DNA of 64,000 nucleotides from positions 1,550,001 to 1,614,000 of the forward strand of contig NZ_JAUSRB010000001.1 in the NCBI RefSeq assembly GCF_030811595.1, read 5' to 3'. Positions 1-64,000 of the stretch are shown piece after piece. Numbering within the stretch: the first letter of the stretch is position 1; the number at the start of each line of letters is the position of its first letter. Below the pieces are notes generated by a model that did not search any database, was not told where the DNA came from, and saw only the letters and a list, made by a program, of their open reading frames with translations. The translations under genes and the position numbers were made by a program. Source of the DNA: Streptosporangium brasiliense. GTDB lineage: Bacteria > Actinomycetota > Actinomycetes > Streptosporangiales > Streptosporangiaceae.

Positions 1-1
1 T

Positions 2-172
2 CTCGTCGTGACCGCCGCTGGCCAGGGAGCCTGCCTGGCGGTGCTCTGCACGCACGAGGCCGACGTCGGCCTCGTGGCCTACGAGATGGCCATGCTCGTC
101 ACCCGGGTCGGCCAGTACCTCACCTCGCCCGCGCGGGCGGCGGGGTCCGCCATGGACGACGTCCCGCGATGA
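2..172 (+). CDS. cvnB: Roadblock/LC7 domain protein of a conservon, 3' end only
   Basis: Only the last 56 codons are in the window; the start lies upstream of base 1. The visible part has the alternating hydrophobic pattern of the final strand and helix of a roadblock/LC7 domain (VLCTHEADVGLVAYEMAMLV). In conservons this small protein works with a membrane histidine kinase, a DUF742 protein and a Ras-like GTPase. The stop codon overlaps the next start (ATGA at 169-172), so the genes are translationally coupled. The family call rests mainly on the two downstream partners. The kinase gene expected upstream is outside the window. Confidence 0.75.
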   Translation, partial: LVVTAAGQGACLAVLCTHEADVGLVAYEMAMLVTRVGQYLTSPARAAGSAMDDVPR

Positions 173-555
173 ACCCCCTTGAGGAGCATTCCGACACGCA
201 GTGGGTGGGCGAGGAGGCCGGGCCGATCGTCCGGCCGTACGTCCTCACCCGCGGCAGGACCGAACCGACCCAGGGCCGGTTCGACCTCATCACCCTGGCG
301 GTGACCGTCCGCTCCACCTCCCCGAGGGAGGCGGGCCTCGACCCGGAGTGCCTGGCCATCGTGCGGTTCTGCCAGCAGCCCCAGTCGGTCGCGGAGCTCG
401 CCGCGCACATGAACCTTCCCGCAGGCACCATCCGTGTCCTGCTCAGCGACCTGCTCGACCAGGGATTCATCGCCCTGCAAGAGCCTCATACGGAGACGGA
501 CATGCACGACGAAAGGCTGTACAGGGCGGTGCTCGATGGACTCCGTGCACTCTAG
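169..555 (+). CDS. cvnC: DUF742 domain protein of a conservon
   Basis: A 128-residue protein with the typical DUF742 features: an N-terminal VRPYVLTRGRT segment (about residues 21-31), a central hydrophobic strand, and a C-terminal winged-helix-like part (SVAELAAHMNLPAGTIRVLL, about residues 73-92). DUF742 proteins are the third member of conservons and are thought to join the roadblock protein and GTPase in a membrane-associated signalling complex. The start ATG overlaps the previous stop. The last 20 bases overlap the start of the GTPase gene at 536, as is usual for these operons. Conservons affect development and antibiotic production in Streptomyces; no specific role can be read here. Confidence 0.93.
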   Translation: MNPLEEHSDTQWVGEEAGPIVRPYVLTRGRTEPTQGRFDLITLAVTVRSTSPREAGLDPECLAIVRFCQQPQSVAELAAHMNLPAGTIRVLLSDLLDQGFIALQEPHTETDMHDERLYRAVLDGLRAL

Positions 556-1159
556 CCGTGACGCCGGGCGGGTCAAGCTGCCCAAGGCGATCAAGATCCT
601 GGTCGCCGGCGGCTTCGGGGCCGGGAAGACCACACTGGTCGGCGCGGTCTCCGAGATCGCGCCGCTGCGCACCGAGGAGACGCTGACCAACCGGGGCCTC
701 GGGATCGACGACCTGTCCGGGGTGGAGACCAAGCAGACGACCACGGTCGCGATGGACTTCGGCCGCATCACCATCGGCGACGCCTACCGGCTCTACCTGT
801 TCGGCACCCCGGGGCAGGAGCGGTTCTGGTTCCTCTGGGACGAGCTGGCCCTGGGCGCCCTGGGCGCGGTCGTGCTGGCCGACACCCGCCGGCTGGCCGA
901 CTGCTTCCCCTCCCTCGACTACTTCGAGCGGCGCGAGACGCCCTTCGTCGTCGCGGTCAACTGCTTCGACGGGGCCCGCCGCTACGACCTCGACGAGGTC
1001 AGGCTCGGCCTGACGCTCCACGAGGACATCCCGGTCGTGTTCTGCGACGCCCGCAGGCGGGAGTCGGGCAAGAAGGTGCTGATCACTCTCGTGGAGCACG
1101 CCATGAGGATGCGCCTGGGCACGGCGCCGACCGCCGGGGACGCGACGCCGGTGACCTGA
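536..1159 (+). CDS. cvnD: Conservon small GTPase (MglA/Ras-like ATP/GTP-binding protein)
   Basis: A 207-residue cytoplasmic GTPase. The P-loop GGFGAGKTT is at residues 25-33, the G3 motif is FGTPGQERF, and VNCFD stands where NKxD is usual, as is common in conservon GTPases. The reading frame stays open upstream to 434, but the ATG at 536 gives the usual N-terminus (a short tail, then KAIKILVAGG) and only a 20-base overlap with the DUF742 gene. It is the fourth conserved member of the conservon and probably the output switch of the kinase/roadblock complex. A perfect hairpin 10 bases after the stop ends the operon. Confidence 0.93.
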   Translation: MDSVHSSRDAGRVKLPKAIKILVAGGFGAGKTTLVGAVSEIAPLRTEETLTNRGLGIDDLSGVETKQTTTVAMDFGRITIGDAYRLYLFGTPGQERFWFLWDELALGALGAVVLADTRRLADCFPSLDYFERRETPFVVAVNCFDGARRYDLDEVRLGLTLHEDIPVVFCDARRRESGKKVLITLVEHAMRMRLGTAPTAGDATPVT

Positions 1160-1168
1160 CGCCTCCGT

Positions 1169-1188
1169 CCCCGGGGCCTCCCCCGGGG
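1169..1188 (+). terminator. Hairpin terminator after the conservon
   Basis: CCCCGGGG, a four-base CCTC loop, then CCCCGGGG starts ten bases after the GTPase stop. There is no T-tract, which is normal for actinobacterial terminators. Because each arm is itself palindromic, other pairings are possible. Confidence 0.55.
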
Positions 1189-1331
1189 ATGAGTGCTGAC
1201 CGTCAGGGGATCATTTGTGCCCCCCAGGCAGTTATAAAACAGCTCTTTCCGCTCCTCCGGTCCGCCCGGGGCCCGTGCCGGGCGTGCCACGATGACGGCG
1301 ATCACGAGGAGCTCATCACGGGGAGAGATCT

Positions 1332-3350
1332 ATGTGCGACGATCCGGCCGTGCCCCCCGCCGTGGCGCGGGCGCTGGAGGAGTACGGGGCGCTGCTCGCC
1401 GGCCACGGGGTCACCTGGGGCGAGGACCCCATCTTCTACGTCAAGTCCATGGCCACCGACGCCTACCTGATGGGCACCACGACCTTCTGGGAGGTCTGCT
1501 ACGGCACGCTCCGGGCCCGCCACCCGGACACGCCTGCCCGGCAGCTGCGCGACCGGCTGACCGAGCTCGACATGGACGAGGTCGTGCGCGACGTCCTGGC
1601 GGGCGCCCTGCCCGACAATCTCGCCGCACTCCGGCTCACCGGGGAGGGCCGCACCGTCGAGGCGCACGCGCACGCCGTACTGGACGGCCGGCCGCTGCGC
1701 ACGACGCTGCTGGTCGACTCCGCCCGGGACGAGCCGGTCACCGTGCTGGTGGACGGCCACCCGCACGAGGTCGGCCCGCGCGGCGCCCGCCTCGTCAGGA
1801 TCACCAGCGCCAGCGAGGTGGTCGCCGACGGCGCGCGGGTGGACCTCGCGCCCCTGACCCGCCCCGCCGAGGCCGCCCGCCTGCGGCTGCGCGCCGGGTT
1901 CCCCTGCAGATGGAGCGTGTACGGCGAGCACGGGCAGGGCTGGTACCCCGAGGGCGCCCCCGCCCGGCGCGACCACCACGTCCGGCCCTACTTCCACGGC
2001 GACGACCTCGTGCTGGACGTCCCGGCGGAGCCGCTGACCGTGCGGGTCTCCAGAGGGATGGAGTACGGCTCCGCCGAGGTCGCGCTCAGCCCCGTCCCCG
2101 GCGTGGAGACCCTGGTCGAGCTCACCCCCGAGCGGCTCTACGACGCGGCGGCGGCGGGCTGGTACGGCGGGGACATGCACGTCCACCTCAACTGGGCCGG
2201 GGACATGGTCGGCACGCCCGCCCTCGCGGCGGCCATGCAGCACGGCGAGGACCTGCACGTGCTCAACCTGGTCGCCGGCAACGTCTCCTCCGAGCGGGTC
2301 TACGACTCCGAGGCGCTGGCGCACTGGGCCGGCCGGGACCTGCCCTGGTCGGACGCCACCCACCTGGCCAGGGTCGGCGTCGAATACCGCAACGACCTGC
2401 TCGGCCACCTCTACGCCTTCGGCGTCTCGGCCCCGCCCTCGCGCTTCCACACCGGCTTCCTGGGCACCGCGGACTGGCCGCCCAACAGCGTGGCCTGCCG
2501 GGAGCTGCGCGGCCTCGGCGCGATCACGGGCTACAGCCATCCCTTCCACCCGCCGGTCCACGACGACGACGTCCCGGACAGGGTGCTGGCGTGGGGGCGC
2601 AACTGCTCCGCCAGGGAGATCGTCACCGACGCCGCGCTCGGCCTGGTGGACAGCCTCGACGTGCTCAACCACAGCTCGATCGCCGCGACCGCCGCCGTCT
2701 ACCGGCGCCTGGTCGGCGCGGGCAACCGGCTCGCGGTCACCGCGGGGACCGACGCGATGGTCTCCTTCGCCCGGCGCGGCAACCAGTCCAGCCCGCCGGG
2801 CTGGGCCCGTGTCTACGCCCGGGTGGACGGGCCGCTCACCGCCGGATCCTTCGCCGAGGCCGTCCGGCGGGGCCGTACGTTCGGCACCACCGGCCCCTGG
2901 CTGGAGCTGTCGGTCGGCGGTCACGGGCCCGGCGCCACCCTGGACCTCTCGCCGGGGGACCGGGTCACGGTCACCGTGAGATCGGTCGGCCCCGAGGTGG
3001 AGAGGCTGGAGATCCGCACCGCCGACGGCGTCCTGGCCGAGGGGCCGCCCGGCGAGCTGACCGCCGAGCTGGCCGTCGGCGACCCCACCTACGTCGTCGC
3101 CGTGGCCGCCGGCGGACCGCACGAGCGCGCCTTCACCGACGGCGTCCACGCCCACACCAGCCCGGTCTACCTCGACGTCGACGGCCGCCACGTGGCCAGG
3201 GCGCAGGACGTCCGCTGGTGCCTGCGATGGCTGGACGGCATGGAGGCGCTGCTCCGGAAGGAGGGCGTCTTCGAGACCGCCGGGCAGCTCGGCGACCACC
3301 TGGAGCTGATCGGGCGGGCCAGGGAGGTCTACCGGGCCCGCCTGGGCTGA
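1332..3350 (+). CDS. CehA/McbA family metallohydrolase (PHP-like fold)
   Basis: A 672-residue protein without an obvious signal peptide. The middle carries the metal-binding signature GGDMHVHLNWAGD (about residues 277-289), typical of the CehA/McbA branch of PHP-type metallohydrolases, followed by further His/Asp positions (GAITGYSHPFHPP, LNHSS, TAGTDAMVS). The N-terminal 270 residues and the last 110 look like beta-rich accessory domains. Characterised relatives hydrolyse carbamates or phosphoesters, but substrate cannot be inferred. The ATG at 1332 follows a GGGGAGA ribosome-binding sequence. It appears to be a single-gene unit, with a promoter in the 172 bases after the conservon terminator. 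Confidence 0.85.
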   Translation: MCDDPAVPPAVARALEEYGALLAGHGVTWGEDPIFYVKSMATDAYLMGTTTFWEVCYGTLRARHPDTPARQLRDRLTELDMDEVVRDVLAGALPDNLAALRLTGEGRTVEAHAHAVLDGRPLRTTLLVDSARDEPVTVLVDGHPHEVGPRGARLVRITSASEVVADGARVDLAPLTRPAEAARLRLRAGFPCRWSVYGEHGQGWYPEGAPARRDHHVRPYFHGDDLVLDVPAEPLTVRVSRGMEYGSAEVALSPVPGVETLVELTPERLYDAAAAGWYGGDMHVHLNWAGDMVGTPALAAAMQHGEDLHVLNLVAGNVSSERVYDSEALAHWAGRDLPWSDATHLARVGVEYRNDLLGHLYAFGVSAPPSRFHTGFLGTADWPPNSVACRELRGLGAITGYSHPFHPPVHDDDVPDRVLAWGRNCSAREIVTDAALGLVDSLDVLNHSSIAATAAVYRRLVGAGNRLAVTAGTDAMVSFARRGNQSSPPGWARVYARVDGPLTAGSFAEAVRRGRTFGTTGPWLELSVGGHGPGATLDLSPGDRVTVTVRSVGPEVERLEIRTADGVLAEGPPGELTAELAVGDPTYVVAVAAGGPHERAFTDGVHAHTSPVYLDVDGRHVARAQDVRWCLRWLDGMEALLRKEGVFETAGQLGDHLELIGRAREVYRARLG

Positions 3351-3411
3351 CGCTCGGCGGCCGGGCCCTCCGGGAGGCTCGGCTGTCGGGGCCTTCTGGA
3401 AGGATCGTCCG

Positions 3412-4005
3412 ATGGACGCGAAAACGGTTCTCCGCGTGGCGGACGAGTGTCAGACCTTCCTCGGCTCGGGGCTCGACGGCGACTGGGGGAGCGGGATCCC
3501 CGGGATGGAGTGGACGGTCGCCCAGGTGGTCGCGCACATCTCCGACACCCTCCTGTGGTACGCCACCGACTTCGCCGCCGGCGAACGCGAGCTCAGCACG
3601 ATGGACCTGCGGGTGCGGCCCGACAGCTCCCCGGCGGACCTGGCCGCCACCGTCGGGGTGTTCGCCACGGTCGTGGCGCGGGTCGTCCAGGGCAGCCCGG
3701 CGGGGGCGCGCGGCTGGCACCCGTACGGCATGGCCGACGCCTCCGGGTTCGCGGGCATGGCCTGCGACGAGATGCTGATGCACACCTACGACGCCGCCCT
3801 GGGGCTGGGGCTGCCGTTCACCCCGCCCGCCGAGCTGAGCGCGGCCACCCTGCGCCGCCTGTTCCCCTGGGCGCCGCGCGACGGCGACCCGTGGCAGACG
3901 CTGCTGTGGGCCAACGGCCGCGCGGACCTCCCCGGCCGCCCCCGCCAGAGCGACTGGCGCTGGCACTGCGCCCCGCTGGAGGAGTGGGACGGCGTGGCCC
4001 CCTGA
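3412..4005 (+). CDS. DinB-like maleylpyruvate isomerase family protein
   Basis: A 197-residue protein of the mycothiol-dependent maleylpyruvate isomerase/DinB four-helix family. The likely metal ligands are His42 (VAHIS), Glu120 and His124 (CDEMLMH), in the usual arrangement for this fold. Members often perform thiol-dependent transfer or isomerisation with mycothiol, which fits an actinobacterium, but many have no known substrate. It begins 61 bases after the CehA-like gene and may be co-transcribed with it. The ATG at 3412 gives the usual N-terminus. Confidence 0.82.
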   Translation: MDAKTVLRVADECQTFLGSGLDGDWGSGIPGMEWTVAQVVAHISDTLLWYATDFAAGERELSTMDLRVRPDSSPADLAATVGVFATVVARVVQGSPAGARGWHPYGMADASGFAGMACDEMLMHTYDAALGLGLPFTPPAELSAATLRRLFPWAPRDGDPWQTLLWANGRADLPGRPRQSDWRWHCAPLEEWDGVAP

Positions 4006-4030
4006 GGCATCGGCGGCCGGGGTCACTACT

Positions 4031-4465
4031 GTGAGCTGCGTGATACACCGAACGGGGTTGGCCGTCCTGCTGCTGGTGGTGGCGCTGGTCACGGGGTGCG
4101 GCACCGGATCCGCCGTCTACGACCTGGGAACGATCGTCCACGGGGGCGTCGGCAGGACGGCGGACGTCCGGCTCACGCCCGGCGCGCGGTTCTCCCTGGC
4201 GGTGGAGGAGAACACCTCCGCCGGAGACCGCTGGCAGATGGCGGACCTGCCGGACGTCATGGTGGCGTCGTTCATCAGTGAGGAGTACCGTCCCGCGGCC
4301 GAAGGGGCCGGCGGGGTCCGCTACTTCGTCTTCAACGCCAAGCGCCCCGGCACGGCCACCGTCACGATCTCCAACTGCCGGCGCTGCACGGCCGGCCGGA
4401 CGCCCGCCGACGAGCAGAGCCGGCGCGCCTCGGGCGAGGCGATCTTCCGGATCACCGTCGCCTGA
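4031..4465 (+). CDS. Lipoprotein with chagasin-like (I42) protease-inhibitor fold
   Basis: A 144-residue secreted lipoprotein: hydrophobic signal segment at about residues 8-22 ending in a lipobox (LVTGC). The mature part resembles chagasin-type inhibitors of cysteine proteases. ENTSAGDRW occupies the place of the NPTTGY loop, and RYFVFNAKRPGTATVTI matches the FxFxAxxxG strand. The third inhibitory loop is weak, and an inserted CRRC pair lies near the C-terminus. The GTG start at 4031 lies directly before the signal peptide. The inhibitor assignment is an inference from pattern; the lipoprotein nature is clear. Confidence 0.7.
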   Translation: MSCVIHRTGLAVLLLVVALVTGCGTGSAVYDLGTIVHGGVGRTADVRLTPGARFSLAVEENTSAGDRWQMADLPDVMVASFISEEYRPAAEGAGGVRYFVFNAKRPGTATVTISNCRRCTAGRTPADEQSRRASGEAIFRITVA

Positions 4466-4466
4466 G

Positions 4467-4501
4467 CCGCCCGCCGCCCGCCGTCCGCCGTCCGCCGCCC
4501 G
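4467..4501. repeat. Five 7-bp tandem repeats directly after a stop codon
   Basis: Units CCGCCCG, CCGCCCG, CCGTCCG, CCGTCCG, CCGCCCG follow the stop of the chagasin-like gene after one base. The last unit forms the left arm of the hairpin at 4495-4512. Confidence 0.8.
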
Positions 4502-4512
4502 GTGCCGGGCGG
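4495..4512 (+). terminator. Hairpin after the chagasin-like gene
   Basis: CCGCCCGG, two bases, CCGGGCGG: a perfect eight-base inverted repeat 30 bases downstream of the stop. It probably terminates the chagasin-like transcript. The loop is very short, so the innermost pairs may not form. Confidence 0.45.
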
Positions 4513-4554
4513 GGCCGGGCGGGTGGCAGGCTCCCGGCGGACGGTGCGAGGCTG

Positions 4555-5346
4555 ATGTCCATGAATCGGTTGTCACAGGTCGACCTGTCGCGGAAACTGG
4601 CCAAGAAAGAGGCCGCCGAGCGGCTCGACGCCGCGCTGGAGCGCCTGCTGCGCCTGCGGCTCATCCTGGGCGGGCAGGTCGCGGACAAGCGCATCGGCCC
4701 CCCGCTCTGCGTGGTGTTCGAGGGCTGGGACGCCTCGGGCAAGGGAGGGGCCATCAAGCGGCTGGTGCGCCCGCTCGACCCGCGGCACGTGCGGGTCGCC
4801 CAGTTCGCGGCACCGACCTACGACGAGAAGCGGCACCACTTCCTGTGGCGGTTCTGGCCCGTCCTGCCCGGTTGGGGCGGCATGGCCGTGCTCGACCGGT
4901 CCTGGTACGGGCGGGTGCTGGTGGAGCGGGTCGAGGGTTTCGCCACCGAGGAGCAGTGGTCGCGCGCCTACGGCGAGATCGTGGAGTTCGAGAGGACCCT
5001 CGCCGCCGAGGGAATGATCATGGTCAAGTTCTGGATGCACGTCTCCGAGGAGGAGCAGCTCCGGCGCTTCCAGGACCGGGCGGACGACCCGCTGCGGGCG
5101 TGGAAGCTCACCGACGAGGACTGGCGCAACCGCGACAGGCGCCCGCAGTACGAGACGGCCGTGGAGGACATGCTCGCCCGCACCGACCATCCGAAGGCCC
5201 CCTGGCACGTGGTGGCGGGAGACGACAAGCGCCTGGCCCGGGTCACGGTCGTGGAGACGGTCTGCGCCGCGGTCGAGGCGGAGCTGGGGGCCCGGGGGTA
5301 CGATCTGGACGACCCCGCCGTCGATCCGGCCCGGACGCGCCGTTGA
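4555..5346 (+). CDS. ppk2: Polyphosphate kinase 2 family protein
   Basis: A 263-residue cytosolic kinase with the PPK2 P-loop GWDASGKGG (residues 57-65), the Walker B-like DRSWYGRVL (from about residue 114) and the lid-region arginines DWRNRDRR. PPK2 enzymes use polyphosphate to phosphorylate nucleoside mono- or diphosphates; the length fits a single-domain enzyme. Two ATGs at 4555 and 4561 are both possible; the first is used. It is followed by a convergent operon 27 bases beyond the stop. Which nucleotide it uses cannot be told from the sequence by eye. Confidence 0.92.
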   Translation: MSMNRLSQVDLSRKLAKKEAAERLDAALERLLRLRLILGGQVADKRIGPPLCVVFEGWDASGKGGAIKRLVRPLDPRHVRVAQFAAPTYDEKRHHFLWRFWPVLPGWGGMAVLDRSWYGRVLVERVEGFATEEQWSRAYGEIVEFERTLAAEGMIMVKFWMHVSEEEQLRRFQDRADDPLRAWKLTDEDWRNRDRRPQYETAVEDMLARTDHPKAPWHVVAGDDKRLARVTVVETVCAAVEAELGARGYDLDDPAVDPARTRR

Positions 5347-5373
5347 CCGGAGCGCGGCCGGACGGCCGTTCCG

Positions 5374-5994
5374 CTACAGGTCAAGGCCGGAGCCGCCGAA
5401 CCGCTCCCGCAGGAAACGGCCCTGGTCGCGCAGGGCCTGCTCGTCGCCCCGGTGCACGGCCCCGGCCACCTCGCGCAGCTTGGCCTCCAGCAGGTCGAGC
5501 TGGGCCAGGAGCTCCTCGTGGGCGCTGCGCTCGCGGTCCGTGCGGCGGCTGAGGGCGTAGGCGCGGGGCAGGTTGGCGTAGGCCTCCAGGCTGGCCGGCA
5601 GGTAGTCGCGGATCGTCTGGGAGACGATGTGCAGGTGGTCGGGGGAGGCGGTCAGCACCTCCGCCCGGCCCAGGACGCCGCTGAGCACGTCGGCCAGCCC
5701 GCCGAGCCTGGCCTGCACGTCGCCGGGGAAGCGCTGGGAGCTCTCCACCCCGCGCAGCAGGGCGTCGAGGTCGGCGCGGAGCAGGCCGGTCTCGACCTCG
5801 GCGTGGGAGACGGCCAGCCGGATCCGGTCCGGCGGGGCCAGCAACGCGCCCACGCCGTACAGCCCGGCGACCACCACCGGCCAGAACGCGCCGGCCAGGC
5901 CGAGGAAGTGCGCCAGCGCCCCCAGCAGGGCCAGGGCGCAGCCGGCGATGTTCCTGGTGGAGCCGAGGTATCTCAGCACCCGCTCAGCGGACAC
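5374..5994 (-). CDS. Small membrane-anchored protein of the TelA/VWA operon
   Basis: A 206-residue protein with two adjacent hydrophobic segments at about residues 12-50 (AGCALALLGALAHFLGLAG and the following FWPVVVAGLYGVGALL), followed by a soluble helical domain rich in Leu, Arg and Glu. It sits last in the TelA operon, the place where XpaC-like phosphatase-associated proteins occur in related loci, and its layout is similar. I infer this relation from context only. The GTG at 5994 is chosen because GGAGG lies five bases before it; the frame stays open upstream inside the preceding gene without a good start. Confidence 0.72.
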   Translation of the reverse strand: MSAERVLRYLGSTRNIAGCALALLGALAHFLGLAGAFWPVVVAGLYGVGALLAPPDRIRLAVSHAEVETGLLRADLDALLRGVESSQRFPGDVQARLGGLADVLSGVLGRAEVLTASPDHLHIVSQTIRDYLPASLEAYANLPRAYALSRRTDRERSAHEELLAQLDLLEAKLREVAGAVHRGDEQALRDQGRFLRERFGGSGLDL

Positions 5995-6047
5995 GGCCGC
6001 CTCCGTCGCCGGGCCGGGCGGCCCGGGCCGGGCGGCCCGCACAGCGA

Positions 6048-7670
6048 TCACTGGTAGCCACGGATCTCCTTGAACGCCGAGGCCAGCGACCCGCTGCGGG
6101 CGTCGAAGACGGCGCCCCGGGTCAGCTTGGCTATCTTCCTCATCTCCTCCACGTCGCTCTCGCCGAACAGCACGACGAACGTCCGGACCTGCTGCCGCTC
6201 CCGGGGGAGCGTCCGGTAGAAGAGCTCGAAGTCGTCGTAGGAGATGCCGTCGGTGTTCTCGCCGTCTGTCATCAGCACGACCGAGGTGTAGCGGCCCTGG
6301 CCGGCCCCGGCGGCCTGCCCGTAGGCGGCGCGCAGCCCGTCGAAGATCGCGGTCCCGCCGCCCGCCCGGAGGTTCTCGGCGTAGGCCCTGATCCGCGCCA
6401 GGACCGGCTGCGGGTCGCGTTCGGGCAGGGCGAACGGCTGCGGCTGCCCGGCGGAGCCGCTGAACGGGATCATGACCACGTCCTCCCTGCTGCGGAAGCG
6501 GGAGAACGTGCCGGAGGCCGAGGTGTCGGCGCCGGTGAGCGTGATCAGCGCCTGGCGCAGCGCCTCGATCCGCTCGCCGTCCATCGACCCCGAGGTGTCC
6601 AGCACGAACAGCGCCCGGGCGGGGACGCGCGCCTCGTCGAGGTAGGCGGTGATCAACGCGTCGGCGGCGGCCCGGCGGTTGGGGAACGGCAGCTCCAGCA
6701 GCGGCGCCGTGCCGAACTCCGGTCCGGGCCGGACGCCCGGGACGATCGGCCGCCGGTGGGTGGCGGTCATGATCTCCCGCTGCGTGTCCGGCCGCCGCAG
6801 CCAGCCGGTCAGCCTGCCGTACAACTCCTTCTTCTCCGGCCTGGCCGAGGCCAGCAGGGTGAGCGGGTAGTCGGCGGTGACCACGCCGTCGCTCGGGTGG
6901 ATCAGGCTCAGCCCCTCCAGGCCGAGCAGCACCGACTCGTAGTTCACGATGCCGTCCACCCCGCCCTCCCGGCTGTAGGCGTCGGCCAGCCAGCCGGAGG
7001 AGCCCGAGGTCAGCCGCTGGGCGGAGAAGAACTCCTTGAGCCTGGGCGTGACCGCCGCGACCTGCTCGCCGCTCAGCGCCTCCCCGGCGTCCGACAGCGC
7101 GGCGGCCACCCCGACCAGCGCGGAGAAGCCCGAGTTGGAGGAGGCGGGGTTGGCCATGCCGAAGGTGAACCGCTGCTCCCGCGCGGCGGTCGCGATCTGC
7201 TCCCAGGTGACCGGCCGGCCCGCCCAGCCCAGCTCCCGCGCCTTGGCGTCCGTGAGGCCGAGGACCACCGGGGAAGACATGATCTTGGTCTCGGTGGACA
7301 GCCGGGCCGTCGCGCCGTCGATCAGCGACAGGTAGCGGTTGGAGGAGAACCAGATCGCGTCGTAGGAGCCGTCCGCGCCGCCGGCGGCCACCTGCTCGGC
7401 GCCGTCCAGGGTCCCGGTGTAGGAGATTTTCACCCGCACGCCGGAGCGCCGCAGCATCGGCTCCAGGTCCTTGACCTCGCTGCCGGCCAGCACCCGCAGC
7501 ACGTCCGGGCCGTCCTCGGGCGCGTCCCCGGAGGAGCACGCCACCGGCGTGGCCAGTGCCAGCAGTGCCAGCGCCGCCGCCGCCCGCCGTACGGCGGAGC
7601 GGACGGCCCGGCGGCGCGAGGAGGGCCCGGCCGGCGCGGAAGGCGAGGGCGGGGGAGGTGTGCCGCTCAT
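6048..7670 (-). CDS. Lipoprotein with substrate-binding-like and von Willebrand A domains
   Basis: A 540-residue protein with a long basic N-region and a lipobox ending at Cys45 (ATPVAC), so it is probably anchored outside the membrane. Residues about 55-310 resemble an extracellular solute-binding fold. The C-terminal 200 residues form a VWA domain with the metal-site motif DTSGSM and the second loop TDGEN. The start ATG overlaps the stop of the telA gene (7667-7670), so the two are coupled. The combination of a periplasmic-binding-like domain with VWA suggests a scaffold or sensor for the TelA complex; the ligand is unknown. Confidence 0.88.
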   Translation of the reverse strand: MSGTPPPPSPSAPAGPSSRRRAVRSAVRRAAAALALLALATPVACSSGDAPEDGPDVLRVLAGSEVKDLEPMLRRSGVRVKISYTGTLDGAEQVAAGGADGSYDAIWFSSNRYLSLIDGATARLSTETKIMSSPVVLGLTDAKARELGWAGRPVTWEQIATAAREQRFTFGMANPASSNSGFSALVGVAAALSDAGEALSGEQVAAVTPRLKEFFSAQRLTSGSSGWLADAYSREGGVDGIVNYESVLLGLEGLSLIHPSDGVVTADYPLTLLASARPEKKELYGRLTGWLRRPDTQREIMTATHRRPIVPGVRPGPEFGTAPLLELPFPNRRAAADALITAYLDEARVPARALFVLDTSGSMDGERIEALRQALITLTGADTSASGTFSRFRSREDVVMIPFSGSAGQPQPFALPERDPQPVLARIRAYAENLRAGGGTAIFDGLRAAYGQAAGAGQGRYTSVVLMTDGENTDGISYDDFELFYRTLPRERQQVRTFVVLFGESDVEEMRKIAKLTRGAVFDARSGSLASAFKEIRGYQ

Positions 7671-8821
7671 GAGGCGGCCTCGGCGCGGTCGAGGTAGGTC
7701 CTGGCGTGGGCGAGCTCGGCGCTCAGACTGTCGACGGTGACGGCCATGCTCTCCACGGCCTGCGAGCGGAAGCCGTCGATCATGTCCATGGTGGCGTAGA
7801 CGTTGTCGAAGGCCCTGCGCAGCACGTCCATGTCGACGGTGGTGGAGGCGGCCTGGTTCTGGACGGCCCCGGCCTGGGTGCGCAGCATCTCGCCGGTGGC
7901 CAGGATCAGGTCGCCGGTGGTGGAGTTGAGCGCGGTGATCTGCTCCAGCATCAGCTTCTGGCCGGCCAGCGCCTGGGCCACGGTCACCGCGGTGCGCAGC
8001 GCGGCGACCGTCGTGGTGGTGGCCCGGTCCACGCCCTTGCTGAGCTCCAGGTTGTTCTTGCGGATCAGGTCGAGGGCCAGGTAGCCCTGGACCGAGACCG
8101 CCAGCTGGGTGAGGACGTCCTGGTGCTTCTGCCGTATGGCGAACAGGGCGTCGGAGCGGAGCGCGGCGGCCCTGTCGGGGTCGGTCGTGTCGAGCAGGAG
8201 GATGCGCTCCTCCAGGGCGGCGTCCAGCGCGGCGGCCAGCACCGCGTACTCCTGCAGGCGGGTCATCGTCTCCCACAGGCCGGCCTTCTCGCCCTCGATC
8301 GCGGCGTTGTCCTTCAGCAGCTCGTCCTGGCCGGACCTCAGCGCCCGGATGACGTCGTCCAGCTGCTTCTGGGCGCTGTGATACTTGGCGAAGTAGTTGC
8401 GCAGCCGGTCCCCGAAGGGGATCAGCCCCAGCAGCCTGCGGGGACCGCCCGCCGCCTGCTTGGGGTCGAGGTCCACCACCGTACGGCGGAGCGCGACCAG
8501 CCGGTCGGCCACCCGGCCCTGGGCGTCGGCCCCCTCGCCCCGGGCCGCCGCCAGGGCGGCCACCGGCCGCTTGAGCATCCGGTTGGCCACCTGGGAGGCG
8601 GAGCGGATCTCGGTGTCGCCCATCGAGGAGATGTCGCGCACCTTGCGGGTGAAGTCCGGCACCCGGGGGTCCATCGCGGCCAGTTCCGTGGCGAACCCCT
8701 GCGCCCTGGCGGTGAGTTCGGCCTCGCGGCCGTCGGCCAGCGGGAGCATGGCCGCCGCCGTCGAGGCGGGCACGGCGGCCACCGGGGCGGGAGGGGTCAG
8801 GGTCAGTCCGCTGTCGGTCAT
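7667..8821 (-). CDS. Toxic anion resistance protein, TelA family
   Basis: A 384-residue, soluble, strongly helical protein of the TelA (tellurite resistance-associated) family. Recognisable stretches are the central ELLKDNAAIE, the LRKNN-type segment LIRKNNLELSKGVDRA, and the conserved end region. No transmembrane segment is visible. TelA proteins are found with XpaC, VWA or TerD proteins and are tied to resistance against toxic anions or envelope stress, but their biochemical role is not known. It is the second gene of a four-gene operon, one base after the first gene and overlapping the third by four. Confidence 0.9.
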   Translation of the reverse strand: MTDSGLTLTPPAPVAAVPASTAAAMLPLADGREAELTARAQGFATELAAMDPRVPDFTRKVRDISSMGDTEIRSASQVANRMLKRPVAALAAARGEGADAQGRVADRLVALRRTVVDLDPKQAAGGPRRLLGLIPFGDRLRNYFAKYHSAQKQLDDVIRALRSGQDELLKDNAAIEGEKAGLWETMTRLQEYAVLAAALDAALEERILLLDTTDPDRAAALRSDALFAIRQKHQDVLTQLAVSVQGYLALDLIRKNNLELSKGVDRATTTTVAALRTAVTVAQALAGQKLMLEQITALNSTTGDLILATGEMLRTQAGAVQNQAASTTVDMDVLRRAFDNVYATMDMIDGFRSQAVESMAVTVDSLSAELAHARTYLDRAEAAS

Positions 8822-8822
8822 G

Positions 8823-9929
8823 TCAGGACCCTCCTTCGGTCCGCGGCCCGGCGCCGCCGGCGTACAGCCGCTCGACGGCGGAGACGAGCTCCTCCAGCCG
8901 CTCGTAGGTGGGCGGCTCCACCACGTCCACCAGATCGCGCGCCACCGGCGCCCGGTGCTCGGCGACCAGGCCGGCGAACGCCGCGGGGTCGGCGGTGCGG
9001 AAGCCGTGCCGCGCGGCCAGGCCCCTGAGCTCGGGATCCTCGGTCAGCAGCCGCCCGACCTCGGCCGCCTGCGGGGTGAACGGCACCAGTGTGTGCTTGC
9101 TCAGCACGGTCGGCGCGGGGTAGAGCAGCCGCATCTCGGGCCGGATCGAGCCGTCGCCGGCGAACACGCGGGACAGGTACTGGGCCTCGTAGATCATGAC
9201 CATCGGCGTCTTGCCCGGCCCCATGGCGAGGTAGTCGTCGAAGGGGGCCTCGGTCGACGACTGCGAGTAGCCCTGGTCGAGGAAGACCGGCGCCACCGCC
9301 CTGGCCACTGCGGGCACCCGGGCCGGGGCGGCGACCACGTCCTCGCCGTTGGCGACGTAGCTGGTCATCGCCAGATACATGGCCGCGGAGTTGGAGGTCC
9401 TGATGTCGGTGGTGGTCAGCAGCACCCGCTTGCGCGCCGGATAGGCGCTGTTGCCCGGCAGCCGGTCCCACCGGGTGCCCTTGGCCACCAGGTCCAGGTA
9501 CGCGGCGATGTCGAGCACCCGGTAGCCCCGGCCGGAGTCGCGCACCAGCCCGGCCCCGGCCAGGACGTCGGCGATCGGCTGGAACGTGGCCACCGCCATG
9601 GGCGAGTAGAAGGGGGAGAAGGTGGTGGAGACCCGCCGGTCCTTCTTGATCTTCTCCGCGGCGGGGAGGCTGGAGGGGAACGCGAACGCGTAGTCGTCGA
9701 GCCTGACCTCGGTCGCGATCTGCCGGGATCCGGCGGTGTCCACCTCCACCCGCAGCCCGTGCCGCTCGAACGCCGCGCGCACCCGCGGGTCGTCGAAGAA
9801 CGGCTTCTTCTCCGAGCCGATCACACCCCGCACCGTGGCCGGTCCGCCGCCTCCGTCGCCCAGGACGACCGCCGTCACCACCACGGCGCCGAGCAGCAGC
9901 GCGAGAACGACGCCGATCAACCGTTTCAT
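8823..9929 (-). CDS. Extracellular substrate-binding-like protein, first gene of TelA operon
   Basis: A 368-residue protein with an N-terminal hydrophobic segment (LIGVVLALLLGAVVVTAVVL) that acts as a signal or anchor. It lacks a lipobox Cys, so it likely stays as a membrane-anchored extracytoplasmic domain. The rest resembles a type-2 periplasmic-binding fold. No transport permease is encoded nearby, so it probably senses or scaffolds rather than feeds an ABC importer. The next gene starts one base after its stop. The second binding-like domain of the operon is in the VWA protein. Confidence 0.8.
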   Translation of the reverse strand: MKRLIGVVLALLLGAVVVTAVVLGDGGGGPATVRGVIGSEKKPFFDDPRVRAAFERHGLRVEVDTAGSRQIATEVRLDDYAFAFPSSLPAAEKIKKDRRVSTTFSPFYSPMAVATFQPIADVLAGAGLVRDSGRGYRVLDIAAYLDLVAKGTRWDRLPGNSAYPARKRVLLTTTDIRTSNSAAMYLAMTSYVANGEDVVAAPARVPAVARAVAPVFLDQGYSQSSTEAPFDDYLAMGPGKTPMVMIYEAQYLSRVFAGDGSIRPEMRLLYPAPTVLSKHTLVPFTPQAAEVGRLLTEDPELRGLAARHGFRTADPAAFAGLVAEHRAPVARDLVDVVEPPTYERLEELVSAVERLYAGGAGPRTEGGS

Positions 9930-10064
9930 TCCACCTCATTTCTTCAAATAGCCTCTCTTCTGGGAATTATGGGAGGGCAAGAAATGGGGCGTGCGCCGGA
10001 TATCGGGGTATGCGACAGAATTAAGTCCCTGTTCACTCGCCCGTCATCCGGAAAGGTGGGGCAC

Positions 10065-11507
10065 ATGCGGTTGAGGTCGTGGCTCGGCAGGCTGGACCGG
10101 CGGCTGTTCGCCGTGGTGGCGGACGCCAGGCTCCCCGGCCTCGAGGGCCTCGTGCCCGCCCTGTCGCGCGCGGCCGACAACTCGCTGCTGTGGGCCGGCC
10201 TCGCCGGGGCGCTGGCCGTCAGCGGGCGGCGACCGCTGCGCCGCGCCGCGACCCGCGGACTGCTGGCGATCAGCCTGGCCAGCCCCCTGGTGAACCTGGT
10301 CGGCAAGCAGGCCTTCGGCCGGACCCGGCCGTCGCTGGACGGCCTCCCGCTGGCACGGATGATCAAGATGCCCGCCTCGGCGTCGTTCCCGTCCGGCCAC
10401 TCGGCCTCGGCGGCCGCGTTCGCCACCGCCGTGGCCATGGAGGCGCCCGGCGCGGTCGCGGCCCCCGTCGCGCTGCTGGCGGCGGCGGTCTGCTTCTCCC
10501 GCGTCTACACCGGCGTGCACTACCCGGGCGACGTCCTGGTGGGGGCCGCGATCGGCGTGGCGACCGGGCTGGCCACCCGGCGGCTCTGGCCGGAGGCGGT
10601 GACGGGCGCGCCGCGCGTCGTCACCGCGCCGCCGGTGCCCGGCCACGACCCCGCCGGTGAGGGCGTGGTGGCCGTGGTCAACCCCACGGCGGGCGGCGCC
10701 CCCGTCACGGCCGCGGCGGTGCGGACCTGGCTGCCCGAGGCAGAGGTGGTCGAGGCGGACGGCCCGGACCTGGGAGAGCTGATGGACGGGGCCGCGGCCA
10801 GGGCCCGGGTGCTGGCGGTCGCCGGGGGCGACGGCACGGTCAACCGCGGGGCGCAGGCCGCGCTGGAGCACCGCAGGCCGCTGCTGGTCATCCCGGGCGG
10901 GACGCTCGACCACTTCGCCGGGGCGCTGGGCCTGCGCGGTCCCGAGGACGCGATGACCGCCTACCGCTCGGGCGGGGTGGTCGCGGTGGACGTGGGGGAG
11001 GTGGCCGGCCGGGTCTTCCTCAACAACGCCGCCCTCGGCGTCTACCCGGAGGTCGTCGACCTGCGCGAGTCCCTGGAGCAGCGTGTCGGCAAGTGGCCCG
11101 CGCTGCTGTGGGCCCTGGGCCGCGTGCTGCGCACCGCCGAGCCGGAGGAGGTGATCGTCGACGGCGTGCCCCGGCGGATCTGGCTGCTGTTCGTCGGCAA
11201 CTGCCGCTACGACTCGCGCGGCGCCGCCCCGCGCCTGAGGCGGAGGCTGGAGGACGGGCTGCTGGACATCCGGCTGCTGACCGCGGCCCCCCGGCTGCCC
11301 CGGCTGCGCGCCCTCACCAGCGTGCTGCTGGGCGGGCTCGGCCTGTCCAGGCACTACCAGCAGTGGCAGGCCGACACGCTGAAGGTCTCCTCCTCCTCCT
11401 CCGGCGCGCTACGGCTGGCACGCGACGGCGAGACGGCCGTCGTCCCCGGGGAGGTGGAGTTCACCAAGCGGCCCCGGTCCCTGTACGTGGTCCGTCCCGT
11501 CGGCTAG
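10065..11507 (+). CDS. Bifunctional PAP2 phosphatase / diacylglycerol kinase-like protein
   Basis: A 480-residue fusion. The N-terminal PAP2 domain has all three motifs: KQAFGRTRP (residues 81-89), PSGHS (109-113) and SRVYTGVHYPGD (145-156), with helices between them. The C-terminal half is a DAGK/sphingosine-kinase-like domain with VNPTAGG and the nucleotide loop GGDGTVN (about 254-260). Such fusions are common in actinobacteria and probably act on membrane lipids at the inner face and outer leaflet, respectively. The ATG at 10065 follows a GGTGGGG sequence; the longer open frame upstream is antisense to the preceding gene. Confidence 0.92.
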   Translation: MRLRSWLGRLDRRLFAVVADARLPGLEGLVPALSRAADNSLLWAGLAGALAVSGRRPLRRAATRGLLAISLASPLVNLVGKQAFGRTRPSLDGLPLARMIKMPASASFPSGHSASAAAFATAVAMEAPGAVAAPVALLAAAVCFSRVYTGVHYPGDVLVGAAIGVATGLATRRLWPEAVTGAPRVVTAPPVPGHDPAGEGVVAVVNPTAGGAPVTAAAVRTWLPEAEVVEADGPDLGELMDGAAARARVLAVAGGDGTVNRGAQAALEHRRPLLVIPGGTLDHFAGALGLRGPEDAMTAYRSGGVVAVDVGEVAGRVFLNNAALGVYPEVVDLRESLEQRVGKWPALLWALGRVLRTAEPEEVIVDGVPRRIWLLFVGNCRYDSRGAAPRLRRRLEDGLLDIRLLTAAPRLPRLRALTSVLLGGLGLSRHYQQWQADTLKVSSSSSGALRLARDGETAVVPGEVEFTKRPRSLYVVRPVG

Positions 11508-11574
11508 GACCCGGCCGGGCAGCAGGCGGATCCCGCCCCGTCCCGGTGACGGCCCTTCCGGGAATCGCTTTCAC

Positions 11575-11592
11575 CGGCGCCCATCGGCGCCG
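11575..11592 (+). terminator. Possible terminator after the PAP2/DAGK gene
   Basis: CGGCGCC, four bases (CATC), GGCGCCG lies about 70 bases after the stop. The perfect seven-base arms could form a hairpin, and an AT-rich stretch follows. It may equally be a protein-binding palindrome upstream of the next gene. Confidence 0.4.
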
Positions 11593-11759
11593 TCTTCGAT
11601 ATCCCGATAAATTATGAAACGTAAATGCGGCGGTCCGTGAATTCCCCATCCGCCCCGGTGAGAGCGGCCGGTGCGCCGATCCTGGACCGCACGGGACACC
11701 GCCGGAGAAACGCTGATCCACATTGACGTGTCGTGATCGATCCGGCGATAGTGGGGCAG

Positions 11760-12734
11760 GTGACTACCCCCCGACTGCTGTCCTGCGCCGTGATCACCGT
11801 GCTGGCCCTGAGCGCCTGCACCTCCGGCGCCCCCAGTGAGCCCGTGGTCGGCACTTCCAGCGCGAGCGGCGTGGCGGGAACCGGCGGAGAGACGGGCGCG
11901 CCCTCCAGCGGCACGCCCACCCCGGCGGGGCTGACCACCGAGGAATACCGCGCGGCGCTCGGCAGGGCGCGCGGCCCGATCAGGGAGGCGCTCAAGAAGC
12001 TCGACGCCACCGGCGTCAAGGGGCTCGACAGGCGGCTGGAGCAGACGGTCACCGCGATGGAGGAGGCGGTCGCCGGGCTGGAGGCGCTGACCCCGCCGCC
12101 CGAGGTGGGGGCCGAGCACGGTGACTACGTCGGCGCGCTGCGGCGGCTCGTGGGCGCGCTGGGCGCCGCCCAGGAGGACGTGCGGGCGCAGGACGTCTGC
12201 ACCGGCCCCGCCGTGCTGACCGGGGTGGCCGAGAGCGGGCAGCTGTCGCCGGTCCGCAAGAGCGCGGAGGCGCTGGCCGACCTGGGCGACTACAGCACCG
12301 ACGTCGTCCCGGTGAAGGTCGCCGGGGAGAGGTCCCGCCGCCTGCCCAACGGCAGATACATCGCCTCCGAGAGCCGCCCCGGGCGCGCCCATCTCGAACT
12401 GAGGAACGGCAACACCCGGGACGCGGTCGTGGTGCTGGTGCGCGGCAAGAAGAAGGCGATCCGCGTCTACGTCCGCAAGAAGTCGAAATTCAAGATCCGG
12501 GGCGTGCGGGACGGCAAGTACAAGGTCTATTACACCCTCGGCACCGACTGGGACTCCAAGGCCCGCAGCTTCACCCGCTCGTGCGCCTTCGAGCAGTTCG
12601 GCAAGTCCGTGCGGTTCAGGACGGTCCGCACCGCGACCCAGATCCGCTGGAGCAACTGGACCATGACGCTGAACGCCGTCGCGGGAGGCACCGTGCGGCC
12701 CAAGCGCATCAAGCCGGGCGACTTCCCCGGCTGA
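11760..12734 (+). CDS. Lipoprotein of unknown function
   Basis: A 324-residue exported protein with a short signal peptide and lipobox ending LALSAC. A Ser/Thr/Gly/Pro-rich linker follows, then a helical region (about residues 60-180) and a C-terminal beta-rich, Lys/Arg-rich part with RGKKKAIRVYVRKKSKFKI. I do not recognise the family. The GTG at 11760 is preferred over an in-frame GTG at 11733 because it gives a normal short signal peptide and has GGGG just upstream. A perfect hairpin downstream separates it from a convergent gene. Confidence 0.8.
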   Translation: MTTPRLLSCAVITVLALSACTSGAPSEPVVGTSSASGVAGTGGETGAPSSGTPTPAGLTTEEYRAALGRARGPIREALKKLDATGVKGLDRRLEQTVTAMEEAVAGLEALTPPPEVGAEHGDYVGALRRLVGALGAAQEDVRAQDVCTGPAVLTGVAESGQLSPVRKSAEALADLGDYSTDVVPVKVAGERSRRLPNGRYIASESRPGRAHLELRNGNTRDAVVVLVRGKKKAIRVYVRKKSKFKIRGVRDGKYKVYYTLGTDWDSKARSFTRSCAFEQFGKSVRFRTVRTATQIRWSNWTMTLNAVAGGTVRPKRIKPGDFPG

Positions 12735-12786
12735 CCGCCGGGCCCGCGGCCCCGCCGTGGGCCCGGCCGGCGCGCCCCGGACGCGA

Positions 12787-12817
12787 GGACCGCGATCCCC
12801 TGACGGGATCGCGGTCC
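12787..12817. terminator. Strong bidirectional terminator between convergent genes
   Basis: GGACCGCGATCCC and GGGATCGCGGTCC form a perfect 13-base stem with a five-base loop (CTGAC). It lies between the lipoprotein stop (12734) and the stop of the opposing zinc-ribbon gene (12838), so it can serve both. Confidence 0.85.
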
Positions 12818-12837
12818 GGGTCTCCCCCCTGATCGGA

Positions 12838-13113
12838 TCAGGTCGAGAAGAGCATCCCCACCCAGCTGCGCTGGCGGTGGTGGCCGTAGTGACCGCCGTG
12901 GTGCGGCGCGCCCCACGCGGGGGCGCCGTGCACCGGCGGCGGAGGCGGCGGCGGGGGAGCGGCATGCGACTGGGACCACTGGCTCTCCATGCGAGTCAGC
13001 GTCTCGAGCTCGCCATAGTCCAGGAAGATCCCGCGACAGCCGTCACACTGGTCGATATGGACGCCATTGCGCTCATAAGTGCGCATAGCGCCGCGACACT
13101 TCGGGCACTGCAT
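12838..13113 (-). CDS. TFIIB-type zinc-ribbon protein
   Basis: A 91-residue protein starting MQCPKCRGAM with a second pair CDGC, giving the CxxC-CxxC zinc ribbon of the zf-TFIIB family. The middle is ERNGVHIDQCDGCRGIFLDY. The C-terminal half is low-complexity, with a run of eight prolines and then His/Gly-rich sequence (HHGGHYGHH) that could bind metal. The ATG at 13113 has AAGGAG at a good distance; the frame extends further upstream without such a site. Its function is unknown. The gene stands alone. Confidence 0.88.
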   Translation of the reverse strand: MQCPKCRGAMRTYERNGVHIDQCDGCRGIFLDYGELETLTRMESQWSQSHAAPPPPPPPPVHGAPAWGAPHHGGHYGHHRQRSWVGMLFST

Positions 13114-13159
13114 CTGGCTGATCTCCTTGTCCTTGGCATTGTGTTGAAGTAACCACAAC

Positions 13160-14056
13160 CTACTGCGTGGGCACACTATGACAGGCGCTCCGGAGCTGAA
13201 CAATCCTCTGGCAGGTGTCGACCAGCACCTGCTCGACCTCGTCCAGCGGCCGTCCCTCCCGTCCCGCCGTGGCCACCGCCGCCGCCGTGAGCTGCACGGT
13301 CATCGCCTGCGCCGGCAGGTCGAGCCGCTCCCACGGGTCGCCGTCGGCCCCGGCGGCGCGCCCGCCCGCGGCCCGGTAGGCCCCCAGGAAGCGCCACCAC
13401 ACCTCCGGATCCAGCAGGCCGGCCGCGAACCAGGCGGCCGGCCTGGCCAGGTCCCAGGCCGGATCGCCGATCCCCAGGTCGTCGATGTCGATGAGGATCC
13501 ACTCGTCCCCGACGCGGACCAGCTGACCCATGTGCCAGTCGCCGTGCGCGAGGGAGCCGGGCCCGGCGCCGAGCGGGGGCAGGCAGGCCAGGGCCCGGCG
13601 CACGACGCGCTCGGCGGCCGAGCCGCCGTCCAGGCGGGCGACCGTGGCGGCGACCCGGGCGGGCCCGCCCGCGGCCGGCAGCGGGGGCAGCGCCCGCGCC
13701 GGCACGGCGTGCAGCCGGGCCAGCAGCCGCGCGGCCGCCTCCCACGGGGCCGCGTCGGGATCCCGGTGGTCCACCGGCGTCCCGGCCGGCCACACGGTGA
13801 CCAGCCGGCCGTGGACGGTCGTGACCTCCTCGGTCACCGGTTCGAGCAGGACGCCGCGTAGCGCCGGGTGCGCCACGGCCCGCATCCGCTCGGCCAGCGG
13901 AGCCCGCGGCGCCCCGGGGGCGTGCGCCTTCACCACGACGGACCCGGCCCGCACGATGATCACATCCGGCCTGGTCGGCAGCACCTCGGCGGGCGCGTCG
14001 CCGTACCGGACGCCGATCCGGCACAGTTCCTCGATCAGGTCGTCGCTGTCGCTCAT
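13160..14056 (-). CDS. Aminoglycoside phosphotransferase (APH) family protein
   Basis: A 298-residue kinase-like protein. The catalytic loop AHGDWHMGQ and the metal-binding IDIDDLGIGDPAWDLA are intact, though Gln replaces the usual Asn of HGDxHxxN. The N-terminal lobe is short. Members range from antibiotic kinases to small-molecule kinases with metabolic roles; nothing here points to a drug substrate. The start ATG at 14056 is 57 bases from the divergent oxidoreductase start, so they share a promoter region. Confidence 0.85.
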   Translation of the reverse strand: MSDSDDLIEELCRIGVRYGDAPAEVLPTRPDVIIVRAGSVVVKAHAPGAPRAPLAERMRAVAHPALRGVLLEPVTEEVTTVHGRLVTVWPAGTPVDHRDPDAAPWEAAARLLARLHAVPARALPPLPAAGGPARVAATVARLDGGSAAERVVRRALACLPPLGAGPGSLAHGDWHMGQLVRVGDEWILIDIDDLGIGDPAWDLARPAAWFAAGLLDPEVWWRFLGAYRAAGGRAAGADGDPWERLDLPAQAMTVQLTAAAVATAGREGRPLDEVEQVLVDTCQRIVQLRSACHSVPTQ

Positions 14057-14112
14057 CGGGCAAGTGAACCACTGATCCGCGGCGCGCCGTGCGGGCGCAT
14101 AAGGTGCATGGC

Positions 14113-15012
14113 ATGAGGATCGGATTCGCGGTGCCGGTGTCGGGATCCTGGGCGACGCCCGCCAACATGGTGCGGGTCGCACGCCGGGCCGAGGAGCTCG
14201 GCTACCACGAGGTGTGGACCTTCCAGCGCCTGCTCTACCCGCAGGGGCACCCGATGGGGCCGGTCTACCGCAGTGTGCACGACCCGGTGGTCACGCTCTC
14301 CTACCTGGCGGGGGTGACCGGCCGGGTCCGGCTCGGCGTGGCGGTGCTCAACATGCCGTTCGCCTCGCCGGCGCTGCTTGCCAAGCAGCTGGCCAGCCTG
14401 CAGGCGGTCTCCGGCGGCCGGCTGGACGTCGGGCTCGGGCTGGGCTGGCTGCCGGAGGAGTTCGCCGCCTCGGGGGTGCCCTTCGAGCGGCGCGGGCGGC
14501 GCGGGGAGGAGTTCGTCCATGTGCTGCGGCGGCTGTGGTCGGAGGAGGTCGTGGAGCACAAGGGGGAGTTCTACGAACTGCCGCCCGTCCACCAGGACCC
14601 CAAGCCGCTCACGCAGCCGCCGATCCTGCTGGGCGGGAGCGCGGAGGTGGCGCTGCGCCGCGCGGGGCGCCTGGCCGACGGCTGGATCAGTTCGAGCCGT
14701 GAGGACCTCGACCGCGTCGACGAAAAAATCTACATAGTAAAGGAGGCGGCCCGGGCCGCCGGGCGGGATCCGGAGGCGCTGCGCTTCGTCACCCGCGGCG
14801 TCACCCAGGTCCGTCCCTCCGGAGTCGCCGGCCGCGCCCCGCTGACCGGCTCGTTCGAGGAGATCCGGCAGGACGTGGCCGCCCTGGAGGCCAGGGGCGT
14901 CACCGACGTCTTCCACGACCTCAACTTCGATCCGGAGATCGGCTCGCCGGACGCCGACCCGGAGGAGTCGATGCGCAAGGCGGAAGCCGCGCTGGAGGCC
15001 CTCGCGCCCTGA
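14113..15012 (+). CDS. LLM-class F420-dependent oxidoreductase
   Basis: A 299-residue TIM-barrel protein of the luciferase-like monooxygenase class, starting MRIGFAVPVSGSW. It has the usual RVRLGVAVLNMPFASPALLA strand region, the GRLDVGLGLGW loop and PPILLGG. Actinobacterial proteins of this length generally use F420H2 and are annotated TIGR03619-like; the substrate is unknown. The ATG at 14113 is chosen over the upstream in-frame codon because it gives the family's standard N-terminus. The SnoaL-like gene follows after 24 bases, and the two may form one operon. Confidence 0.88.
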   Translation: MRIGFAVPVSGSWATPANMVRVARRAEELGYHEVWTFQRLLYPQGHPMGPVYRSVHDPVVTLSYLAGVTGRVRLGVAVLNMPFASPALLAKQLASLQAVSGGRLDVGLGLGWLPEEFAASGVPFERRGRRGEEFVHVLRRLWSEEVVEHKGEFYELPPVHQDPKPLTQPPILLGGSAEVALRRAGRLADGWISSSREDLDRVDEKIYIVKEAARAAGRDPEALRFVTRGVTQVRPSGVAGRAPLTGSFEEIRQDVAALEARGVTDVFHDLNFDPEIGSPDADPEESMRKAEAALEALAP

Positions 15013-15025
15013 CCAAGCGTTTGGT
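15012..15025. promoter_or_regulatory. TetR-type operator-like palindrome between two genes
   Basis: ACCAAGCGTTTGGT overlaps the oxidoreductase stop by one base and ends 11 bases before the SnoaL-like start. The arms ACCAA/TTGGT are perfect. It fits the KstR2-type pattern AnCAAGnnCTTGnT at all fixed positions but one. No regulator gene is adjacent. Confidence 0.45.
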
Positions 15026-15036
15026 TGGATAAGGGT

Positions 15037-15468
15037 ATGAGGGAACAGGAGATCGCGGACCGGCTGGAGATCGGCGACCTGCTCGCCAAATACGCCTACG
15101 CCATCGACACCGGAGACTGGGACCGGCTCGACCTGGTGTTCACCGCGGACGCGGTGATCGACTACACGGCGGCCGGCGGCATCCGGGGCACCCGGGAGGA
15201 GGCCCGGCGCTGGCTGGCCGAGGTGCTGCCGCAGTGGCCGGGCCGCCAGCACCTGATCGGGGCGACGACCGTCAGGTTCGAGGGGGACGAGGCAGTGGTC
15301 ACGGCCTCCTTCACCGACACGCTCGCCCCGTCCAGGGACATGGTCGCCGCCGGCGCCCCCGGGCTCATCCACGGCGGGGGGTGGTACCACCACCGCATGA
15401 TCCGCACGCCCTACGGCTGGCGCAGCAGGGAACTGGTCGAGGAGCAGGGCTGGCGCACCATCCAGTAG
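15037..15468 (+). CDS. SnoaL-like / nuclear transport factor 2 family protein
   Basis: A 143-residue cone-shaped alpha+beta-barrel protein: helix EIADRLEIGDLLAKYAYAID, then DWDRLDLVFTADAVIDYT, then strands ending YHHRMIRTPYGWRSREL. This is the SnoaL_4/NTF2 layout also seen in small subunits of ring-hydroxylating enzymes and in hydratases or isomerases. Asp and His in the pocket could be catalytic. The ATG at 15037 is used; an in-frame TTG at 15025 lies within the palindrome. A 16-bp tandem repeat array begins over its stop codon. Confidence 0.82.
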   Translation: MREQEIADRLEIGDLLAKYAYAIDTGDWDRLDLVFTADAVIDYTAAGGIRGTREEARRWLAEVLPQWPGRQHLIGATTVRFEGDEAVVTASFTDTLAPSRDMVAAGAPGLIHGGGWYHHRMIRTPYGWRSRELVEEQGWRTIQ

Positions 15469-15559
15469 GCACCCGAGACGGTGGGCACCCGGACCGGTAG
15501 GCGCCCCGACCGGTAAACACCCGGACCAGTAGGCACCGGACCGGTAGGCGCCCGGACCG
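15465..15559. repeat. Six-copy 16-bp tandem repeat over a stop codon
   Basis: Degenerate units starting GTAGGCACCCG... (second half about GGACCG) begin at 15465, 15481, 15497, 15513, 15529 (15 bp) and 15544. The first unit contains the TAG stop of the SnoaL-like gene. The array runs into a GC hairpin region before the next gene. Confidence 0.8.
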
Positions 15560-15679
15560 GCCGGCGGCCGCCCGGCGGCCGGTCCGTTCCGGGGCTTCCG
15601 CGTGGGCCTGATGACGTGTCGCCCACTCCGGACCTGTCATCCTTGTTCCGTACCTGTTGGCCTGGAACGCGGGGGAACG

Positions 15680-16471
15680 GTGGACGAGCGCAAGCCGATC
15701 GAGTGCTGGTTGTCGGACATGGACGGGGTCCTCGTCCACGAGGGACACCCGGTGCCAGGGGCCGAGGAGTTCATCCGCCGCCTGCGTGAGTCCGGCAAGC
15801 GGTTCCTGGTGCTGACCAACAACTCCATCTACACCCCGCGCGATCTGGCCGTACGGCTGCGCGCGGCCGGCCTGGAGATCCCGTCGGAGGCGATCTGGAC
15901 GTCGGCGCTGGCCACGGCGAAGTTCCTGGACGGCCAGCGTCCCGGCGGCTCCGCCTACGTGATCGGCGAGGCGGGGCTGACCACCGCGCTGCACGAGGTG
16001 GGCTACGTCCTCACCGACATCGACCCCGACTACGTGGTGCTCGGCGAGACCCGCACCTACAGCTTCACCCAGATCACCCGGGCGATCCGGCTGATCGAGG
16101 GCGGCGCCCGGTTCATCGCCACCAACCCCGACCCGGTCGGCCCGTCCAACGAGGGCTCGCTGCCCGCCTGCGGCGCGGTCGCGGCGATGATCACCAAGGC
16201 GACCGGCGTGGAGCCCTACTTCGTGGGCAAGCCCAACCCGATGATGATGCGCAGCGCGCTGCGGGCCATCGACGGCCACAGCGAGAGCACCGCCATGATC
16301 GGTGACCGGATGGACACCGACATCGTCTCCGGGATGGAGGCGGGGCTGCACACGATCCTGGTGCTCAGCGGTGTCATGAACAGGGGGCAGATCGACCGCT
16401 ACCCGTTCCGCCCGTCCCGGGTGGTCGACTCGGTCGCCGACCTGATCGGCCTGATCGACGGTGATACCTGA
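15680..16471 (+). CDS. HAD-superfamily IIA phosphatase, NagD-like
   Basis: A 263-residue cytosolic hydrolase. Motif I is DMDGVL (nucleophile Asp13, Asp15), motif II is LVLTNNS, and the C-terminal GKPNPMMM and IGDRMDTDI give the Lys and Asp of motifs III and IV. The large C2-type cap lies between II and III, as in NagD. The family dephosphorylates sugar phosphates or nucleotides; the true substrate is open. The GTG at 15680 follows GGGGGAA; a longer frame upstream lacks a ribosome site. Confidence 0.9.
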
Positions 16472-16507
16472 CATGAGGTGTCAGCCACCGCTGCGACGAT
16501 GTGGGGC

Positions 16508-17140
16508 ATGACGGACGTTTATCTGGAGATCGGCCCGAAGAAGGTCTTCGCCTGCTCGGTCGAGTGGCCGGGATGGTGCCGCATCGGCAGGTCGGAGGAG
16601 CTGGCGCTGGAGGCGCTGGCGGACTACGCGCCGCGCTACCGGGTGATCGCCGAGCGGGCCGGGTTGACGTTCGAGCCCGGTGCCCCGGTGGTCGTGGAGC
16701 GGGTCCGGGGAGGCTCGACCACCGACTTCGGGGCGATCGAGGCGGTCGCCGGGCTGGACGCGGAGCCGGTGGGGGCCGCCGAGGCGGCGCGGACCGTCGC
16801 GCTGGTCAGGGCGGCGTGGGAGCTGTTCGAGGAGGTCGCGGCCGGCTCGCCGGAGGAGCTGAGGAAGGGGCCGCGCGGCGGTGGCCGCGACCGGGACAAG
16901 ATGGTCGCCCACGTGGTCGAGGCCGAGCGCGCCTACGCCCGCAAGGTCGGGGTGCGGCACCGGCCCTTCCGTGACGCCTCGGGCCTGGCGGCCATGCGCG
17001 CGGAGCTCGCAGAGGTGCTGGCCAGGCCCTCCGACGGCGCCCCCGTGGTCTCCGGCGGCTGGCCCGCCCGCTACGCCGCCCGCCGGATCGCCTGGCATGT
17101 CATCGACCACCTGTGGGAGATGCAGGACCGCCACGGCTGA
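16508..17140 (+). CDS. DinB-like hypothetical protein
   Basis: A 210-residue protein. The first 65 residues form a small beta domain (VYLEIGPKKVFACSVEWPGW), and the rest is helical with histidines in HVVEAERAYARK and in WHVIDHLWEMQDR, an arrangement seen in DinB-like metal-binding four-helix bundles. I do not recognise a specific function. The ATG at 16508 follows GTGGGG. It starts 36 bases after the HAD gene and may be co-transcribed. Long G-rich repeats follow its stop. Confidence 0.75.
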   Translation: MTDVYLEIGPKKVFACSVEWPGWCRIGRSEELALEALADYAPRYRVIAERAGLTFEPGAPVVVERVRGGSTTDFGAIEAVAGLDAEPVGAAEAARTVALVRAAWELFEEVAAGSPEELRKGPRGGGRDRDKMVAHVVEAERAYARKVGVRHRPFRDASGLAAMRAELAEVLARPSDGAPVVSGGWPARYAARRIAWHVIDHLWEMQDRHG

Positions 17141-17478
17141 GCCCCCGGGCCGGCGCCGGTACGGCGTGCCCGCGCCCGGCGGCGGCGCGGTGAGGGCGGC
17201 GCGGGGGTGGTGGCGGGGTGAGGGCGGTGCGGGGGGTGGCGGTGCGGCGGCGCCGTGAGGGCGGCGCGCTTTCCGGTGAATCGCGGCCGGAAAAAATGGC
17301 GTGCGGCGGGGGTGGCGCCCGGGATGAAAGTGTTTCCGGGATGAAAGTGATTTATGCCGCATAGGGCGTCAATTTAACCGCGCTCCGTGAGATCTCGTTA
17401 TGGATCACGATTCTCTCTTCCATGGCGATAAATCCGCGTTTACCGTCTAGGCAGGATCGGGGCCGACGAGAGGCGGTC
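17141..17478. other. Non-coding gap with G-rich repeats and the promoter of the protease gene
   Basis: No gene is seen in these 338 bases. The first 130 are strongly G-rich on the plus strand. The next part, around 17281-17420, is unusually AT-rich for this genome (AAAAAATGG, GTGATTTATG, TTTAACCGC) and probably holds the promoter of the zinc protease gene at 17479. Confidence 0.7.
17190..17268. repeat. Three spaced copies of a 14-bp G-rich element
   Basis: GTGAGGGCGGCGCG occurs at 17190-17203, with one change at 17218-17231 (GTGAGGGCGGTGCG), and again at 17255-17268. The G-runs between the copies could also form G-quadruplex structures on the plus strand. They lie just after the stop of the DinB-like gene. 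Confidence 0.7.
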
Positions 17479-18141
17479 GTGAGCGTGCGGCGTTGGAGAG
17501 CGGTCTGGCTGGTGCTCGCCCTGGCATCCCTGATCACCGTCGGCGCGGGCGGCGGAGCCGCGTCCGCGTCCGCGCGGCAGGCGGACGACATGGACGACGA
17601 CATCTCCGCGGCTCTTTACGTGGTCAACCGATACTGGGCGGCCCACTGGCCGCGGTTGTTCACCGGGAGATACTCCGCTCCGGCCGTTTTCGGCGGTTAC
17701 CAGCGGGGCGGGAGGAAACCGCCTTTCTGCGGCGCGAAGCGGCTCGACTACGACAACGCCTGGTACTGCCACAACGGCGACTACATCGCATGGGACGTCG
17801 ACCTCATGGAGGACGGCTACCGTTCCGGGGACGCGTGGGTGTATCTGGTCATCGCCCACGAGTGGGGGCACGCCGTACAGCGGCGGCTCCACGACGACCT
17901 GGTCCTGCGCACCTACGAGCTGCAGGCGGACTGCCTGGCGGGGGCCGTCCTGTACGGCGCGGCCGACGACGGGATCCTGCGGTTCGAGCGGGGGGACCTG
18001 GAGGAGATCGCCGAGGCGCACCGGAGACTGGGCGACGAGACGCCGTGGACCGACATCAGCGATCACGGGACCGCCGCCCAGCGGATGTCCGCCTTCAAAC
18101 GGGGCGCGCGGTACGGCGTGCCCGGCTGCCTGCCCCGCTGA
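17479..18141 (+). CDS. Secreted neutral zinc metallopeptidase
   Basis: A 220-residue exported protein. A signal peptide covers about residues 1-33 (VWLVLALASLITVGAGGGAASASA). The zinc site HEWGH is at residues 127-131, and a third ligand is likely in YELQADCLAG about 20 residues further on, as in the YpfJ/zinc_peptidase family. Cysteines in FCGAKR, WYCHNG and the C-terminal PGCLPR may form disulfides. The GTG at 17479 has GAGAGG upstream; an in-frame ATG at 17422 has no ribosome site and would lengthen the n-region unnaturally. Confidence 0.87.
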   Translation: MSVRRWRAVWLVLALASLITVGAGGGAASASARQADDMDDDISAALYVVNRYWAAHWPRLFTGRYSAPAVFGGYQRGGRKPPFCGAKRLDYDNAWYCHNGDYIAWDVDLMEDGYRSGDAWVYLVIAHEWGHAVQRRLHDDLVLRTYELQADCLAGAVLYGAADDGILRFERGDLEEIAEAHRRLGDETPWTDISDHGTAAQRMSAFKRGARYGVPGCLPR

Positions 18142-18143
18142 GG

Positions 18144-18157
18144 CCGCCGTCCGGCGG
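18144..18157. terminator. Short hairpin between convergent genes
   Basis: CCGCCG, TC, CGGCGG directly after the protease stop and 22 bases before the opposing Nudix stop. The stem is short, so terminator function is only likely. Confidence 0.35.
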
Positions 18158-18179
18158 ACCGGCGCGGCCGGGCGGGGCG

Positions 18180-18626
18180 CTACGGGATCAGCTCGGGCAG
18201 TCGGCTGATGTGGCCGGTCAGGTAGGCGCCGAGCTCCCGGGGGACCAGGTTGATGGCGGTGATCTCGGCCGGGTCGGGCGGTAGCCGTACCACCTCGTAG
18301 AGACCGCGGGCCGGATCGGCGAACTCGGGGCCGCAGCGCAGGGCCGGATCCATGGAGACCAGGCGGCAGCCGTAGACGTGCTGGGTCTTGACGCCCCCCG
18401 TGCGGACGCACTCCAACGTGGTCAGCGGGGTGACGCCGGAGACGGTGGCGCCGAGCTCCTCCAGGAGCTCGCGGTGGAGGGTGTCCTCCAGGGAGGCGTC
18501 CCCGGGCTCGACGTGGCCTCCGGGGATCGACCAGTAGAGTTCCTCGCCGGGGACCGTGCGCCGGAACAGCACCAGCCGGTCGTCGTCGTCGAGCAGGACG
18601 GCGCGGACGCTGGGGACGAGAGGCAT
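18180..18626 (-). CDS. Nudix hydrolase
   Basis: A 148-residue enzyme with a complete Nudix box: GGHVEPGD, then a 7-residue stretch, then RELLEELG (about residues 36-59), matching GX5EX7REUXEEXGU. The start MPLVPSVRAVLLDDDDRLVLFRR is the usual first strand pair. It hydrolyses a nucleoside diphosphate linked to some moiety; substrate unknown. It stands alone and converges on the zinc protease gene. Confidence 0.92.
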   Translation of the reverse strand: MPLVPSVRAVLLDDDDRLVLFRRTVPGEELYWSIPGGHVEPGDASLEDTLHRELLEELGATVSGVTPLTTLECVRTGGVKTQHVYGCRLVSMDPALRCGPEFADPARGLYEVVRLPPDPAEITAINLVPRELGAYLTGHISRLPELIP

Positions 18627-18715
18627 CCGCTCATTGTGTCATCACGTCCTGAGGGTCCGCCGCGGTCCGCCATCCGTCCGTCCGACTGATGTGTCGATTC
18701 GGAGGTCGGGGCCCC

Positions 18716-19135
18716 TCAGATATCGCGGCGCAGGCGCTTGAGGTCGGAGCGCTGTTTCTTGGCGGTGATCCGCCGCTCGACGGCGCCCCTGCTGGGCTTG
18801 GTCGGCCGGCGCTTCTTGGGCGGCGGGGCGATCGCCTCGCGCAGCAGCCGGGCCAGGCGCGTCTCGGCGGCCTCACGGTTGCGCAGCTGAGAACGGAACT
18901 CCGAGGCGGCGATGGTGATGACGCCGTTCACCAGGCGGGGACCGAGGCGTTCGAGGGCCCGGGCCTTGAGGACCGGGCCGAACGCGTCGGTCGCGCCGAG
19001 GTCGAAGCCGAGCTCCACCCGGCTGTCGGTGGTGTTGACCCCCTGCCCGCCGGGGCCCGAGGAGCGGGAGAACCGCCAGTGGAGCTCGGCCTCGGGGACG
19101 GAGACCGAACCGCTGATCTGAAGCGGACCGGGCAT
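18716..19135 (-). CDS. arfB: Peptidyl-tRNA hydrolase ArfB (ribosome rescue)
   Basis: A 139-residue protein with the release-factor GGQ motif (SSGPGGQGVNTTDSRV, GGQ at residues 29-31) and a basic, unstructured C-terminal tail (PPKKRRPTKPSRGAVERR). This is the ArfB/YaeJ layout: the tail enters the empty mRNA channel of a stalled ribosome and GGQ releases the peptide. The family's usual length is about 140. The ATG at 19135 has AAGGAG ten bases upstream; the longer frame lacks homology. Confidence 0.93.
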   Translation of the reverse strand: MPGPLQISGSVSVPEAELHWRFSRSSGPGGQGVNTTDSRVELGFDLGATDAFGPVLKARALERLGPRLVNGVITIAASEFRSQLRNREAAETRLARLLREAIAPPPKKRRPTKPSRGAVERRITAKKQRSDLKRLRRDI

Positions 19136-19315
19136 GGCGGGTGACTCCTTCTCCTGGGGGCGTGCGTTCAGAATAACTGGACGGCAAACCCATATATCAA
19201 GCGATTTATGCCCCATTCAGGGCGGGCCAATGGGGGTGGTCTTGTGGCGTCCGGCTCCTTCCGTCACAGTGACTCGGGGCAGTCGTGGAGCACGGCGGAC
19301 AGGAGGCGGGGGCGC

Positions 19316-20149
19316 GTGGACAAGATCGTTGGCGTGCACGGGATAGGCAAATACCACTACTACCGCGACGCGGGAAACTCGATCGACGGCGCCGCCGCCG
19401 CGGTGCGCGGCAAGTGGGACCGCTACCTGCACAAGGGCCTGACCGGCGGCAGGCCCTACGCCCAGGAGCGCTACATCACCGAGATCGCCTACTACGCCCA
19501 CCTGCTGGGTGAGCACAAGGACGACTCCCCCCGCGCCGTGCAGAGCATGGACGCCGGCGCCCAGGAGGTCTTCGTCGCCTGGGCCAGGCAGCTCGACTCG
19601 GTGGGGGAGGGGCTGACCGGCGCGCTGCACCGGATGACCGGCTGGCTGCTGGACCGCCTGCAGGGCAACGCCGCCGAGTTCGCCAAGTTCTTCTGTCCCG
19701 AGGTGGCCACCTACATGACCGCCGGGGGCGAGGCCCGGTCGCGCTCGCGTGCGGCCGTGGCGGAGGTGATCAGGCGCAACCGGCCGAAGGTGGTGATCGC
19801 GCACTCGCTCGGCAGCGTGGTGACCTACGAGACGCTCTGGGAGAACCCCGATCTGGAGGTGGAGCTGCTGATCACCCTCGGCAGCCCGCTCGGCATGCGT
19901 AACGTGATCTTCGAGCGCCTGCTGCCCGCCCCGGTCAACGGCTGGGGGGCACGGCCCCGGCAGGTCAGGCGCTGGATCAACATCGCCGACAAGGACGACA
20001 TCGCGGCGATCCCGCCGGGCCTGCGGTCCTGCTTCACCGGGGTCGACCAGGAGGCCCTGGTCGACCTGGACTGGCTCGACTTCCACACCGTGGAGAAATA
20101 TCTGGGCTGCGGCGCGCTCAACGACCACCTGAGGCCCTACCTGGGCTGA
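19316..20149 (+). CDS. Alpha/beta-hydrolase-like protein
   Basis: A 277-residue protein with VHGIGK near the N-terminus (oxyanion region) and the nucleophile elbow AHSLGS (Ser in the middle of the protein). A possible Asp follows at NIADKDD and a His at LDFHTV, giving a plausible catalytic triad. No signal peptide is seen. Similar proteins in actinobacteria are annotated as hypothetical or serine esterase; some occur as effector domains in conflict systems, but no partner is seen here. The GTG at 19316 follows AGGAGG at nine bases. Confidence 0.8.
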   Translation: MDKIVGVHGIGKYHYYRDAGNSIDGAAAAVRGKWDRYLHKGLTGGRPYAQERYITEIAYYAHLLGEHKDDSPRAVQSMDAGAQEVFVAWARQLDSVGEGLTGALHRMTGWLLDRLQGNAAEFAKFFCPEVATYMTAGGEARSRSRAAVAEVIRRNRPKVVIAHSLGSVVTYETLWENPDLEVELLITLGSPLGMRNVIFERLLPAPVNGWGARPRQVRRWINIADKDDIAAIPPGLRSCFTGVDQEALVDLDWLDFHTVEKYLGCGALNDHLRPYLG

Positions 20150-20247
20150 CCCGGCACCGCGGGAGGTCGCCGGCGCGAGGAGAGCTCTTCGTCCCGGTGT
20201 CGCCCGCAGGTCGGGCGGTGTTAACGGCCGCGGGTAGGGGCTCGCCT

Positions 20248-20280
20248 GTGCAACGGCTGTTCACCCCGCCTTGACGCGCA
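20248..20280 (+). promoter_or_regulatory. Candidate PHO box upstream of phoD
   Basis: GTTCACCCCGC at 20259-20269 differs at one base from the actinobacterial PHO-box unit GTTCACCCGGC. It is flanked without gap by weaker 11-base units (GTGCAACGGCT before, CTTGACGCGCA after), as expected for PhoP direct repeats. It lies 40-72 bases before the phoD start. Confidence 0.5.
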
Positions 20281-20319
20281 GGCCACGGCGGCGACAGGTG
20301 GGGGCGTTGCACTGGCGGC

Positions 20320-21870
20320 GTGGAGCAGAAGCCGTCACGCAGAGTGTTCCTGTCCGTCGCCGCCGCGGGTGCGGGCGGCCTGTTGCTCACCGGGGCGGGT
20401 CTCGCCCCGGCCGCGGCCTCCAGAGCCCTGGGCGGCGACCCCTTCACCCTCGGGATCGCCTCCGGCGACCCGTCGCGGGAGGGGCTCGTGCTGTGGACCA
20501 GGCTCGCCCTCGACCCGCTGGGCCCCGGCGGGCGGGGCGGGATGCCCGCCCGGGACGTGGACGTCGAATGGCAGCTCGCCGCCGACGAGCGGTTCGCCAG
20601 GGTGGTCCGCGCCGGCACCGAGACCGCGCGGTGGGAGCGGGCGCACAGCGTCCACGTCGAGCTGGACGGGCTGGAGCCCGGGCGGGAGTACTTCTACCGC
20701 TTCCGCGCCGGCGGCCACCTGTCGCCGGTCGGCCGCACCCGCACCGCCCCGGCGGTCCTGTCCCCGCTCACCCTGGCGATAGCCGCCTGCGCCCACTACG
20801 AGCACGGCTACTACACGGCCTACCGGCGGCTGGCCGAGCAGGACCCCGACCTGGTCGTGCACCTGGGCGACTACATGTACGAGTACGCGCCCCGGGGTTA
20901 CACCGCGCTCGGCGGGAGCGTCCGCCGGCACACCGAAGGCAAGTGCGCCACGCTGGCCGACTACCGGATGCGGCACGCGCAGTACAAGAGCGACGCCGAC
21001 CTGCAGGCCGCGCACGCGGTCGCGCCCTGGCTGGTCGCCTTCGACGACCACGAGATCGAGAACAACTGGGCCGCCGGGGTCTCCAGCAGCGGCGCCGCGG
21101 GCTTCGCCCGGCGCAGGGCCCACGCCTTCCAGGCCTACTACGAGAACATGCCGCTGCGCCGGGCGAGTCTGCCCGGTGGGGCCTCGATGCGGATCCACCG
21201 CCGGGTGGACTGGGGGCCGCTGGCCCGCTTCCACCTGCTCGACACCCGGCAGTTCCGCGACGATCAGGCCTGCGAGGACGGGCTCAGGGCCGGCTGCGAC
21301 GACCGGCTCGCCACCGGGCGCACCCTGCTGGGGGAGGACCAGCGGCGCTGGCTGCTCGACGGGCTGGCCGCCTCCGGCGCCCGGTGGAACCTGGTCGGCC
21401 AGCAGGTCCTGATGGCCCAGCGCGACTCCAAGGTCGGCCCGGGCACCGAGGTCAACATGGACTCCTGGGACGGTTACGCCGCCGAGCGCACCCGGCTGCT
21501 GACCGGCTTCCGCGACTCCGGCGCGGCCAACCCGGTCGTGCTCACCGGTGACGCGCACATGCACCACGCGGCCGACCTCAGACTGGACTTCGACGATCCC
21601 GACTCGCCCCGGGTGGCGGTGGAGCTGGTCACCTCGTCGGTCGCCAGCGACGGCGACGGCTACCGGGACAGGGGCCGGATCGCCGAGACCCTGGCGGAGA
21701 ACCCCCACATCTCCTATCTCGACCAGCGGCGCGGCTACATCGTCTGCCGTCTGACCTCCGACGAGCTGCGGGCCGACTTCCGCACGCTGGACTACATCAG
21801 CCGCCGCGGCGCCCCGGCCAAGACCTCCGCCCGGTTCACCGTCCCGGCCGGGGAGTCGTCCTTGGTCTGA
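20320..21870 (+). CDS. phoD: Alkaline phosphatase D (PhoD), Tat-exported
   Basis: A 516-residue phosphatase/phosphodiesterase with a twin-arginine signal (SRRVFLS, hydrophobic segment to about residue 33). The PhoD-like metallophosphatase motifs are present: FTLGIASGDP, LVLWTRL, VVHLGDYMYEY, AFDDHEIENNW, and VLTGDAHMHH near the end. It is exported folded with metal cofactors and releases phosphate from phosphodiesters and phosphomonoesters. The GTG at 20320 starts directly before the Tat motif. A PHO-box-like element upstream suggests induction under phosphate starvation through PhoR-PhoP. Confidence 0.95.
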   Translation: MEQKPSRRVFLSVAAAGAGGLLLTGAGLAPAAASRALGGDPFTLGIASGDPSREGLVLWTRLALDPLGPGGRGGMPARDVDVEWQLAADERFARVVRAGTETARWERAHSVHVELDGLEPGREYFYRFRAGGHLSPVGRTRTAPAVLSPLTLAIAACAHYEHGYYTAYRRLAEQDPDLVVHLGDYMYEYAPRGYTALGGSVRRHTEGKCATLADYRMRHAQYKSDADLQAAHAVAPWLVAFDDHEIENNWAAGVSSSGAAGFARRRAHAFQAYYENMPLRRASLPGGASMRIHRRVDWGPLARFHLLDTRQFRDDQACEDGLRAGCDDRLATGRTLLGEDQRRWLLDGLAASGARWNLVGQQVLMAQRDSKVGPGTEVNMDSWDGYAAERTRLLTGFRDSGAANPVVLTGDAHMHHAADLRLDFDDPDSPRVAVELVTSSVASDGDGYRDRGRIAETLAENPHISYLDQRRGYIVCRLTSDELRADFRTLDYISRRGAPAKTSARFTVPAGESSLV

Positions 21871-21912
21871 CCGCCGGGACCTGGCTACGGGGAATTTTCA
21901 GCTATTTGTTAG

Positions 21913-22458
21913 ATGATGCGGCATATGAGTCACCTCCCCACGAGGCTCACCGCCGCGGCTCTCGCCGCCGCGCTGGGCGGCACCCTCCTCCTGCAGAGCC
22001 CCGCCACGGCCGCGGCCCCCGCCGCGGTCCCCACGGTGGCCCCCGCGGCGGCCCCCGCCACCGCGACCGCCGCCTTCCGCTACGAGGTCTACTTCCCCAA
22101 GTACGTCCGCCGAGGTGGATACCTCACCTACACCGTCAAGGTGCACAACCGGAAGACCCGCGGCCAGCACTACGTGGCGCTCGTCGGGACCTTCTCCAGC
22201 CATTTCCGCACGATCAAGGTGGTCCGCAAGCCGCGCAGCGTCAAGTGCTCGGTCGACCGGCCGGCCGTGGCCTGCCGGATCGCCTCCCTCGACAAGGGCG
22301 ACTCGACGACCGTCACGATCCGCGCGTGGGTCGGCCCGCGCCGCGGCACCGCCACGGCCAAGTTCGGCGCGGTCGTCACCGACGATCCGGACGCCCGCCT
22401 CAGCGAGCTGAGGAAGCGCATCCGGGGCGGCATCAAGGCGAGGTCGCGGGTCCTGTGA
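21913..22458 (+). CDS. Secreted protein of unknown function (DUF11-like beta fold)
   Basis: A 181-residue exported protein. A signal peptide is followed by an Ala/Pro/Val/Thr-rich linker (about residues 35-52) and then one beta-sandwich domain with two cysteines (KCSVDRPAVACRI). The domain resembles DUF11/conserved-repeat modules that extend from the cell surface. ATG codons at 21913, 21916 (other frame) and 21925 are close together and have no ribosome site; the first is used, the third is as likely. The 3' end overlaps the convergent FG-GAP gene by 26 bases. Confidence 0.75.
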   Translation: MMRHMSHLPTRLTAAALAAALGGTLLLQSPATAAAPAAVPTVAPAAAPATATAAFRYEVYFPKYVRRGGYLTYTVKVHNRKTRGQHYVALVGTFSSHFRTIKVVRKPRSVKCSVDRPAVACRIASLDKGDSTTVTIRAWVGPRRGTATAKFGAVVTDDPDARLSELRKRIRGGIKARSRVL

Positions 22459-23860
22459 GCGCGTAGCCGAAGAGCGAGTCCCCGGCGGCGGTGGCCAAGG
22501 TCTCCGCCGCCGCCGGGCGCACCCCCGTGTACGCGCCCTTGCGCACCGCCGTCCGCAGCAGGGTGAGCCTGCCGTCGCCCGGGGCGGCCACGGCCAGACC
22601 CCGGCCCGGGACTGCGGCCAGGGCGGCGCCGAAGTCGCCGCCCTGGCCGGTGACCAGCACGTTGCCCGCCCGGCTCAGGCCGCCGGAGCGGCCGCCGGCG
22701 AGCACCTGGACGGCGTTCTCTCCGGGCACGCCGACGGCCAGCTCGTCGTCCCCGTCGCCGTTGAGGTCCCCGGCGGCCAGCGCGGCGCCGAACCGGTCGA
22801 AGTAGCGGGGCTCGCCCTTGAGAGACCGTTGCGACCAGGCCTCGGAGGTCGCGGTCCGCAGCCCGGAACGCGAGCCGTAGACCACGTCCACGGTGCCGTC
22901 GCCGTAGTCCATCGCCCGCTGGTCGTCGGTCAGCCCCTCGCCCGGCACCCCGATCGCCAGGTCGTCGTGGCCGTCGGCGTCGAAGTCGCCGGTGGCCAGC
23001 GCCGCGCCGAAGGCGTCCCACGCCTCGCCGAGGCCGGCGATCCCCGGGCTGTCCTGGGTGAGCAGGGCCGCCCTCCTGCGGCGGACGTCGAGCACGGTGA
23101 CCGACCCCTGGCCGTTCCGCTTCAGGAACGTGTCGCCGGGCGCGCCCACCGCGATCTCGGCGCGGCCGTCGCCGTCGAAGTCCCCGGCCGCCAGCACCGC
23201 CCCGAACTGGTCGGTCGCCTTGGCGTCCTGCCCGACCCAGCCGCTGTCCTGGTCGATCACCTGCGGCCGGCGGCCCTTGAGGCCGTACACCCCGACGCCG
23301 CCCCCGCCCAGGCCGGGCACGCCGACGGCCAGCTCGTCGTCCCCGTCGCCGTCCAGGTCCCCGGCGGCCAGCGCGGCGCCGAACCGGTCCGGGCCGCGCC
23401 TGCGGCCCAGATCCCCGGCGTCGATCATCTCGCCGGGACGCAGCCCGGCCGGGGAGCCGTGGAAGATCTGCACGGCGCCGTGGCCGTCGGCGCCCGGCCG
23501 GGAGCGGTCCTCCTCGGAGACGCCCACGGCCAGGTCGGCGCAGTGGTCGCCGTCGAAGTCCCCGGCCGCCAGCGCCGAGCCGAACGCGTCCCCGGTCTCC
23601 GCCTCGCCGGGCACGCCGGGGCTGTCCTGGGTGAGCCGCCGCCCGGCGCGCGTGCCGTACAGGACGGTGACGGACCCGGCGCGCGCGTGCCCGCCGACGG
23701 CGGTGTACGGCGCGGCGACCGCGAGGTCGGCCCGGCCGTCGCCGTCGAAGTCGGAGGGGACGCCGGAGCAGGTCCCGGCGGCGGCGGGGGAGGCGGGGAC
23801 GAGGAGGGCGGCGAGGATCGCGGGGGCGAGGACTGCGGAGGCGAGGTGCGCGGCTCTCAT
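22433..23860 (-). CDS. Secreted FG-GAP / integrin-alpha-like beta-propeller protein
   Basis: A 475-residue exported protein: signal peptide to about residue 28, then seven blades. Six blades carry a clear calcium loop of the type DxDxDGxxD followed by LAVGVPG (for example DFDGDGRADLAVAAPY and DLDGDGDDELAVGVPG); the last is degenerate. This is the integrin-alpha N-terminal propeller fold, common in actinobacterial secreted proteins. Its partner or ligand is unknown. The ATG at 23860 starts directly before the signal peptide; an in-frame ATG at about 23887 is the alternative. It converges with and overlaps the neighbouring gene. Confidence 0.9.
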   Translation of the reverse strand: MRAAHLASAVLAPAILAALLVPASPAAAGTCSGVPSDFDGDGRADLAVAAPYTAVGGHARAGSVTVLYGTRAGRRLTQDSPGVPGEAETGDAFGSALAAGDFDGDHCADLAVGVSEEDRSRPGADGHGAVQIFHGSPAGLRPGEMIDAGDLGRRRGPDRFGAALAAGDLDGDGDDELAVGVPGLGGGGVGVYGLKGRRPQVIDQDSGWVGQDAKATDQFGAVLAAGDFDGDGRAEIAVGAPGDTFLKRNGQGSVTVLDVRRRRAALLTQDSPGIAGLGEAWDAFGAALATGDFDADGHDDLAIGVPGEGLTDDQRAMDYGDGTVDVVYGSRSGLRTATSEAWSQRSLKGEPRYFDRFGAALAAGDLNGDGDDELAVGVPGENAVQVLAGGRSGGLSRAGNVLVTGQGGDFGAALAAVPGRGLAVAAPGDGRLTLLRTAVRKGAYTGVRPAAAETLATAAGDSLFGYALTGPATSP

Positions 23861-23979
23861 ATGCCGAATGGTCTCCGGGGATCCGGACATCCGGCCCACA
23901 GGGATATGAAATCCACATGACCAGCACGGGTAGAGAACATGCCGGGACCCGTGGTGAGCAACGCGCTCGGCGCCTGCGT

Positions 23980-24039
23980 GGCCGGTGACCGTATGGCCGG
24001 TGTCCGTGTGGCCGGTGTTTGCACGGCCGGCGTGGGCGC
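23980..24039. repeat. Four-copy 15-bp tandem repeat
   Basis: Units begin GGCCGGTG at 23980, 23995 and 24010, and GGCCGGCG at 24025. The second halves vary. The array lies in the 291-base gap between the FG-GAP gene start and the end of the TetR gene. Confidence 0.8.
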
Positions 24040-24073
24040 CTCCCGGGCGCGCCCGGCCGCCGCACGGTTGAGC

Positions 24074-24148
24074 GGTGCACGGCCCAGTGGTGCACGGCCC
24101 AGTGGTGCACGGCCCAGTGGTGCGCAGCTCAGTGGTGCGCGGTCCGGC
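24074..24148. repeat. Five-copy 15-bp tandem repeat next to the TetR stop
   Basis: Three identical units GGTGCACGGCCCAGT (24074, 24089, 24104) and two diverged ones (24119, 24134). The array ends three bases before the stop codon of the TetR gene. It has the same 15-bp period as the array at 23980 but a different sequence. Confidence 0.9.
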
Positions 24149-24151
24149 CGC

Positions 24152-24730
24152 TCACAGGCCGGCCGCGAGGGTGCGGGCGAGCCTGCCCGCGGTGTCGTCG
24201 GCGCTCCCGGTGTCGGTGAAGTGGCCGAGGAAGGCGTGCTGCAGGCAGGCTCCGAGCAGCAGTGCGGCCACCGCCTCCGGGTCGGCGTCCGGCCGGACCC
24301 GTCCCAGGGCCTGCTCGGCCCGGAGATACGCGGCCAGCCAGGTGTTGACGGTCTGCGGCCCGGCCCCCCGCTCGCGCATCGCCGTGCGGTAGCCCTCCAG
24401 CAGCCGCAGCTCGGAGAAGATCGACGCGGCGATGGGGAAGCTGTCCTGGTAGAAGGTGATCGCGGCGTGCGCGACCCGCTCCAGGTTCTCCTCGACCGTG
24501 CCCTGTCCGGCCTCGTCCGCCAGGGTGGCCAGGAGGCGGGGGAGCCGGCCGGGCACGCGCTCCTGCAGCACGGCCAGGAAGAGGTCCTCCTTCGCGCGGA
24601 AGTGCTTGTACAGCAGCGCCTCGGAGCAGCCGGCGGTTCTGGCGATCTCCTTGGTGGTGGCACGGGCGAGCCCCTGGGCGCGCATGACCTGTGCGGCGGC
24701 GTCGACGATCCGCTCCCTGGTGCTCTGCAC
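24152..24730 (-). CDS. TetR/AcrR family regulator
   Basis: A 192-residue repressor with the N-terminal helix-turn-helix TKEIARTAGCSEALLYKHF and a helical ligand domain. The GTG at 24730 is chosen because AGGAGA lies five bases upstream; an ATG at 24772 would put the operator inside the coding region. It is divergent from the NAD(P)-binding protein gene, and an 18-bp palindrome lies between them, so it probably represses both itself and the neighbour. The inducer is unknown. Confidence 0.9.
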   Translation of the reverse strand: MQSTRERIVDAAAQVMRAQGLARATTKEIARTAGCSEALLYKHFRAKEDLFLAVLQERVPGRLPRLLATLADEAGQGTVEENLERVAHAAITFYQDSFPIAASIFSELRLLEGYRTAMRERGAGPQTVNTWLAAYLRAEQALGRVRPDADPEAVAALLLGACLQHAFLGHFTDTGSADDTAGRLARTLAAGL

Positions 24731-24750
24731 GGTGTCTCCTGGTTTGACAG

Positions 24751-24768
24751 TTGGTAAGTACTCACTAA
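24751..24768. promoter_or_regulatory. TetR operator between divergent genes
   Basis: TTGGTAAGTACTCACTAA is an 18-bp palindrome with 7 of 9 base pairs matching across the centre AGT/ACT. TTGACA at 24744-24749 is a good -35 box for the plus-strand gene, so a repressor bound here would cover the promoter spacer. Confidence 0.7.
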
Positions 24769-24835
24769 CCATATGGGGTGAGCGGACACTCACCCATCGT
24801 CCCGGGCGTTCCGGGCAGAGGTCAGGAGCGAGTCG

Positions 24836-25474
24836 ATGAAGCTGACGGTCTTCGGGGCGAGCGGCAGGACGGGCATCCATCTGGTCCGGCAGGCGCTCGA
24901 CGCCGGGCACGAGGTGACCGCGGTGGCCCGCCAGTCGTCGCGGCTGCCGTTCGCCGAGCACCCCCGGCTGAGCGTGCTCCGCGCCGACGTGCGCTCCCCG
25001 GAGGCCATCGGCCCCGCCGTCGCCGGCCGGGACGCGATCCTGTCGGCCCTCGGCCACACGGGCGGGCGGGTCCCCACCGACGTCTGCGCCGCCGGGGCCC
25101 GGGGTGTCGTGCGCGCGATGGCGGACACCGGGGCGCGGCGGCTGATCGTGGTCAGTGCCAGCGGCGCGTTCATCGACGGCGGCGACGGGCCGGCCACCCG
25201 GCTGCTCGTCAAGCCCGTCCTGCAACGGGTCCTGCGGCACTCCTTCGACGACACGCGGGCCATGGAGGAGGAGATCCGCGCCACCGGCCTCGACTGGACC
25301 GTCGTCCGCCCGCCACGGCTGACCGACGGCCCCCGCACGGGCCGCTACCGCACCTCACTCGACCGCAACGTCCGTGGCGGCCTCACCCTCTCCCGCGCCG
25401 ACCTGGCCGACTGCATCCTGAACCGCCTCGACGATCCGGCCACCGTGAAGGCCGTGGTGTGCGTGGGATACTGA
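24836..25474 (+). CDS. NAD(P)-binding oxidoreductase (atypical SDR)
   Basis: A 212-residue Rossmann protein beginning MKLTVFGASGRTGIHLVRQA, with the GxxGxxG nucleotide loop of NAD(P)H-binding atypical short-chain dehydrogenases. RRLIVVSASGAF and TVVRPPRLTDG match later strands. The family includes quinone or flavin reductases and redox sensors. A TetR operator lies upstream, so expression is likely induced by a toxic or redox-active compound. Its promoter is TTGACA at 24744 with a weak TAACCA -10. Confidence 0.88.
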   Translation: MKLTVFGASGRTGIHLVRQALDAGHEVTAVARQSSRLPFAEHPRLSVLRADVRSPEAIGPAVAGRDAILSALGHTGGRVPTDVCAAGARGVVRAMADTGARRLIVVSASGAFIDGGDGPATRLLVKPVLQRVLRHSFDDTRAMEEEIRATGLDWTVVRPPRLTDGPRTGRYRTSLDRNVRGGLTLSRADLADCILNRLDDPATVKAVVCVGY

Positions 25475-25612
25475 CCGGCGCCCTGCTCCCGGCCGTGCTC
25501 CCCAGCCGCCGTCCGGCAGCTCGATCTTGTTCTCGGAGGCACTGAGCCGGGCTCTCTCCCCGGCGTGGCGCGTGTTCCCGGAAGCCAGGACCGTCCCCGA
25601 TCCCGAACCCGG

Positions 25613-25666
25613 GGCCTGGAGACCTCGGTCGTCATGCATGCCGCGAACAACACGCTCGCCTTCATG
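25613..25666 (+). pseudogene. Remnant of a CPBP-family intramembrane protease (last motif)
   Basis: One frame reads GLETSVVMHAANNTLAFM, which matches the end of CPBP/Abi-type glutamic intramembrane proteases, where the His and the Asn of the HxxxN motif lie in the last core helix. The upstream motifs (EExxxR, FxxxR) are not visible in any frame, and the sequence after it reads into the TetR operator. The remaining 313-base gap (25475-25787) holds nothing else coding that I can support. Confidence 0.4.
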
Positions 25667-25727
25667 TGCGGTTCACGGACGCGGTACGGATCTCTCGCTC
25701 TGCCGGTGGCCTCCCTGAGCACCAACC

Positions 25728-25756
25728 GCATTTGCCTAAAGCTTTTAGGCAAATGC
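25728..25756. promoter_or_regulatory. Perfect 29-bp operator upstream of a TetR gene
   Basis: GCATTTGCCTAAA, GCT, TTTAGGCAAATGC: 13-base arms without a mismatch around a three-base centre. It ends 31 bases before the TetR start and is AT-rich against the background, so it is the likely autoregulatory site. Confidence 0.85.
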
Positions 25757-25787
25757 ATAATGGATGTCGCCGTATGGGAGGAAGGTT

Positions 25788-26357
25788 ATGGTCAGAGCAG
25801 GGTTGACCCCGCAGCGCCTGGCCCGGGAAGGGGCGGAGCTGGCCGACGAGGTCGGCTTCGACCAGGTGACCGTCTCGGCGCTCGCGCGACGGGTCGACGT
25901 CAAGGTCGCGAGCCTGTACTCGCACCTGAAGAACTCCCAGGACCTCAAGACCAGGATCGCCCTGTTCGCGCTGGAGGAACTCGCCGACCGGGTGGCCGCC
26001 GCCCTGGCCGGGCGGGCCGGCAGGGACGCCCTGGCCGCATTCGCGGACGCCTACCGCGACTACGCCCGGGAGCACCCCGGTCGCTACGCCGCCGCCCGGC
26101 TCCGGCTCGACCCCGAGACGGCGGCCGCCAGTGCCGGCGTCCGGCACGCACAGATGACGCGGGCGATCCTGCGTGGCTACGACCTGACGGAGCCGGACCA
26201 GACGCACGCGGTCCGGATGCTGGGCAGCGTCTTCCACGGCTACGTCAGCCTGGAGACGGCCGGAGGCTTCAGCCACACCGACGTCGACCCGCAGGAGTCC
26301 TGGGCCTGGATCCTGGATTCCCTTGACGCCCTGCTACGGAACCGGGCCACACCCTGA
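25788..26357 (+). CDS. TetR family regulator with WHG-type C-terminal domain
   Basis: A 189-residue repressor. The helix-turn-helix is VTVSALARRVDVKVASLYSHL, followed by a C-terminal domain ending FHGYVSLETAGGF, as in the TetR WHG group. The ATG at 25788 follows GGGAGGAAGG. A perfect 29-bp palindrome sits just upstream. The hydrolase gene downstream is separated by a terminator-like hairpin, so it may or may not belong to the regulon. No divergent intact gene is seen, only a protease remnant. Confidence 0.92.
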   Translation: MVRAGLTPQRLAREGAELADEVGFDQVTVSALARRVDVKVASLYSHLKNSQDLKTRIALFALEELADRVAAALAGRAGRDALAAFADAYRDYAREHPGRYAAARLRLDPETAAASAGVRHAQMTRAILRGYDLTEPDQTHAVRMLGSVFHGYVSLETAGGFSHTDVDPQESWAWILDSLDALLRNRATP

Positions 26358-26361
26358 CCGG

Positions 26362-26392
26362 CGGCGGGCCGCCCCGTGGAGGCGGTCCGCCG
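26362..26392 (+). terminator. Hairpin after the TetR gene
   Basis: CGGCGGGCCGCC and GGCGGTCCGCCG pair over 12 bases with one G-U wobble and a seven-base loop, starting four bases after the stop. Confidence 0.65.
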
Positions 26393-26448
26393 CGCCGCAC
26401 ACCGATGCGCATGTGCGTTCCGGAAATACTGATCGACAAGTTGAGACA

Positions 26449-27627
26449 ATGAATACTGAGCACGACTGGATCACCACACCCATCACCGCGGACATATTGC
26501 GCGGTTTTCTCGACCTGGAAGCGACCGCCCACGGCCTGCTGCCGCATCGGCTGCCCGCTCGGGCACGCCGGCAGATCCCTGACAACCAACTGGCCATGGC
26601 CGAGGCGCAGCCCTCCGGCGTGCGGTTGGCCTTCCGCACCCGGGCCACCGTGATCGAACTGGACACGTTGCCCACCAAGCGGATCTACCGAGGTTTCCCT
26701 GCCCCGCCGGACGGCGTGTACGACCTGCTGGTCGATGGCCGTCTCACTGCCCAGGCCACGGTGGCCGGCGGCAGAGTCCACACGATCATCGACATGGTCA
26801 CCCAGTCCGCCGAACTGCGTGAGGGGCCTGCCGGCACCGCCCGGTTCACTGATCTGCCGGCGGATGACAAGGATGTCGAGATCTGGCTTCCGCATACGGA
26901 GGTCACCGAGCTGATCGCCTTGCGCACCGACGCCCCGGTCGAGCCGGCGCGGGACAGCGGGCGCAGAGTATGGCTGCACCACGGCAGTTCCATCAGCCAC
27001 GGTTCGAACGCCGCCCACCCGACCGCCACCTGGCCGGCCCTGGCAGCCGCCCGGAGCGGAGTGGAACTGGTCAACCTGGGGTTCGGTGGCAGCGCCCTGC
27101 TGGACCCGTTCACCGCCCGTGCGATGCGGGACACCCCCGCGGACCTGATCAGCGTCAAGCTCGGCATCAATGTCGTCAACGGCGACGTGATGCGCCTGCG
27201 CGCCTTCACCCCTGCGGTCCACGGCTTCCTGGACACCATCCGCGAGGGGCATCCGACCACTCCGCTGCTGGTCGTGTCCCCCATCCTGTGCCCGATCCAG
27301 GAGGACACCCCCGGCCCTCTCGCGCCCGACTTCGACGGCGGGACCTTGCGGTTCAAGGCCACGGGCGATCCAGCCGAACGCGCCGCCGGGCGTCTGACGC
27401 TCAACGTCATCCGCGACGAACTCGCCCGCATCGTCGAACAGCGGACGGCTGACGACCCGAACCTGCACTTCTTCGACGGCCGTGACCTTTACGGCGAGAC
27501 GGACTACGCCGAACTCCCGCTGCCCGACGAGGTCCACCCCGATCCCGCAGGACACCGCCGTATCGGTGAGAACTTCGCGCGGCTCGTGTTCGGCGCCGGC
27601 GGTCCCTTCGCCGCCAGGACCGGCTGA
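26449..27627 (+). CDS. SGNH/GDSL-family hydrolase
   Basis: A 392-residue protein. The N-terminal 165 residues form a beta domain. The C-terminal SGNH domain has the Ser block HHGSSISHG, the Gly block LGFGGSALLDP, the Asn block LGINVVNGD and the catalytic dyad DEVHPDP. No signal peptide is seen. Such two-domain proteins in actinobacteria are lipase or carbohydrate-esterase-like with unknown substrate. The ATG at 26449 gives this N-terminus; there is no strong ribosome site. The gene is slightly less GC-rich than its neighbours. Confidence 0.88.
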   Translation: MNTEHDWITTPITADILRGFLDLEATAHGLLPHRLPARARRQIPDNQLAMAEAQPSGVRLAFRTRATVIELDTLPTKRIYRGFPAPPDGVYDLLVDGRLTAQATVAGGRVHTIIDMVTQSAELREGPAGTARFTDLPADDKDVEIWLPHTEVTELIALRTDAPVEPARDSGRRVWLHHGSSISHGSNAAHPTATWPALAAARSGVELVNLGFGGSALLDPFTARAMRDTPADLISVKLGINVVNGDVMRLRAFTPAVHGFLDTIREGHPTTPLLVVSPILCPIQEDTPGPLAPDFDGGTLRFKATGDPAERAAGRLTLNVIRDELARIVEQRTADDPNLHFFDGRDLYGETDYAELPLPDEVHPDPAGHRRIGENFARLVFGAGGPFAARTG

Positions 27628-27780
27628 CCGCACCAGCCTGAGCCCTGCCTGCCCGGCACGCCGTGCTGGGGCGGAGGCTCGGGGAAACGGACCGGTGGCA
27701 ACACCGACACCGCGCCCCGGGCCGACCGCACAAGTCCTTTTCCCCGCCAGAGCCGGCAGATCGCGTCGGCCCGAGGTCAG

Positions 27781-30700
27781 TCAGGCGATGCCGTAGGCGC
27801 GCGTGATGGTCTGGGTGAGCGAAGCGCCGGCGGCGTCGGTGACGGCGACTCGAAGGGAGACGAACCCCTGCGTGCGTGGGTTCTGGACGGCGGCCTTCCA
27901 GCCGGACCCGGAAGGCACGACCGGAACCGGCCGCCACGTCTCTCCGTCGTCGAAGGACGCTTCCAGCCGGACGGATCTCACCTTCGTCTCGGCGGCGCCG
28001 GGGTTGCGTTCCACCCACATGGGCACCCTGGTCACCGTGCCGGGCTTGGCTCGGTTGTAGGCGTCGAGGCCGGTCGGGGCGTACCGCATCGCGGCAAGCG
28101 GCAGCGGCCGTCGATCCGCGGTGCGGGCCGAGTCGAACTCCCACACGGCCTTCACCGCCGTGGACAGCGCCGTGTGCGGAACCTGTCTGCTCATCGACAC
28201 GCCCAGCGTGTACCTGGTCGGCGCCGGCGGCAGGACGGCGTCCAGTACGCAGGTCGGGAGCTCGGCGATGTCGCAACCGGACAGCTCGGCCTGGGCGAGC
28301 ACCTGCCCGCCGGTGCTGAGTGTGGCGGTGCCGGTGGCCGCCCGGTCCGTGCCGGTACGGCCCGCGACGCCGTCAGCGAAGAGCGGGCCCGCGTTGAAGT
28401 GCAGGCCGTCTCCGGTACGGGTGCCGGTCACGGTGACGAGGGACGGCCCGGCAACCGCCGCGTTCCACACTTCCCGGGTGTGCCCGCGCTTCATGAGCGT
28501 GCCGGAGTCGGACATCACCGTGGTGCCGGTCTGTAATGTGCTCTCCCAGACGGTGCCCGGCGTACGGTGATACGTGACGCTGCCCGGCAGGCTCACCTCC
28601 GCCGGAAGCGACTGCAGAAAGAGAGGCACGCCGTCGTCGGACCGCGGCGCGAAGCGCGGCGCGCCCTTGGCCGCGACGCCGGAGGCGTGGTAAGTCGCGG
28701 TTACTTCGGCGAGGTCGTCGCGGCGTGCCAGGGAACCGGGGTCTTCGGGGATTCCCCCGGTGCGGCGGTCGAGGAGGTCGTACAGGTAGGGGCGCCCGGA
28801 GGAATCCTCGCCGTCCCAGATGCTCCTGATCATGTAACGCAGCCCGGCCTCCCGCGCGGGAACGGCGAAGAGATCGCTGCGGACGTCCAGCGCGGCTCCC
28901 CAGGTCACCCCCCACTTTCCGTTGCTTACCTGGACGTCGACGACGTCGCGGGGTACGACGTCCGGGTCGTCGATCGAGAAGCGGACCTGCTTGCCCTGAC
29001 GGCCGTCCAGGGTCACCTGCCGATCGGCGTCCACGCGCAGATCGGTGTGGGCGAGGGTGATTTTCCGGGTGGAGTCGTAAATCTCGGCGTACAGCTTCCA
29101 GTGCCCCTTCGGCAGCCGGATCGTGCCGGTCGCACTGTCGAGGATCAGCTGTCGTGTCTCGCCGGTCTCGGGATCGTAGATCTGCGTGAAGACGTTGGTG
29201 ACGTCTCCCTCCTTGCCGTACGCCGTGAGCCGCACGTCGTAGGACTCGGGCTCGACGTACGCGCCCGCCAGCGTGCGGACCGTCATCTCGCCGGAGGTGG
29301 CGGTGATCGTCCCCGGGTAGTCGCCGGGGGCCTTGCCGCCGGCGTCGACGGTGAGCGTGACCGACGCCGTGCCCCCGGCGGGCACGTCGAGCCGTCGCGT
29401 GGACAGTTTCACCGTGTCGCCGTCGGCGGCGAGGTTGAGGGTGACGGGAGCGTCGCCGGAGTTGGCGTACGTGAGGGTCGTGGTCTGGGTCCGGGTGGAA
29501 TCGTCCCAGGAGAAGGCGGCCCACACGTTGGGCTTGTCGGCCACGATCGGCTGGTTGATCACCCGTGGCACGTCCACGCGTCCGGCGCCCCCTTCGTACG
29601 GGGTCGCGCCGTCCATGGGCCGCGCGCTGCCGATCAACGCGGACTTGAGCTGCCCGCCGGTCCAGTCGGGGTGCTGCTCGGCGAGGATGGCTGCGGCTCC
29701 TGCGACATGCGGGGCCGCCATCGACGTGCCGTTCAGCGCGATGTGCGGGCCGTCGGCGGTGCCCTCGGCGGCCGCGGCCATGATGCCCACACCGGGCGCG
29801 GTGACGTCGGGTTTGACGGCGTGGTCGCCTTCGCGCGGCCCCTTGCTGGAGAAGCGGGCCAGCCGGTCGTCCCGGTCCACGGCACCGACGGTGAGGGCCG
29901 CGTCGGCGCTGCCGGGACTGGAGACGGGCAGGTCGTGGCGGTTGCCCGCGGACACCACGAACAAGGCTCCCGTCCGCTCGGACAGGGTGTTCACCGCCTG
30001 CTCGAGGGGGTCGAGTTCAGGGGTGTCGGGACCGCCCAGGCTCATGTTGACGATCTTCGCCCTGACCTCCACGGCGGCCCACTCCATGCCGGCGAGGATG
30101 GCGGAGTCGCGGACGTACGCACTGCCGACCTTGCCGATCGCGAGTCTGGCGCCGGGAGCCACGCCTCGGTACTGTCCGCCGGCCCCGGCGACGATGGAGG
30201 CGACATGGGTGCCGTGCCCAACGGTGTCACGCATGTCCGGGTCGTTGCTGAAGTTCCGCTCCTGGACGACGACGTTCTGCAGGTCGGGGTGGCCGGCGTC
30301 GTAGCCGCTGTCGAGCACGGCGACCGTGACGCCCTTGCCGGTCAGGCCGCGCTCCCATGCCTGAGGCGCGCCGATCTGCTTGACGCTGCGATCGAGGTCG
30401 AAGGTGCGGCGGCCGTCCAGCCAGAGCTTCGTCTTCGTCGCGCCGAGTGCGTGGACGCCGCCGGTCAGGTCCTTCCAGGTACGGGCGGCGCTCGCCTTGG
30501 GCACGCTGAGCGCGTTCATACCGAGGCCGGTCAGGCTCCGGGTGGTGCGGGCCCCTGCGGGCGCCCGCTCGGACTGGATGATCAGGGGGATGTCGGCAGT
30601 GGCGTCGTCGTCGTACCGCCAGGCCAGGAGTTGGGTGACGTCGAACAGGCGCCTGTCCAACAGGCCCTGGGCGAGCAAAGGGCGGGCGTCGGATGGGATC

Positions 30701-30939
30701 ACGTACACATGGCCGTCGATCAGCTGCCGGATGAAGCTCACCTGCCTGCCGGGGCCGGGCTCGATGCGCTGGCCGGAACCGGTGATCACGACGCGGTCGC
30801 CGGTGATCAGGGTGACGCCGTCAGGGTCGCCCCTGGGCGCGGACGGCTCGGCGTGGGCCGGGGGCACGCCGAGGAACACGGCCAGAACGGCGGTCAACGA
30901 CCTTGTGAGCAAAGATCGGAACGATGCTGTATCGGACAC
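27781..30939 (-). CDS. Large secreted S8 subtilisin-like serine protease
   Basis: A 1052-residue exported protease. The signal peptide (residues about 10-30) ends PAHA. A prodomain of about 180 residues follows. The S8 catalytic core has Asp in VAVLDSGYD, His in GHGTHVASI and Ser in NGTSMAAPH. The C-terminal 550 residues form beta-sandwich domains, with a cysteine pair GCDIAELPTC. The GTG at 30939 is chosen because GGAG lies five bases upstream. It probably degrades extracellular protein; specificity is unknown. It converges with the SGNH hydrolase. Confidence 0.93.
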   Translation of the reverse strand: MSDTASFRSLLTRSLTAVLAVFLGVPPAHAEPSAPRGDPDGVTLITGDRVVITGSGQRIEPGPGRQVSFIRQLIDGHVYVIPSDARPLLAQGLLDRRLFDVTQLLAWRYDDDATADIPLIIQSERAPAGARTTRSLTGLGMNALSVPKASAARTWKDLTGGVHALGATKTKLWLDGRRTFDLDRSVKQIGAPQAWERGLTGKGVTVAVLDSGYDAGHPDLQNVVVQERNFSNDPDMRDTVGHGTHVASIVAGAGGQYRGVAPGARLAIGKVGSAYVRDSAILAGMEWAAVEVRAKIVNMSLGGPDTPELDPLEQAVNTLSERTGALFVVSAGNRHDLPVSSPGSADAALTVGAVDRDDRLARFSSKGPREGDHAVKPDVTAPGVGIMAAAAEGTADGPHIALNGTSMAAPHVAGAAAILAEQHPDWTGGQLKSALIGSARPMDGATPYEGGAGRVDVPRVINQPIVADKPNVWAAFSWDDSTRTQTTTLTYANSGDAPVTLNLAADGDTVKLSTRRLDVPAGGTASVTLTVDAGGKAPGDYPGTITATSGEMTVRTLAGAYVEPESYDVRLTAYGKEGDVTNVFTQIYDPETGETRQLILDSATGTIRLPKGHWKLYAEIYDSTRKITLAHTDLRVDADRQVTLDGRQGKQVRFSIDDPDVVPRDVVDVQVSNGKWGVTWGAALDVRSDLFAVPAREAGLRYMIRSIWDGEDSSGRPYLYDLLDRRTGGIPEDPGSLARRDDLAEVTATYHASGVAAKGAPRFAPRSDDGVPLFLQSLPAEVSLPGSVTYHRTPGTVWESTLQTGTTVMSDSGTLMKRGHTREVWNAAVAGPSLVTVTGTRTGDGLHFNAGPLFADGVAGRTGTDRAATGTATLSTGGQVLAQAELSGCDIAELPTCVLDAVLPPAPTRYTLGVSMSRQVPHTALSTAVKAVWEFDSARTADRRPLPLAAMRYAPTGLDAYNRAKPGTVTRVPMWVERNPGAAETKVRSVRLEASFDDGETWRPVPVVPSGSGWKAAVQNPRTQGFVSLRVAVTDAAGASLTQTITRAYGIA

Positions 30940-30995
30940 AAGATCTCCGTGTGGAGGATCGGGCTGCCCTCGGTGAGGGTGCAGAGGACGATGAG

Positions 30996-31027
30996 CGCAG
31001 CTCACGGCCGTGAAGCCGTGAGCTGCG
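30996..31027 (-). terminator. Strong terminator of the ECF sigma operon
   Basis: CGCAGCTCACGGC and GCCGTGAGCTGCG form a perfect 13-base stem with a six-base loop (CGTGAA). It lies 96 bases beyond the stop of the membrane-protein gene on the minus strand and upstream of the protease gene, so it insulates the two. Confidence 0.85.
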
Positions 31028-31122
31028 AAGCCTTGAAGCCGCCGGTGGCGGGGTCACCATGCCGCTGCGCCATGCCGCCAGACGACGGCCGCACTGGCAA
31101 TCAACGGCGATGACGGCCGAGG

Positions 31123-31701
31123 TCAGCTGCTGTTGCCGGTTTCCCACCCGGGGTCATCGACTGTGACGCACGGCGTGACCGGGCCGGTGATCGTATGCCC
31201 TGTCAGCCGCCACGACACCTCCCGCTTCTCGGCCGCGGGGGTGCCCTCGTTCCCGGCGAACTCCAGCACCAGGGTGTGGTTTTCGCCGATGTTCCGAGGG
31301 TTGATGTCCAGCCCGCCGTTGTGCATCCGGGCGACCGCGTTCGCGTCCGGCCCCAGGGTCACCGTCCGGCCGACCGTCTCTCCTCTGCCCACCTTGCATG
31401 CCTTGCCCGGTGGGAGGTAGGTGATGTCGGCCGTGACGCCCGCGTCGCGCAGGTCCTGCTCCAGCCGGTCGGCGTCCCTGAACTCGTTGATCTCCACCCT
31501 GACCGTGCCGTCGGCGTTCTTGCTCACCGCGTATGCGGGCTCCTCCGTCCCGGTCAGCACCGGAACGATGAACGCCGCCGCTGCGGCGAGAAGGGCCACC
31601 GCGCCGCCTGCGTACAGCCGGCGGGTGACGCGGCGACGCCGCTCGGTACGGTAGGTGATCTCGGTTTTGAGTTCCATCAGCAGTTGCTCCTGGTATTTCA
31701 T
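31123..31701 (-). CDS. Membrane-anchored protein co-encoded with an ECF sigma factor
   Basis: A 192-residue protein. A short, basic cytoplasmic N-terminus (EITYRTERRRRVTRR) is followed by one transmembrane helix (about residues 32-50) and an extracytoplasmic domain of 140 residues with two cysteines. The start ATG overlaps the sigma-factor stop (ATGA), so the proteins are made together. The topology fits an anti-sigma factor or a sensory partner, but the typical zinc anti-sigma motif is missing. I infer only that it is a partner of the sigma factor. Confidence 0.82.
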   Translation of the reverse strand: MKYQEQLLMELKTEITYRTERRRRVTRRLYAGGAVALLAAAAAFIVPVLTGTEEPAYAVSKNADGTVRVEINEFRDADRLEQDLRDAGVTADITYLPPGKACKVGRGETVGRTVTLGPDANAVARMHNGGLDINPRNIGENHTLVLEFAGNEGTPAAEKREVSWRLTGHTITGPVTPCVTVDDPGWETGNSS

Positions 31702-32249
31702 CCCGATGCTCCAGTCATGACGAAGGGCAGGTTCCGGAGCTTCTTGCGGGCGCGGTGCAGACGCACCTTGGCGGCGCTGTGCCCGATGCCGAGGGCGAGC
31801 GCGGCCTCGGTGACCGTGAGCTGATCGATGACGACCAGCTCCAGTACCGCGCGCTCCCCCTCCGGTAGATCGGCCATGGCCTCGAACGCCTGCCTGGTGT
31901 GCCGCTCCGCGTCGATGCGCTCCTCCAGTTCGGCGAAGTCGTCAACGTCGAGCGTGCGCCGCCCGCTCACCCGACCCGTCAGCTGATGCTGCTTGTACGC
32001 TCTGCGCCGCTCAGCGGAGATCGTCTTGCGGGCGACGCCGTAGAGCCAGGCGATCTCGGTACCCAGCTCGGCCCGGTAGGTGTGGGCCGAGTCGAGCACT
32101 GCCACGAACACCTCGGCCACCAGGTCGGCGACGGTGTGCGGGTCGTCGACCCGGCGGGCGAGGAAGCAGGTGACCGCATCCACATGCCGCCGGTAGAAGG
32201 CCTCGAAGGCCACAGGATCTGTGGCGATCTTCGCCTGTTTGCGACGCAC
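31698..32249 (-). CDS. ECF-type RNA polymerase sigma factor
   Basis: A 183-residue sigma factor with region 2 (FEAFYRRHVDAVTCFLARRV through AWLYGVARKTI) and region 4 (LPEGERAVLELVVIDQLTV, then ALGIGHSAAKVRLHRARKKL). There is no region 3, as is typical of ECF factors. The GTG at 32249 has GGGAG eight bases upstream; the long open frame before it has no homology. It is co-translated with the membrane protein downstream, and the pair ends at a strong hairpin. Its regulon cannot be read. Confidence 0.93.
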   Translation of the reverse strand: MRRKQAKIATDPVAFEAFYRRHVDAVTCFLARRVDDPHTVADLVAEVFVAVLDSAHTYRAELGTEIAWLYGVARKTISAERRRAYKQHQLTGRVSGRRTLDVDDFAELEERIDAERHTRQAFEAMADLPEGERAVLELVVIDQLTVTEAALALGIGHSAAKVRLHRARKKLRNLPFVMTGASG

Positions 32250-33005
32250 CGGTCGTGCTCCCTTCGTCGATTTCGCCCCTGCTTGGTGAGAACCGGCAAA
32301 AGGGTTACATCCACAGACCGTGTTTCTTGGCAGCAATATCGGAGCGGCTCCTTGCCTCGGTGACGGACGCGGGTGACGGCAGATCCGGCTGAACGGCACC
32401 GTGGCCGACGTCACCGAGGTCAAGGGGTACCTGGGCGATGCTTGCCGGTAACGAGCGGACAGCCGCCGGCGCTGAGGACGGCCACGGCAGGGCGCCCCGG
32501 TCTGGACGACACGCGGCAGCGTGAGGACGACCTGCGGGGTGTGTTTCTTCTGTATTCCGGCCGCCCCCCGCATAACGGGGGTCCCGGTAGCAATGAAGAA
32601 ATTTCCAATGGATATGCAGGTCGAAGTCCCGGTAAGGCCTTTCGGGGATAATCTGACGACGGACTGCTGATCTGTGTGTCCGTTGCCCCCCGCGCCGTTA
32701 CTGCCGGGACCCCACTCTGTTCGAGGCGTCACTGAACTGTGGGTTACTGCCTGCGGCAACCGGCGGCCGGGTGTCGGGCGGAACGTCGAGTGCCCCGGCG
32801 GGGTGTCGGTAGGCCATAGGCGCAGGGCGGCGGCTGCGGGTCAGGCGCGGGGTGAGGGACAGGGGGATCCACCGTCCGGGGCGGCTGCGCGTGCCGCTCC
32901 CCGCCACTTTCACTTTATATCAGAGTCGCGCGTCTCATGAGGCGTCAGAAAGTGCTTCATACTTGCCCGTTGCGAACCGGCCCGACAGACGATGGAGCGA
33001 CGGAA
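32250..33005. other. Long intergenic region between the sigma factor and rph
   Basis: No convincing gene is visible in 756 bases. Two divergent promoters must lie here. TTTATAT at about 32915-32921 is a likely -10 region for rph and would give a leader of about 75 bases to the TTG start. A short open stretch ending at a TAA near 32450 (NGTVADVTEVKGYLGDACR) could be a degraded gene end, but I cannot assign it. Confidence 0.6.
32742..32761 (+). promoter_or_regulatory. Candidate rifamycin-associated element upstream of rph
   Basis: GGTTACTGCCTGCGGCAACC is an imperfect 20-bp inverted repeat (7 of 10 pairs plus one T-G) about 260 bases before the rph start. Rifamycin-inactivating genes in actinobacteria are known to be preceded by a conserved inverted repeat called RAE, and the core CTGCGGCAA is similar to what I remember of it. 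I do not recall the consensus with certainty. Confidence 0.35.
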
Positions 33006-35612
33006 TTGGGTTACGTGCTGGATTTCGAGGAGATCGACTCGACGAATATCGCAGACGTCGGCGGAAAGGGGGCGCACCTGGGCGAGCTCTCGCGAATCAA
33101 TGGCATCCGCGTGCCGGACGGATTCTGCGTCACGACAGACGCCTTCCAGCGGGTCGTGGCCCAGGCGCCGTCGATCGACGCCCAGCTTGACCTGCTGGCG
33201 CGTGTGAAACCGGACGACCGCGCGGCGATCCGCACCCTGAGCGCCGATGTCCGCCGGGTCGTCGAAGGCGTCGCGGTTCCTGACGATCTTGTGGCGGCGG
33301 TCAGCGGATCGCTCGCCCGGCTCGGGGAGCAAGCCTCCTACGCGGTGCGTTCCAGCGCGACGGCCGAGGACCTGCCGACCGCGTCCTTCGCCGGGCAGCA
33401 GGACTCGTACCTGAACATCGTGGGCCTACCGGAGATCCTCCGGCACGTCCGGAGGTGCTGGGCCTCGCTGTTCACCGAGCGGGCGGTGACCTACCGGTGC
33501 CGTAACGGCTTTGACCACCGCAGGATACGGATGGCCGTGGTCGTACAGCAGATGGTGTTCCCGGACGCGGCCGGGATCCTCTTCACCGCGGACCCCGTGA
33601 CCTCGAACCGGAAAATCGCCACTGTGGAAGCCGGTTGGGGGCTCGGCGAGGCGCTTGTCTCCGGTCTGGTCGCCGGGGACGTCTACACGGTGCGCGACGA
33701 TCAGGTCGTCACCGCAGCGGTCGCCACCAAGCCGCGGTCCGTCCAGGCGTCGCCGGGAGGCGGCACCCAGGACGCACCGGTCGAACCGCGGCGGCAGACG
33801 CAGCCGGCTCTGACGGATGCGCAAGTCGTGCGCCTGGTGCGGCTGGGCCGGCGCATCGAAGCGCACTTCGGCAGGCCCCAGGACATCGAATGGTGCCTGG
33901 TCGGCGATGACTTCCACATCGTGCAGAGCAGGCCGATCACCACCCTGTTCCCCATCCCCAGGACCGATGACCAGGAGAACCGTGTCTACGTCTCCGTCGG
34001 TCACCAGCAGATGATGACCGACGCGATGAAGCCGCTGGGACTCTCCCTGTGGCAGCTGACGACCCCACGGCCGATGCACGAGGCGGGCGGACGGTTGTTC
34101 GTCGACGTGGCCCCCGTCCTGGCGACGCCCGCGGGTCGCGCGAACCTCCTCGGGACCCTGGGGAAGTCCGATCCGCTGGTCCGGGACGCGCTGCAGACCG
34201 TCCTCGACCGCGGCGACTTCATCCGCTTACTTCCGGACGAGGATTCCACCGCCGCACCCGCCGGTGACCCACCCGCCCCGATCGAGACCGACCCGGCCCT
34301 TGTCACCCAGCTGATCCAGCACAGTCAGGCGTCCGTTGCCACCCTGCGGAGCGAGATCCGGACTCTGTCCGGGCCGGCGCTGCTCGACTTCATCCTGGCC
34401 GACATCGCAGAGCTGAAGCGCATCCTGTTCTCTCCGCGGAGCCTCCAGGTGATCATGGCGGGGATGGAGGCGACCTGGTGGCTCAACGACCACCTCGAGG
34501 CGTGGCTGGGCGAGAAGAACGCGGCCGACGCGCTCACCCAATCCGTCCCCCACAACGTCACGTCGGAGATGGGGCTGGCGCTCCTCGACGTCGCGGACGC
34601 GATCCGGCCGCACGCGGACGTCGTGACGTTCTTGCACCGCGTCGTGGACGAAGGCCGGGAGGGCGACGGCTTCCTGGACGAGCTGGCCGGGCTGGCCGGC
34701 GGACGGGAAGCACGTGACGCCATCCGGGGCTACCTCGACGAGTACGGCATGCGCTGTGCAGGTGAGATCGACATCACCAGAACGCGCTGGAGCGAGCATC
34801 CCGCCACGCTCGTGCCTGCCGTCCTCGGCAACATCAAGAATTTCGAGCCGGGCGCCGGCGGACGGCACTTCGAACAAGGACGCCTGGAGTCACGACGGAG
34901 AGAACAGGAACTTCTGACGCGATTGCGCGCCCTGCCCCACGGGGAGCGGAAGGCCGAGGAGACCAAGCGGATGATCGACCGCGTCCGCGCCTTCGCCGGA
35001 TACCGGGAGTACCCCAAGTACGGCATGGTCAGCCGCTACTTCGCCTACAAGCAGGCGCTGCTGCGGGAAGCCGATCGCCTCGTCCGCTCCGGCACCCTGC
35101 GCGAGAGAGAAGACATCTTCTTCCTCCGGTTCCCGGAGTTGCAAGAAGTCGTGCGCACCGACGAGGTGGACGCCGGACTCATCCTGGAAAGGCGGGAGGC
35201 GTTCCGGTCGTACGAGGCGCTCACACCGCCCCGGGTCCTCACCTCGGACGGCGAGGTCATCACCGGCCGGTATCGGCGTGACGACGCCCCGCCCGGCGCG
35301 CTGGCCGGCCTCCCGGTCTCGGCCGGGACCGTCGAGGGCCGTGCCCGTGTCGTCATGGACATGGCGCAGGCCGACCTCGAGGCGGGCGACATCCTGGTCA
35401 CCGCCTACACCGACCCCAGCTGGACCCCCCTGTTCGTCACCGTCGCCGGGCTGGTGACGGAGGTGGGCGGCCTCATGACGCACGGGGCGGTGATCGCGCG
35501 GGAGTACGGCCTGCCGGCCGTTGTGGGGGTGGAGCAGGCCACCCGGCTGATCCGGGACGGGCAGCGGATCCGCGTTCACGGAACCGACGGGTACGTCCAG
35601 ATCCTCGCCTGA
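33006..35612 (+). CDS. rph: Rifamycin-inactivating phosphotransferase
   Basis: An 868-residue, three-domain enzyme that uses ATP to transfer a phosphate to rifamycin. The N-terminal ATP-grasp domain has VGGKGAHLGELSRI, YAVRSSATAEDLPTASFAGQ and EWCLVGDDFHIVQSRP. The C-terminal swivelling His domain has LMTHGAVIAREYGLP with the carrier His at about residue 826, matching known Rph proteins. GHQQMMTDAMKPLGLSLWQL in the rifamycin-binding domain is typical. The TTG at 33006 is chosen because GGAG is eight bases upstream and it gives the family's N-terminus; an in-frame ATG at 32937 lies too near the -10 region. Confidence 0.93.
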   Translation: MGYVLDFEEIDSTNIADVGGKGAHLGELSRINGIRVPDGFCVTTDAFQRVVAQAPSIDAQLDLLARVKPDDRAAIRTLSADVRRVVEGVAVPDDLVAAVSGSLARLGEQASYAVRSSATAEDLPTASFAGQQDSYLNIVGLPEILRHVRRCWASLFTERAVTYRCRNGFDHRRIRMAVVVQQMVFPDAAGILFTADPVTSNRKIATVEAGWGLGEALVSGLVAGDVYTVRDDQVVTAAVATKPRSVQASPGGGTQDAPVEPRRQTQPALTDAQVVRLVRLGRRIEAHFGRPQDIEWCLVGDDFHIVQSRPITTLFPIPRTDDQENRVYVSVGHQQMMTDAMKPLGLSLWQLTTPRPMHEAGGRLFVDVAPVLATPAGRANLLGTLGKSDPLVRDALQTVLDRGDFIRLLPDEDSTAAPAGDPPAPIETDPALVTQLIQHSQASVATLRSEIRTLSGPALLDFILADIAELKRILFSPRSLQVIMAGMEATWWLNDHLEAWLGEKNAADALTQSVPHNVTSEMGLALLDVADAIRPHADVVTFLHRVVDEGREGDGFLDELAGLAGGREARDAIRGYLDEYGMRCAGEIDITRTRWSEHPATLVPAVLGNIKNFEPGAGGRHFEQGRLESRRREQELLTRLRALPHGERKAEETKRMIDRVRAFAGYREYPKYGMVSRYFAYKQALLREADRLVRSGTLREREDIFFLRFPELQEVVRTDEVDAGLILERREAFRSYEALTPPRVLTSDGEVITGRYRRDDAPPGALAGLPVSAGTVEGRARVVMDMAQADLEAGDILVTAYTDPSWTPLFVTVAGLVTEVGGLMTHGAVIAREYGLPAVVGVEQATRLIRDGQRIRVHGTDGYVQILA

Positions 35613-35715
35613 ACCGTCACCTCGGACCCGGGACGCCGGCACTCGAGGTGGGCCGTCTTCGGCACCCGATCACCGGACCTGAGTCCACGGCCCGACCCCG
35701 GTGCGGGAAGCGGGG

Positions 35716-38163
35716 CTAGCGGTGTGCGGTCAGGGTGTAGGCGCCTCGGGTGCAGCCGGTGATGCGCCAGCCGCCCGGTGCCTGCCGGACGGCGACGCCC
35801 GTGACTCCGGTACCACGGACGGCCGGCCGGGCGCCGCCGGGGAACCAGACATCGAGGCCGCACCCGCTGCCCTCACCCTGGGCCGTGAGGCTCGCCCGGT
35901 CCGACGTGAGGCCGGTCAGGCGGCCGGGGGCGGAGCGGGGGTAGGGGCGCGAGAGCTCGGCGACGTATTCGGGGGGCGGGGGCAGATCCTTCCCGGTGGC
36001 ACAGTCCTCGATCATGAGGTTGCCGCCGGTCTTGGCCCCGGCTCCGGCGTGGGCGTCGCCGCAGGACTGCTTCCAGACCCAGAACGCGCCGCCGATGCGG
36101 TGCCGATCCTCTTGGTCGGTGTATTTCGTGATCGGGGCCGAGGCGGGGTCGCCGAACCAACCCCATTCCCCCGACCAGAGCCCGGCGCCGTAGTACGCCG
36201 CCGCCCGGCTCGCCAGGTCGAAACCGCGCTCGATGCTCGTGATGGTGAGACCGGTGCCCTGGTCGATGGTGATCGACTCGTTGTAGAGGTGGGGGGCGAA
36301 GACGAGCAGCCGGTCGTCGGTGAAGTCCTTGGGCACCGAGACCTCGAAGCCGAGACCCGACCAGAGCACGGACGGCTCGAAGAAGACCAGATGCGGGAAG
36401 CCGCGCTTCTCGCCCGCCCTGATGGCCTTGATCGCTCGGTCGTAGTAGCGGCCGAGCAGGACGCCGGAGGTGATCGGCGGGGCCTCGCCGAAGCCGGGCT
36501 CGTTCAGCAGGTCGTATCCGGCGACCATCGGCTCGTCCGCGAACCGCTCCGCCAGCATGCCCCAGGCGGCGACCAGGCGGGTCTGGATGCCGTCCCTGTC
36601 CTGGTAGAAGTTGGTGAAGGCGCGGGCGACGGCCGGAGAGATGTCGCGTCCGGTGAACTCGCACCTGGGGGCGCCGTCGAAGCGGTCGGCCCAGGTGGGG
36701 GCGCCGTCCCAGCCGTGCATCGGGGAACCGTTGTCGCAGGTGGTGCCGGGGGCGGCGTTGACGCCCTTGCCCCAGGCGTCCTGATGCATGTCGATGACCG
36801 TGCGCAGGCCGTGCTTGGCCGCGGTCTCGACGGCCCAGGAGATCCTGGCGAGGTAGGCCGGGTCGTAGTGGCCGGGCCGGGGTTCCAGGGCTGACCAGGA
36901 CACGGCGAGGCGGATGACGTTGAAGCCCATCTGCTCCATGCCGGCGAAGTCGGCCTCGGTGAGCGGTCGCGTCACCGCCTTGTCTGGAAATTTCTGGAAG
37001 TAGTCTTCGAGCTGGTTGACGTTCACGCCGCGCAGCAGCACCTCGTTGCCGTCGGCGTCGACGATCCTGCGGTCGGCTGAGAGCGTCAGGCCCTTGGTGC
37101 GTGGCAGCGGCGCGGTGGTGGTGCCGGGCTGCACCAGCGGTACGGCGAGCGCCGCGGCGGCCACGACGGCCGCCATCCGTGTCGGCGCGGAGAATGCGGC
37201 GCCCTTACGCGCCGGGAGAAGGGCGGGGAGGAGGGCGCCGAGGGCTGCCGTCGCGAGGGCGAGGAGGGCGCCGAAGGAGAGCGCGGGGGCGAGGCGGAGC
37301 ATGATCGCCGGCGCCCAGAACGTGTCGCCGCCCGCCAGGTCGCCGGGGAGCCCGATGGCCACCTCGACCAGACCCAGCGTCGCGGCCGCTCCCAGCGCGG
37401 AGATCCCGGCCACGACGGCCGGCGGCGAGGTGGTGGCACCGAGCCAGCGGTTCAGTGCCCAGGTCGTCACGCCCAGCAGGGTGACGGCGGCGAGGCAGCC
37501 CAGCGGTCCCGCCTCGGGCGCCGGGGCCAGCGGGGAGTCGCCGATGGCGTACCCGACGGGTGAGCCGCCCCACCACACCCCGCCGACCGACGCGCCCAGG
37601 ACCACGGCCACCCCCGCCGCCACCCACCCCGGCCCCGACGGGAAGAACGCCCCCGAGGCCGCGGCGGGTCCAGCGCCCGGCCCCGGGGAAGGCGGGGAGG
37701 CCGAGATCGGAGGGGGCGGGGTGGGGCGGCGGCGCAGGAGCTGGGTGAGCCAGGCGGCTGCCAGGACCGGCAGACCGAAGACCGCCGCCTTGACGCCGGT
37801 GAAACCGGTCGACCACGCCAGGTAGACCACATCGCCGAAGGCCATCACCAGCGACATCACCAGCTTGGCCGCCATCGCCGACCACACCACCGCGCCCCAC
37901 ACCAGCAGTGCCGTACGCAGCGGGGCGTGCCCGCGCGCGACCACCCATGCCAGCACCCCGACCCCCGCCAGCAGCAGCGGCACGTAGACGGCCGGCGCGG
38001 CCACCTGCCAGAGTCCGGCGACGGGCAGCAGGTCGGCGCCCGTCCATGTGTACGGCGCGGCAAGCCCCGAAGGGTCGAACACCGCTCCCAGCACGATGAC
38101 GGCGGCCAGTACCACGACGACGATCGGCGACAGCCAGTGGTTCCTCATAGTGTCGGCGACCAT
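35716..38163 (-). CDS. GH5 glycoside hydrolase fused to an N-terminal multi-pass membrane domain
   Basis: An 815-residue membrane protein. The first about 345 residues hold roughly eight to ten hydrophobic helices with a Pro/Ser-rich loop (RRRPTPPPPISASPPSPGPG). The rest is a GH5 (cellulase/endoglycoceramidase-like) domain: LLRGVNVNQ, VIRLAVSW, IDMHQDAWGKG, acid/base in DLLNEPGFGE (about residue 551) and nucleophile in SGEWGWFGDP (about 664). A small beta domain ends the protein. The GH5 part would face outside. ATGs at 38163 and 38148 have no ribosome site; the first is used. A palindrome lies three bases upstream. Confidence 0.9.
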   Translation of the reverse strand: MVADTMRNHWLSPIVVVVLAAVIVLGAVFDPSGLAAPYTWTGADLLPVAGLWQVAAPAVYVPLLLAGVGVLAWVVARGHAPLRTALLVWGAVVWSAMAAKLVMSLVMAFGDVVYLAWSTGFTGVKAAVFGLPVLAAAWLTQLLRRRPTPPPPISASPPSPGPGAGPAAASGAFFPSGPGWVAAGVAVVLGASVGGVWWGGSPVGYAIGDSPLAPAPEAGPLGCLAAVTLLGVTTWALNRWLGATTSPPAVVAGISALGAAATLGLVEVAIGLPGDLAGGDTFWAPAIMLRLAPALSFGALLALATAALGALLPALLPARKGAAFSAPTRMAAVVAAAALAVPLVQPGTTTAPLPRTKGLTLSADRRIVDADGNEVLLRGVNVNQLEDYFQKFPDKAVTRPLTEADFAGMEQMGFNVIRLAVSWSALEPRPGHYDPAYLARISWAVETAAKHGLRTVIDMHQDAWGKGVNAAPGTTCDNGSPMHGWDGAPTWADRFDGAPRCEFTGRDISPAVARAFTNFYQDRDGIQTRLVAAWGMLAERFADEPMVAGYDLLNEPGFGEAPPITSGVLLGRYYDRAIKAIRAGEKRGFPHLVFFEPSVLWSGLGFEVSVPKDFTDDRLLVFAPHLYNESITIDQGTGLTITSIERGFDLASRAAAYYGAGLWSGEWGWFGDPASAPITKYTDQEDRHRIGGAFWVWKQSCGDAHAGAGAKTGGNLMIEDCATGKDLPPPPEYVAELSRPYPRSAPGRLTGLTSDRASLTAQGEGSGCGLDVWFPGGARPAVRGTGVTGVAVRQAPGGWRITGCTRGAYTLTAHR

Positions 38164-38165
38164 AC

Positions 38166-38180
38166 ATGAGCATTGCTCAT
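38166..38180. promoter_or_regulatory. Palindromic operator at the start of the GH5 gene
   Basis: ATGAGC, ATT, GCTCAT: perfect six-base arms, three bases before the ATG at 38163. The size and sequence are typical of TetR-family sites. No regulator gene is adjacent, so it is controlled from elsewhere. Confidence 0.65.
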
Positions 38181-38223
38181 AAATGAAGAGCTAGATCCAC
38201 AACAGCGCGGAAGGGGACACGCG

Positions 38224-38260
38224 CGACGCGGGCCGCCCCCGGAGGGAACGGCCCGCGTCG
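38224..38260 (-). terminator. Strong terminator of the second subtilase gene
   Basis: CGACGCGGGCCG and CGGCCCGCGTCG form a perfect 12-base stem with a 13-base loop, 12 bases beyond the protease stop. Confidence 0.85.
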
Positions 38261-38272
38261 GATCTGTTCAGG

Positions 38273-41194
38273 TCAGTTGATCGTCACGATCGTGCCGGCC
38301 TCGTTGGGGTACTCGACGTAGCCGGTCGCCGTCCGGTCCGGCTGGCCGGACCAGGTGGCCGTCAGCGGGAACGTCGTTCCCGGCGTGACCTTCGGCCTGT
38401 CGGGCGTCACCGTCAGCGTGCCGGACCCGGAGCCGGCGTCCACGACGTTGATCTGCGTGCTGAACGGCGTCTCGGCGCTCCCGAAGGTGAGCACGTACAG
38501 GGTGTACTTGCCGGGCCTGGGGTTGGCCAGGACCGCGCGGTAGTCCTCCCACGAGGTGACCCAGGCCAGGCCCTGCATCACGCCGCCCTCGGTGTAGCCC
38601 AGGATGGCGCCGACCTCCGTCCCGGGGTCGCCGGGGATGAGCTTGAAGGAGACGGCCTTGGCGCCTTCGGGCACGACCACGGAGACTTCCTTGCCCCAGA
38701 TGTCGCTGGGACTCACGGTGCCGGGCACCGGGTCGGCGGAGACGGGCCCGTAGGCCTTGACGGGGAACTTCGACACGCCGGGGGTCACGTCGAAGGTGAG
38801 CGAGCCCTCCGGACCCGTGCCCTTGACCTCGGCGGGCGCCTTGGCGCTCAGCGGGGTGACCATCATGGGGCTGCGGACGGCGGTGTTCTTGCCCTGCCAG
38901 GTCAGCGAGCCGACGATGGCGCCGGCGCCGGTGTGGCGCGTCATCTCCATGGTGACGCTGAATTCCTTGGTCTCACCCGCCTTCTTGAAGACCAGGGTGG
39001 AGGGCTGGACCTTGGTCCTGACGCCCGGCAGGTCGACGGCCGCGTGGTAGACACCGGGGGTCAGCGCCGTGACCTTGCGGGTGAGGGTCCTTGAGCCGAA
39101 CAGGGCGCCGACCGCGATGCTGGGGTAGTTCAGGTCGCTGGTGGCGATGGGCGCGGTGCCGGTGCCGGTCTTGACGCCCAGCCCCTCCAGGTATCCGTAC
39201 CAGTCCTGGGCCGCGGCGTCGTAGACCAGGCCGGGCCTCAGCATGCGGGCGGGGTCGACGTGACCTGAGCCCTGCGCGAAGAGGTCGGGGGTCTTGGTGT
39301 CGTACGCGGTGGTCATCATCGCCGACTTGACGGCGGCGGGCGACAGGAGCGGGTCCGTGCTCAGATACAGGGCGGCCAGACCGGCGATGTGCGGGGTGGC
39401 CATCGAGGTGCCGGAGTAGAAGTCGAAGTCCTTGCCCTGGTTCCCGGGAGGCGCGACGGCGGCGAGGATCGACACGCCGGGGGCGGCGATGTCGGGCTTG
39501 ATCAGGTCGCCGTTGTTGCTGAGCGAGGGGCCGCGCGAGGAGAAGCCGGCGACCTGCGGGTATTCGGCGCCCTCGGTGGAGGAGGCGGGGAGCAGCGTCA
39601 CCGTCGCGCCGGGGGTGGCGGCGTAGGCGAGGACCTTCTCGGTGTCGGGGGTGTTGATGTGCACGGTCGGTACGGCGTGCACGTCGGCGCCGGTGTCCTG
39701 GTCGCTGGGGTTGCCCAGCACCATGCCCACGCCGCCGGCGCGCTTGACCTCGGCGGACTTGTCCACGCGCGGGGTGACGCCGCGCACGCAGTAGATGATC
39801 TTCCCGGCGGCCTTGGCCGGGTCCAGCGACCCCGCCGCGCAGATCTGGGCGTCGGAGTCGGAGGCGGCGGCGTTCTTCACCGACACCGAGGTGGCCAGCG
39901 GCTTGGGCCCGAACGGCGCGCTGACGGTGGTGCTGGCGCCGCGGAAGGTGCTGCCGTCGCCCAACCGCACGTCGGCCAGGTAGGGGGCGACGGTGCTCGC
40001 GGCGACGGTGGTCGTCCACGGGGCGGTGTTGTCCAGGGTGGAGGCGTCGGGGCCGGAGTTGCCGCCCGCGGTGGCGACGAAGATGCCGGCGTCCGCGGCG
40101 GCCAGGAAGGCCAGCTGGACCGGGTCGTCGGTGGAGGACTCGATCTGACCGCCGACAGAGTAGTTGATCACGTCGACGCCGTCGGCGACGGCCTGGTCGA
40201 TGGCCTCGATGATGTCGGAGGTGTAGCCGCCGCCTCCGTCCGGGCCCTCCCACAGCGCCTTGTAGACGGAGACGGCCGCTCCGGGGGCGACGCCGGAGAT
40301 CTGGCCGAAGTCGATGCCGTTGGCGGTGGCGGGGACGGCGTGGTTGCCCGCGGCGGTGCTCGCGGTGTGGGAGCCGTGCCCGCCCCGGTCGCGCGGCGAG
40401 GCGTACTCGCCGGTGGCGGCGGGGTCGTTGTGGCCCAGCCAGGCCTTGCCGAAGTACCTGGCGCTCACCAGCTTCTGATTGCACAGATCGGCGGTGAACT
40501 CCGTGCCGGTCTCGCACAGGCCGGTGAAGGTGGAGCCGTCGGCCTTCTTCATGACCGTGGCCGTGCCCTGGCGGTAGGGCCGGTAGGGGTCGGCGGCGGT
40601 GGGCGCCTCGGTGCCGAGCGAGGGGCCGGCGAAGGAGGGGTTCTCCGGCCAGACGCCGGTGTCGATGACGCCGACCACGATGCCCTTGCCCGCCTTGGCG
40701 GTGCCGCCGAGCGAGGCCCACAGGCCCTTGTCACCTGACAGGCCGAGGAAGTCGCTGGAGTTGCGGTCGTCCAGGGCCTTGTGCAGGGTGTCCTGGACGA
40801 CGGACACGACGCCGTCCGTCCGGTGCAGCCTGAGCGCCTGAGCGGGGGTGAGCTCGGCGACGAAGCTGTTGGAGGCGACGGAGTTGTGCCGTTGCGCGGT
40901 CACGCCGACGCTGCGGGCGGCCTCGTCCTGGCGATTGGTCAGGTGCTCGCGGTAGCGCTTGGCGTCGGCGCTGGCCGTGTCGACCTTCCTGCCCTTGCCC
41001 TTGCCCGGCTTGGTGGCGGCGATGCCGTCCACGCCGCCGCTGTAGGTGGCGAGCGGCTGCCCTGCGAGGGTGACGATGTAGGTGGAGGGGGTGCCTGGCG
41101 CAGCGGGTTCGGCGAGCGCCGGTGCCGCGGCGGAGGTGACCGCCAGCGCGGCGGCGAGCGCCATGGCGCTGTAGACGCGGGAGTTGCGGGACAT
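38273..41194 (-). CDS. Secreted S8 subtilase with inhibitor prodomain and PA domain
   Basis: A 973-residue exported protease of the pyrolysin/plant-cucumisin type. Signal peptide to about residue 28 (ending ALA), I9 prodomain (STYIVTLAG to VVSVVQDT), catalytic Asp in GVIDTGVWPENPS, His in GGHGSHTAST, a PA domain inserted before the Ser (about 430-560), and Ser in SGTSMATPHIAG. A fibronectin-like domain and a further beta domain follow. The start ATG has GAGGAG directly upstream. The divergent regulator at 41350 is a likely controller, as the two genes share a 155-base promoter region. Confidence 0.94.
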   Translation of the reverse strand: MSRNSRVYSAMALAAALAVTSAAAPALAEPAAPGTPSTYIVTLAGQPLATYSGGVDGIAATKPGKGKGRKVDTASADAKRYREHLTNRQDEAARSVGVTAQRHNSVASNSFVAELTPAQALRLHRTDGVVSVVQDTLHKALDDRNSSDFLGLSGDKGLWASLGGTAKAGKGIVVGVIDTGVWPENPSFAGPSLGTEAPTAADPYRPYRQGTATVMKKADGSTFTGLCETGTEFTADLCNQKLVSARYFGKAWLGHNDPAATGEYASPRDRGGHGSHTASTAAGNHAVPATANGIDFGQISGVAPGAAVSVYKALWEGPDGGGGYTSDIIEAIDQAVADGVDVINYSVGGQIESSTDDPVQLAFLAAADAGIFVATAGGNSGPDASTLDNTAPWTTTVAASTVAPYLADVRLGDGSTFRGASTTVSAPFGPKPLATSVSVKNAAASDSDAQICAAGSLDPAKAAGKIIYCVRGVTPRVDKSAEVKRAGGVGMVLGNPSDQDTGADVHAVPTVHINTPDTEKVLAYAATPGATVTLLPASSTEGAEYPQVAGFSSRGPSLSNNGDLIKPDIAAPGVSILAAVAPPGNQGKDFDFYSGTSMATPHIAGLAALYLSTDPLLSPAAVKSAMMTTAYDTKTPDLFAQGSGHVDPARMLRPGLVYDAAAQDWYGYLEGLGVKTGTGTAPIATSDLNYPSIAVGALFGSRTLTRKVTALTPGVYHAAVDLPGVRTKVQPSTLVFKKAGETKEFSVTMEMTRHTGAGAIVGSLTWQGKNTAVRSPMMVTPLSAKAPAEVKGTGPEGSLTFDVTPGVSKFPVKAYGPVSADPVPGTVSPSDIWGKEVSVVVPEGAKAVSFKLIPGDPGTEVGAILGYTEGGVMQGLAWVTSWEDYRAVLANPRPGKYTLYVLTFGSAETPFSTQINVVDAGSGSGTLTVTPDRPKVTPGTTFPLTATWSGQPDRTATGYVEYPNEAGTIVTIN

Positions 41195-41349
41195 TGCTCC
41201 TCTTGAGGGGGTGAGGCTGCCACCCGCCCGGCCAAGATCGCCGGAGGGGCCGGTGAGCAGTCAACGGCCTGCGAGGATCCCTTGTCGAGATATGGTTATG
41301 ACATTTTCAGCCATATGGCCAAAAGGGACACGATCCGGTCAGGTGATAC

Positions 41350-42348
41350 GTGGAGGAGCAGCCGGTTCTCAGTGGGGTGGGGGTCGCGGAGTTCGACGAG
41401 CAGGTGTATCGGCTGCTGCTGAGGCAGCCGGGCCGACGCGCCGCCGAGCTCGCCGCCGCCCTCGGGGTCACCTCCTCACGGGTGCGGCTCGCGCTGCGCC
41501 GGCTGACCGAGGTGGGCCTGCTGCGCAGGACCGGCCCCGGCGACTACGAGCCGGTCCCGCCCGAGGCGGCGCTCGGCTGGCTGGTGGACAGGCGCCGCCT
41601 GGAGGCGGAGGCGAGCCTGGCCAGGGTACGCACCATGGCGGGCGCCTTCGCCCAGCTCTACCACTCGGGTCGGATGTGGGCCGAGCCCGCGGGCGTGGTG
41701 GAGATCCTCTCCGGCGAGGATGCCGTCAAGCGGCAGATGACCGAGCTGGCCCGCTCGGTCACCACCGAGCTGCTCTGCTTCGACAGCCCGCCGTACCTGG
41801 GCCGCCCCGACTTCTCCCAGGACACCAACGAGTCGGAGCTGGAGGACACCAGGGAACTGCTGGCCCGCGGTGTGGACATCAGGGTGGTGTACTGCCCTGG
41901 CTCGCTCGTCAGGCCGGGCCGCATGGAGACCCTGTTGCGCCTGGCCGGGGAGGGCGAGCGCTCCAGGTTCCTGCCGCGCCTGCCGTTCAAGCTGCGCATC
42001 GCCGACCGGAGGGTCGGGCTGCTGCCCCTGGTGGACGGCGTCTACGACAACATCGCGCTGCTGCACCCCTCTCGGCTGCTGGACGCGCTCATCGAGCTGT
42101 TCGACGTCTACTGGGAGCGCGGCCAGCCGCTCACCGGCGACTCCCCACCGGTGGACGACAGGCCCGCCGAGGAGGACCTGCTGGTGCTGCGGCTGCTGAA
42201 CTCGGGGCTCAAGGACGGAGCCATCGGCAGGCACCTGGGCGTCAGCACCCGCACCGCGACCAGGAAGATCGCTGCGGTTGTGGAGCGCCTCGGCGTGACC
42301 ACCAGGTTCCAGGCAGGCGTGGAGGCGACGGTGCGGGGCTGGCTCTGA
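41350..42348 (+). CDS. TrmB/LuxR-type transcriptional regulator
   Basis: A 332-residue regulator with an N-terminal winged helix (RRAAELAAALGVTSSRVRLALRR, split in two parts around VTSS), a middle sensor-like domain (ELLCFDSPPYLG, VDIRVVYCPG) and a C-terminal LuxR helix-turn-helix (GLKDGAIGRHLGVSTRTATR). This layout is common next to subtilase genes in Streptomyces and relatives. The GTG at 41350 is followed by a GGAGGAG sequence inside the gene, and there is no clear upstream ribosome site. It is divergent from the protease gene and probably regulates it. Confidence 0.88.
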   Translation: MEEQPVLSGVGVAEFDEQVYRLLLRQPGRRAAELAAALGVTSSRVRLALRRLTEVGLLRRTGPGDYEPVPPEAALGWLVDRRRLEAEASLARVRTMAGAFAQLYHSGRMWAEPAGVVEILSGEDAVKRQMTELARSVTTELLCFDSPPYLGRPDFSQDTNESELEDTRELLARGVDIRVVYCPGSLVRPGRMETLLRLAGEGERSRFLPRLPFKLRIADRRVGLLPLVDGVYDNIALLHPSRLLDALIELFDVYWERGQPLTGDSPPVDDRPAEEDLLVLRLLNSGLKDGAIGRHLGVSTRTATRKIAAVVERLGVTTRFQAGVEATVRGWL

Positions 42349-42355
42349 CCTTCCC

Positions 42356-43207
42356 CTATCCGGCCTTGAGGAAGTCGCGCAGGTGCTCCAGCACCACGTC
42401 CGGCTGCTCCTCGGCGAGGAAGTGGCCGCAGTCGGGAATCTCCGCACCTCGCACGTCACGCGCGTAGTCGCGCCAGACGTCCAGCACCGGCACCCCGGCG
42501 GGCAGGCCGCTGGACCCCCAGAGCGCGAGCACGGGCATCTCCAGCCGCTTGCCCGCGTCCCAGTCAGCGTCGTCGTGGGCGGCGTCGTCGGGGAAGGAGG
42601 CCCGGTAGTCGTCGAAGCCGGCGCGGAGCGCCCCTGGCCTGGAGAACGCGCGGACGTACTCCTCGACCTCCAGCGCGGCCCGCCGTACCGTCCACTTCTC
42701 GAAGAAGTGGCCCAGATAGCCCGCCACGTCGGCGCCGGCGAGCCGCTCGGGCAGGTCGGGCTGCAGATGGAAGGCCCAGTGCCAGGCACCGAGCGCCAGG
42801 CCCGTCCGCGTGTCGAACCTGCGCCACATCTCGCGTGTCGGGATGATGTCGAGCACGGCCAGCCTGTCCACCTCGCCGGGGTGGTCGAGTGCGTAGCGGT
42901 GTGCCACCCGCGCGCCCCGGTCGTGGCCGATCAGCGTCACCGATGTGTGGCCCAGCGAGTGGACCAGTGCCCGGATGTCGGCCGCCATCGTGCGTTTGTC
43001 GAAGCCCGAACGCGGCTTGTCGGTCAGGCCGTATCCCCTCAGGTCGGGTGCCACGACCGTGAACTCGCCGGCCAGTTCGGGGATGAGATGCCGCCAGCAG
43101 TGGCTCGTCTGAGGCCATCCGTGCAGCAGCACCAGCAGCGGGCCCTCGCCCGCGATCAGATAGTGCATCCGCAGGCCGTCGAGATCTGCCATCCGTGATT
43201 CCGTCAT
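42356..43207 (-). CDS. Alpha/beta hydrolase, epoxide hydrolase / haloacid dehalogenase type
   Basis: A 283-residue hydrolase with the oxyanion motif LLHGWPQTSHCW, an Asp nucleophile in GHDRGARVAH, and a catalytic His in PDCGHFLAEEQP. An Asp (rather than Ser) nucleophile with HGWP indicates the epoxide hydrolase or fluoroacetate dehalogenase group. The start is only 27 bases from the divergent CGNR regulator start, and both promoters share one palindrome, so the regulator probably controls this enzyme. Confidence 0.9.
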   Translation of the reverse strand: MTESRMADLDGLRMHYLIAGEGPLLVLLHGWPQTSHCWRHLIPELAGEFTVVAPDLRGYGLTDKPRSGFDKRTMAADIRALVHSLGHTSVTLIGHDRGARVAHRYALDHPGEVDRLAVLDIIPTREMWRRFDTRTGLALGAWHWAFHLQPDLPERLAGADVAGYLGHFFEKWTVRRAALEVEEYVRAFSRPGALRAGFDDYRASFPDDAAHDDADWDAGKRLEMPVLALWGSSGLPAGVPVLDVWRDYARDVRGAEIPDCGHFLAEEQPDVVLEHLRDFLKAG

Positions 43208-43209
43208 GC

Positions 43210-43232
43210 TGTAACTGCATCATATAGTTACA
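43210..43232. promoter_or_regulatory. Palindrome in a 27-base divergent promoter
   Basis: TGTAACT, nine bases, AGTTACA: perfect seven-base arms filling the whole space between two start codons. TATAGT at 43223-43228 is a -10 box six bases before the ATG at 43235, so the plus-strand transcript is probably leaderless. Confidence 0.75.
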
Positions 43233-43234
43233 TC

Positions 43235-43828
43235 ATGCACAAGCCGCTGCCGCCGAGAGACTGGGCCTGGGATGGTGGGCGCCCCAGCCTCGACCTGGTC
43301 AACACCTTTCGCAACCGCAAGACCGGAGGCCGGGAGCTGCTGCGTACTCCCGGAGACCTGGACGCATGGCTCGCAGCCGCGGGCCTGGTCGAGGCGGACG
43401 CCGACAGCGATCAGCTCGCCTCGGCCCGCGAGGCGCGTACCGACAGCACGCAACTCGCGCTGGCACACGAGCTGCGTGAGGCGATTCACCGATGCGCCTC
43501 CGGCACGCCGTCGCCCGGCGACGTCGAGCTGGTCAACGGCTGGGCGGCGCGGCGGAAGGCGACCGTGCTGCAGCTCGCGCCCGACCTTTCCGTGGTACGG
43601 CCGGCGCCGGAGCGACCCGTGGAGGCGGCACTGGCCGAGATCGCGCACGACGCGATCGACCTGATCGGCGGGGAGGAATGGGCGAGGCTGCGCGTGTGCG
43701 CCAGTCCCGAGTGCGGGCTGTGCTTCGTCGACCGGTCCAACGCGGGCAAGCGCCAGTGGTGCTCGATGAAGCGCTGCGGCAACCGCGAGAAGGTCCGTCT
43801 GCACCGCGCCAGGCGCACGCCCGAATGA
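43235..43828 (+). CDS. CGNR zinc-finger / ABATE domain regulator
   Basis: A 197-residue protein. The N-terminal ABATE domain (SLDLVNTFRNR) is followed by a C-terminal CGNR zinc finger: CASPECGLCFVD, then QWCSMKRCGNREK, giving four cysteine ligands. Such proteins are DNA-binding stress or catabolic regulators in actinobacteria. The gene is divergent from the Asp-type hydrolase with a 27-base gap, so a regulator-target pair is likely. There is no ribosome site, in keeping with a leaderless mRNA. Confidence 0.9.
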   Translation: MHKPLPPRDWAWDGGRPSLDLVNTFRNRKTGGRELLRTPGDLDAWLAAAGLVEADADSDQLASAREARTDSTQLALAHELREAIHRCASGTPSPGDVELVNGWAARRKATVLQLAPDLSVVRPAPERPVEAALAEIAHDAIDLIGGEEWARLRVCASPECGLCFVDRSNAGKRQWCSMKRCGNREKVRLHRARRTPE

Positions 43829-43879
43829 TCCCGGTCAACCGGTCGCCTCCGACTTGTTACGACCGCCGACGGCAACCGT

Positions 43880-43913
43880 GAGCCACCCCGGAGCTCTGGG
43901 GCTGGGGTGGCTC
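43880..43913 (+). terminator. Terminator after the CGNR regulator
   Basis: GAGCCACCCC and GGGGTGGCTC form a perfect ten-base stem with a 14-base loop, about 50 bases after the stop. The remaining sequence up to 44066 shows nothing else. Confidence 0.75.
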
Positions 43914-44066
43914 ATGGAGAACATTCCCGGATCGGGCAGGCGCCCGGCCGGGCGGGGCGGTGCGGCGTGGCAGAACTCCTCACTTCCGAGAGGACGGCAA
44001 CCGCCGGGGTGTCACGAGCCGGCCGGGTCCGCGCGACGCGGCATGCGGCGGGACCGCTCCGGCCGG

Positions 44067-45194
44067 TCAGCCGAGGGCGACGCCGTACATCGCCTTGATG
44101 ATCTTGATGGGGATGTCCAGGGTCTTCGGCTCGACGTTGGTGTGGATGACGACGCTTCGCCGGCCGTCGTCGGTGCTCAGCGCGAGGGTGAAGGATCCCG
44201 GGAGGGTGCCGCTGACGCCGCGCACGGTCAGGCCGTCCATCCCCGCGCTGTCGAACTCAATCACGCCGAGGCCGTAGCGGGCGTGCGGCAGCCAGACGAC
44301 GCTGTCGCCGGCGACCATGGTCCACATCTCGTGATGCTGGGCCGGTGGCAGTAGGCCGCCGGTCGCGATCGCCTTGAGAAAGCGGGTCAGGTCTTCGGTG
44401 GTGGAGACGGTGCCGCCGGCCGCCCAGCCCCATGAGGTGTTGAGCGCGGTGACGTCGATGGGGGGCTTGTCGTGGTCGATCATCGACGCCCAGTTCTCCG
44501 CGGTGAGTGTCGCCGGGTCGACGCCGTCCTTGAGGGCGCCGGCGACGTAGCCCGTGGGATGCGGGTGGGGATAGCCGGTGGCGTCGGCGGGCCGTACGTA
44601 GGTGTGGGTCAGGCCGAGCGGCCGGATGACTGTGCGTTCGACCTCGGCGGCGTAGGTGTTGCCGGTGACCTTCTCGATGATCGCGCCGGCCAGGTAGTAG
44701 CCGCCGTTGGAGTAGACGAACCGCTCGCCCGGCTCGCCGACCGGCGGCTGGGACACCGCGAGCTTCACCAGCTCGGAGGTGGTCCAGACGCGGGCCGGCT
44801 GGGTGGCGATGCTGTGCTGCAGTTCTGGTGCGAGGCCGGTGAGGAACAGGCCGCCGGTGTGGTTGAGCAGGTGCCGGATGGTGATCTTGTCGCCGTCGTA
44901 GCCGCCCGTCTCCATGACGCCGGGCAGCCATGTGTTCACCGGGTCGTCGAGGCTCAGCCTGCCCTCGGCTGTCAGGGCCAGCACGGTGGCGGCGGTGAAG
45001 GCCTTACCGGAGCTGCCGATGTGGAGGTGCTCCCCGGGGTGACGCCGATGCCCGGTGGCGAGGTCGGCCACTCCCGCGGTGCCGAACCATGTTCCGTCGT
45101 CGTCGTGAACTTCGGCGACGATACCGGGAATGCTGTCCTCGGCCACAGCCCGGTCCAGGACCTGCTGCACCTCTTCGTGGATGTTTTGCGCCAT
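44067..45194 (-). CDS. Serine hydrolase of the beta-lactamase / DD-peptidase-like family
   Basis: A 375-residue protein without a signal peptide. The class C-type motifs are SSGK (Ser61, Lys64), YSN (in FVYSNGGYYLAGAI) and a late HTN-like region. HLLNHTGGL is characteristic of esterase EstB/class C-like proteins. A cytosolic location makes a drug- or ester-hydrolase more likely than a cell-wall enzyme. It lies 49 bases downstream of the ABC permease gene on the same strand and is probably part of that operon. Confidence 0.88.
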   Translation of the reverse strand: MAQNIHEEVQQVLDRAVAEDSIPGIVAEVHDDDGTWFGTAGVADLATGHRRHPGEHLHIGSSGKAFTAATVLALTAEGRLSLDDPVNTWLPGVMETGGYDGDKITIRHLLNHTGGLFLTGLAPELQHSIATQPARVWTTSELVKLAVSQPPVGEPGERFVYSNGGYYLAGAIIEKVTGNTYAAEVERTVIRPLGLTHTYVRPADATGYPHPHPTGYVAGALKDGVDPATLTAENWASMIDHDKPPIDVTALNTSWGWAAGGTVSTTEDLTRFLKAIATGGLLPPAQHHEMWTMVAGDSVVWLPHARYGLGVIEFDSAGMDGLTVRGVSGTLPGSFTLALSTDDGRRSVVIHTNVEPKTLDIPIKIIKAMYGVALG

Positions 45195-45243
45195 TTTGAT
45201 GCCTTTCAGAGGGGAATACGTGGTCTGTAGATGCCTGAGGTGT

Positions 45244-46062
45244 TCAGCGCCCTCTGCGCATGTAGGCGCGGAGCGACAGCGGGACGAAGATCATCAGCAG
45301 TGCGGCCGACCAGAGCAGGACGGCGGTCACCGGATGCGCGAGTGGCCAGGTCACGTTCCCGGACGGGGCGCCCGGGTTGCCGAACAGCTCCCGTGAGGCG
45401 GCGGTGAGCGCGCTCACCGGGTTCCAGTCGGCCAGGAAGCGCAGCCAGCCCGGCATGCCGTCGGTCGGGACGAACGCGTTCGACAGCATCGTGAACGGCA
45501 GGCCCAGCGGCACCATCGCGTCGGCGACCCGGTCGTTCTTCACCGCCAGGCCCACATAGACGCCCACCCAGCTCAGCGCGTACCGCAGCACGATCATCAG
45601 CAGGAACGCCTGGGCCGTGGGGATCAGGCCGCGGTGCGGCTGCCAGCCCACCAGCAGGCCCGTGCCCACCATGATGGCCAGCATCAGCAGGCCGGTCAGC
45701 AGGTCGGCGCCGGTCTGCCCGAACGGCACCGCCAGGCGCGCCATCGGCATGGAGCGGAACCGGTCCATCACGCCGCGGGAGGCGTCGGTGGCCATCCGCG
45801 TCATGACCCCCAACCACGCGGAGAAGGTCACCATCGCGAACAGGCCGGGCATGAGGTACTCGCGGTAGTCGCCGCCGCCCGGCACCTGGATCGCGCTGCC
45901 GAAGACGTACCCGAACAGCACCACCATGACGGCCGGGAAGACCAGCGCGACGACGATCTGCCCGGGCTCCTGCCGCAGCCGGCCCAGCTCGCGGCCGACC
46001 AGGGTCAGCCCGTCGGTGAGCGTCCAGCGCAGGCGGCCCAGTGGTGAGGTGAGGACGGTCAT
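45244..46062 (-). CDS. ABC-2 type transporter permease, DrrB-like
   Basis: A 272-residue membrane protein with six hydrophobic segments and the ABC-2 signature area (LPFTMLSNAFVP, then WLRFLADWNPVSALTAASRE). This resembles daunorubicin exporter permeases. Its start overlaps the stop of the ATPase gene (46059-46062), so the two are made as one exporter. The substrate is probably a hydrophobic drug or secondary metabolite, by analogy only. Confidence 0.92.
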   Translation of the reverse strand: MTVLTSPLGRLRWTLTDGLTLVGRELGRLRQEPGQIVVALVFPAVMVVLFGYVFGSAIQVPGGGDYREYLMPGLFAMVTFSAWLGVMTRMATDASRGVMDRFRSMPMARLAVPFGQTGADLLTGLLMLAIMVGTGLLVGWQPHRGLIPTAQAFLLMIVLRYALSWVGVYVGLAVKNDRVADAMVPLGLPFTMLSNAFVPTDGMPGWLRFLADWNPVSALTAASRELFGNPGAPSGNVTWPLAHPVTAVLLWSAALLMIFVPLSLRAYMRRGR

Positions 46063-47000
46063 CGCACGGTCTCCTTGCGGTCGGTGAGGCGCAGGAACAC
46101 CTCGTCGAGAGTGGGGCGGCGCAGGCTCACGTCGGCGGCGGCGACTCCGGCGCGGTCGAGCTCGCGCACGATGTCGGCGAGCCGGAGGCGGCCGGGCAGG
46201 GCGACGCTGAGCCGGTCGGCGCCTGTCGTCGTGGGATCGGTGCCGGTGAGGGTGTTCAGGACGGTCGCCGCCGGACGCAGGGCGGCGGGGTCTTCGAGGA
46301 CGACGTCGAGGCGGTCGCCGATCGTGGCCTTCAGCTCGTCGGGAGTGCCGGTGGCGATCACCTGCCCGTGGTCGACGACGGCGATGTCGTCGGCCAGTTG
46401 GTCGGCCTCGTCCAGGTACTGCGTGGTGAGCAGCACCGTGGTGCCGTCGGCCACCAGCTCGCGGATGCTGTCCCAGATCTCGCCGCGGCTGCGCGGGTCC
46501 AGGCCGGTGGTGGGCTCGTCCAGGAAGAGCACCTGGGGGCGCAGGATGAGGCAGGTGATCAGGTCGAGGCGGCGGCGCATGCCGCCGGAGTAGCCGAGAA
46601 CCGGCCGGTCGGCGGCGTCCATCAGGCCGAAGCGCTCCAGCAGCTCGTCGGCCCGCCGGTGCGCCTCGCGCCGGGACAGGTGGGAGAGGCGCCCGAACAT
46701 GCGCAGGTTGCCGCGGCCGGTGAGCTTCTCGTCCACGGCGGCGTACTGGCCCGCGAGCCCGATCCTGGCCCGTACCTCGCCCGCCTCACGGACGACGTCG
46801 TATCCGGCGATGCGGGCGTGCCCGGCGTCGGGATCGGACAAGGTCGCCAGGATGCGCACCAGGGTCGTCTTCCCGGCGCCGTTGGGCCCCAGCACCCCGC
46901 AGACCGTTCCTCTCGGGACGCTCAGGTCCAAACCCCGCAGGGCATGGGCATCGCCGAAGGACTTGTGCAGCCCCTCGGCGACCACGATCGGATCAGACAT
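46059..47000 (-). CDS. ABC transporter ATP-binding protein, DrrA-like
   Basis: A 313-residue ATPase: Walker A GPNGAGKTT, signature YSGGMRRR, Walker B VLFLDEPTTGLDPR, and the DrrA-type C-terminal extension (ADVSLRRPTLDEVFLRLT). The ATG at 47000 has GGAGGGG upstream. It is the first gene of an operon with the permease and a serine hydrolase, divergent from a TetR gene, with two operator copies between them. The TetR protein very likely represses this exporter until a ligand appears. Confidence 0.94.
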   Translation of the reverse strand: MSDPIVVAEGLHKSFGDAHALRGLDLSVPRGTVCGVLGPNGAGKTTLVRILATLSDPDAGHARIAGYDVVREAGEVRARIGLAGQYAAVDEKLTGRGNLRMFGRLSHLSRREAHRRADELLERFGLMDAADRPVLGYSGGMRRRLDLITCLILRPQVLFLDEPTTGLDPRSRGEIWDSIRELVADGTTVLLTTQYLDEADQLADDIAVVDHGQVIATGTPDELKATIGDRLDVVLEDPAALRPAATVLNTLTGTDPTTTGADRLSVALPGRLRLADIVRELDRAGVAAADVSLRRPTLDEVFLRLTDRKETVR

Positions 47001-47009
47001 GACCCCTCC

Positions 47010-47027
47010 ACTGGGTACGCTGTACGC
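47010..47027. promoter_or_regulatory. First copy of the TetR operator at the drrAB-like operon
   Basis: ACTGGGTACGCTGTACGC contains the imperfect palindrome GGGTAC-GCT-GTACGC. It overlaps the start region of the minus-strand operon. Confidence 0.75.
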
Positions 47028-47050
47028 GGTTACGGTGGTCACGCTAAACC

Positions 47051-47068
47051 ACTGGGTACTATGTACGC
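47051..47068. promoter_or_regulatory. Second copy of the TetR operator
   Basis: ACTGGGTACTATGTACGC repeats the upstream element with only the two central bases changed (16 of 18 identical), 41 bases away. It lies just before the TetR ribosome site (AAGGAGG). Confidence 0.75.
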
Positions 47069-47085
47069 AACAAGGAGGTGGAGCG

Positions 47086-47901
47086 GTGACCGACGCCGAG
47101 TACGTGAACATCTGGATGCGGCCCGAGCGCCCCGCCCGCGGGCCCAAGCCGGCCTACAGCCGCGCCCAGATCACCGAGGCGGCCGTCCGGATCGCCGACG
47201 CCGAGGGGCTGGAGGCCGCCACCATGCGGCGGATCGCCGCCGAGATCGGCGCCGGCGCGATGTCCCTCTACCGGTACGTCCCGAGCCGCGACAACCTGGT
47301 CGAGCTCATGGCCGACCGGCTGATGGGCGAGATCGACGTCACGGGCATGCCCTCGGGCGACTGGCGCGCCGACCTGACCCGCTACGCCGACGGGCTGCGG
47401 GCCATGTGGCTGAGGCACCCGTGGATCGCCACCGTGCAGCGGTCACTCCCCAGCTTCGGCCCCAGCCAGCTGCTCTTGATCGAACGGCTGATGGGAGTGC
47501 TCGACGCCCTCGTCTCCATCGACGAGAACCTCGGCCTCATGACCTTGCTGAACAGCTACGTCGAGGGGACCGTCCGCGAGGAGATCAGCTCGGCCAGGGA
47601 ATTCCGCCGCAGCGGGCTCAGCGAGTCGGAGTGGATGGCGCGGAGCTACCCGTACGTCGAGCGGCTGGTGAAGAGCGGGGAGTACCCGATCTTCACCAAG
47701 ATCGTGATGGAGGCGCGCCAGCCGCACCTGAGCCGCGACGACCAGTTCCGGTACGGGCTCCAGCGCGTCCTCGACTGCATCGCCGCGGCCCTCCCGTCAA
47801 CGGCCGGGTCTCCGATGCCGGCGCATCGAGAGGGGCGGGGGGAAGCGGAACCTGCGGTGCCCCATGGTCCAGACGAGATTCAGCGGAGCGGGAGCGCGTA
47901 A
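47086..47901 (+). CDS. TetR family regulator of the drrAB-like exporter
   Basis: A 271-residue repressor. The helix-turn-helix ATMRRIAAEIGAGAMSLYRY is preceded by a 25-residue arm (RPERPARGPKPAYSRAQI), as in TetR regulators of drug ABC exporters with the TetR_C_1 domain. The GTG at 47086 has AAGGAGG at eight bases. It is divergent from the exporter operon and flanks two copies of an 18-bp element. The last 35 residues are polar and may be disordered. Confidence 0.93.
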   Translation: MTDAEYVNIWMRPERPARGPKPAYSRAQITEAAVRIADAEGLEAATMRRIAAEIGAGAMSLYRYVPSRDNLVELMADRLMGEIDVTGMPSGDWRADLTRYADGLRAMWLRHPWIATVQRSLPSFGPSQLLLIERLMGVLDALVSIDENLGLMTLLNSYVEGTVREEISSAREFRRSGLSESEWMARSYPYVERLVKSGEYPIFTKIVMEARQPHLSRDDQFRYGLQRVLDCIAAALPSTAGSPMPAHREGRGEAEPAVPHGPDEIQRSGSA

Positions 47902-47968
47902 CCGCCCACGTCAGGGGCTTGTCCTGAAGCCACCGCCGGATTCCCTGCCCCTGGTGCCCGGGCCGTGA

Positions 47969-48217
47969 CTATGTGTCGCGAGAGGGGACGGCTTGCTGGA
48001 CGACGAGGGCGGCCGCGAGGCACACGGCTCCAGCGACCGCCATTCCGGATGAGGGCCCCAGAGCCGCCATCACCCCGGTGGCAGCCGCCAGGGTGAATGT
48101 CTCCAAGCTCATCCGGGCCGTGCTGAACAGTGCGGCGCCCACTCAGATGCTGCCCCGGGCGGGCGCCTCGACCGCAGAGGACGCCGCCCCCGCACTCCTC
48201 GGGGACGGGGCCCTCAT
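47969..48217 (-). pseudogene. MFS transporter remnant with in-frame stop
   Basis: A frame starting at an ATG with a good ribosome site (AAAGGAGA) reads 24 residues to a TGA at 48143-48145. It then continues for 58 codons with two hydrophobic helices (TLAAATGVMAALG and MAVAGAVCLAAALVV) before a TAG. Reading the TGA as Trp gives GSIWVGAALFSTARMSLETF, which looks like the last helices of an MFS carrier. It is upstream of and parallel to an MFS operon. Confidence 0.5.
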
Positions 48218-48248
48218 GCCGTCTCCTTTCAGATGAGGGTCCGGTGCG

Positions 48249-48644
48249 TCACGGGGTCTTGCTGTAGCCGAGGGCCTCGACGATGCGTCCGTCACGGATG
48301 TGCATGAGGTTGACGCCGGCCACGGAAGTGGACTCGACGTGGGCGTCGCCGAACACCTCGTGCGCCTCGCCGTGCTGGAAGGTGGCTCGCCACTTGATGA
48401 CCGCGCGGTCGCCGAAGACGAACACCTCCTCCGGCGCGAAGCGGGTGCTGGAGTCGGCGGCCAGGTCCTGCCAGAAGGCGAGGCAGGCGTCGTGGCCTTC
48501 GTACCGGGTGCCGTCGGGGGCGGGCTGGACGGTGACCATCACGCAGTCGTCGGCGACCAGGCCGGCGAGCAGCGCCGGGTCGTGCTCGGTGAACGCGAGG
48601 TTGAACCGGTCGATGACCTCGGAGGTCGTCTTGCTGTTGGACAT
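48249..48644 (-). CDS. SnoaL-like / NTF2 family protein
   Basis: A 131-residue protein: EVIDRFNLAFTEHDPALLAGLVADDCV, then YEGHDACLAFWQDLA, WRATF and VNLMHIRDGRIVEALGY. This is the SnoaL-like ketosteroid isomerase fold. The ATG at 48644 has AAGGAGA. It follows the MFS gene by 59 bases and completes a likely SDR-MFS-SnoaL operon divergent from a LysR gene. A small catalytic or binding role in the same pathway is likely; the substrate is unknown. Confidence 0.88.
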   Translation of the reverse strand: MSNSKTTSEVIDRFNLAFTEHDPALLAGLVADDCVMVTVQPAPDGTRYEGHDACLAFWQDLAADSSTRFAPEEVFVFGDRAVIKWRATFQHGEAHEVFGDAHVESTSVAGVNLMHIRDGRIVEALGYSKTP

Positions 48645-48703
48645 GGGACCGTCTCCTTGGAGTTGGTTGCCGATCTGGCCGGCAGGGTTGGGGATCTTGC
48701 GGT

Positions 48704-49900
48704 TCAGCGGTGGACGGCCCGGGTGTTCCGTACGGCCAGGGAGGTGAGGACGCTGAGGGCCGCGCCGAACCAGAGGACGGCGGTGAGGACCACGTGGTCG
48801 GCGACAAGGCCGCCGAACAGGGCCCCGAGGGCGATGGCCAGATTGAACACGGAGGTGTTCAGGGCGGTGGCGGCCTCCGTGCTGCCCGGGGCGGCCTTGA
48901 GGATCCAGGTCTGGACGCCCACCGGCACGCCGCCGAAGGCCAGCCCCCACAGGATCAGCAGGGCCACGCCCCCGACCGGGTTGCCGCCGGCGATCGGGAA
49001 GAGGGCCAGAACGACGGCGAGCAGGACGCTGATGGCGATGAGGGTCGCTCGGATGTCGCGGCCCGCGGCGGCGCCGGTGACGAAGTTGCCGGCGATGCCG
49101 GCGACTCCGAAGGCCAGGAGCGCGGGGCCGATCATGCTCTGGTCGACGCCGGAGACGGTCTGCATGATCGGACTGATGAAGGTGAAGGCGGCGAAGTGGC
49201 CGCTCACCAGCAGGAACGTGGCGAGCACACCGGATCGGACAACGGGGTTGCGGAACTGCTCGGCCAGGGTGCGCAGCCGTACGGGCTGGGCGGGGGGCAT
49301 CTGCGGCAGCAGCAGGAGCAGGGCGACGACCACCAGGAGGCCGAGCCCGCCGAGGACGGCGAACGCGATGCGCCAGTCGGTGAGTTCGCCGATCAGGGTC
49401 CCCGCCGGGATGCCGAGCACGTTGGCGGCCGTGGCGCCGCCGAAGGCGATGGCGGTGGCCTGAGGGACATACCGGTCGGGCACCATGCGGACGGCGATGC
49501 CGGCGGCCAGTGCCCAGAACCCGCCGATGCTGATCCCGACCAGGAGACGCGAGGCCAGGAGCACCGCGAAGTTCGGGGCCAGGGCGGACATCAGGTTGGC
49601 CACGACCATCAGGGCGATCAGGCCGAGCAGGACGCCCCGGCGGTCCAGGCGGCCGATCGCCACCGGAAGGAGCGGGGCGGTGGCGGAGGCGACCAGGCCG
49701 GGGACCGTCACCATCAGACCCGCCGTTCCCTCGGAGACCTCCAGCGCCCCGCCGACCGAGGTGAGCAGGCCCACCGGCAACTGCTCGGCGGTCACGACGG
49801 AGAAGGTCCCCACCGCCACGGAGGCGACGGCGAACCACCTCCTGAGCGGCACACGGTCAGAGGGGGTGGTAACGGGAACGGACCCGGCGGCACTCGCCAC
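48704..49900 (-). CDS. MFS transporter, DHA1/arabinose-efflux type
   Basis: A 398-residue carrier with 12 predicted helices; motif A-like GRLDRRGVLLG lies after helix 2, and the helix-4/5 region is LLVGISIGGFWALAAGIAVR. This fits the AraJ/YdhP-type drug or sugar efflux group. The GTG at 49900 is preferred because AGGAG lies eight bases upstream; an in-frame GTG at 49909 overlaps that ribosome site. It is the middle gene of the operon regulated by the divergent LysR protein. Confidence 0.92.
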   Translation of the reverse strand: MASAAGSVPVTTPSDRVPLRRWFAVASVAVGTFSVVTAEQLPVGLLTSVGGALEVSEGTAGLMVTVPGLVASATAPLLPVAIGRLDRRGVLLGLIALMVVANLMSALAPNFAVLLASRLLVGISIGGFWALAAGIAVRMVPDRYVPQATAIAFGGATAANVLGIPAGTLIGELTDWRIAFAVLGGLGLLVVVALLLLLPQMPPAQPVRLRTLAEQFRNPVVRSGVLATFLLVSGHFAAFTFISPIMQTVSGVDQSMIGPALLAFGVAGIAGNFVTGAAAGRDIRATLIAISVLLAVVLALFPIAGGNPVGGVALLILWGLAFGGVPVGVQTWILKAAPGSTEAATALNTSVFNLAIALGALFGGLVADHVVLTAVLWFGAALSVLTSLAVRNTRAVHR

Positions 49901-49956
49901 GTCGATCACTCCTACGAGAGATGCTGATGAGATGAGGGGTTGAGCCTGTTCCGGGG

Positions 49957-50712
49957 TCAGGACGGCGCGCCGTCGGCCCTGATCGTCTGTCCGGAGACCC
50001 AGCCGGCGGCGTCGCCGGCCAGCCAGGCGACCACCGGGGCGATGTCCTCGGGCTGCCCGAGGCGCCCGCGCCCTGAAGACCCGGAGACGATGTCCTCGGG
50101 CTGCCCGAGGCGCCCGCGTCCTGGAGGCCCGCAGGGGAAGGAGTCGGTGACGGGGCCGGGGGCGACCGCGTTGACCGTGATCTGGCGCGTGGCCAGCTCC
50201 CGGGCGGCGGCCCGTACCAGCAGCTCCACTGCGGCCTTGGCCGCCGAATGCACCCCGATCGACGGGAGCGCGCCGGTCAGGGCCACGTACCGGCCGTGAT
50301 CGGACAGATGCCGGGCGGCGGCTCGCAGCGTGTTGAACGCACTGCGGGCGTTGCGGTCGATCAGCAGGTCGAAGTCCTCGTCGGTGTGCTCCGCCAGCGC
50401 TTTTCCCAGCACCGCCCCCACGGTGTGGACCACGATGTCGAGCCTGCCGTGCCGAGCGACCACGCCTTCGAACAAGATGTCCACGTCGGCGGACCGGGTC
50501 GCGTCCGAGCGGATGGCCTCGGCCGTCACCCCGTGCCGGTCCAGCGCCGTCAGGGTCCGCGCCGCGGCGTGCTCGCCGTGGGCGTAGCTGAACACCGTGG
50601 TGGCTCCGCCCATCGCGAGGAGTTCGGCACAGACCGCTCCCTGACCCCGGCTGCCACCGACCACCAGGGCGACCTTGCCCTCAAGATCGCGTGCCGGGTA
50701 CACAGGGGTCAT
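49957..50712 (-). CDS. Short-chain dehydrogenase with altered active site and duplicated segment
   Basis: A 251-residue SDR. The nucleotide loop is GGSRGQGA and the Asn of the NAR segment is present. The catalytic YxxxK is replaced by HSAAK (VHSAAKAAVELL), so the Tyr is His, and the usual Ser region is shortened. A 16-residue stretch (RGRLGQPEDI with flanks) is repeated in tandem near residue 205-236, from a 48-bp duplication. It may use unusual catalysis, bind cofactor only, or be inactive. It heads the SDR-MFS-SnoaL operon, divergent from LysR. Confidence 0.88.
   Translation of the reverse strand: MTPVYPARDLEGKVALVVGGSRGQGAVCAELLAMGGATTVFSYAHGEHAAARTLTALDRHGVTAEAIRSDATRSADVDILFEGVVARHGRLDIVVHTVGAVLGKALAEHTDEDFDLLIDRNARSAFNTLRAAARHLSDHGRYVALTGALPSIGVHSAAKAAVELLVRAAARELATRQITVNAVAPGPVTDSFPCGPPGRGRLGQPEDIVSGSSGRGRLGQPEDIAPVVAWLAGDAAGWVSGQTIRADGAPS
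50041..50136. repeat. 48-bp in-frame tandem duplication inside the SDR gene
   Basis: Copies at 50041-50088 and 50089-50136 share their first 30 bases exactly and 42 of 48 overall. The period is a multiple of three, so the frame is kept and the protein gains 16 residues. Confidence 0.9.
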
Positions 50713-50836
50713 CGGGAACGTCCCTTTCGCGGAGTCGGTGAAGTGGCTCCAGCCTGCTGTGACGGACCCCTCGAGCGGAAACAGAAGTTCGCGATGGCTG
50801 TCACCGGCGTTCCCTGTTGCCGCCCGGAATCATCCC

Positions 50837-50846
50837 CCGTATACGG
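50837..50846. promoter_or_regulatory. Palindrome in the LysR/SDR divergent promoter
   Basis: CCGTATACGG is a perfect ten-base palindrome just before the LysR start. It could be part of a LysR site or a -10 region (TATACGG). Confidence 0.35.
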
Positions 50847-50853
50847 TTATCGC

Positions 50854-51768
50854 GTGATCGATGTGGATATGCGCCAGTTGCAGGCGTTCCTGGTCGTGGC
50901 CCAGGAGCTCAACATCACCCGTGCCTCGGCCCGGCTGCACATCACCCAGCAGACGCTGTCCACGCAGATCCAGCAGCTCGAACGCGCGATAGGGGTGACG
51001 CTCCTGGTCCGCACCTCCCGAGGCGTCCTGCTCACACCCGCGGGCGACGAGCTGGAACGCGGCGGCGGCGCCGTGGTCTCCGAGCTCGGCGACCTCACCG
51101 AGCGCGTACGGGCCGCGCACCGGGGACGGCTCGGCCGGCTGCGGCTGGCCTGCTGTCCCTACGCCACCGCGCTGTTCGCCACCGAGGTCGCCGACGCGAT
51201 GGAGGCCGCGGTCCCGGGTCTCGAGGTCGAGCTGACCAGCGTGCCCACCCCGCCTGACGAGCTCGCGCTGCTCCTGTCCGGTGAGGCCGACGCCGCGTTC
51301 ATGTGGCTGCCGGTCGGCGACAGCCGGCTCAACCACGCGTCCGTACGCAGTGATCCTCGCGTCGTCGCCCTTCCGCCGGGTCACCGGCTGGCTGAGCGGG
51401 ACTCGGTGACCTTGGCCGACCTGGCCGACGAACCGGTCGTCCGTCCCGACATCTTCCTGTCCGAGGAGAACCTGCGCCACTGGCTGGCCGAGCCCCGGCC
51501 GGACGGCAGCCCGGCCCTCCGCGGGCCCGCGGTCGGCAAGGTCGAGGACTGCCTCATGGCGGTCGCCCGCGGGAAGGGCGTCTGGCTGGCCCCCGAACCG
51601 TTGAGCCGCTGGGTCCCCGTGACGAACGTCCGTTGGCTGCCGGTCTCCGACGCCGCCCCCTCCGAACTCGCCCTTGTATGGACCGCCCGCGCCTCACAGC
51701 GCCTGGTCGCAACCATGATCGCCGAAGTCCGGAAGGTGACCGGCCGGTCCGGGGACCAGCCGGGCTGA
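50854..51768 (+). CDS. LysR family transcriptional regulator
   Basis: A 304-residue activator/repressor with the N-terminal LysR helix-turn-helix (MRQLQAFLVVAQELNITRAS, then LHITQQTLSTQIQQLE) and a C-terminal two-lobe inducer domain. Starts are possible at GTG 50854, GTG 50863 and ATG 50869; none has a ribosome site, and a leaderless mRNA is possible. The gene is divergent from SDR-MFS-SnoaL with 141 bases between, the normal setup for LysR control. Confidence 0.92.
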   Translation: MIDVDMRQLQAFLVVAQELNITRASARLHITQQTLSTQIQQLERAIGVTLLVRTSRGVLLTPAGDELERGGGAVVSELGDLTERVRAAHRGRLGRLRLACCPYATALFATEVADAMEAAVPGLEVELTSVPTPPDELALLLSGEADAAFMWLPVGDSRLNHASVRSDPRVVALPPGHRLAERDSVTLADLADEPVVRPDIFLSEENLRHWLAEPRPDGSPALRGPAVGKVEDCLMAVARGKGVWLAPEPLSRWVPVTNVRWLPVSDAAPSELALVWTARASQRLVATMIAEVRKVTGRSGDQPG

Positions 51769-51833
51769 CCCGCCTGCCCCCGCGGGATCGGGGACGGCCC
51801 CGGCTTCCGAGAGCGCGGACCACCGGCCGGCTC

Positions 51834-53261
51834 TCACCGGCCCTGCTGGGGCGCCTCCACCGGGCAGCTCATCCGCGGCCGGGAGTCGGCCAGGACGTTC
51901 TCGCGGATGGTGAGCAGGGTGATCAGTGCGGAGAGGGCCATCATCGCCGCGCTGACCAGCATCGTCGTGTGGAACCCGGCGGTGAACGCGGCCGGGTCGT
52001 TGAAGGCGTCGCCGGTCAGGCCGACCAGAGGGGGGATCGCGGCGACCGCCAGCAGCCCGCCGGTCCGGGCGACGGCGTTGTTGACGCCGCTGGCCACACC
52101 CGCGTAGCGCTCCTCCGTGCTGGCCAGCACGGTCGCGGTGAGCGGGGCGACCGCCGCCGACAGCCCCAGGCCGAACACGGCCGCCGGGACCAGCACGCCT
52201 CCCAGGTAGGACGTGCCCGCGCCGATCCTCGACATCAGCAGCAGCGCGGCGGCGCAGAGCAGGATGCCCGCCGTCATCGGGATCCGGGGCCCGATCCGCT
52301 TGGCCAGCTCGCCCGCCCAGGACGACAGCAGCAGCATCAGGACCGTCACCGGGATCATCGCCGATCCGGCCAGCGTCGGGGAGAAACCCGCCGAGACCTG
52401 GAGCTGGACGACCAGCAGGAAGAACACCACGCTCATCGCGGCGTACATCACGAACGTGACGACGTTGACCGCGGTGAACACCTTCGAGCAGAAGACCCCG
52501 ACCGGCACCAGGGCGTCGGGCGAGCGCCGGATCTCCAGCCAGACGAACGCCGCGCCCAGCAGGACGCCGGCCGCGATCGGGACCGGCCGCAGGCCGATCA
52601 GGCCGTAGGTGACCCCGGCCAGCGCCAGTGCGGCCAGCACCGCGCCGAGCACGTCGAAACGCCCGCTCGCCTCCACGTCCCTGCTCTCCGGCACGTGCCG
52701 TACGGCCACCGCCACCACCAGGGCGGCCAGCGGGAGGTTGATCAGGAACACCCAGCGCCACCCGGCCGTCTCCACCAGCCACCCGCCGAGCAGCGGCCCG
52801 ACGGCCGCCGCCGTCCCGCCCAGCCCCGACCAGGCGCCGATCGCCTTGGGCCGGTCCTCGCGGACGTAGGACGCCTGGATGATGGCCAGGGAACCCGGCG
52901 TGAGCAGCGCTCCGCCGACGCCCTGCAGCGCCCGGGCCGCGATCAGCGTCTCCACGTTGGGCGCCAGCCCGCACAGGGCGGAGGCGAGCGCGAACCAGAC
53001 CACGCCGACCAGGAAGATCTTCCGCCTGCCGTACCGGTCACCGAGCGAGCCGCCCAGCAGGATCAGGCCCGCGAGGGTGAGGGTGTAGGCGTTGACGGTC
53101 CACTGCAGTCCCGCCATGTCGGCCCCGAGGCTGTCACCGAGCGCGGGGAGCGCCACGTTGACGACCGTGCCGTCCAGCAACGCGATCCCCGAGCCGAGCA
53201 CGGTGGTGAGCAGGACCCAGCGCCCCTGAGCCGAGCGGAGCTGAATATGGCCGTTATCCAT
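51834..53261 (-). CDS. MFS drug exporter, DHA2 (EmrB/QacA) family
   Basis: A 475-residue carrier with 14 predicted helices. It has motif D1-like LDGTVVNVALP in helix 1, motif A GGSLGDRYGRRK after helix 2, motif B region LIAARALQGVGGALLTPGSL, and motif C ALQGVG/ GPLLGGWL. The ATG at 53261 has a weak AGGG upstream; an in-frame ATG at 53273 is the alternative. It is divergent from the STM4015-4011 cassette by 113 bases, so it could export a product of it, but this is only positional. Confidence 0.92.
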   Translation of the reverse strand: MDNGHIQLRSAQGRWVLLTTVLGSGIALLDGTVVNVALPALGDSLGADMAGLQWTVNAYTLTLAGLILLGGSLGDRYGRRKIFLVGVVWFALASALCGLAPNVETLIAARALQGVGGALLTPGSLAIIQASYVREDRPKAIGAWSGLGGTAAAVGPLLGGWLVETAGWRWVFLINLPLAALVVAVAVRHVPESRDVEASGRFDVLGAVLAALALAGVTYGLIGLRPVPIAAGVLLGAAFVWLEIRRSPDALVPVGVFCSKVFTAVNVVTFVMYAAMSVVFFLLVVQLQVSAGFSPTLAGSAMIPVTVLMLLLSSWAGELAKRIGPRIPMTAGILLCAAALLLMSRIGAGTSYLGGVLVPAAVFGLGLSAAVAPLTATVLASTEERYAGVASGVNNAVARTGGLLAVAAIPPLVGLTGDAFNDPAAFTAGFHTTMLVSAAMMALSALITLLTIRENVLADSRPRMSCPVEAPQQGR

Positions 53262-53374
53262 AACCCTAATCATCGCTGACCGTTTCGTCCGTCTGATGCG
53301 GATTCATGATTCCAGAAGTGTCGGCGATCTCTGGTAGGACGTGATCTGTCATGTTTCGCCTGACAGGAGCCAGG

Positions 53375-54337
53375 ATGGACTACAGCGAGTTCAACGACGA
53401 GGTCAACAGGCTGAACCGAGGAAGCTACGCCGGCCTGCCCGTCGTCGAGGCCCCCGGAAGCGACGGCGCGCCTCCGGAAGGGCTGCCGGCCCCCGAGTCG
53501 GCGGCCTGGCGGGTCTCCTGGAGCTGGCGGAGCGACGGGTTCGAGACGAACTTCCGGCACTTCCTCACTGTGGTGGACCCGACGAAGGTGTCCGCCCTCA
53601 TCGTCGGCGACTGGGGAAACGCCTACGAGAGCAGTTCCGAGCAGGCCGTGGGTCTTCTCGTGGAGCACGCCGACCGCTTCCCCGCCCTGCGCTCGCTGTT
53701 CCTCGGCGCGATCGCGTCGGAGGAGTGCGAGATCTCCTGGATCAGGCAGAGCGACGTCACGCCGCTGCTGGAGGCGTTCCCGTCGCTGGAGCGGCTGGAG
53801 GTGCGCGGCGGCTCCGGGCTCCTGCTCCGGCCGGTCCGGCACGACAGTCTCAGGGTGCTGCGGTTCGAGACGGGCGGGCTGCCGGCCGAGGTGGTCCGCG
53901 CGGTCGGCGCGAGCGACCTGCCCGCGCTCGAATACCTGGAGATGTGGCTCGGCACGAGCGACTACGGAGGGGACGCCACGGTGGCCGATCTCGCGCCGGT
54001 CCTGTCGGGGGAGCGGCTGCCCGCCCTGCGGCACCTCGGCCTGCAGGACAGCGAGATCCAGGACGAGATCGCCGCGGCCGTGGCGTCGGCGCCGGTGGTG
54101 GCCGGGCTGGGGTCGCTGGCCCTGTCGATGGGCACGCTGACCGACGAGGGCGCCGAGGCGCTGCTGTCGGGCCAGCCGCTGACCCACCTCGGGCGCCTGG
54201 ACCTGCACCACCACTACCTGACCGACATGATGGTCAAGCACGTCGAGGCGGCCTTCGCCGGCACCGGCGTCGAGGTCGACCTGTCCGAGCAGGAGGAGCC
54301 GGACGAGGACTGGCGCTACGTCGCCGTGGCCGAATGA
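53375..54337 (+). CDS. STM4015 family leucine-rich-repeat protein
   Basis: A 320-residue soluble protein. An N-terminal globular part is followed by LRR-like repeats at about 25-residue steps: LRSLFLGAI, LERLEVRGG, LRVLRFETG, LEYLEMWLG, LRHLGLQDSEI, LGRLDLHHH. It matches the STM4015 family, named after a Salmonella gene of unknown function. The ATG at 53375 has AGGAG; an in-frame ATG at 53351 is possible. It is the first of five overlapping genes. An LRR surface suggests that it binds a partner or substrate of the other four. Confidence 0.88.
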   Translation: MDYSEFNDEVNRLNRGSYAGLPVVEAPGSDGAPPEGLPAPESAAWRVSWSWRSDGFETNFRHFLTVVDPTKVSALIVGDWGNAYESSSEQAVGLLVEHADRFPALRSLFLGAIASEECEISWIRQSDVTPLLEAFPSLERLEVRGGSGLLLRPVRHDSLRVLRFETGGLPAEVVRAVGASDLPALEYLEMWLGTSDYGGDATVADLAPVLSGERLPALRHLGLQDSEIQDEIAAAVASAPVVAGLGSLALSMGTLTDEGAEALLSGQPLTHLGRLDLHHHYLTDMMVKHVEAAFAGTGVEVDLSEQEEPDEDWRYVAVAE

Positions 54338-55476
54338 CCTCGCTGACGGTCGTCGGCACGCCGGGGGAGCGCCGGGTGACCATGTTCGCCGACGCCTGCG
54401 TCCGGTACGGCCTGCGGGAGCCCGCCGTCCTGCCGTGGACCTCCGTGCTGCGGGGCAGGGACATCCCGCTGCGGCCGGGGACGCTGGTGCGGATCGAGTC
54501 GCCCGGAGAGGACGCCGAGGCCGACGCGCTGCTGCGCGGGCCGGGCGAGCCGTCCCGGGTCGGCGGCGGCGCCGCCTGGCACGCCGCCTTCACCGCCGGG
54601 ACGGCGCGGATCCGCCGGGCCGTCGAGCGCACGCCCGGGGCCGTGCTGCTCTCCGACGCCGACGAGATCGCGGTGATGTTCGACAAGCGGCTGTGTCACG
54701 CGAGGCTGTCGGCGGCCGGGGTGCCGGTGCCGCCCGCGCTGCCCGGGCCGGTCGGCGATTACGTGGAGCTGCGCCGGCGGATGGACGAGGCCGGGTGGGG
54801 CCGGGTGTTCGTCAAGCCGGCCCACGGCTCGTCGGCCTCCGGCGTCATCGCCATGCAGGCCTCCGGCGACCGGGTCAAGGCGGTGACGTCCGCCGAGCTG
54901 ACCGCGGACGGGCTGCACAACTCGCTGCGGGTGCGCTCCTACGAGGACGAGCTCGACGTGGCGGCGATCGTCGACCTGCTCGCCGGGGACGGGCTCCACG
55001 TGGAGCGGTGGTTCCCCAAGGCGGGCCTCGACGGGCGGACGATCGATCTGCGCGTGGTCGTGGTGGACGGCGCGCCGACCCACGCCGTCGTCCGCGCGAG
55101 CCGTACCCCCATGACGAACCTGCATCTCGGCGGCGAGCGCGGTGATCTCGGCGCGGTCAGGACCAGGCTCGGCCCTCAGGGCTGGGAACGGGTCACCGAG
55201 GTGTGCGTCCGGGCGGCGTCGTGCTTCCCGGGGAGTCTGACCGCCGGGGTCGACCTGATGATCGGCGTCGACTGGCGGAGTGTCGCCGTGGCCGAGGTCA
55301 ACGCCTTCGGAGACCTGCTGCCCCGCCTCACCGGCTTCCCCGGCGGCGGCGCCGAGCACCTGAACACCTACGAGGCCCAGGTCCGGGCCATCCTCGCACG
55401 CCGTACGGCGGCGCCGGACACCGCCGCGCACCACCCCGCCGTACCGGCGCCCACGGGAGGGAACGCCGGTGGGTGA
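54334..55476 (+). CDS. STM4014 family ATP-grasp protein
   Basis: A 380-residue protein. The first about 100 residues form a preATP-grasp-like domain. The ATP-grasp part has FDKRLCHARLSAAGVPVP, VFVKPAHGSSASG (phosphate loop), DLRVVVVDG and the metal ligands in VAEVNAFGDLLP. It should form an amide or ester bond from a carboxyl phosphate. The start overlaps the STM4015 stop (ATGA). Within the cassette it is the probable ligase. Neither the carboxylate nor the acceptor is known. Confidence 0.9.
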   Translation: MTSLTVVGTPGERRVTMFADACVRYGLREPAVLPWTSVLRGRDIPLRPGTLVRIESPGEDAEADALLRGPGEPSRVGGGAAWHAAFTAGTARIRRAVERTPGAVLLSDADEIAVMFDKRLCHARLSAAGVPVPPALPGPVGDYVELRRRMDEAGWGRVFVKPAHGSSASGVIAMQASGDRVKAVTSAELTADGLHNSLRVRSYEDELDVAAIVDLLAGDGLHVERWFPKAGLDGRTIDLRVVVVDGAPTHAVVRASRTPMTNLHLGGERGDLGAVRTRLGPQGWERVTEVCVRAASCFPGSLTAGVDLMIGVDWRSVAVAEVNAFGDLLPRLTGFPGGGAEHLNTYEAQVRAILARRTAAPDTAAHHPAVPAPTGGNAGG

Positions 55477-56284
55477 CATGAACCGGATCGTGGGCAGCCA
55501 TGACCTCCTGCTGGTGACCCTCGACACCCTCCGCCACGACGTGGCCGACGAGCTGATCAGGGCCGGGCGGCTGCCCACCCTGGCCAGGGCGCTGCCCGGC
55601 GGGCGATGGCAGCGCAGGCACAGCCCGGCGAGCTTCACCTACGCCGCGCACGCCGCGATCCTCGCCGGTTTCCTGCCCACCCCCGCCGAGCCCGGGCCGC
55701 ACCCCCGGCTCTTCGCGGCCGCCTTCCCCGGCAGCGAGACCACGGGCGGCGGGACATGGGTCTTCGACGCGCCCGACCTGCCCGGCGGGCTGACCGCGGC
55801 CGGCTACCACACGATCTGCGTCGGCGGGGTGGGGTTCTTCAACAAGCTCACCCCGCTCGGGGCCGTGCTGCCGGGGATGTTCGCCGAGAGCCACTGGGAG
55901 CCGGAGTTCGGGGTCACCTCGCCGACCTCGTTGGAGGCGCAGATCGAGTGCGCCGAGCGGGCGGTCGCCGGAACGGACGGGCCGGTGTTCCTGTTCGTCA
56001 ACGTGTCGGCGCTGCACCAGCCCAACTGGCACCACCTGCCGGGCGCCACCCGCGAGCACGGTGACAGCCGGGAGAGCCACGCCGCCGCGCTGGAGTACGT
56101 CGACCGGCACATCGGCCGGCTGTTCGCCCTGATGAGCAGCCGGCGGCCGGGGTTCGCGATCGTCTGTTCCGACCACGGCACCGCCTACGGCGAAGATGGA
56201 TACACCGGGCACCGGATCGGCCACGAGGTCGTCTGGACCGTGCCCTACGGGGAGTTCGAGATGGAGCAGGGAGGGTGGCGGTGA
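55469..56284 (+). CDS. STM4013/SEN3800 family hydrolase (alkaline-phosphatase fold)
   Basis: A 271-residue enzyme of the alkaline phosphatase/sulfatase superfamily. Metal ligands are likely in LVTLDTLRHD (Asp19, Asp24), SDHGT, and HRIGHEV. The nucleophile is in SPASFTYAAHAAILAGFLP, where sulfatases carry a Cys or Ser and phosphatases a Ser or Thr. It is shorter than most sulfatases. The GTG at 55469 has GGAGG at eight bases and overlaps the STM4014 stop by eight bases. It probably hydrolyses a phosphoester or sulfate ester of the cassette's substrate. Confidence 0.9.
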   Translation: MGDMNRIVGSHDLLLVTLDTLRHDVADELIRAGRLPTLARALPGGRWQRRHSPASFTYAAHAAILAGFLPTPAEPGPHPRLFAAAFPGSETTGGGTWVFDAPDLPGGLTAAGYHTICVGGVGFFNKLTPLGAVLPGMFAESHWEPEFGVTSPTSLEAQIECAERAVAGTDGPVFLFVNVSALHQPNWHHLPGATREHGDSRESHAAALEYVDRHIGRLFALMSSRRPGFAIVCSDHGTAYGEDGYTGHRIGHEVVWTVPYGEFEMEQGGWR

Positions 56285-57717
56285 CTGCGAGTCCCGACCG
56301 GGGTCCGGTGCCGGAGACGGCGGAGCCGGGGCCGGTGGGCGCCCCGGCGCGGCCGGTCCCCGGCGGCCCGGCCGACGCGGGTCCCCACCAGGGAGCAGAT
56401 GCGGGCCCCTATCAGGGATACGTTTACGCCTACCCGCACAAGACGGCATACCGGCCGCTGGAGCCGCGCCCGTCGCTGCGGCAGGTGTGGGCGGCCGAAC
56501 CGCTCGGCAGCCTCTTCCTCTACCTGCACATCCCGTTCTGCGAGATGCGCTGCGGGTTCTGCAACCTGTTCACCCGGACCGGCGCCCCCGAGGAGCTCGT
56601 CGCCGCCTACCTGGACGCCCTGGAACGCCAGGCGGAGGCCGTACGGGACGCCCTGGAGGAGCCGAGGTTCGTCACCGCGGCCGTCGGCGGCGGCACGCCG
56701 ACCTACCTGAGCGCCGCCGAGCTCACCCGGATGTTCGACCTCACCGAGCGGATCATGGGCGCCGACCTGCGGGCCGTGCCGTTGTCGGTGGAGACCTCCC
56801 CGGCGACCGCGACGGCGGACCGGCTCGCCGTCCTGGCCGAGCGGGGCACGACCCGGATCTCCATCGGCGTGCAGAGCTTCGTCGACGCCGAGGTCCGTGC
56901 GGCGGTGCGCCCGCAGAAACGGCAGGAGGTCGAGGCGGCGCTCGGCCGCATCAGGGAGACCGGGTTCGAGACGCTCAACATCGACCTGATCTACGGGATC
57001 GACGGGCAGACCGAGCGCTCCTGGCGCCGCTCGCTGGAGGCCGCGCTCGCCTGGAGGCCCGAGGAGATCTACCTCTACCCGCTGTACGTCCGCCCGCTCA
57101 CCGGCCTCGGCCGCCGCGCCCGCGACTGGGACGACCACCGGCTCGGCCTCTACCGGCAGGGCCGCGACCACCTGCTGGCCGCCGGGTACGAGCAGGTGTC
57201 GATGCGGATGTTCCGGCTGCGGGGCTCCTCCGGCGCGACCGGTTACGACTGCCAGAGCGACGGCATGGTCGGGCTCGGCTGCGGGGCCCGGTCCTACACC
57301 TCCGGCCTGCACTACTCCTACGAGTACGCGGTGGGCGCCGGCCAGGTACGCGCGATCATCGACGGCTACGTACGGCTCGCACCCGAGGAGTTCGCGGTCG
57401 CCAACGTGGGGTTCCGGCTGGGGGAGGACGAACGGCGCCGCCGTCATCTGATCCAGTCGCTGCTGCAGGCCGAGGGGCTCGACACCGCCGCCTACCGGGA
57501 GCGCTTCGGCACGGAGGCGACGGCCGACTTCGGCCAGGAGCTGGAGCGCATGGCCGGCCGGGGCTGGCTGGAGCCGCTGGAGCCGGTCCGCCCGCCGGAC
57601 CCCGCCACCGGGCGGCTCCGGCTCACCGCCGAGGGGCTGGCGCACTCCGACGCGATCGGCCCGGCGCTGTTCTCCGGCCCGGTCCGCGAGCTGATGGCGG
57701 GATACCAGGAGCGATGA
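56281..57717 (+). CDS. STM4012 family radical SAM protein (HemN-like)
   Basis: A 478-residue radical SAM enzyme. The cluster motif CEMRCGFC is at residues 87-94 in the HemN-type context YLHIPFC. Further HemN-like motifs are AVGGGTPTYLS, ETSPATATADRL, RISIGVQSF and LNIDLIYGIDGQT, and a C-terminal HemW-like domain follows. A 50-residue Pro/Gly/Ala-rich tail precedes it. The GTG at 56281 overlaps the previous stop (GTGA) and has GGGAGG six bases upstream. HemN-like enzymes act on porphyrins or methylate/cyclise unrelated substrates; this branch is uncharacterised as far as I know. Confidence 0.92.
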   Translation: MTASPDRGPVPETAEPGPVGAPARPVPGGPADAGPHQGADAGPYQGYVYAYPHKTAYRPLEPRPSLRQVWAAEPLGSLFLYLHIPFCEMRCGFCNLFTRTGAPEELVAAYLDALERQAEAVRDALEEPRFVTAAVGGGTPTYLSAAELTRMFDLTERIMGADLRAVPLSVETSPATATADRLAVLAERGTTRISIGVQSFVDAEVRAAVRPQKRQEVEAALGRIRETGFETLNIDLIYGIDGQTERSWRRSLEAALAWRPEEIYLYPLYVRPLTGLGRRARDWDDHRLGLYRQGRDHLLAAGYEQVSMRMFRLRGSSGATGYDCQSDGMVGLGCGARSYTSGLHYSYEYAVGAGQVRAIIDGYVRLAPEEFAVANVGFRLGEDERRRRHLIQSLLQAEGLDTAAYRERFGTEATADFGQELERMAGRGWLEPLEPVRPPDPATGRLRLTAEGLAHSDAIGPALFSGPVRELMAGYQER

Positions 57718-58649
57718 CCGAGCGCGCGACGGGCCGTGACCTCCCCCTCCTCCCGGGGACCGGCGGCCGCGCCCTGCCCGTCCCCGTCCTGCCCGCGGGG
57801 GAGCGGGACCCCGGCCACCTGAGCATTCTCTACCGGGGACCGCTGGCGAGCTGCGACTACGACTGCCCCTACTGCCCGTTCGCCAAGCGCCGCGACGACA
57901 CCGGACGGCTGCGCCGGGACCGGGCGGCGCTGGAGCGCTTCACCGCGTGGGTGGCCGGGCGCGACCATCCGGTCTCGGTGCTGTTCACCCCCTGGGGCGA
58001 GGGGCTCGTGCGGTCGTGGTACCGGCGGGCGATGATCGGGCTCAGCCACCTCCCGCACGTCCGGCGGGTCGCCATCCAGACCAACTTCAGCTGCCGTCCC
58101 GACTGGCTGGCCGAGGCCGACCTGGGCACGCTCGCGCTCTGGGTGACCTACCACCCCGGTCAGGTCGCCTACGGGCGCTTCCTCGCCAAGTGCCGTGACC
58201 TGGCCGGGCGCGGGGTCCGCTTCAGCGTCGGCGTGGTCGGGCTGCCCGAGCACCTGGACCACGCGCGGCGGCTCCGGGCCGACCTGCCCGCCGAGGTTTA
58301 TCTGTGGGTCAACGCCGCCGAGGGCCACCCCTACACCGACGCGGAGGCGGCCGACTGGACGGCGATCGACCGCCTCTTCCGCTACAGCCGCACGCCGCAC
58401 CGCAGCGCCGGGCAGCCCTGCCGTACGGGGGACAGCGTGATCTCCGTGGACGGCGAGGGCACCGTACGGCGCTGCCATTTCGTCCCGGAGGTCCTCGGCA
58501 ACCTCTACGACGGGACGTTCCGTCCGGCGGCCAGGGCCTGCCCGGCCGCCCTGTGCGACTGCCACATCGGCTACGTCCACCTGGAGCCGACCGGCCTCTA
58601 CGACGTCTTCGCCGGGGGGATCCTGGAGCGCATCCCCCGCGCGGACTGA
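57714..58649 (+). CDS. STM4011 family radical SAM protein
   Basis: A 311-residue radical SAM enzyme with the motif CDYDCPYC (Cys47, Cys51, Cys54). The C-terminal part has five more cysteines in a SPASM-like arrangement: CRTGD, RRCHF, then ACPAALCDCH, which could hold an extra iron-sulfur cluster. SPASM/twitch enzymes often modify peptides or carbohydrates. The start overlaps the STM4012 stop (ATGA), completing five coupled genes. A tandem hairpin array directly follows the stop. Confidence 0.92.
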   Translation: MTERATGRDLPLLPGTGGRALPVPVLPAGERDPGHLSILYRGPLASCDYDCPYCPFAKRRDDTGRLRRDRAALERFTAWVAGRDHPVSVLFTPWGEGLVRSWYRRAMIGLSHLPHVRRVAIQTNFSCRPDWLAEADLGTLALWVTYHPGQVAYGRFLAKCRDLAGRGVRFSVGVVGLPEHLDHARRLRADLPAEVYLWVNAAEGHPYTDAEAADWTAIDRLFRYSRTPHRSAGQPCRTGDSVISVDGEGTVRRCHFVPEVLGNLYDGTFRPAARACPAALCDCHIGYVHLEPTGLYDVFAGGILERIPRAD

Positions 58650-58655
58650 CCGGAC

Positions 58656-58743
58656 GGCCCGCCAGGTCTCCCGGGCCGGCCCGTCAGGTCTCCCGGGCCG
58701 GCCCGTCAGGTCTCCCGGGCCGGCCCGTCAGGTCTCCCGGGCC
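58656..58743. repeat. Four tandem 22-bp hairpin repeats between convergent genes
   Basis: Units at 58656, 58678, 58700 and 58722, identical except GCC/GTC in the first. Each reads GGCCCG, ten central bases including CAGGTCTCC, CGGGCC, so each can fold with a 6-8 base stem. The fourth unit contains the stop codon of the opposing DUF6745 gene. The array probably works as a multiple terminator for both genes. Confidence 0.92.
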
Positions 58744-59759
58744 GGCCGGTAGTCGGCCTCGGACATGCCGAAGGTCCAGGCCACGCCCTCGCGGGCGGTG
58801 CGGGTGGACGGGGGCACCCGCAGCCAGTATCTGCGGAAGGTGCCGTCGGGCTCGGCGGTGGAGTTGACCACCTCGACCATCACCACCGGCTCGTCGTCGG
58901 GCAGGTCGATCCGCCACAGGACACCCGTCTCGTCCCGGTGCAGCGGGGTCGCGCCGGACTCGGCGAGGTAGCGGTCGTAGCCGAAGTGCTCCAGCATGAC
59001 GCGGCGCAGCTCCGCGTTCTCCTCGGCACGGATGCGTCCGGGGGTCAGCGTCGCCATGGAGGCGGCGAAGTCGGCCGGGACCGGCATGCCGCCCCAGGCG
59101 TGCACGGCGAAGCCGTCGGGGAACAGCAGCGCCGGGCCCTCGGCGCGGTGCAGGCGCGACAGCTCGTCGAGGTGCAGCTCGGCGGGGCGCTCGCACACGA
59201 TGGCCACCCGTTCGAACGGCCACCACCAGCCGGCCGACCGGGCGACCTGGACCAGCCCCTCCACCTCCGGCCTGCCCAGCGCGTCGAACAGCGACAGCCA
59301 CGGCGCGTCCTGCTGGCCCAGCACGGCGTCCAGGGTGGAGGCGCGCAGCGCGGCCGCGACGGGCTCCGACTCCTCCGTCGCGGCGATGCCCCGGCGGATC
59401 TGGACGACCAGCCGGTTCACCGGATCCCAGAGCCGCCCCCCGGTCAGCGACCAGGCCAGCGGCCAGTCCACAGGGCCCAGTGAGGTGTGCGCCTCGGCCC
59501 TGGCCCGCTCCCACGGGCCGGTCCGCACCGCGTCGCGCACCGGCCGGCCGGCGCCGAGCGTGGCGATGGCCCGCGCGCCCGCGGCGGGGGAGTCGACCCA
59601 GATGATCTTCTCGGGCTCGGCCAGGCCGGCGATCCGGTATGCCAGCCGTACTCCCGCCTCGGCGCCGGGCCGGTCGGCGGGACCGGACCTGAAGGCGGCC
59701 TCCTGCCAGCGGAGCGCGGCGGCGGTCAGGACGTCGGCCAGTTCGGTGGTGACGGTCAT
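58728..59759 (-). CDS. DUF6745 domain protein
   Basis: A 343-residue soluble protein. Typical segments are CERPAELHLDELSRLH, GPALLFPDGFAVHAWGG, and near the end VEVVNSTAEPDGTFRRYWLR and AREGVAWTFGM. This is the DUF6745 family, of unknown function. It is preceded at 165 bases by the small partner gene and ends inside a 22-bp repeat array, so its last residues (RPARET) are encoded by one repeat unit. No catalytic motif is evident. A beta-rich binding protein is likely. Confidence 0.88.
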   Translation of the reverse strand: MTVTTELADVLTAAALRWQEAAFRSGPADRPGAEAGVRLAYRIAGLAEPEKIIWVDSPAAGARAIATLGAGRPVRDAVRTGPWERARAEAHTSLGPVDWPLAWSLTGGRLWDPVNRLVVQIRRGIAATEESEPVAAALRASTLDAVLGQQDAPWLSLFDALGRPEVEGLVQVARSAGWWWPFERVAIVCERPAELHLDELSRLHRAEGPALLFPDGFAVHAWGGMPVPADFAASMATLTPGRIRAEENAELRRVMLEHFGYDRYLAESGATPLHRDETGVLWRIDLPDDEPVVMVEVVNSTAEPDGTFRRYWLRVPPSTRTAREGVAWTFGMSEADYRPARET

Positions 59760-59866
59760 CGAATACCTCCAGCGTGGAGATCCGGGCTCCGCCCCGGTGC
59801 CGTCAGGTTCGGGGCCTGTCGGGCCGGCGGGCCGCTCGCCCCGGCGGCGCCCGTGGGGGAGATCCG

Positions 59867-59917
59867 GTCGGGCGGGAAAGTCGGGCGGGAAAAGGGGAGT
59901 CGGGCGGGAAAAGGGGA
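59867..59917. repeat. 19-bp tandem repeat, two and a half copies
   Basis: GTCGGGCGGGAAA at 59867, then GTCGGGCGGGAAAAGGGGA at 59880 and 59899. The array ends seven bases before the stop codon of the small gene at 59925. Confidence 0.85.
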
Positions 59918-59924
59918 GGAGAGG

Positions 59925-60251
59925 TCAGTCGGCGACGACGCGGAAGGCGCCGGGGACGTATTCGCGCTGGCGCTGCACGCGGTACCAGCCCTTGGGCAGG
60001 GAGATCGCGGCGTGCTCCTCGTGGACGACGCGCCCCCCGGAGGGGACGTTCAGGAAGTCGGGGTCCATCGGCCGCAGGCCGCGCACCAGCGTGCCGGGGC
60101 CGACCACCGCGTGGGCGTGACCGGTGGCCTCACCCAGGGCCAGCACCAGCCGGCCGCGGGCGTCACGCGGCGCGGACGGCGAGGTCCGGACCGGGGCGGG
60201 CACGGCCTCCTCGTGGACGGGCACGATCAGGATGTCTCCCTGGCGGTACAT
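59925..60251 (-). CDS. Small conserved partner of DUF6745 protein
   Basis: A 108-residue protein: MYRQGDILIVPV, then LVLALGEATGHAHAVV and VHEEHAAISLPKGWYRVQRQ, ending YVPGAFRVVAD. It is beta-rich, with several conserved His (TGHAH, HEEH) that could bind metal in a cupin-like site. I know such proteins as usual neighbours of DUF6745 genes; function is unknown. The ATG at 60251 has GAGGAG nine bases upstream. Part of the upstream frame is an antisense shadow of the TetR gene region. Confidence 0.82.
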   Translation of the reverse strand: MYRQGDILIVPVHEEAVPAPVRTSPSAPRDARGRLVLALGEATGHAHAVVGPGTLVRGLRPMDPDFLNVPSGGRVVHEEHAAISLPKGWYRVQRQREYVPGAFRVVAD

Positions 60252-60367
60252 CTGGCAGGCTCCTCGCGTCGGGGGTCGATCGAAAGGTAGCCACCGCCAC
60301 CGACATTTCCCGGCCGCCCGCCGGCGGGCGGCCGCCGTGCGGCGTGCCGGAGCCCAGGGGGACGCCC

Positions 60368-60961
60368 TCAGGCGCCCAGCCCGCGCAGCACGAACCCGCA
60401 GACGGTCTCCTCGGCCTCCTGCGGCGTCACCGTGCCGCTGAGCAGGGGCACCCGCTCGGCGCCGAGGACAGCGATGATCATGCGAGCGGCGGCGGCCACG
60501 TCGGGGGTCCGGAAGTCGCCCGAGGCCACCCCGCTGTCGATGATGCCGGTCAGGATGCGCTGCATCGGCGCGACGTGGTCGGCCAGACGCTGGTAGGCGT
60601 CGGGGCCCAGGGCCGCCGACAGGTCGGCGGGGCCGGGGTGGGGGTGGGCGAGCAGCCCGGCGAGCTGGAGCCGGACGAACACCCGCAGCCGCTCGGCGGG
60701 GGAGGCGTGCTCGGGCAGCTCCCGCCCGTAGCTCTCGATGAAGTAGTGCGTCACCCGCTCGGTGAAGGCCAGCAGCAGCGCGGCCTTGTCGGGGAAGTAG
60801 TTGTAGAGAACGGTCCGGGTGATGCCGGCCTCGCTGGCCACGTCGGTCATCGAGATGGTGTCTATCCCCTGGTCGCGGGAGAGCCGCGAGAACGCCTGCA
60901 GGATCCGGTCCCGCGTCTGGGCGCGATGTTCGCCGATCGTCGCGGCCGAAATCCGGGGCAT
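60368..60961 (-). CDS. TetR family regulator
   Basis: A 197-residue repressor with helix-turn-helix ISMTDVASEAGITRTVLYNYF and a TetR C-terminal ligand domain. It begins 95 bases downstream of the heme oxygenase gene on the same strand and may share its transcript. Two copies of a TGACA/TGTCA palindrome lie before the heme oxygenase gene and none in front of this one, which fits autoregulation through the shared promoter. The ligand could be heme or a product of its breakdown, but this is inference. Confidence 0.9.
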   Translation of the reverse strand: MPRISAATIGEHRAQTRDRILQAFSRLSRDQGIDTISMTDVASEAGITRTVLYNYFPDKAALLLAFTERVTHYFIESYGRELPEHASPAERLRVFVRLQLAGLLAHPHPGPADLSAALGPDAYQRLADHVAPMQRILTGIIDSGVASGDFRTPDVAAAARMIIAVLGAERVPLLSGTVTPQEAEETVCGFVLRGLGA

Positions 60962-61056
60962 GCCCCCATGGTCGCACAGAGTGGGCGGCGCGGACGGGCT
61001 GTGAGCCGTGCGGTCTCCGTACCGGAGCGCCGCCGTACGGCGGGGCGCGGGGGAGC

Positions 61057-61710
61057 TCAGGCGGCGAGCTCGGCGCGTGCCACCCGGCCGAGGTCGGCGA
61101 GGACCTCGGTGTTGAGCAGGTAGGCCAGCTTGGTCTCGCGGATGATCCGCTGCCTGCCGGCCTCGTCCAGGGCCAGCGCGTCAAGCCGGGCGCGGTATTC
61201 GTTCTTGAACCGGGGCAGGCTGCCGACCCGGTCGAAGAGGTAGAAGTCGACGCCGCCGCCCGGCTGGTAGCCGTAGATCTTCTGCAGCTCCATCCGGATG
61301 AACTGCCCGCCGGACAGGTCGCCCATGTAGCGGGTGTAGTGATGGGCGATGTAGCCGTCCGGCCGGGTGGCGACCTGCTCGATGCGGGCGACCAGCGTCC
61401 GGGTCGGCGGGGAGGGCTCGATCCTGGACCGCCAGCCGGCGCCGTAGATCGTCTCCAGGTCGCGGGCCAGCGCCTCCTCGCGGTAGAGCTCGGGGAAGAC
61501 GAAGGGGGCGGCGACCGGGTCGTCGGCGAGCGCTCTGGAGGCGCCGTCGAGGGCGACGTAGGCGAAGTAGTGCTGGGCGACCATCTCGCCGTAGGCCTCG
61601 CGGCTCAGGTGGCCCGCCATCAGGGCCTTGAGGTAGCTCTCGTCCTCGGCCGCCCCGTGGTCGCTCCAGGTGGCGTCCCTGAGGACTTCGGAGAACGCTG
61701 GCTCACTCAT
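61057..61710 (-). CDS. Heme oxygenase (biliverdin-producing)
   Basis: A 217-residue helical enzyme that opens heme to biliverdin, CO and iron. The proximal His is likely His18 (ATWSDHGAAE), and the distal helix has YMGDLSGGQ with the conserved glycines. FKNEYRARLDAL matches the later helix. The ATG at 61710 is chosen for the family start MSEPAFSEVLRDAT. It lies between a TetR gene and a NarL-type two-component system, all on the same strand. The arrangement suggests heme- or iron-dependent control. Confidence 0.94.
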   Translation of the reverse strand: MSEPAFSEVLRDATWSDHGAAEDESYLKALMAGHLSREAYGEMVAQHYFAYVALDGASRALADDPVAAPFVFPELYREEALARDLETIYGAGWRSRIEPSPPTRTLVARIEQVATRPDGYIAHHYTRYMGDLSGGQFIRMELQKIYGYQPGGGVDFYLFDRVGSLPRFKNEYRARLDALALDEAGRQRIIRETKLAYLLNTEVLADLGRVARAELAA

Positions 61711-61738
61711 GATCACTCCGCGCTGAAGAGGCTTTTCA

Positions 61739-61751
61739 TGACACAGTGTCA
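61739..61751. promoter_or_regulatory. Perfect palindrome in the heme oxygenase promoter
   Basis: TGACACAGTGTCA: six-base arms around a single A, 28 bases upstream of the heme oxygenase start. It is a typical TetR-type operator. Confidence 0.75.
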
Positions 61752-61782
61752 CAAAAATCACGCACCCCCGTCAAGCTGATGA

Positions 61783-61795
61783 CGACACCTTGTCA
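61783..61795. promoter_or_regulatory. Second, imperfect copy of the heme oxygenase operator
   Basis: CGACACCTTGTCA (TGACAAGGTGTCG on the minus strand) resembles the site at 61739, with the outer TGTCA arm kept. The two sites flank the likely promoter. Confidence 0.5.
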
Positions 61796-61814
61796 TTAAA
61801 CCGCTCCCGGCTCC

Positions 61815-62471
61815 TCACCCGCCCGGACGGACCAGGCCGGTCTCGTAGGCGTGGACGATCGCCTGGGCCCGGTCGCGCAGGTTCAGCTTCGCCAGGATCC
61901 GGCCCACGTGGGTCTTGACGGTCTGCTCCGACAGCACGAGCTGCTCGGCGATCTCCTGGTTGGAGCGGCCCTGCGCGATGAGGGTGAGCACCTCGGTCTC
62001 GCGCTCGGTGATGTCGTCCAGCCGGCCGCGCGGGCGGCGCGGCCCGACCCGCGCGAACTCCGCGATCAGCCGCCTGGTCACCGAAGGCGCCAGCAGCGCC
62101 TCCCCGGCCGCGACCACCCGGACCGCCTCGGCGAGCTGCTGCGCCGAGGCGTCCTTGAGCAGGAACCCGCTGGCCCCGGCCCGCAGCGCCTCGTAGACGT
62201 AGTCGTCGAGGTCGAACGTCGTCAGGATCAGGATCCTGGGCGAGAAGCCGTCCCCCTCCAGGATGGCCCGCGTCGCGGCCAGCCCGTCCATGACCGGCAT
62301 CCGCACGTCCATCAGCACCACGTCCGGCCGGAGCCCGGCCACCCGGTCCACCGCCTCGCGGCCGTCGGCCGCCTCGCCCACCACCTCGATGTCCGGCTGG
62401 GAGTCCAGGAAGACGGTGAGGCCGGTCCTGACCATGCTCTGGTCGTCGGCGATGAGCACCCGGATCGTCAT
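61815..62471 (-). CDS. NarL/LuxR-type response regulator
   Basis: A 218-residue regulator. The receiver has IADDQ, the phospho-acceptor Asp in VVLMDVRMP and Lys in FLLKDAS. The LuxR helix-turn-helix is ITERETEVLTLIAQGRSNQEI with LVLSEQTVKTHV. Its start overlaps the kinase stop (ATGA at 62468-62471). The next gene downstream is heme oxygenase, which resembles the HrrSA/ChrSA heme-responsive systems of Corynebacterium, so heme sensing is a reasonable guess. Confidence 0.93.
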   Translation of the reverse strand: MTIRVLIADDQSMVRTGLTVFLDSQPDIEVVGEAADGREAVDRVAGLRPDVVLMDVRMPVMDGLAATRAILEGDGFSPRILILTTFDLDDYVYEALRAGASGFLLKDASAQQLAEAVRVVAAGEALLAPSVTRRLIAEFARVGPRRPRGRLDDITERETEVLTLIAQGRSNQEIAEQLVLSEQTVKTHVGRILAKLNLRDRAQAIVHAYETGLVRPGG

Positions 62472-63835
62472 GTGTTCTCCATGATCGGCAGAATGGCGGT
62501 GACCGCGAAGCCCGTCCCCACGGGCCCGGCCCACAGCCTCCCACCCAACATGGACGCCCGTTCCCGCATGCCGATCAGCCCGTGCCCCGGCTGTCCCTGT
62601 CCGCCCGCCTGCCACTGTCCGCCCGGCTGTCCTTGTCCGCCCGGCTGTCCCGGTCCGCCCGCCTGTCCCGGCCCGTCGGGGGGATGGCGTCCGGCGTCGT
62701 TGGTCACATTGACGTGCAGTTCGTCGCCGGCCCGGTTGATCCTCATGGAGACGGCCGAGCCCGGCGCGTGCCGCATGGCGTTGCTCAGCGACTCCTGCGC
62801 GATCCGGTAGGCGGACAGGCTCACCGCCGTGGGCAGCCCGGTCAGGTCGCCGCCCAGGCTGAGCGTCACGGTGAGCCCGGCCGAGCGCGCGGTGCCGACG
62901 AGCTCCTCCAGGCGGCCGAGGCCCGGCTGCGGCGCGGTGTCGGTGCGCCCGTCCTCGTCCCTGAGCACGCCCAGCACCCGGCGCATCTCGGTCATGGCCG
63001 CGAGTGAGAGCGCGCGGATCTCCCGCAGCCCCTCCTCCAGACGTCCGGCGTCCCCGGCCGCCTGCAGCGGTACGGCCTCCGCCTGGATGGCGATCACCGA
63101 CATGTGGTGGGCGACGACGTCGTGCAGTTCCCGCGCGATCCTGGCCCGTTCCTCCAGTACGGCCTGCCAGGCCAGCGCCTGCTTGCTGCGCCGTTCCTCC
63201 TCCGCCAGGCGGTGGGTGGCCAGGCGCCTGGCCCGCACGTTGTAGCCGAGGAGCGCGGCGACGCCCAGCAGGAGCGCGGCCGTCAGGATCCCCACGTGGT
63301 TCGCGGGGTTGGCGGCCGCCACGGCGAGCATCGAGACGATCCACACGCCCAGGGTGGTCGTCCGTCCGCAGCGGACCGCGACGGCGTAGACGATCAGCGG
63401 GTAGGTGACGACCCCCGCCGTGGAGTAGGGCACGGTGGTCAGCGCGCGCACGACCGGGGCGGCCAGGAGCATGCCCAGCGTGGCCAGCCGCCAGGCCGCG
63501 AGCGGCCACCGGTTACGCAGCAGCAGGGGGAACGAGGACGCCGCGGCGGTGAGCCAGAGCAGCGGCTCGGGGAACCGCTCCATGAGGTCGCCGGCGCGCG
63601 CCATCTGTTCCTGGTCGTACGTGAGGTCCGAGAACCCGCTGCTGAACAGGAGCCAGGTGAGCAGGGCGTCGGCCAGCAGGACCAGGTCGACGGTCCGGAA
63701 CGGCAGCAGGCCCAGGAAGGCGGGCACGCGCGGTCCCAGGCGGCGCGAGCGGGGGAACGGCGGACCGGCGCTCCCGCTCACCAGGGCGTGGGTGAGCGGC
63801 TGTGCCAGCCGCAGGAGGCCGTCGCGCAAGAGCAT
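62468..63835 (-). CDS. Sensor histidine kinase, HisKA_3 type, with repeat-expanded ATP lid
   Basis: A 455-residue kinase. The N-terminus has about five or six transmembrane helices (residues 40-190) without a large extracellular domain. The H box is [19 protein letters not shown], the N box is [14 protein letters not shown], and the final G box is [15 protein letters not shown]. Between the N and G boxes lies a Gly/Gln/Pro-rich insertion of about 32 residues made from an 18-bp repeat. The ATG at 63835 is used; the open frame upstream to the window end has no homology. It pairs with the overlapping response regulator. Confidence 0.9.
62589..62678. repeat. Five 18-bp in-frame repeats inside the kinase gene
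   Basis: Units at 62589, 62607, 62625, 62643 and 62661 start GGCTGTCC or GCCTG and end GTCCGCCC (last one diverged). They encode six-residue repeats such as GGQGQP on the minus strand. Confidence 0.9.
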
Positions 63836-64000
63836 CGGCCCAGCGTAGACAGCTCCGGTACGGCCCGGCGTCATACCCCGGGGTGATCCGGATCGATCCC
63901 TCCCGAGAGGGACAATTACACAATTACGATCGCTCACAGCGAACACGCTCAACCTCGGGAACATTTCAAGGCTCCCATTAATTGAGTCGATGTAACTCAA

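Follow-up and report, generated by a model that had tools for sequence, protein, structure and literature searches.

The STM4015-family leucine-rich-repeat (LRR) proteins encoded by a conserved five-gene cassette of Streptosporangium brasiliense and other bacteria ended almost without exception in glutamate, which was the final residue in 196 of 199 distinct sequences. Judged from its sequence, this protein looks like a substrate or carrier for the four enzymes encoded next to it, a role that is newly proposed here. On balance we regard the cassette as a protein-modification system in which STM4015 would serve as the ribosomally made carrier or substrate. With similar confidence, the tail glutamate would be the site of the putative chemistry of the ATP-grasp ligase STM4014. 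The cassette is widespread (at least seven phyla), and its families are named only after Salmonella locus tags.

Gene content and distribution of the cassette

A sequence-only reading of the window (the whole stretch of 64,000 nucleotides that was analysed) had described five translationally coupled genes on the + strand at 53375-58649, and these coordinates were confirmed. The genes encode an STM4015-family LRR protein of 320 aa (53375..54337; NF038076, 399.6 bits, cut-off 275), an STM4014-family ATP-grasp ligase with a RimK/LysX-like fold (54334..55476; NCBIfam, 425.6 bits, cut-off 175), an alkaline-phosphatase-superfamily hydrolase of the STM4013/SEN3800 family (55469..56284; NF038075, 404.8 bits, cut-off 250), a HemN-like radical SAM enzyme of the STM4012 family (56281..57717; NF006067, 633.7 bits, cut-off 380) and a radical SAM enzyme of the STM4011 family with a twitch/SPASM-like C-terminal domain (57714..58649; NF038073, 389 bits, cut-off 200). 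All five genes exceeded the curated NCBIfam cut-offs, in agreement with the family assignment of that reading. The four overlaps between neighbouring genes were present as described, but the 8-base overlap of STM4014 and STM4013 at 55469 is uncertain, because the N-terminal consensus of the STM4013 family in our alignments (MNxIVGxHD) suggests a start at ATG 55478 rather than at GTG 55469. The LRR gene has an earlier in-frame ATG at 53351. One close relative of STM4012 with a name comes from Nonomuraea gerenzanensis (71% identity).

The five families had been described as named after unstudied Salmonella genes without an assigned product, and this held: the literature searched, which omits most subscription papers, offered no function for any of them. 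STM4015 is listed in a table of a study on positive selection in Salmonella (PMC2784778) and a sigma-54 site has been placed at STM4013.S (PMC3844500); the respective passages of these papers give no function.

When 84,980 species genomes were scanned with a profile of STM4013, at least 593 stretches came up, 576 of which encoded a relative. The best 80 of these at least 576 stretches were taken as loci, and 57 of the 80 derived from Paenibacillaceae. Among these best 80 loci the complete five-gene set was present in 73. In three of the incomplete loci the cassette met the end of the locus sequence, in one (from Oscillatoria) STM4011 was undetected within the flank, and in three of the 80 STM4013 stood alone. 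Within the order of the window we screened 200 genomes: STM4015 was above the cut-off in 120, STM4014 in the identical 120, and STM4011 also in 120, of which 119 were shared with the other two. Two fragmented draft genomes departed from this: one was without STM4011, and the other encoded part of STM4011 but neither STM4015 nor STM4014. Of 149 genomes sampled across the phylum, only 3, that of the window among them, had STM4014 above its cut-off, and the set is therefore patchy.

The set was found in at least seven phyla (Actinomycetota, Bacillota, Pseudomonadota, Deinococcota, Cyanobacteriota, Myxococcota and Chloroflexota), and as a whole on plasmids in Streptomyces, Deinococcus, Methylobacterium, Paenibacillus and Salmonella. 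Conservation across phyla excludes a chance association of the five genes. The earlier suggestion of a fixed, self-contained and possibly transferred set gained support, as a transferable unit is plausible for a set that spans phyla and occurs on plasmids. That the five genes always occur together and in the same order was borne out for the 73 loci with respect to togetherness, but the order was not absolute: in several Myxococcota loci STM4014 and STM4015 were oriented facing the remaining three genes. STM4012, which had been put forward as the marker with which to collect cassettes, proved poor for this purpose, because relatives above the cut-off on rhizobial and Cupriavidus plasmids had none of the other four genes nearby. 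Megablast, which detects close relatives only, gave no match in the ecoli_genomes collection for a Salmonella query of 4,000 bases. A defence system was considered and rejected, as PADLOC gave only a 26-bit match to STM4012.

The C-terminal tail and copy number of the LRR protein

The last codons of the LRR gene in the window (54314..54337, + strand) encode Arg-Tyr-Val-Ala-Val-Ala-Glu followed by the stop codon, with Glu320 as the last residue. The 199 distinct STM4015 sequences, which belong to a family of proteins of about 280-500 residues, further showed Tyr or Phe at position -6 (194 sequences) and Arg at position -7 (161 sequences), giving the consensus RYxAVxE with the aromatic residue five positions before the terminal Glu. 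Glu was last in every row of the first nine aligned proteins, in 160 of 163 complete family members and in 110 of 113 proteins after reduction at 80% identity; these tallies omit open-ended ORFs, proteins containing X and hits below 100 bits, and sequences more than 80% identical were removed in the non-redundant tally. Each of the three exceptions (Oscillatoria, Calothrix and Pyxidicoccus loci) had other copies ending in Glu. By comparison, only 4 of 195 sequences of the four enzyme families ended in Glu (3/76 for STM4014, 0/26 for STM4013, 1/47 for STM4012 and 0/46 for STM4011). The linker preceding the tail was mostly acidic and variable in length and sequence.

Within the places searched, the tail appeared to be a feature of this family alone. 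The pattern R-[YF]-[VIM]-A-[VIM]-x-E, the one form to which the search was restricted, occurred at 19 places in 31 genomes, all within ORFs of the STM4015 family, including a weak fragment of 44.7 bits, and the reversed control pattern at two. Among 22,083 complete ORFs in all frames of the loci, no protein other than LRR proteins carried the tail, with the single exception of a 41-residue ORF that resembles the end of an LRR protein.

LRR copies were more numerous than those of the enzymes. Counted as HMM matches at E <= 0.001, which possibly include fragments, there were 1-12 LRR matches per genome, and 87 of the 120 genomes from the window's order had at least two. Each of the 120 genomes with STM4011 had a single match to it, and STM4014 gave a single match in 117 of 120; in two of the remaining three one gene was split into two matches, and the third encoded two genes. 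All 45 LRR copies above 200 bits from nine array stretches of eight genomes and from four plasmid loci ended in Glu with Tyr or Phe at -6, a set that omits six fragmentary ORFs below 200 bits from two loci, two of which end in Glu. The tail was also kept in LRR copies remote from the enzymes. In Streptomyces cadmiisoli the distance was 24 kb, one further genome had such copies at another place of the chromosome and a second on another contig, and a Calothrix plasmid carried a copy without enzymes within the 12.3 kb examined. From their sequences, such copies have the appearance expected of substrates served in trans by a putative modification. The near-invariant terminal Glu, together with 1-12 LRR copies next to a ligase and STM4011 that are nearly always single, argues that STM4015 is probably itself worked on. 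The LRR protein, which had been read as presenting or binding a substrate, is thus probably more than a binder.

A hypervariable LRR face contrasting with a constant tail was also considered, and was not supported by paralogue identities within loci, which averaged 0.49-0.75 for the body and 0.50-0.86 for the last seven residues. Only the linker was clearly more variable among these paralogues.

Cassette enzymes and neighbouring genes

The top nine Foldseek rows for STM4014 were LysX or ArgX (entries of complexes with LysW) and PsnB (entries of complexes with its precursor), and the top VIA-align rows were ArgX, LysX and RimK; in both rankings, rows less than one Z unit apart count as tied. 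STM4014 was below the RimK family cut-off (TIGR00768, 29 bits against 143.4). Of the amide or ester formation that had been predicted for this ATP-grasp enzyme, the nearest folds fit the amide-forming role.

Eight cysteines of STM4011 were invariant in 27 of 27 aligned rows, in the motifs CX3CX2C, CX12GX4C and CX4CXC. Twitch/SPASM enzymes combine CX3CX2C with a C-terminal CX9-15GX4C, and C47, C51 and C54 together with C236, G249 and C254 of STM4011 follow this arrangement in all 27 rows. A full SPASM domain has CX2CX5CX3C-gap-C as its second half, where STM4011 has only the invariant CX4CXC (C276, C281, C283), and the Pfam SPASM match of a Bacteroides relative remained below the cut-off (18.3 against 21.5 bits). 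Read from the alignment, the cysteines form a twitch-like pattern and fall short of a full SPASM domain. Among PDB sequences the peptide maturase SkfB matched best, though weakly (E 0.003). The other radical SAM enzyme, STM4012, resembles HemW, HemN and HutW, and its C87, C91 and C94 were invariant in nine rows.

All 24 rows of the STM4013 alignment had Thr at the nucleophile position (Thr57). Formylglycine derives from a Cys or Ser residue, and the sulfatase nucleophile lies in CxPxR or SxPxR; STM4013 carries Thr57 instead. Its best PDB sequence match was a nucleotide pyrophosphatase/phosphodiesterase (E 1.8e-6), followed by an arylsulfatase (E 5.2e-6), and it passed the Pfam Sulfatase cut-off (30.7 against 25 bits). 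Because of the invariant Thr, we consider STM4013 more likely to be phosphate-directed than sulfate-directed; of the two groups named for removal by this hydrolase in the sequence-only reading, phosphate is therefore the more likely one.

Neighbouring genes were compared among 42 chosen loci, including 6 of the 57 Paenibacillaceae loci, for ORFs of at least 50 residues; the locus with the record title Comamonas sp. KCTC 72670 was grouped as 'Myxo' in this comparison. In the window the cassette is followed by a convergent gene for a DUF6745 protein (58728..59759, - strand; PF20530, 376.7 bits) and, adjoining it, a gene for a 108-aa protein with a GEATGHAH motif (59925..60251, - strand; aligned across five loci). 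Both were present in the same 13 of the 42 loci from four phyla and appear as optional partners. The 108-aa protein had no Pfam match above the cut-off, and no paper on DUF6745 was found in the literature. A HAD hydrolase gene adjoined STM4013 in six loci from Myxococcus, Pyxidicoccus, Planctomycetales, Burkholderiales and Comamonas, with its identity checked against Pfam in four of the six. A Cof-type HAD gene also follows STM4011 in Salmonella and is fused to it in Bacteroides finegoldii. The recurrence of phosphatases beside the cassette suggests a phosphorylated intermediate.

Elements common to at least three groups near the cassette were the DUF6745 pair, an ABC-type ATPase (at a distance of at least 2 kb) and the HAD hydrolase. 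A sixth partner, as envisaged earlier, was thus found in the form of a recurring HAD hydrolase or DUF6745 pair, but not as a short precursor peptide or exporter, of which none among ORFs of at least 50 residues was picked out in even two groups of the 42 loci, apart from an efflux transporter related to the window's MFS gene, which occurred in four of these loci from two groups. No protease gene common across groups was picked out in the 42 loci. The window further encodes a haem oxygenase about 2.4 kb beyond STM4011.

Proposed function and comparison with known systems

In the proposed pathway STM4014 would activate the carboxylate of the tail Glu with ATP and couple it to a molecule that carries an amine, in the manner of LysX with LysW. 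STM4011 and STM4012 would then alter the aromatic residue of the tail or the attached group by forming C-C or C-S bonds or by C-methyl changes, and the Thr-type STM4013, along with a HAD phosphatase in some lineages, would remove a phosphate or phosphodiester group. The product might be a permanent chemical arm kept on the LRR protein, which would represent a new kind of protein cofactor, or a small molecule that is released, which would represent a new class of natural product. A more far-reaching version, tentative and in our view rather doubtful, is that the LRR proteins form a family of binders permanently armed at the terminal Glu, perhaps also at Tyr -6, with a group made by the radical SAM enzymes, one enzyme set serving up to a dozen LRR proteins whose genes lie in tandem and at other sites. 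If so, the cell would hold a set of LRR binders sharing one installed cofactor or reactive group.

The tail might also act without being modified. The AF2 model of STM4015 had a mean pLDDT of 95, and of 90 over the last ten residues (311-320). The nearest solved structure was 2ra8, a relative from Bacteroides fragilis for which (2RA8/Q64V53) no paper was found in the literature, and its superposition covered residues 15-320 of the model and 6-357 of the chain, i.e. up to the end of the tail. Residue 354 of this 362-residue chain is a Glu aligned to the last profile column, and the eight residues that follow it probably belong to an expression tag. Model and superposition indicate a tail that is probably packed or ordered when unmodified, and since it is modelled as ordered it could be a structural cap or a docking signal. 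If it capped the LRR fold or plugged it from within the molecule, the enzymes would act on another, LRR-bound substrate. We consider this unlikely: the end of the protein is fixed exactly at Glu in all but three sequences, one of which extends past the motif, the linker before the tail varies, and the places searched had the tail in the STM4015 family alone. Carboxylate-binding pockets recognise a fixed free C-terminus, and LRR domains are binding platforms, both of which would suit a docking signal whose carboxylate is bound by an enzyme, protease or adaptor, with the LRR protein as the scaffold of a small-molecule pathway. An ATP-grasp enzyme, two radical SAM enzymes and phosphatases would suit such a route as well. 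Docking would leave unexplained why the partner ligase is of a kind that uses the C-terminal Glu of proteins and why there are up to 12 LRR matches per enzyme set, and we judge it quite unlikely.

Two further roles fared worse. STM4011 could activate STM4013 as AnSME activates sulfatases, given that STM4013 is above the Pfam Sulfatase cut-off and that AnSME appeared at the margin among the PDB matches of STM4011 (E 0.066). This match dropped out at E 0.1 with a larger STM4011 alignment, and the invariant Thr of STM4013 led us to reject the pairing, to which we give hardly any credence. A function in haem or tetrapyrrole metabolism, with the remaining genes as accessories, would agree with the resemblance of STM4012 to HemW, HemN and HutW and with the haem oxygenase gene in the window. 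This is highly improbable, as STM4012 scored below the HemW and HemN cut-offs (147.4 against 205.4 bits and 132.5 against 324.95 bits, respectively) and no haem oxygenase cluster was common to two groups in the 42 loci.

To our knowledge, attachment or remodelling chemistry at the C-terminal end has been described for no protein of the LRR kind, and among the papers listed in searches on LysW, on RiPPs and carrier peptides and on WGR/LRR proteins, which exclude most subscription papers, none was about the cassette. RimK modifies ribosomal protein S6; STM4014 differs from it by its score below the RimK family cut-off, and the cassette has radical SAM partners. STM4014 is also close in fold to PsnB of the graspetides, and STM4011 has the radical SAM RiPP enzyme SkfB as its best PDB sequence match. 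Graspetides are made from a short precursor with repeated acceptor and donor motifs. Where graspetides and SkfB-type RiPPs have a short precursor with a variable core, STM4015 is a large folded LRR protein with a near-fixed tail, and the 42 loci shared no short ORF of at least 50 residues except for the 108-aa GEATGHAH family. Pearlin pathways likewise build on the C-terminal end of a ribosomally made carrier, and one of them includes a radical SAM enzyme (PMC9303977). PEARLs use aminoacyl-tRNA and short carrier peptides, unlike the cassette, and none of its five genes was reported as a PEARL family member among the NCBIfam and Pfam matches.

A further close likeness is to LysW and LysX (ArgX), the amino-group carrier system of lysine and arginine synthesis, in which a carrier ends in Glu behind a conserved C-terminal motif, as STM4015 nearly always does, and has an ATP-grasp ligase of its own that shares the fold of STM4014. 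LysW, a small zinc-binding protein, ends in EDWGE and is linked through the gamma-carboxyl group (PMC10433800), whereas STM4015 is an LRR protein ending in RYxA(V)xE. The cassette moreover has two radical SAM enzymes in place of LysZ, LysY, LysJ and LysK, and differs from the LysW system in its 1-12 LRR matches per genome. By placing the likely acceptor at the terminal Glu of the LRR protein, the proposed reading would, if true, extend the idea of the LysW-type carrier to large folded proteins.

Genes flanking the cassette

Convergent with the cassette are a DUF6745 gene (58728-59759) and a gene for a 108-aa protein with a GEATGHAH motif (59925-60251). These two genes recurred adjoining the cassette in 13 of the 42 loci chosen for neighbourhood comparison, with the pair found in Actinomycetota, Deinococcota, Chloroflexota and Methylobacterium. 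The S. brasiliense genome contained a further DUF6745 match away from the cassette-side copy. Between STM4011 and the DUF6745 gene lies a tandem repeat (58655-58747; 22-base unit, 4.2 copies, 98% matches), which overlaps the 3' end of the latter gene.

A haem oxygenase gene (PF01126, 187 bits) is located at 61060-61761 on the reverse strand, and no haem oxygenase cluster common to two groups was found among the 42 chosen loci. A TetR gene adjoins it in the window, where both are near the gene for the HemN-like STM4012 enzyme.

Homologues outside the full gene set

Plasmids of Rhizobium tropici (L001:8959-11276) and Cupriavidus taiwanensis (L002:7893-10228) carried an STM4012-family gene that scored above the cut-off, in each case with a class I methyltransferase gene downstream of it; the R. 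tropici STM4012-family gene adjoins ccoNOQP. Among the best 80 of at least 576 STM4013 relatives were homologues from one Thiomargarita and two Chloroflexi/Anaerolineae records (loci L101, L104 and L118). At all five loci the other four cassette genes were absent within the stretch examined.

A Bacteroides finegoldii plasmid (L180:8611-12628) carried a WGR-LRR STM4015, STM4014, an 82-residue STM4013-like piece and an STM4011-HAD phosphatase fusion, and STM4012 was not detected within this stretch. In the phage collection, record OR850900.1 (5,922 bases), named as a Salmonella phage, matched STM4011 with 33% identity and possibly represents host DNA.

Remnant LRR copy

Elsewhere in the S. brasiliense genome, an 85-residue STM4015-like ORF (L166:1501-1758 on contig C2; 44.7 bits) ends C-terminally in RYVAVAE, the tail of the window STM4015, and is a remnant copy of the LRR gene.
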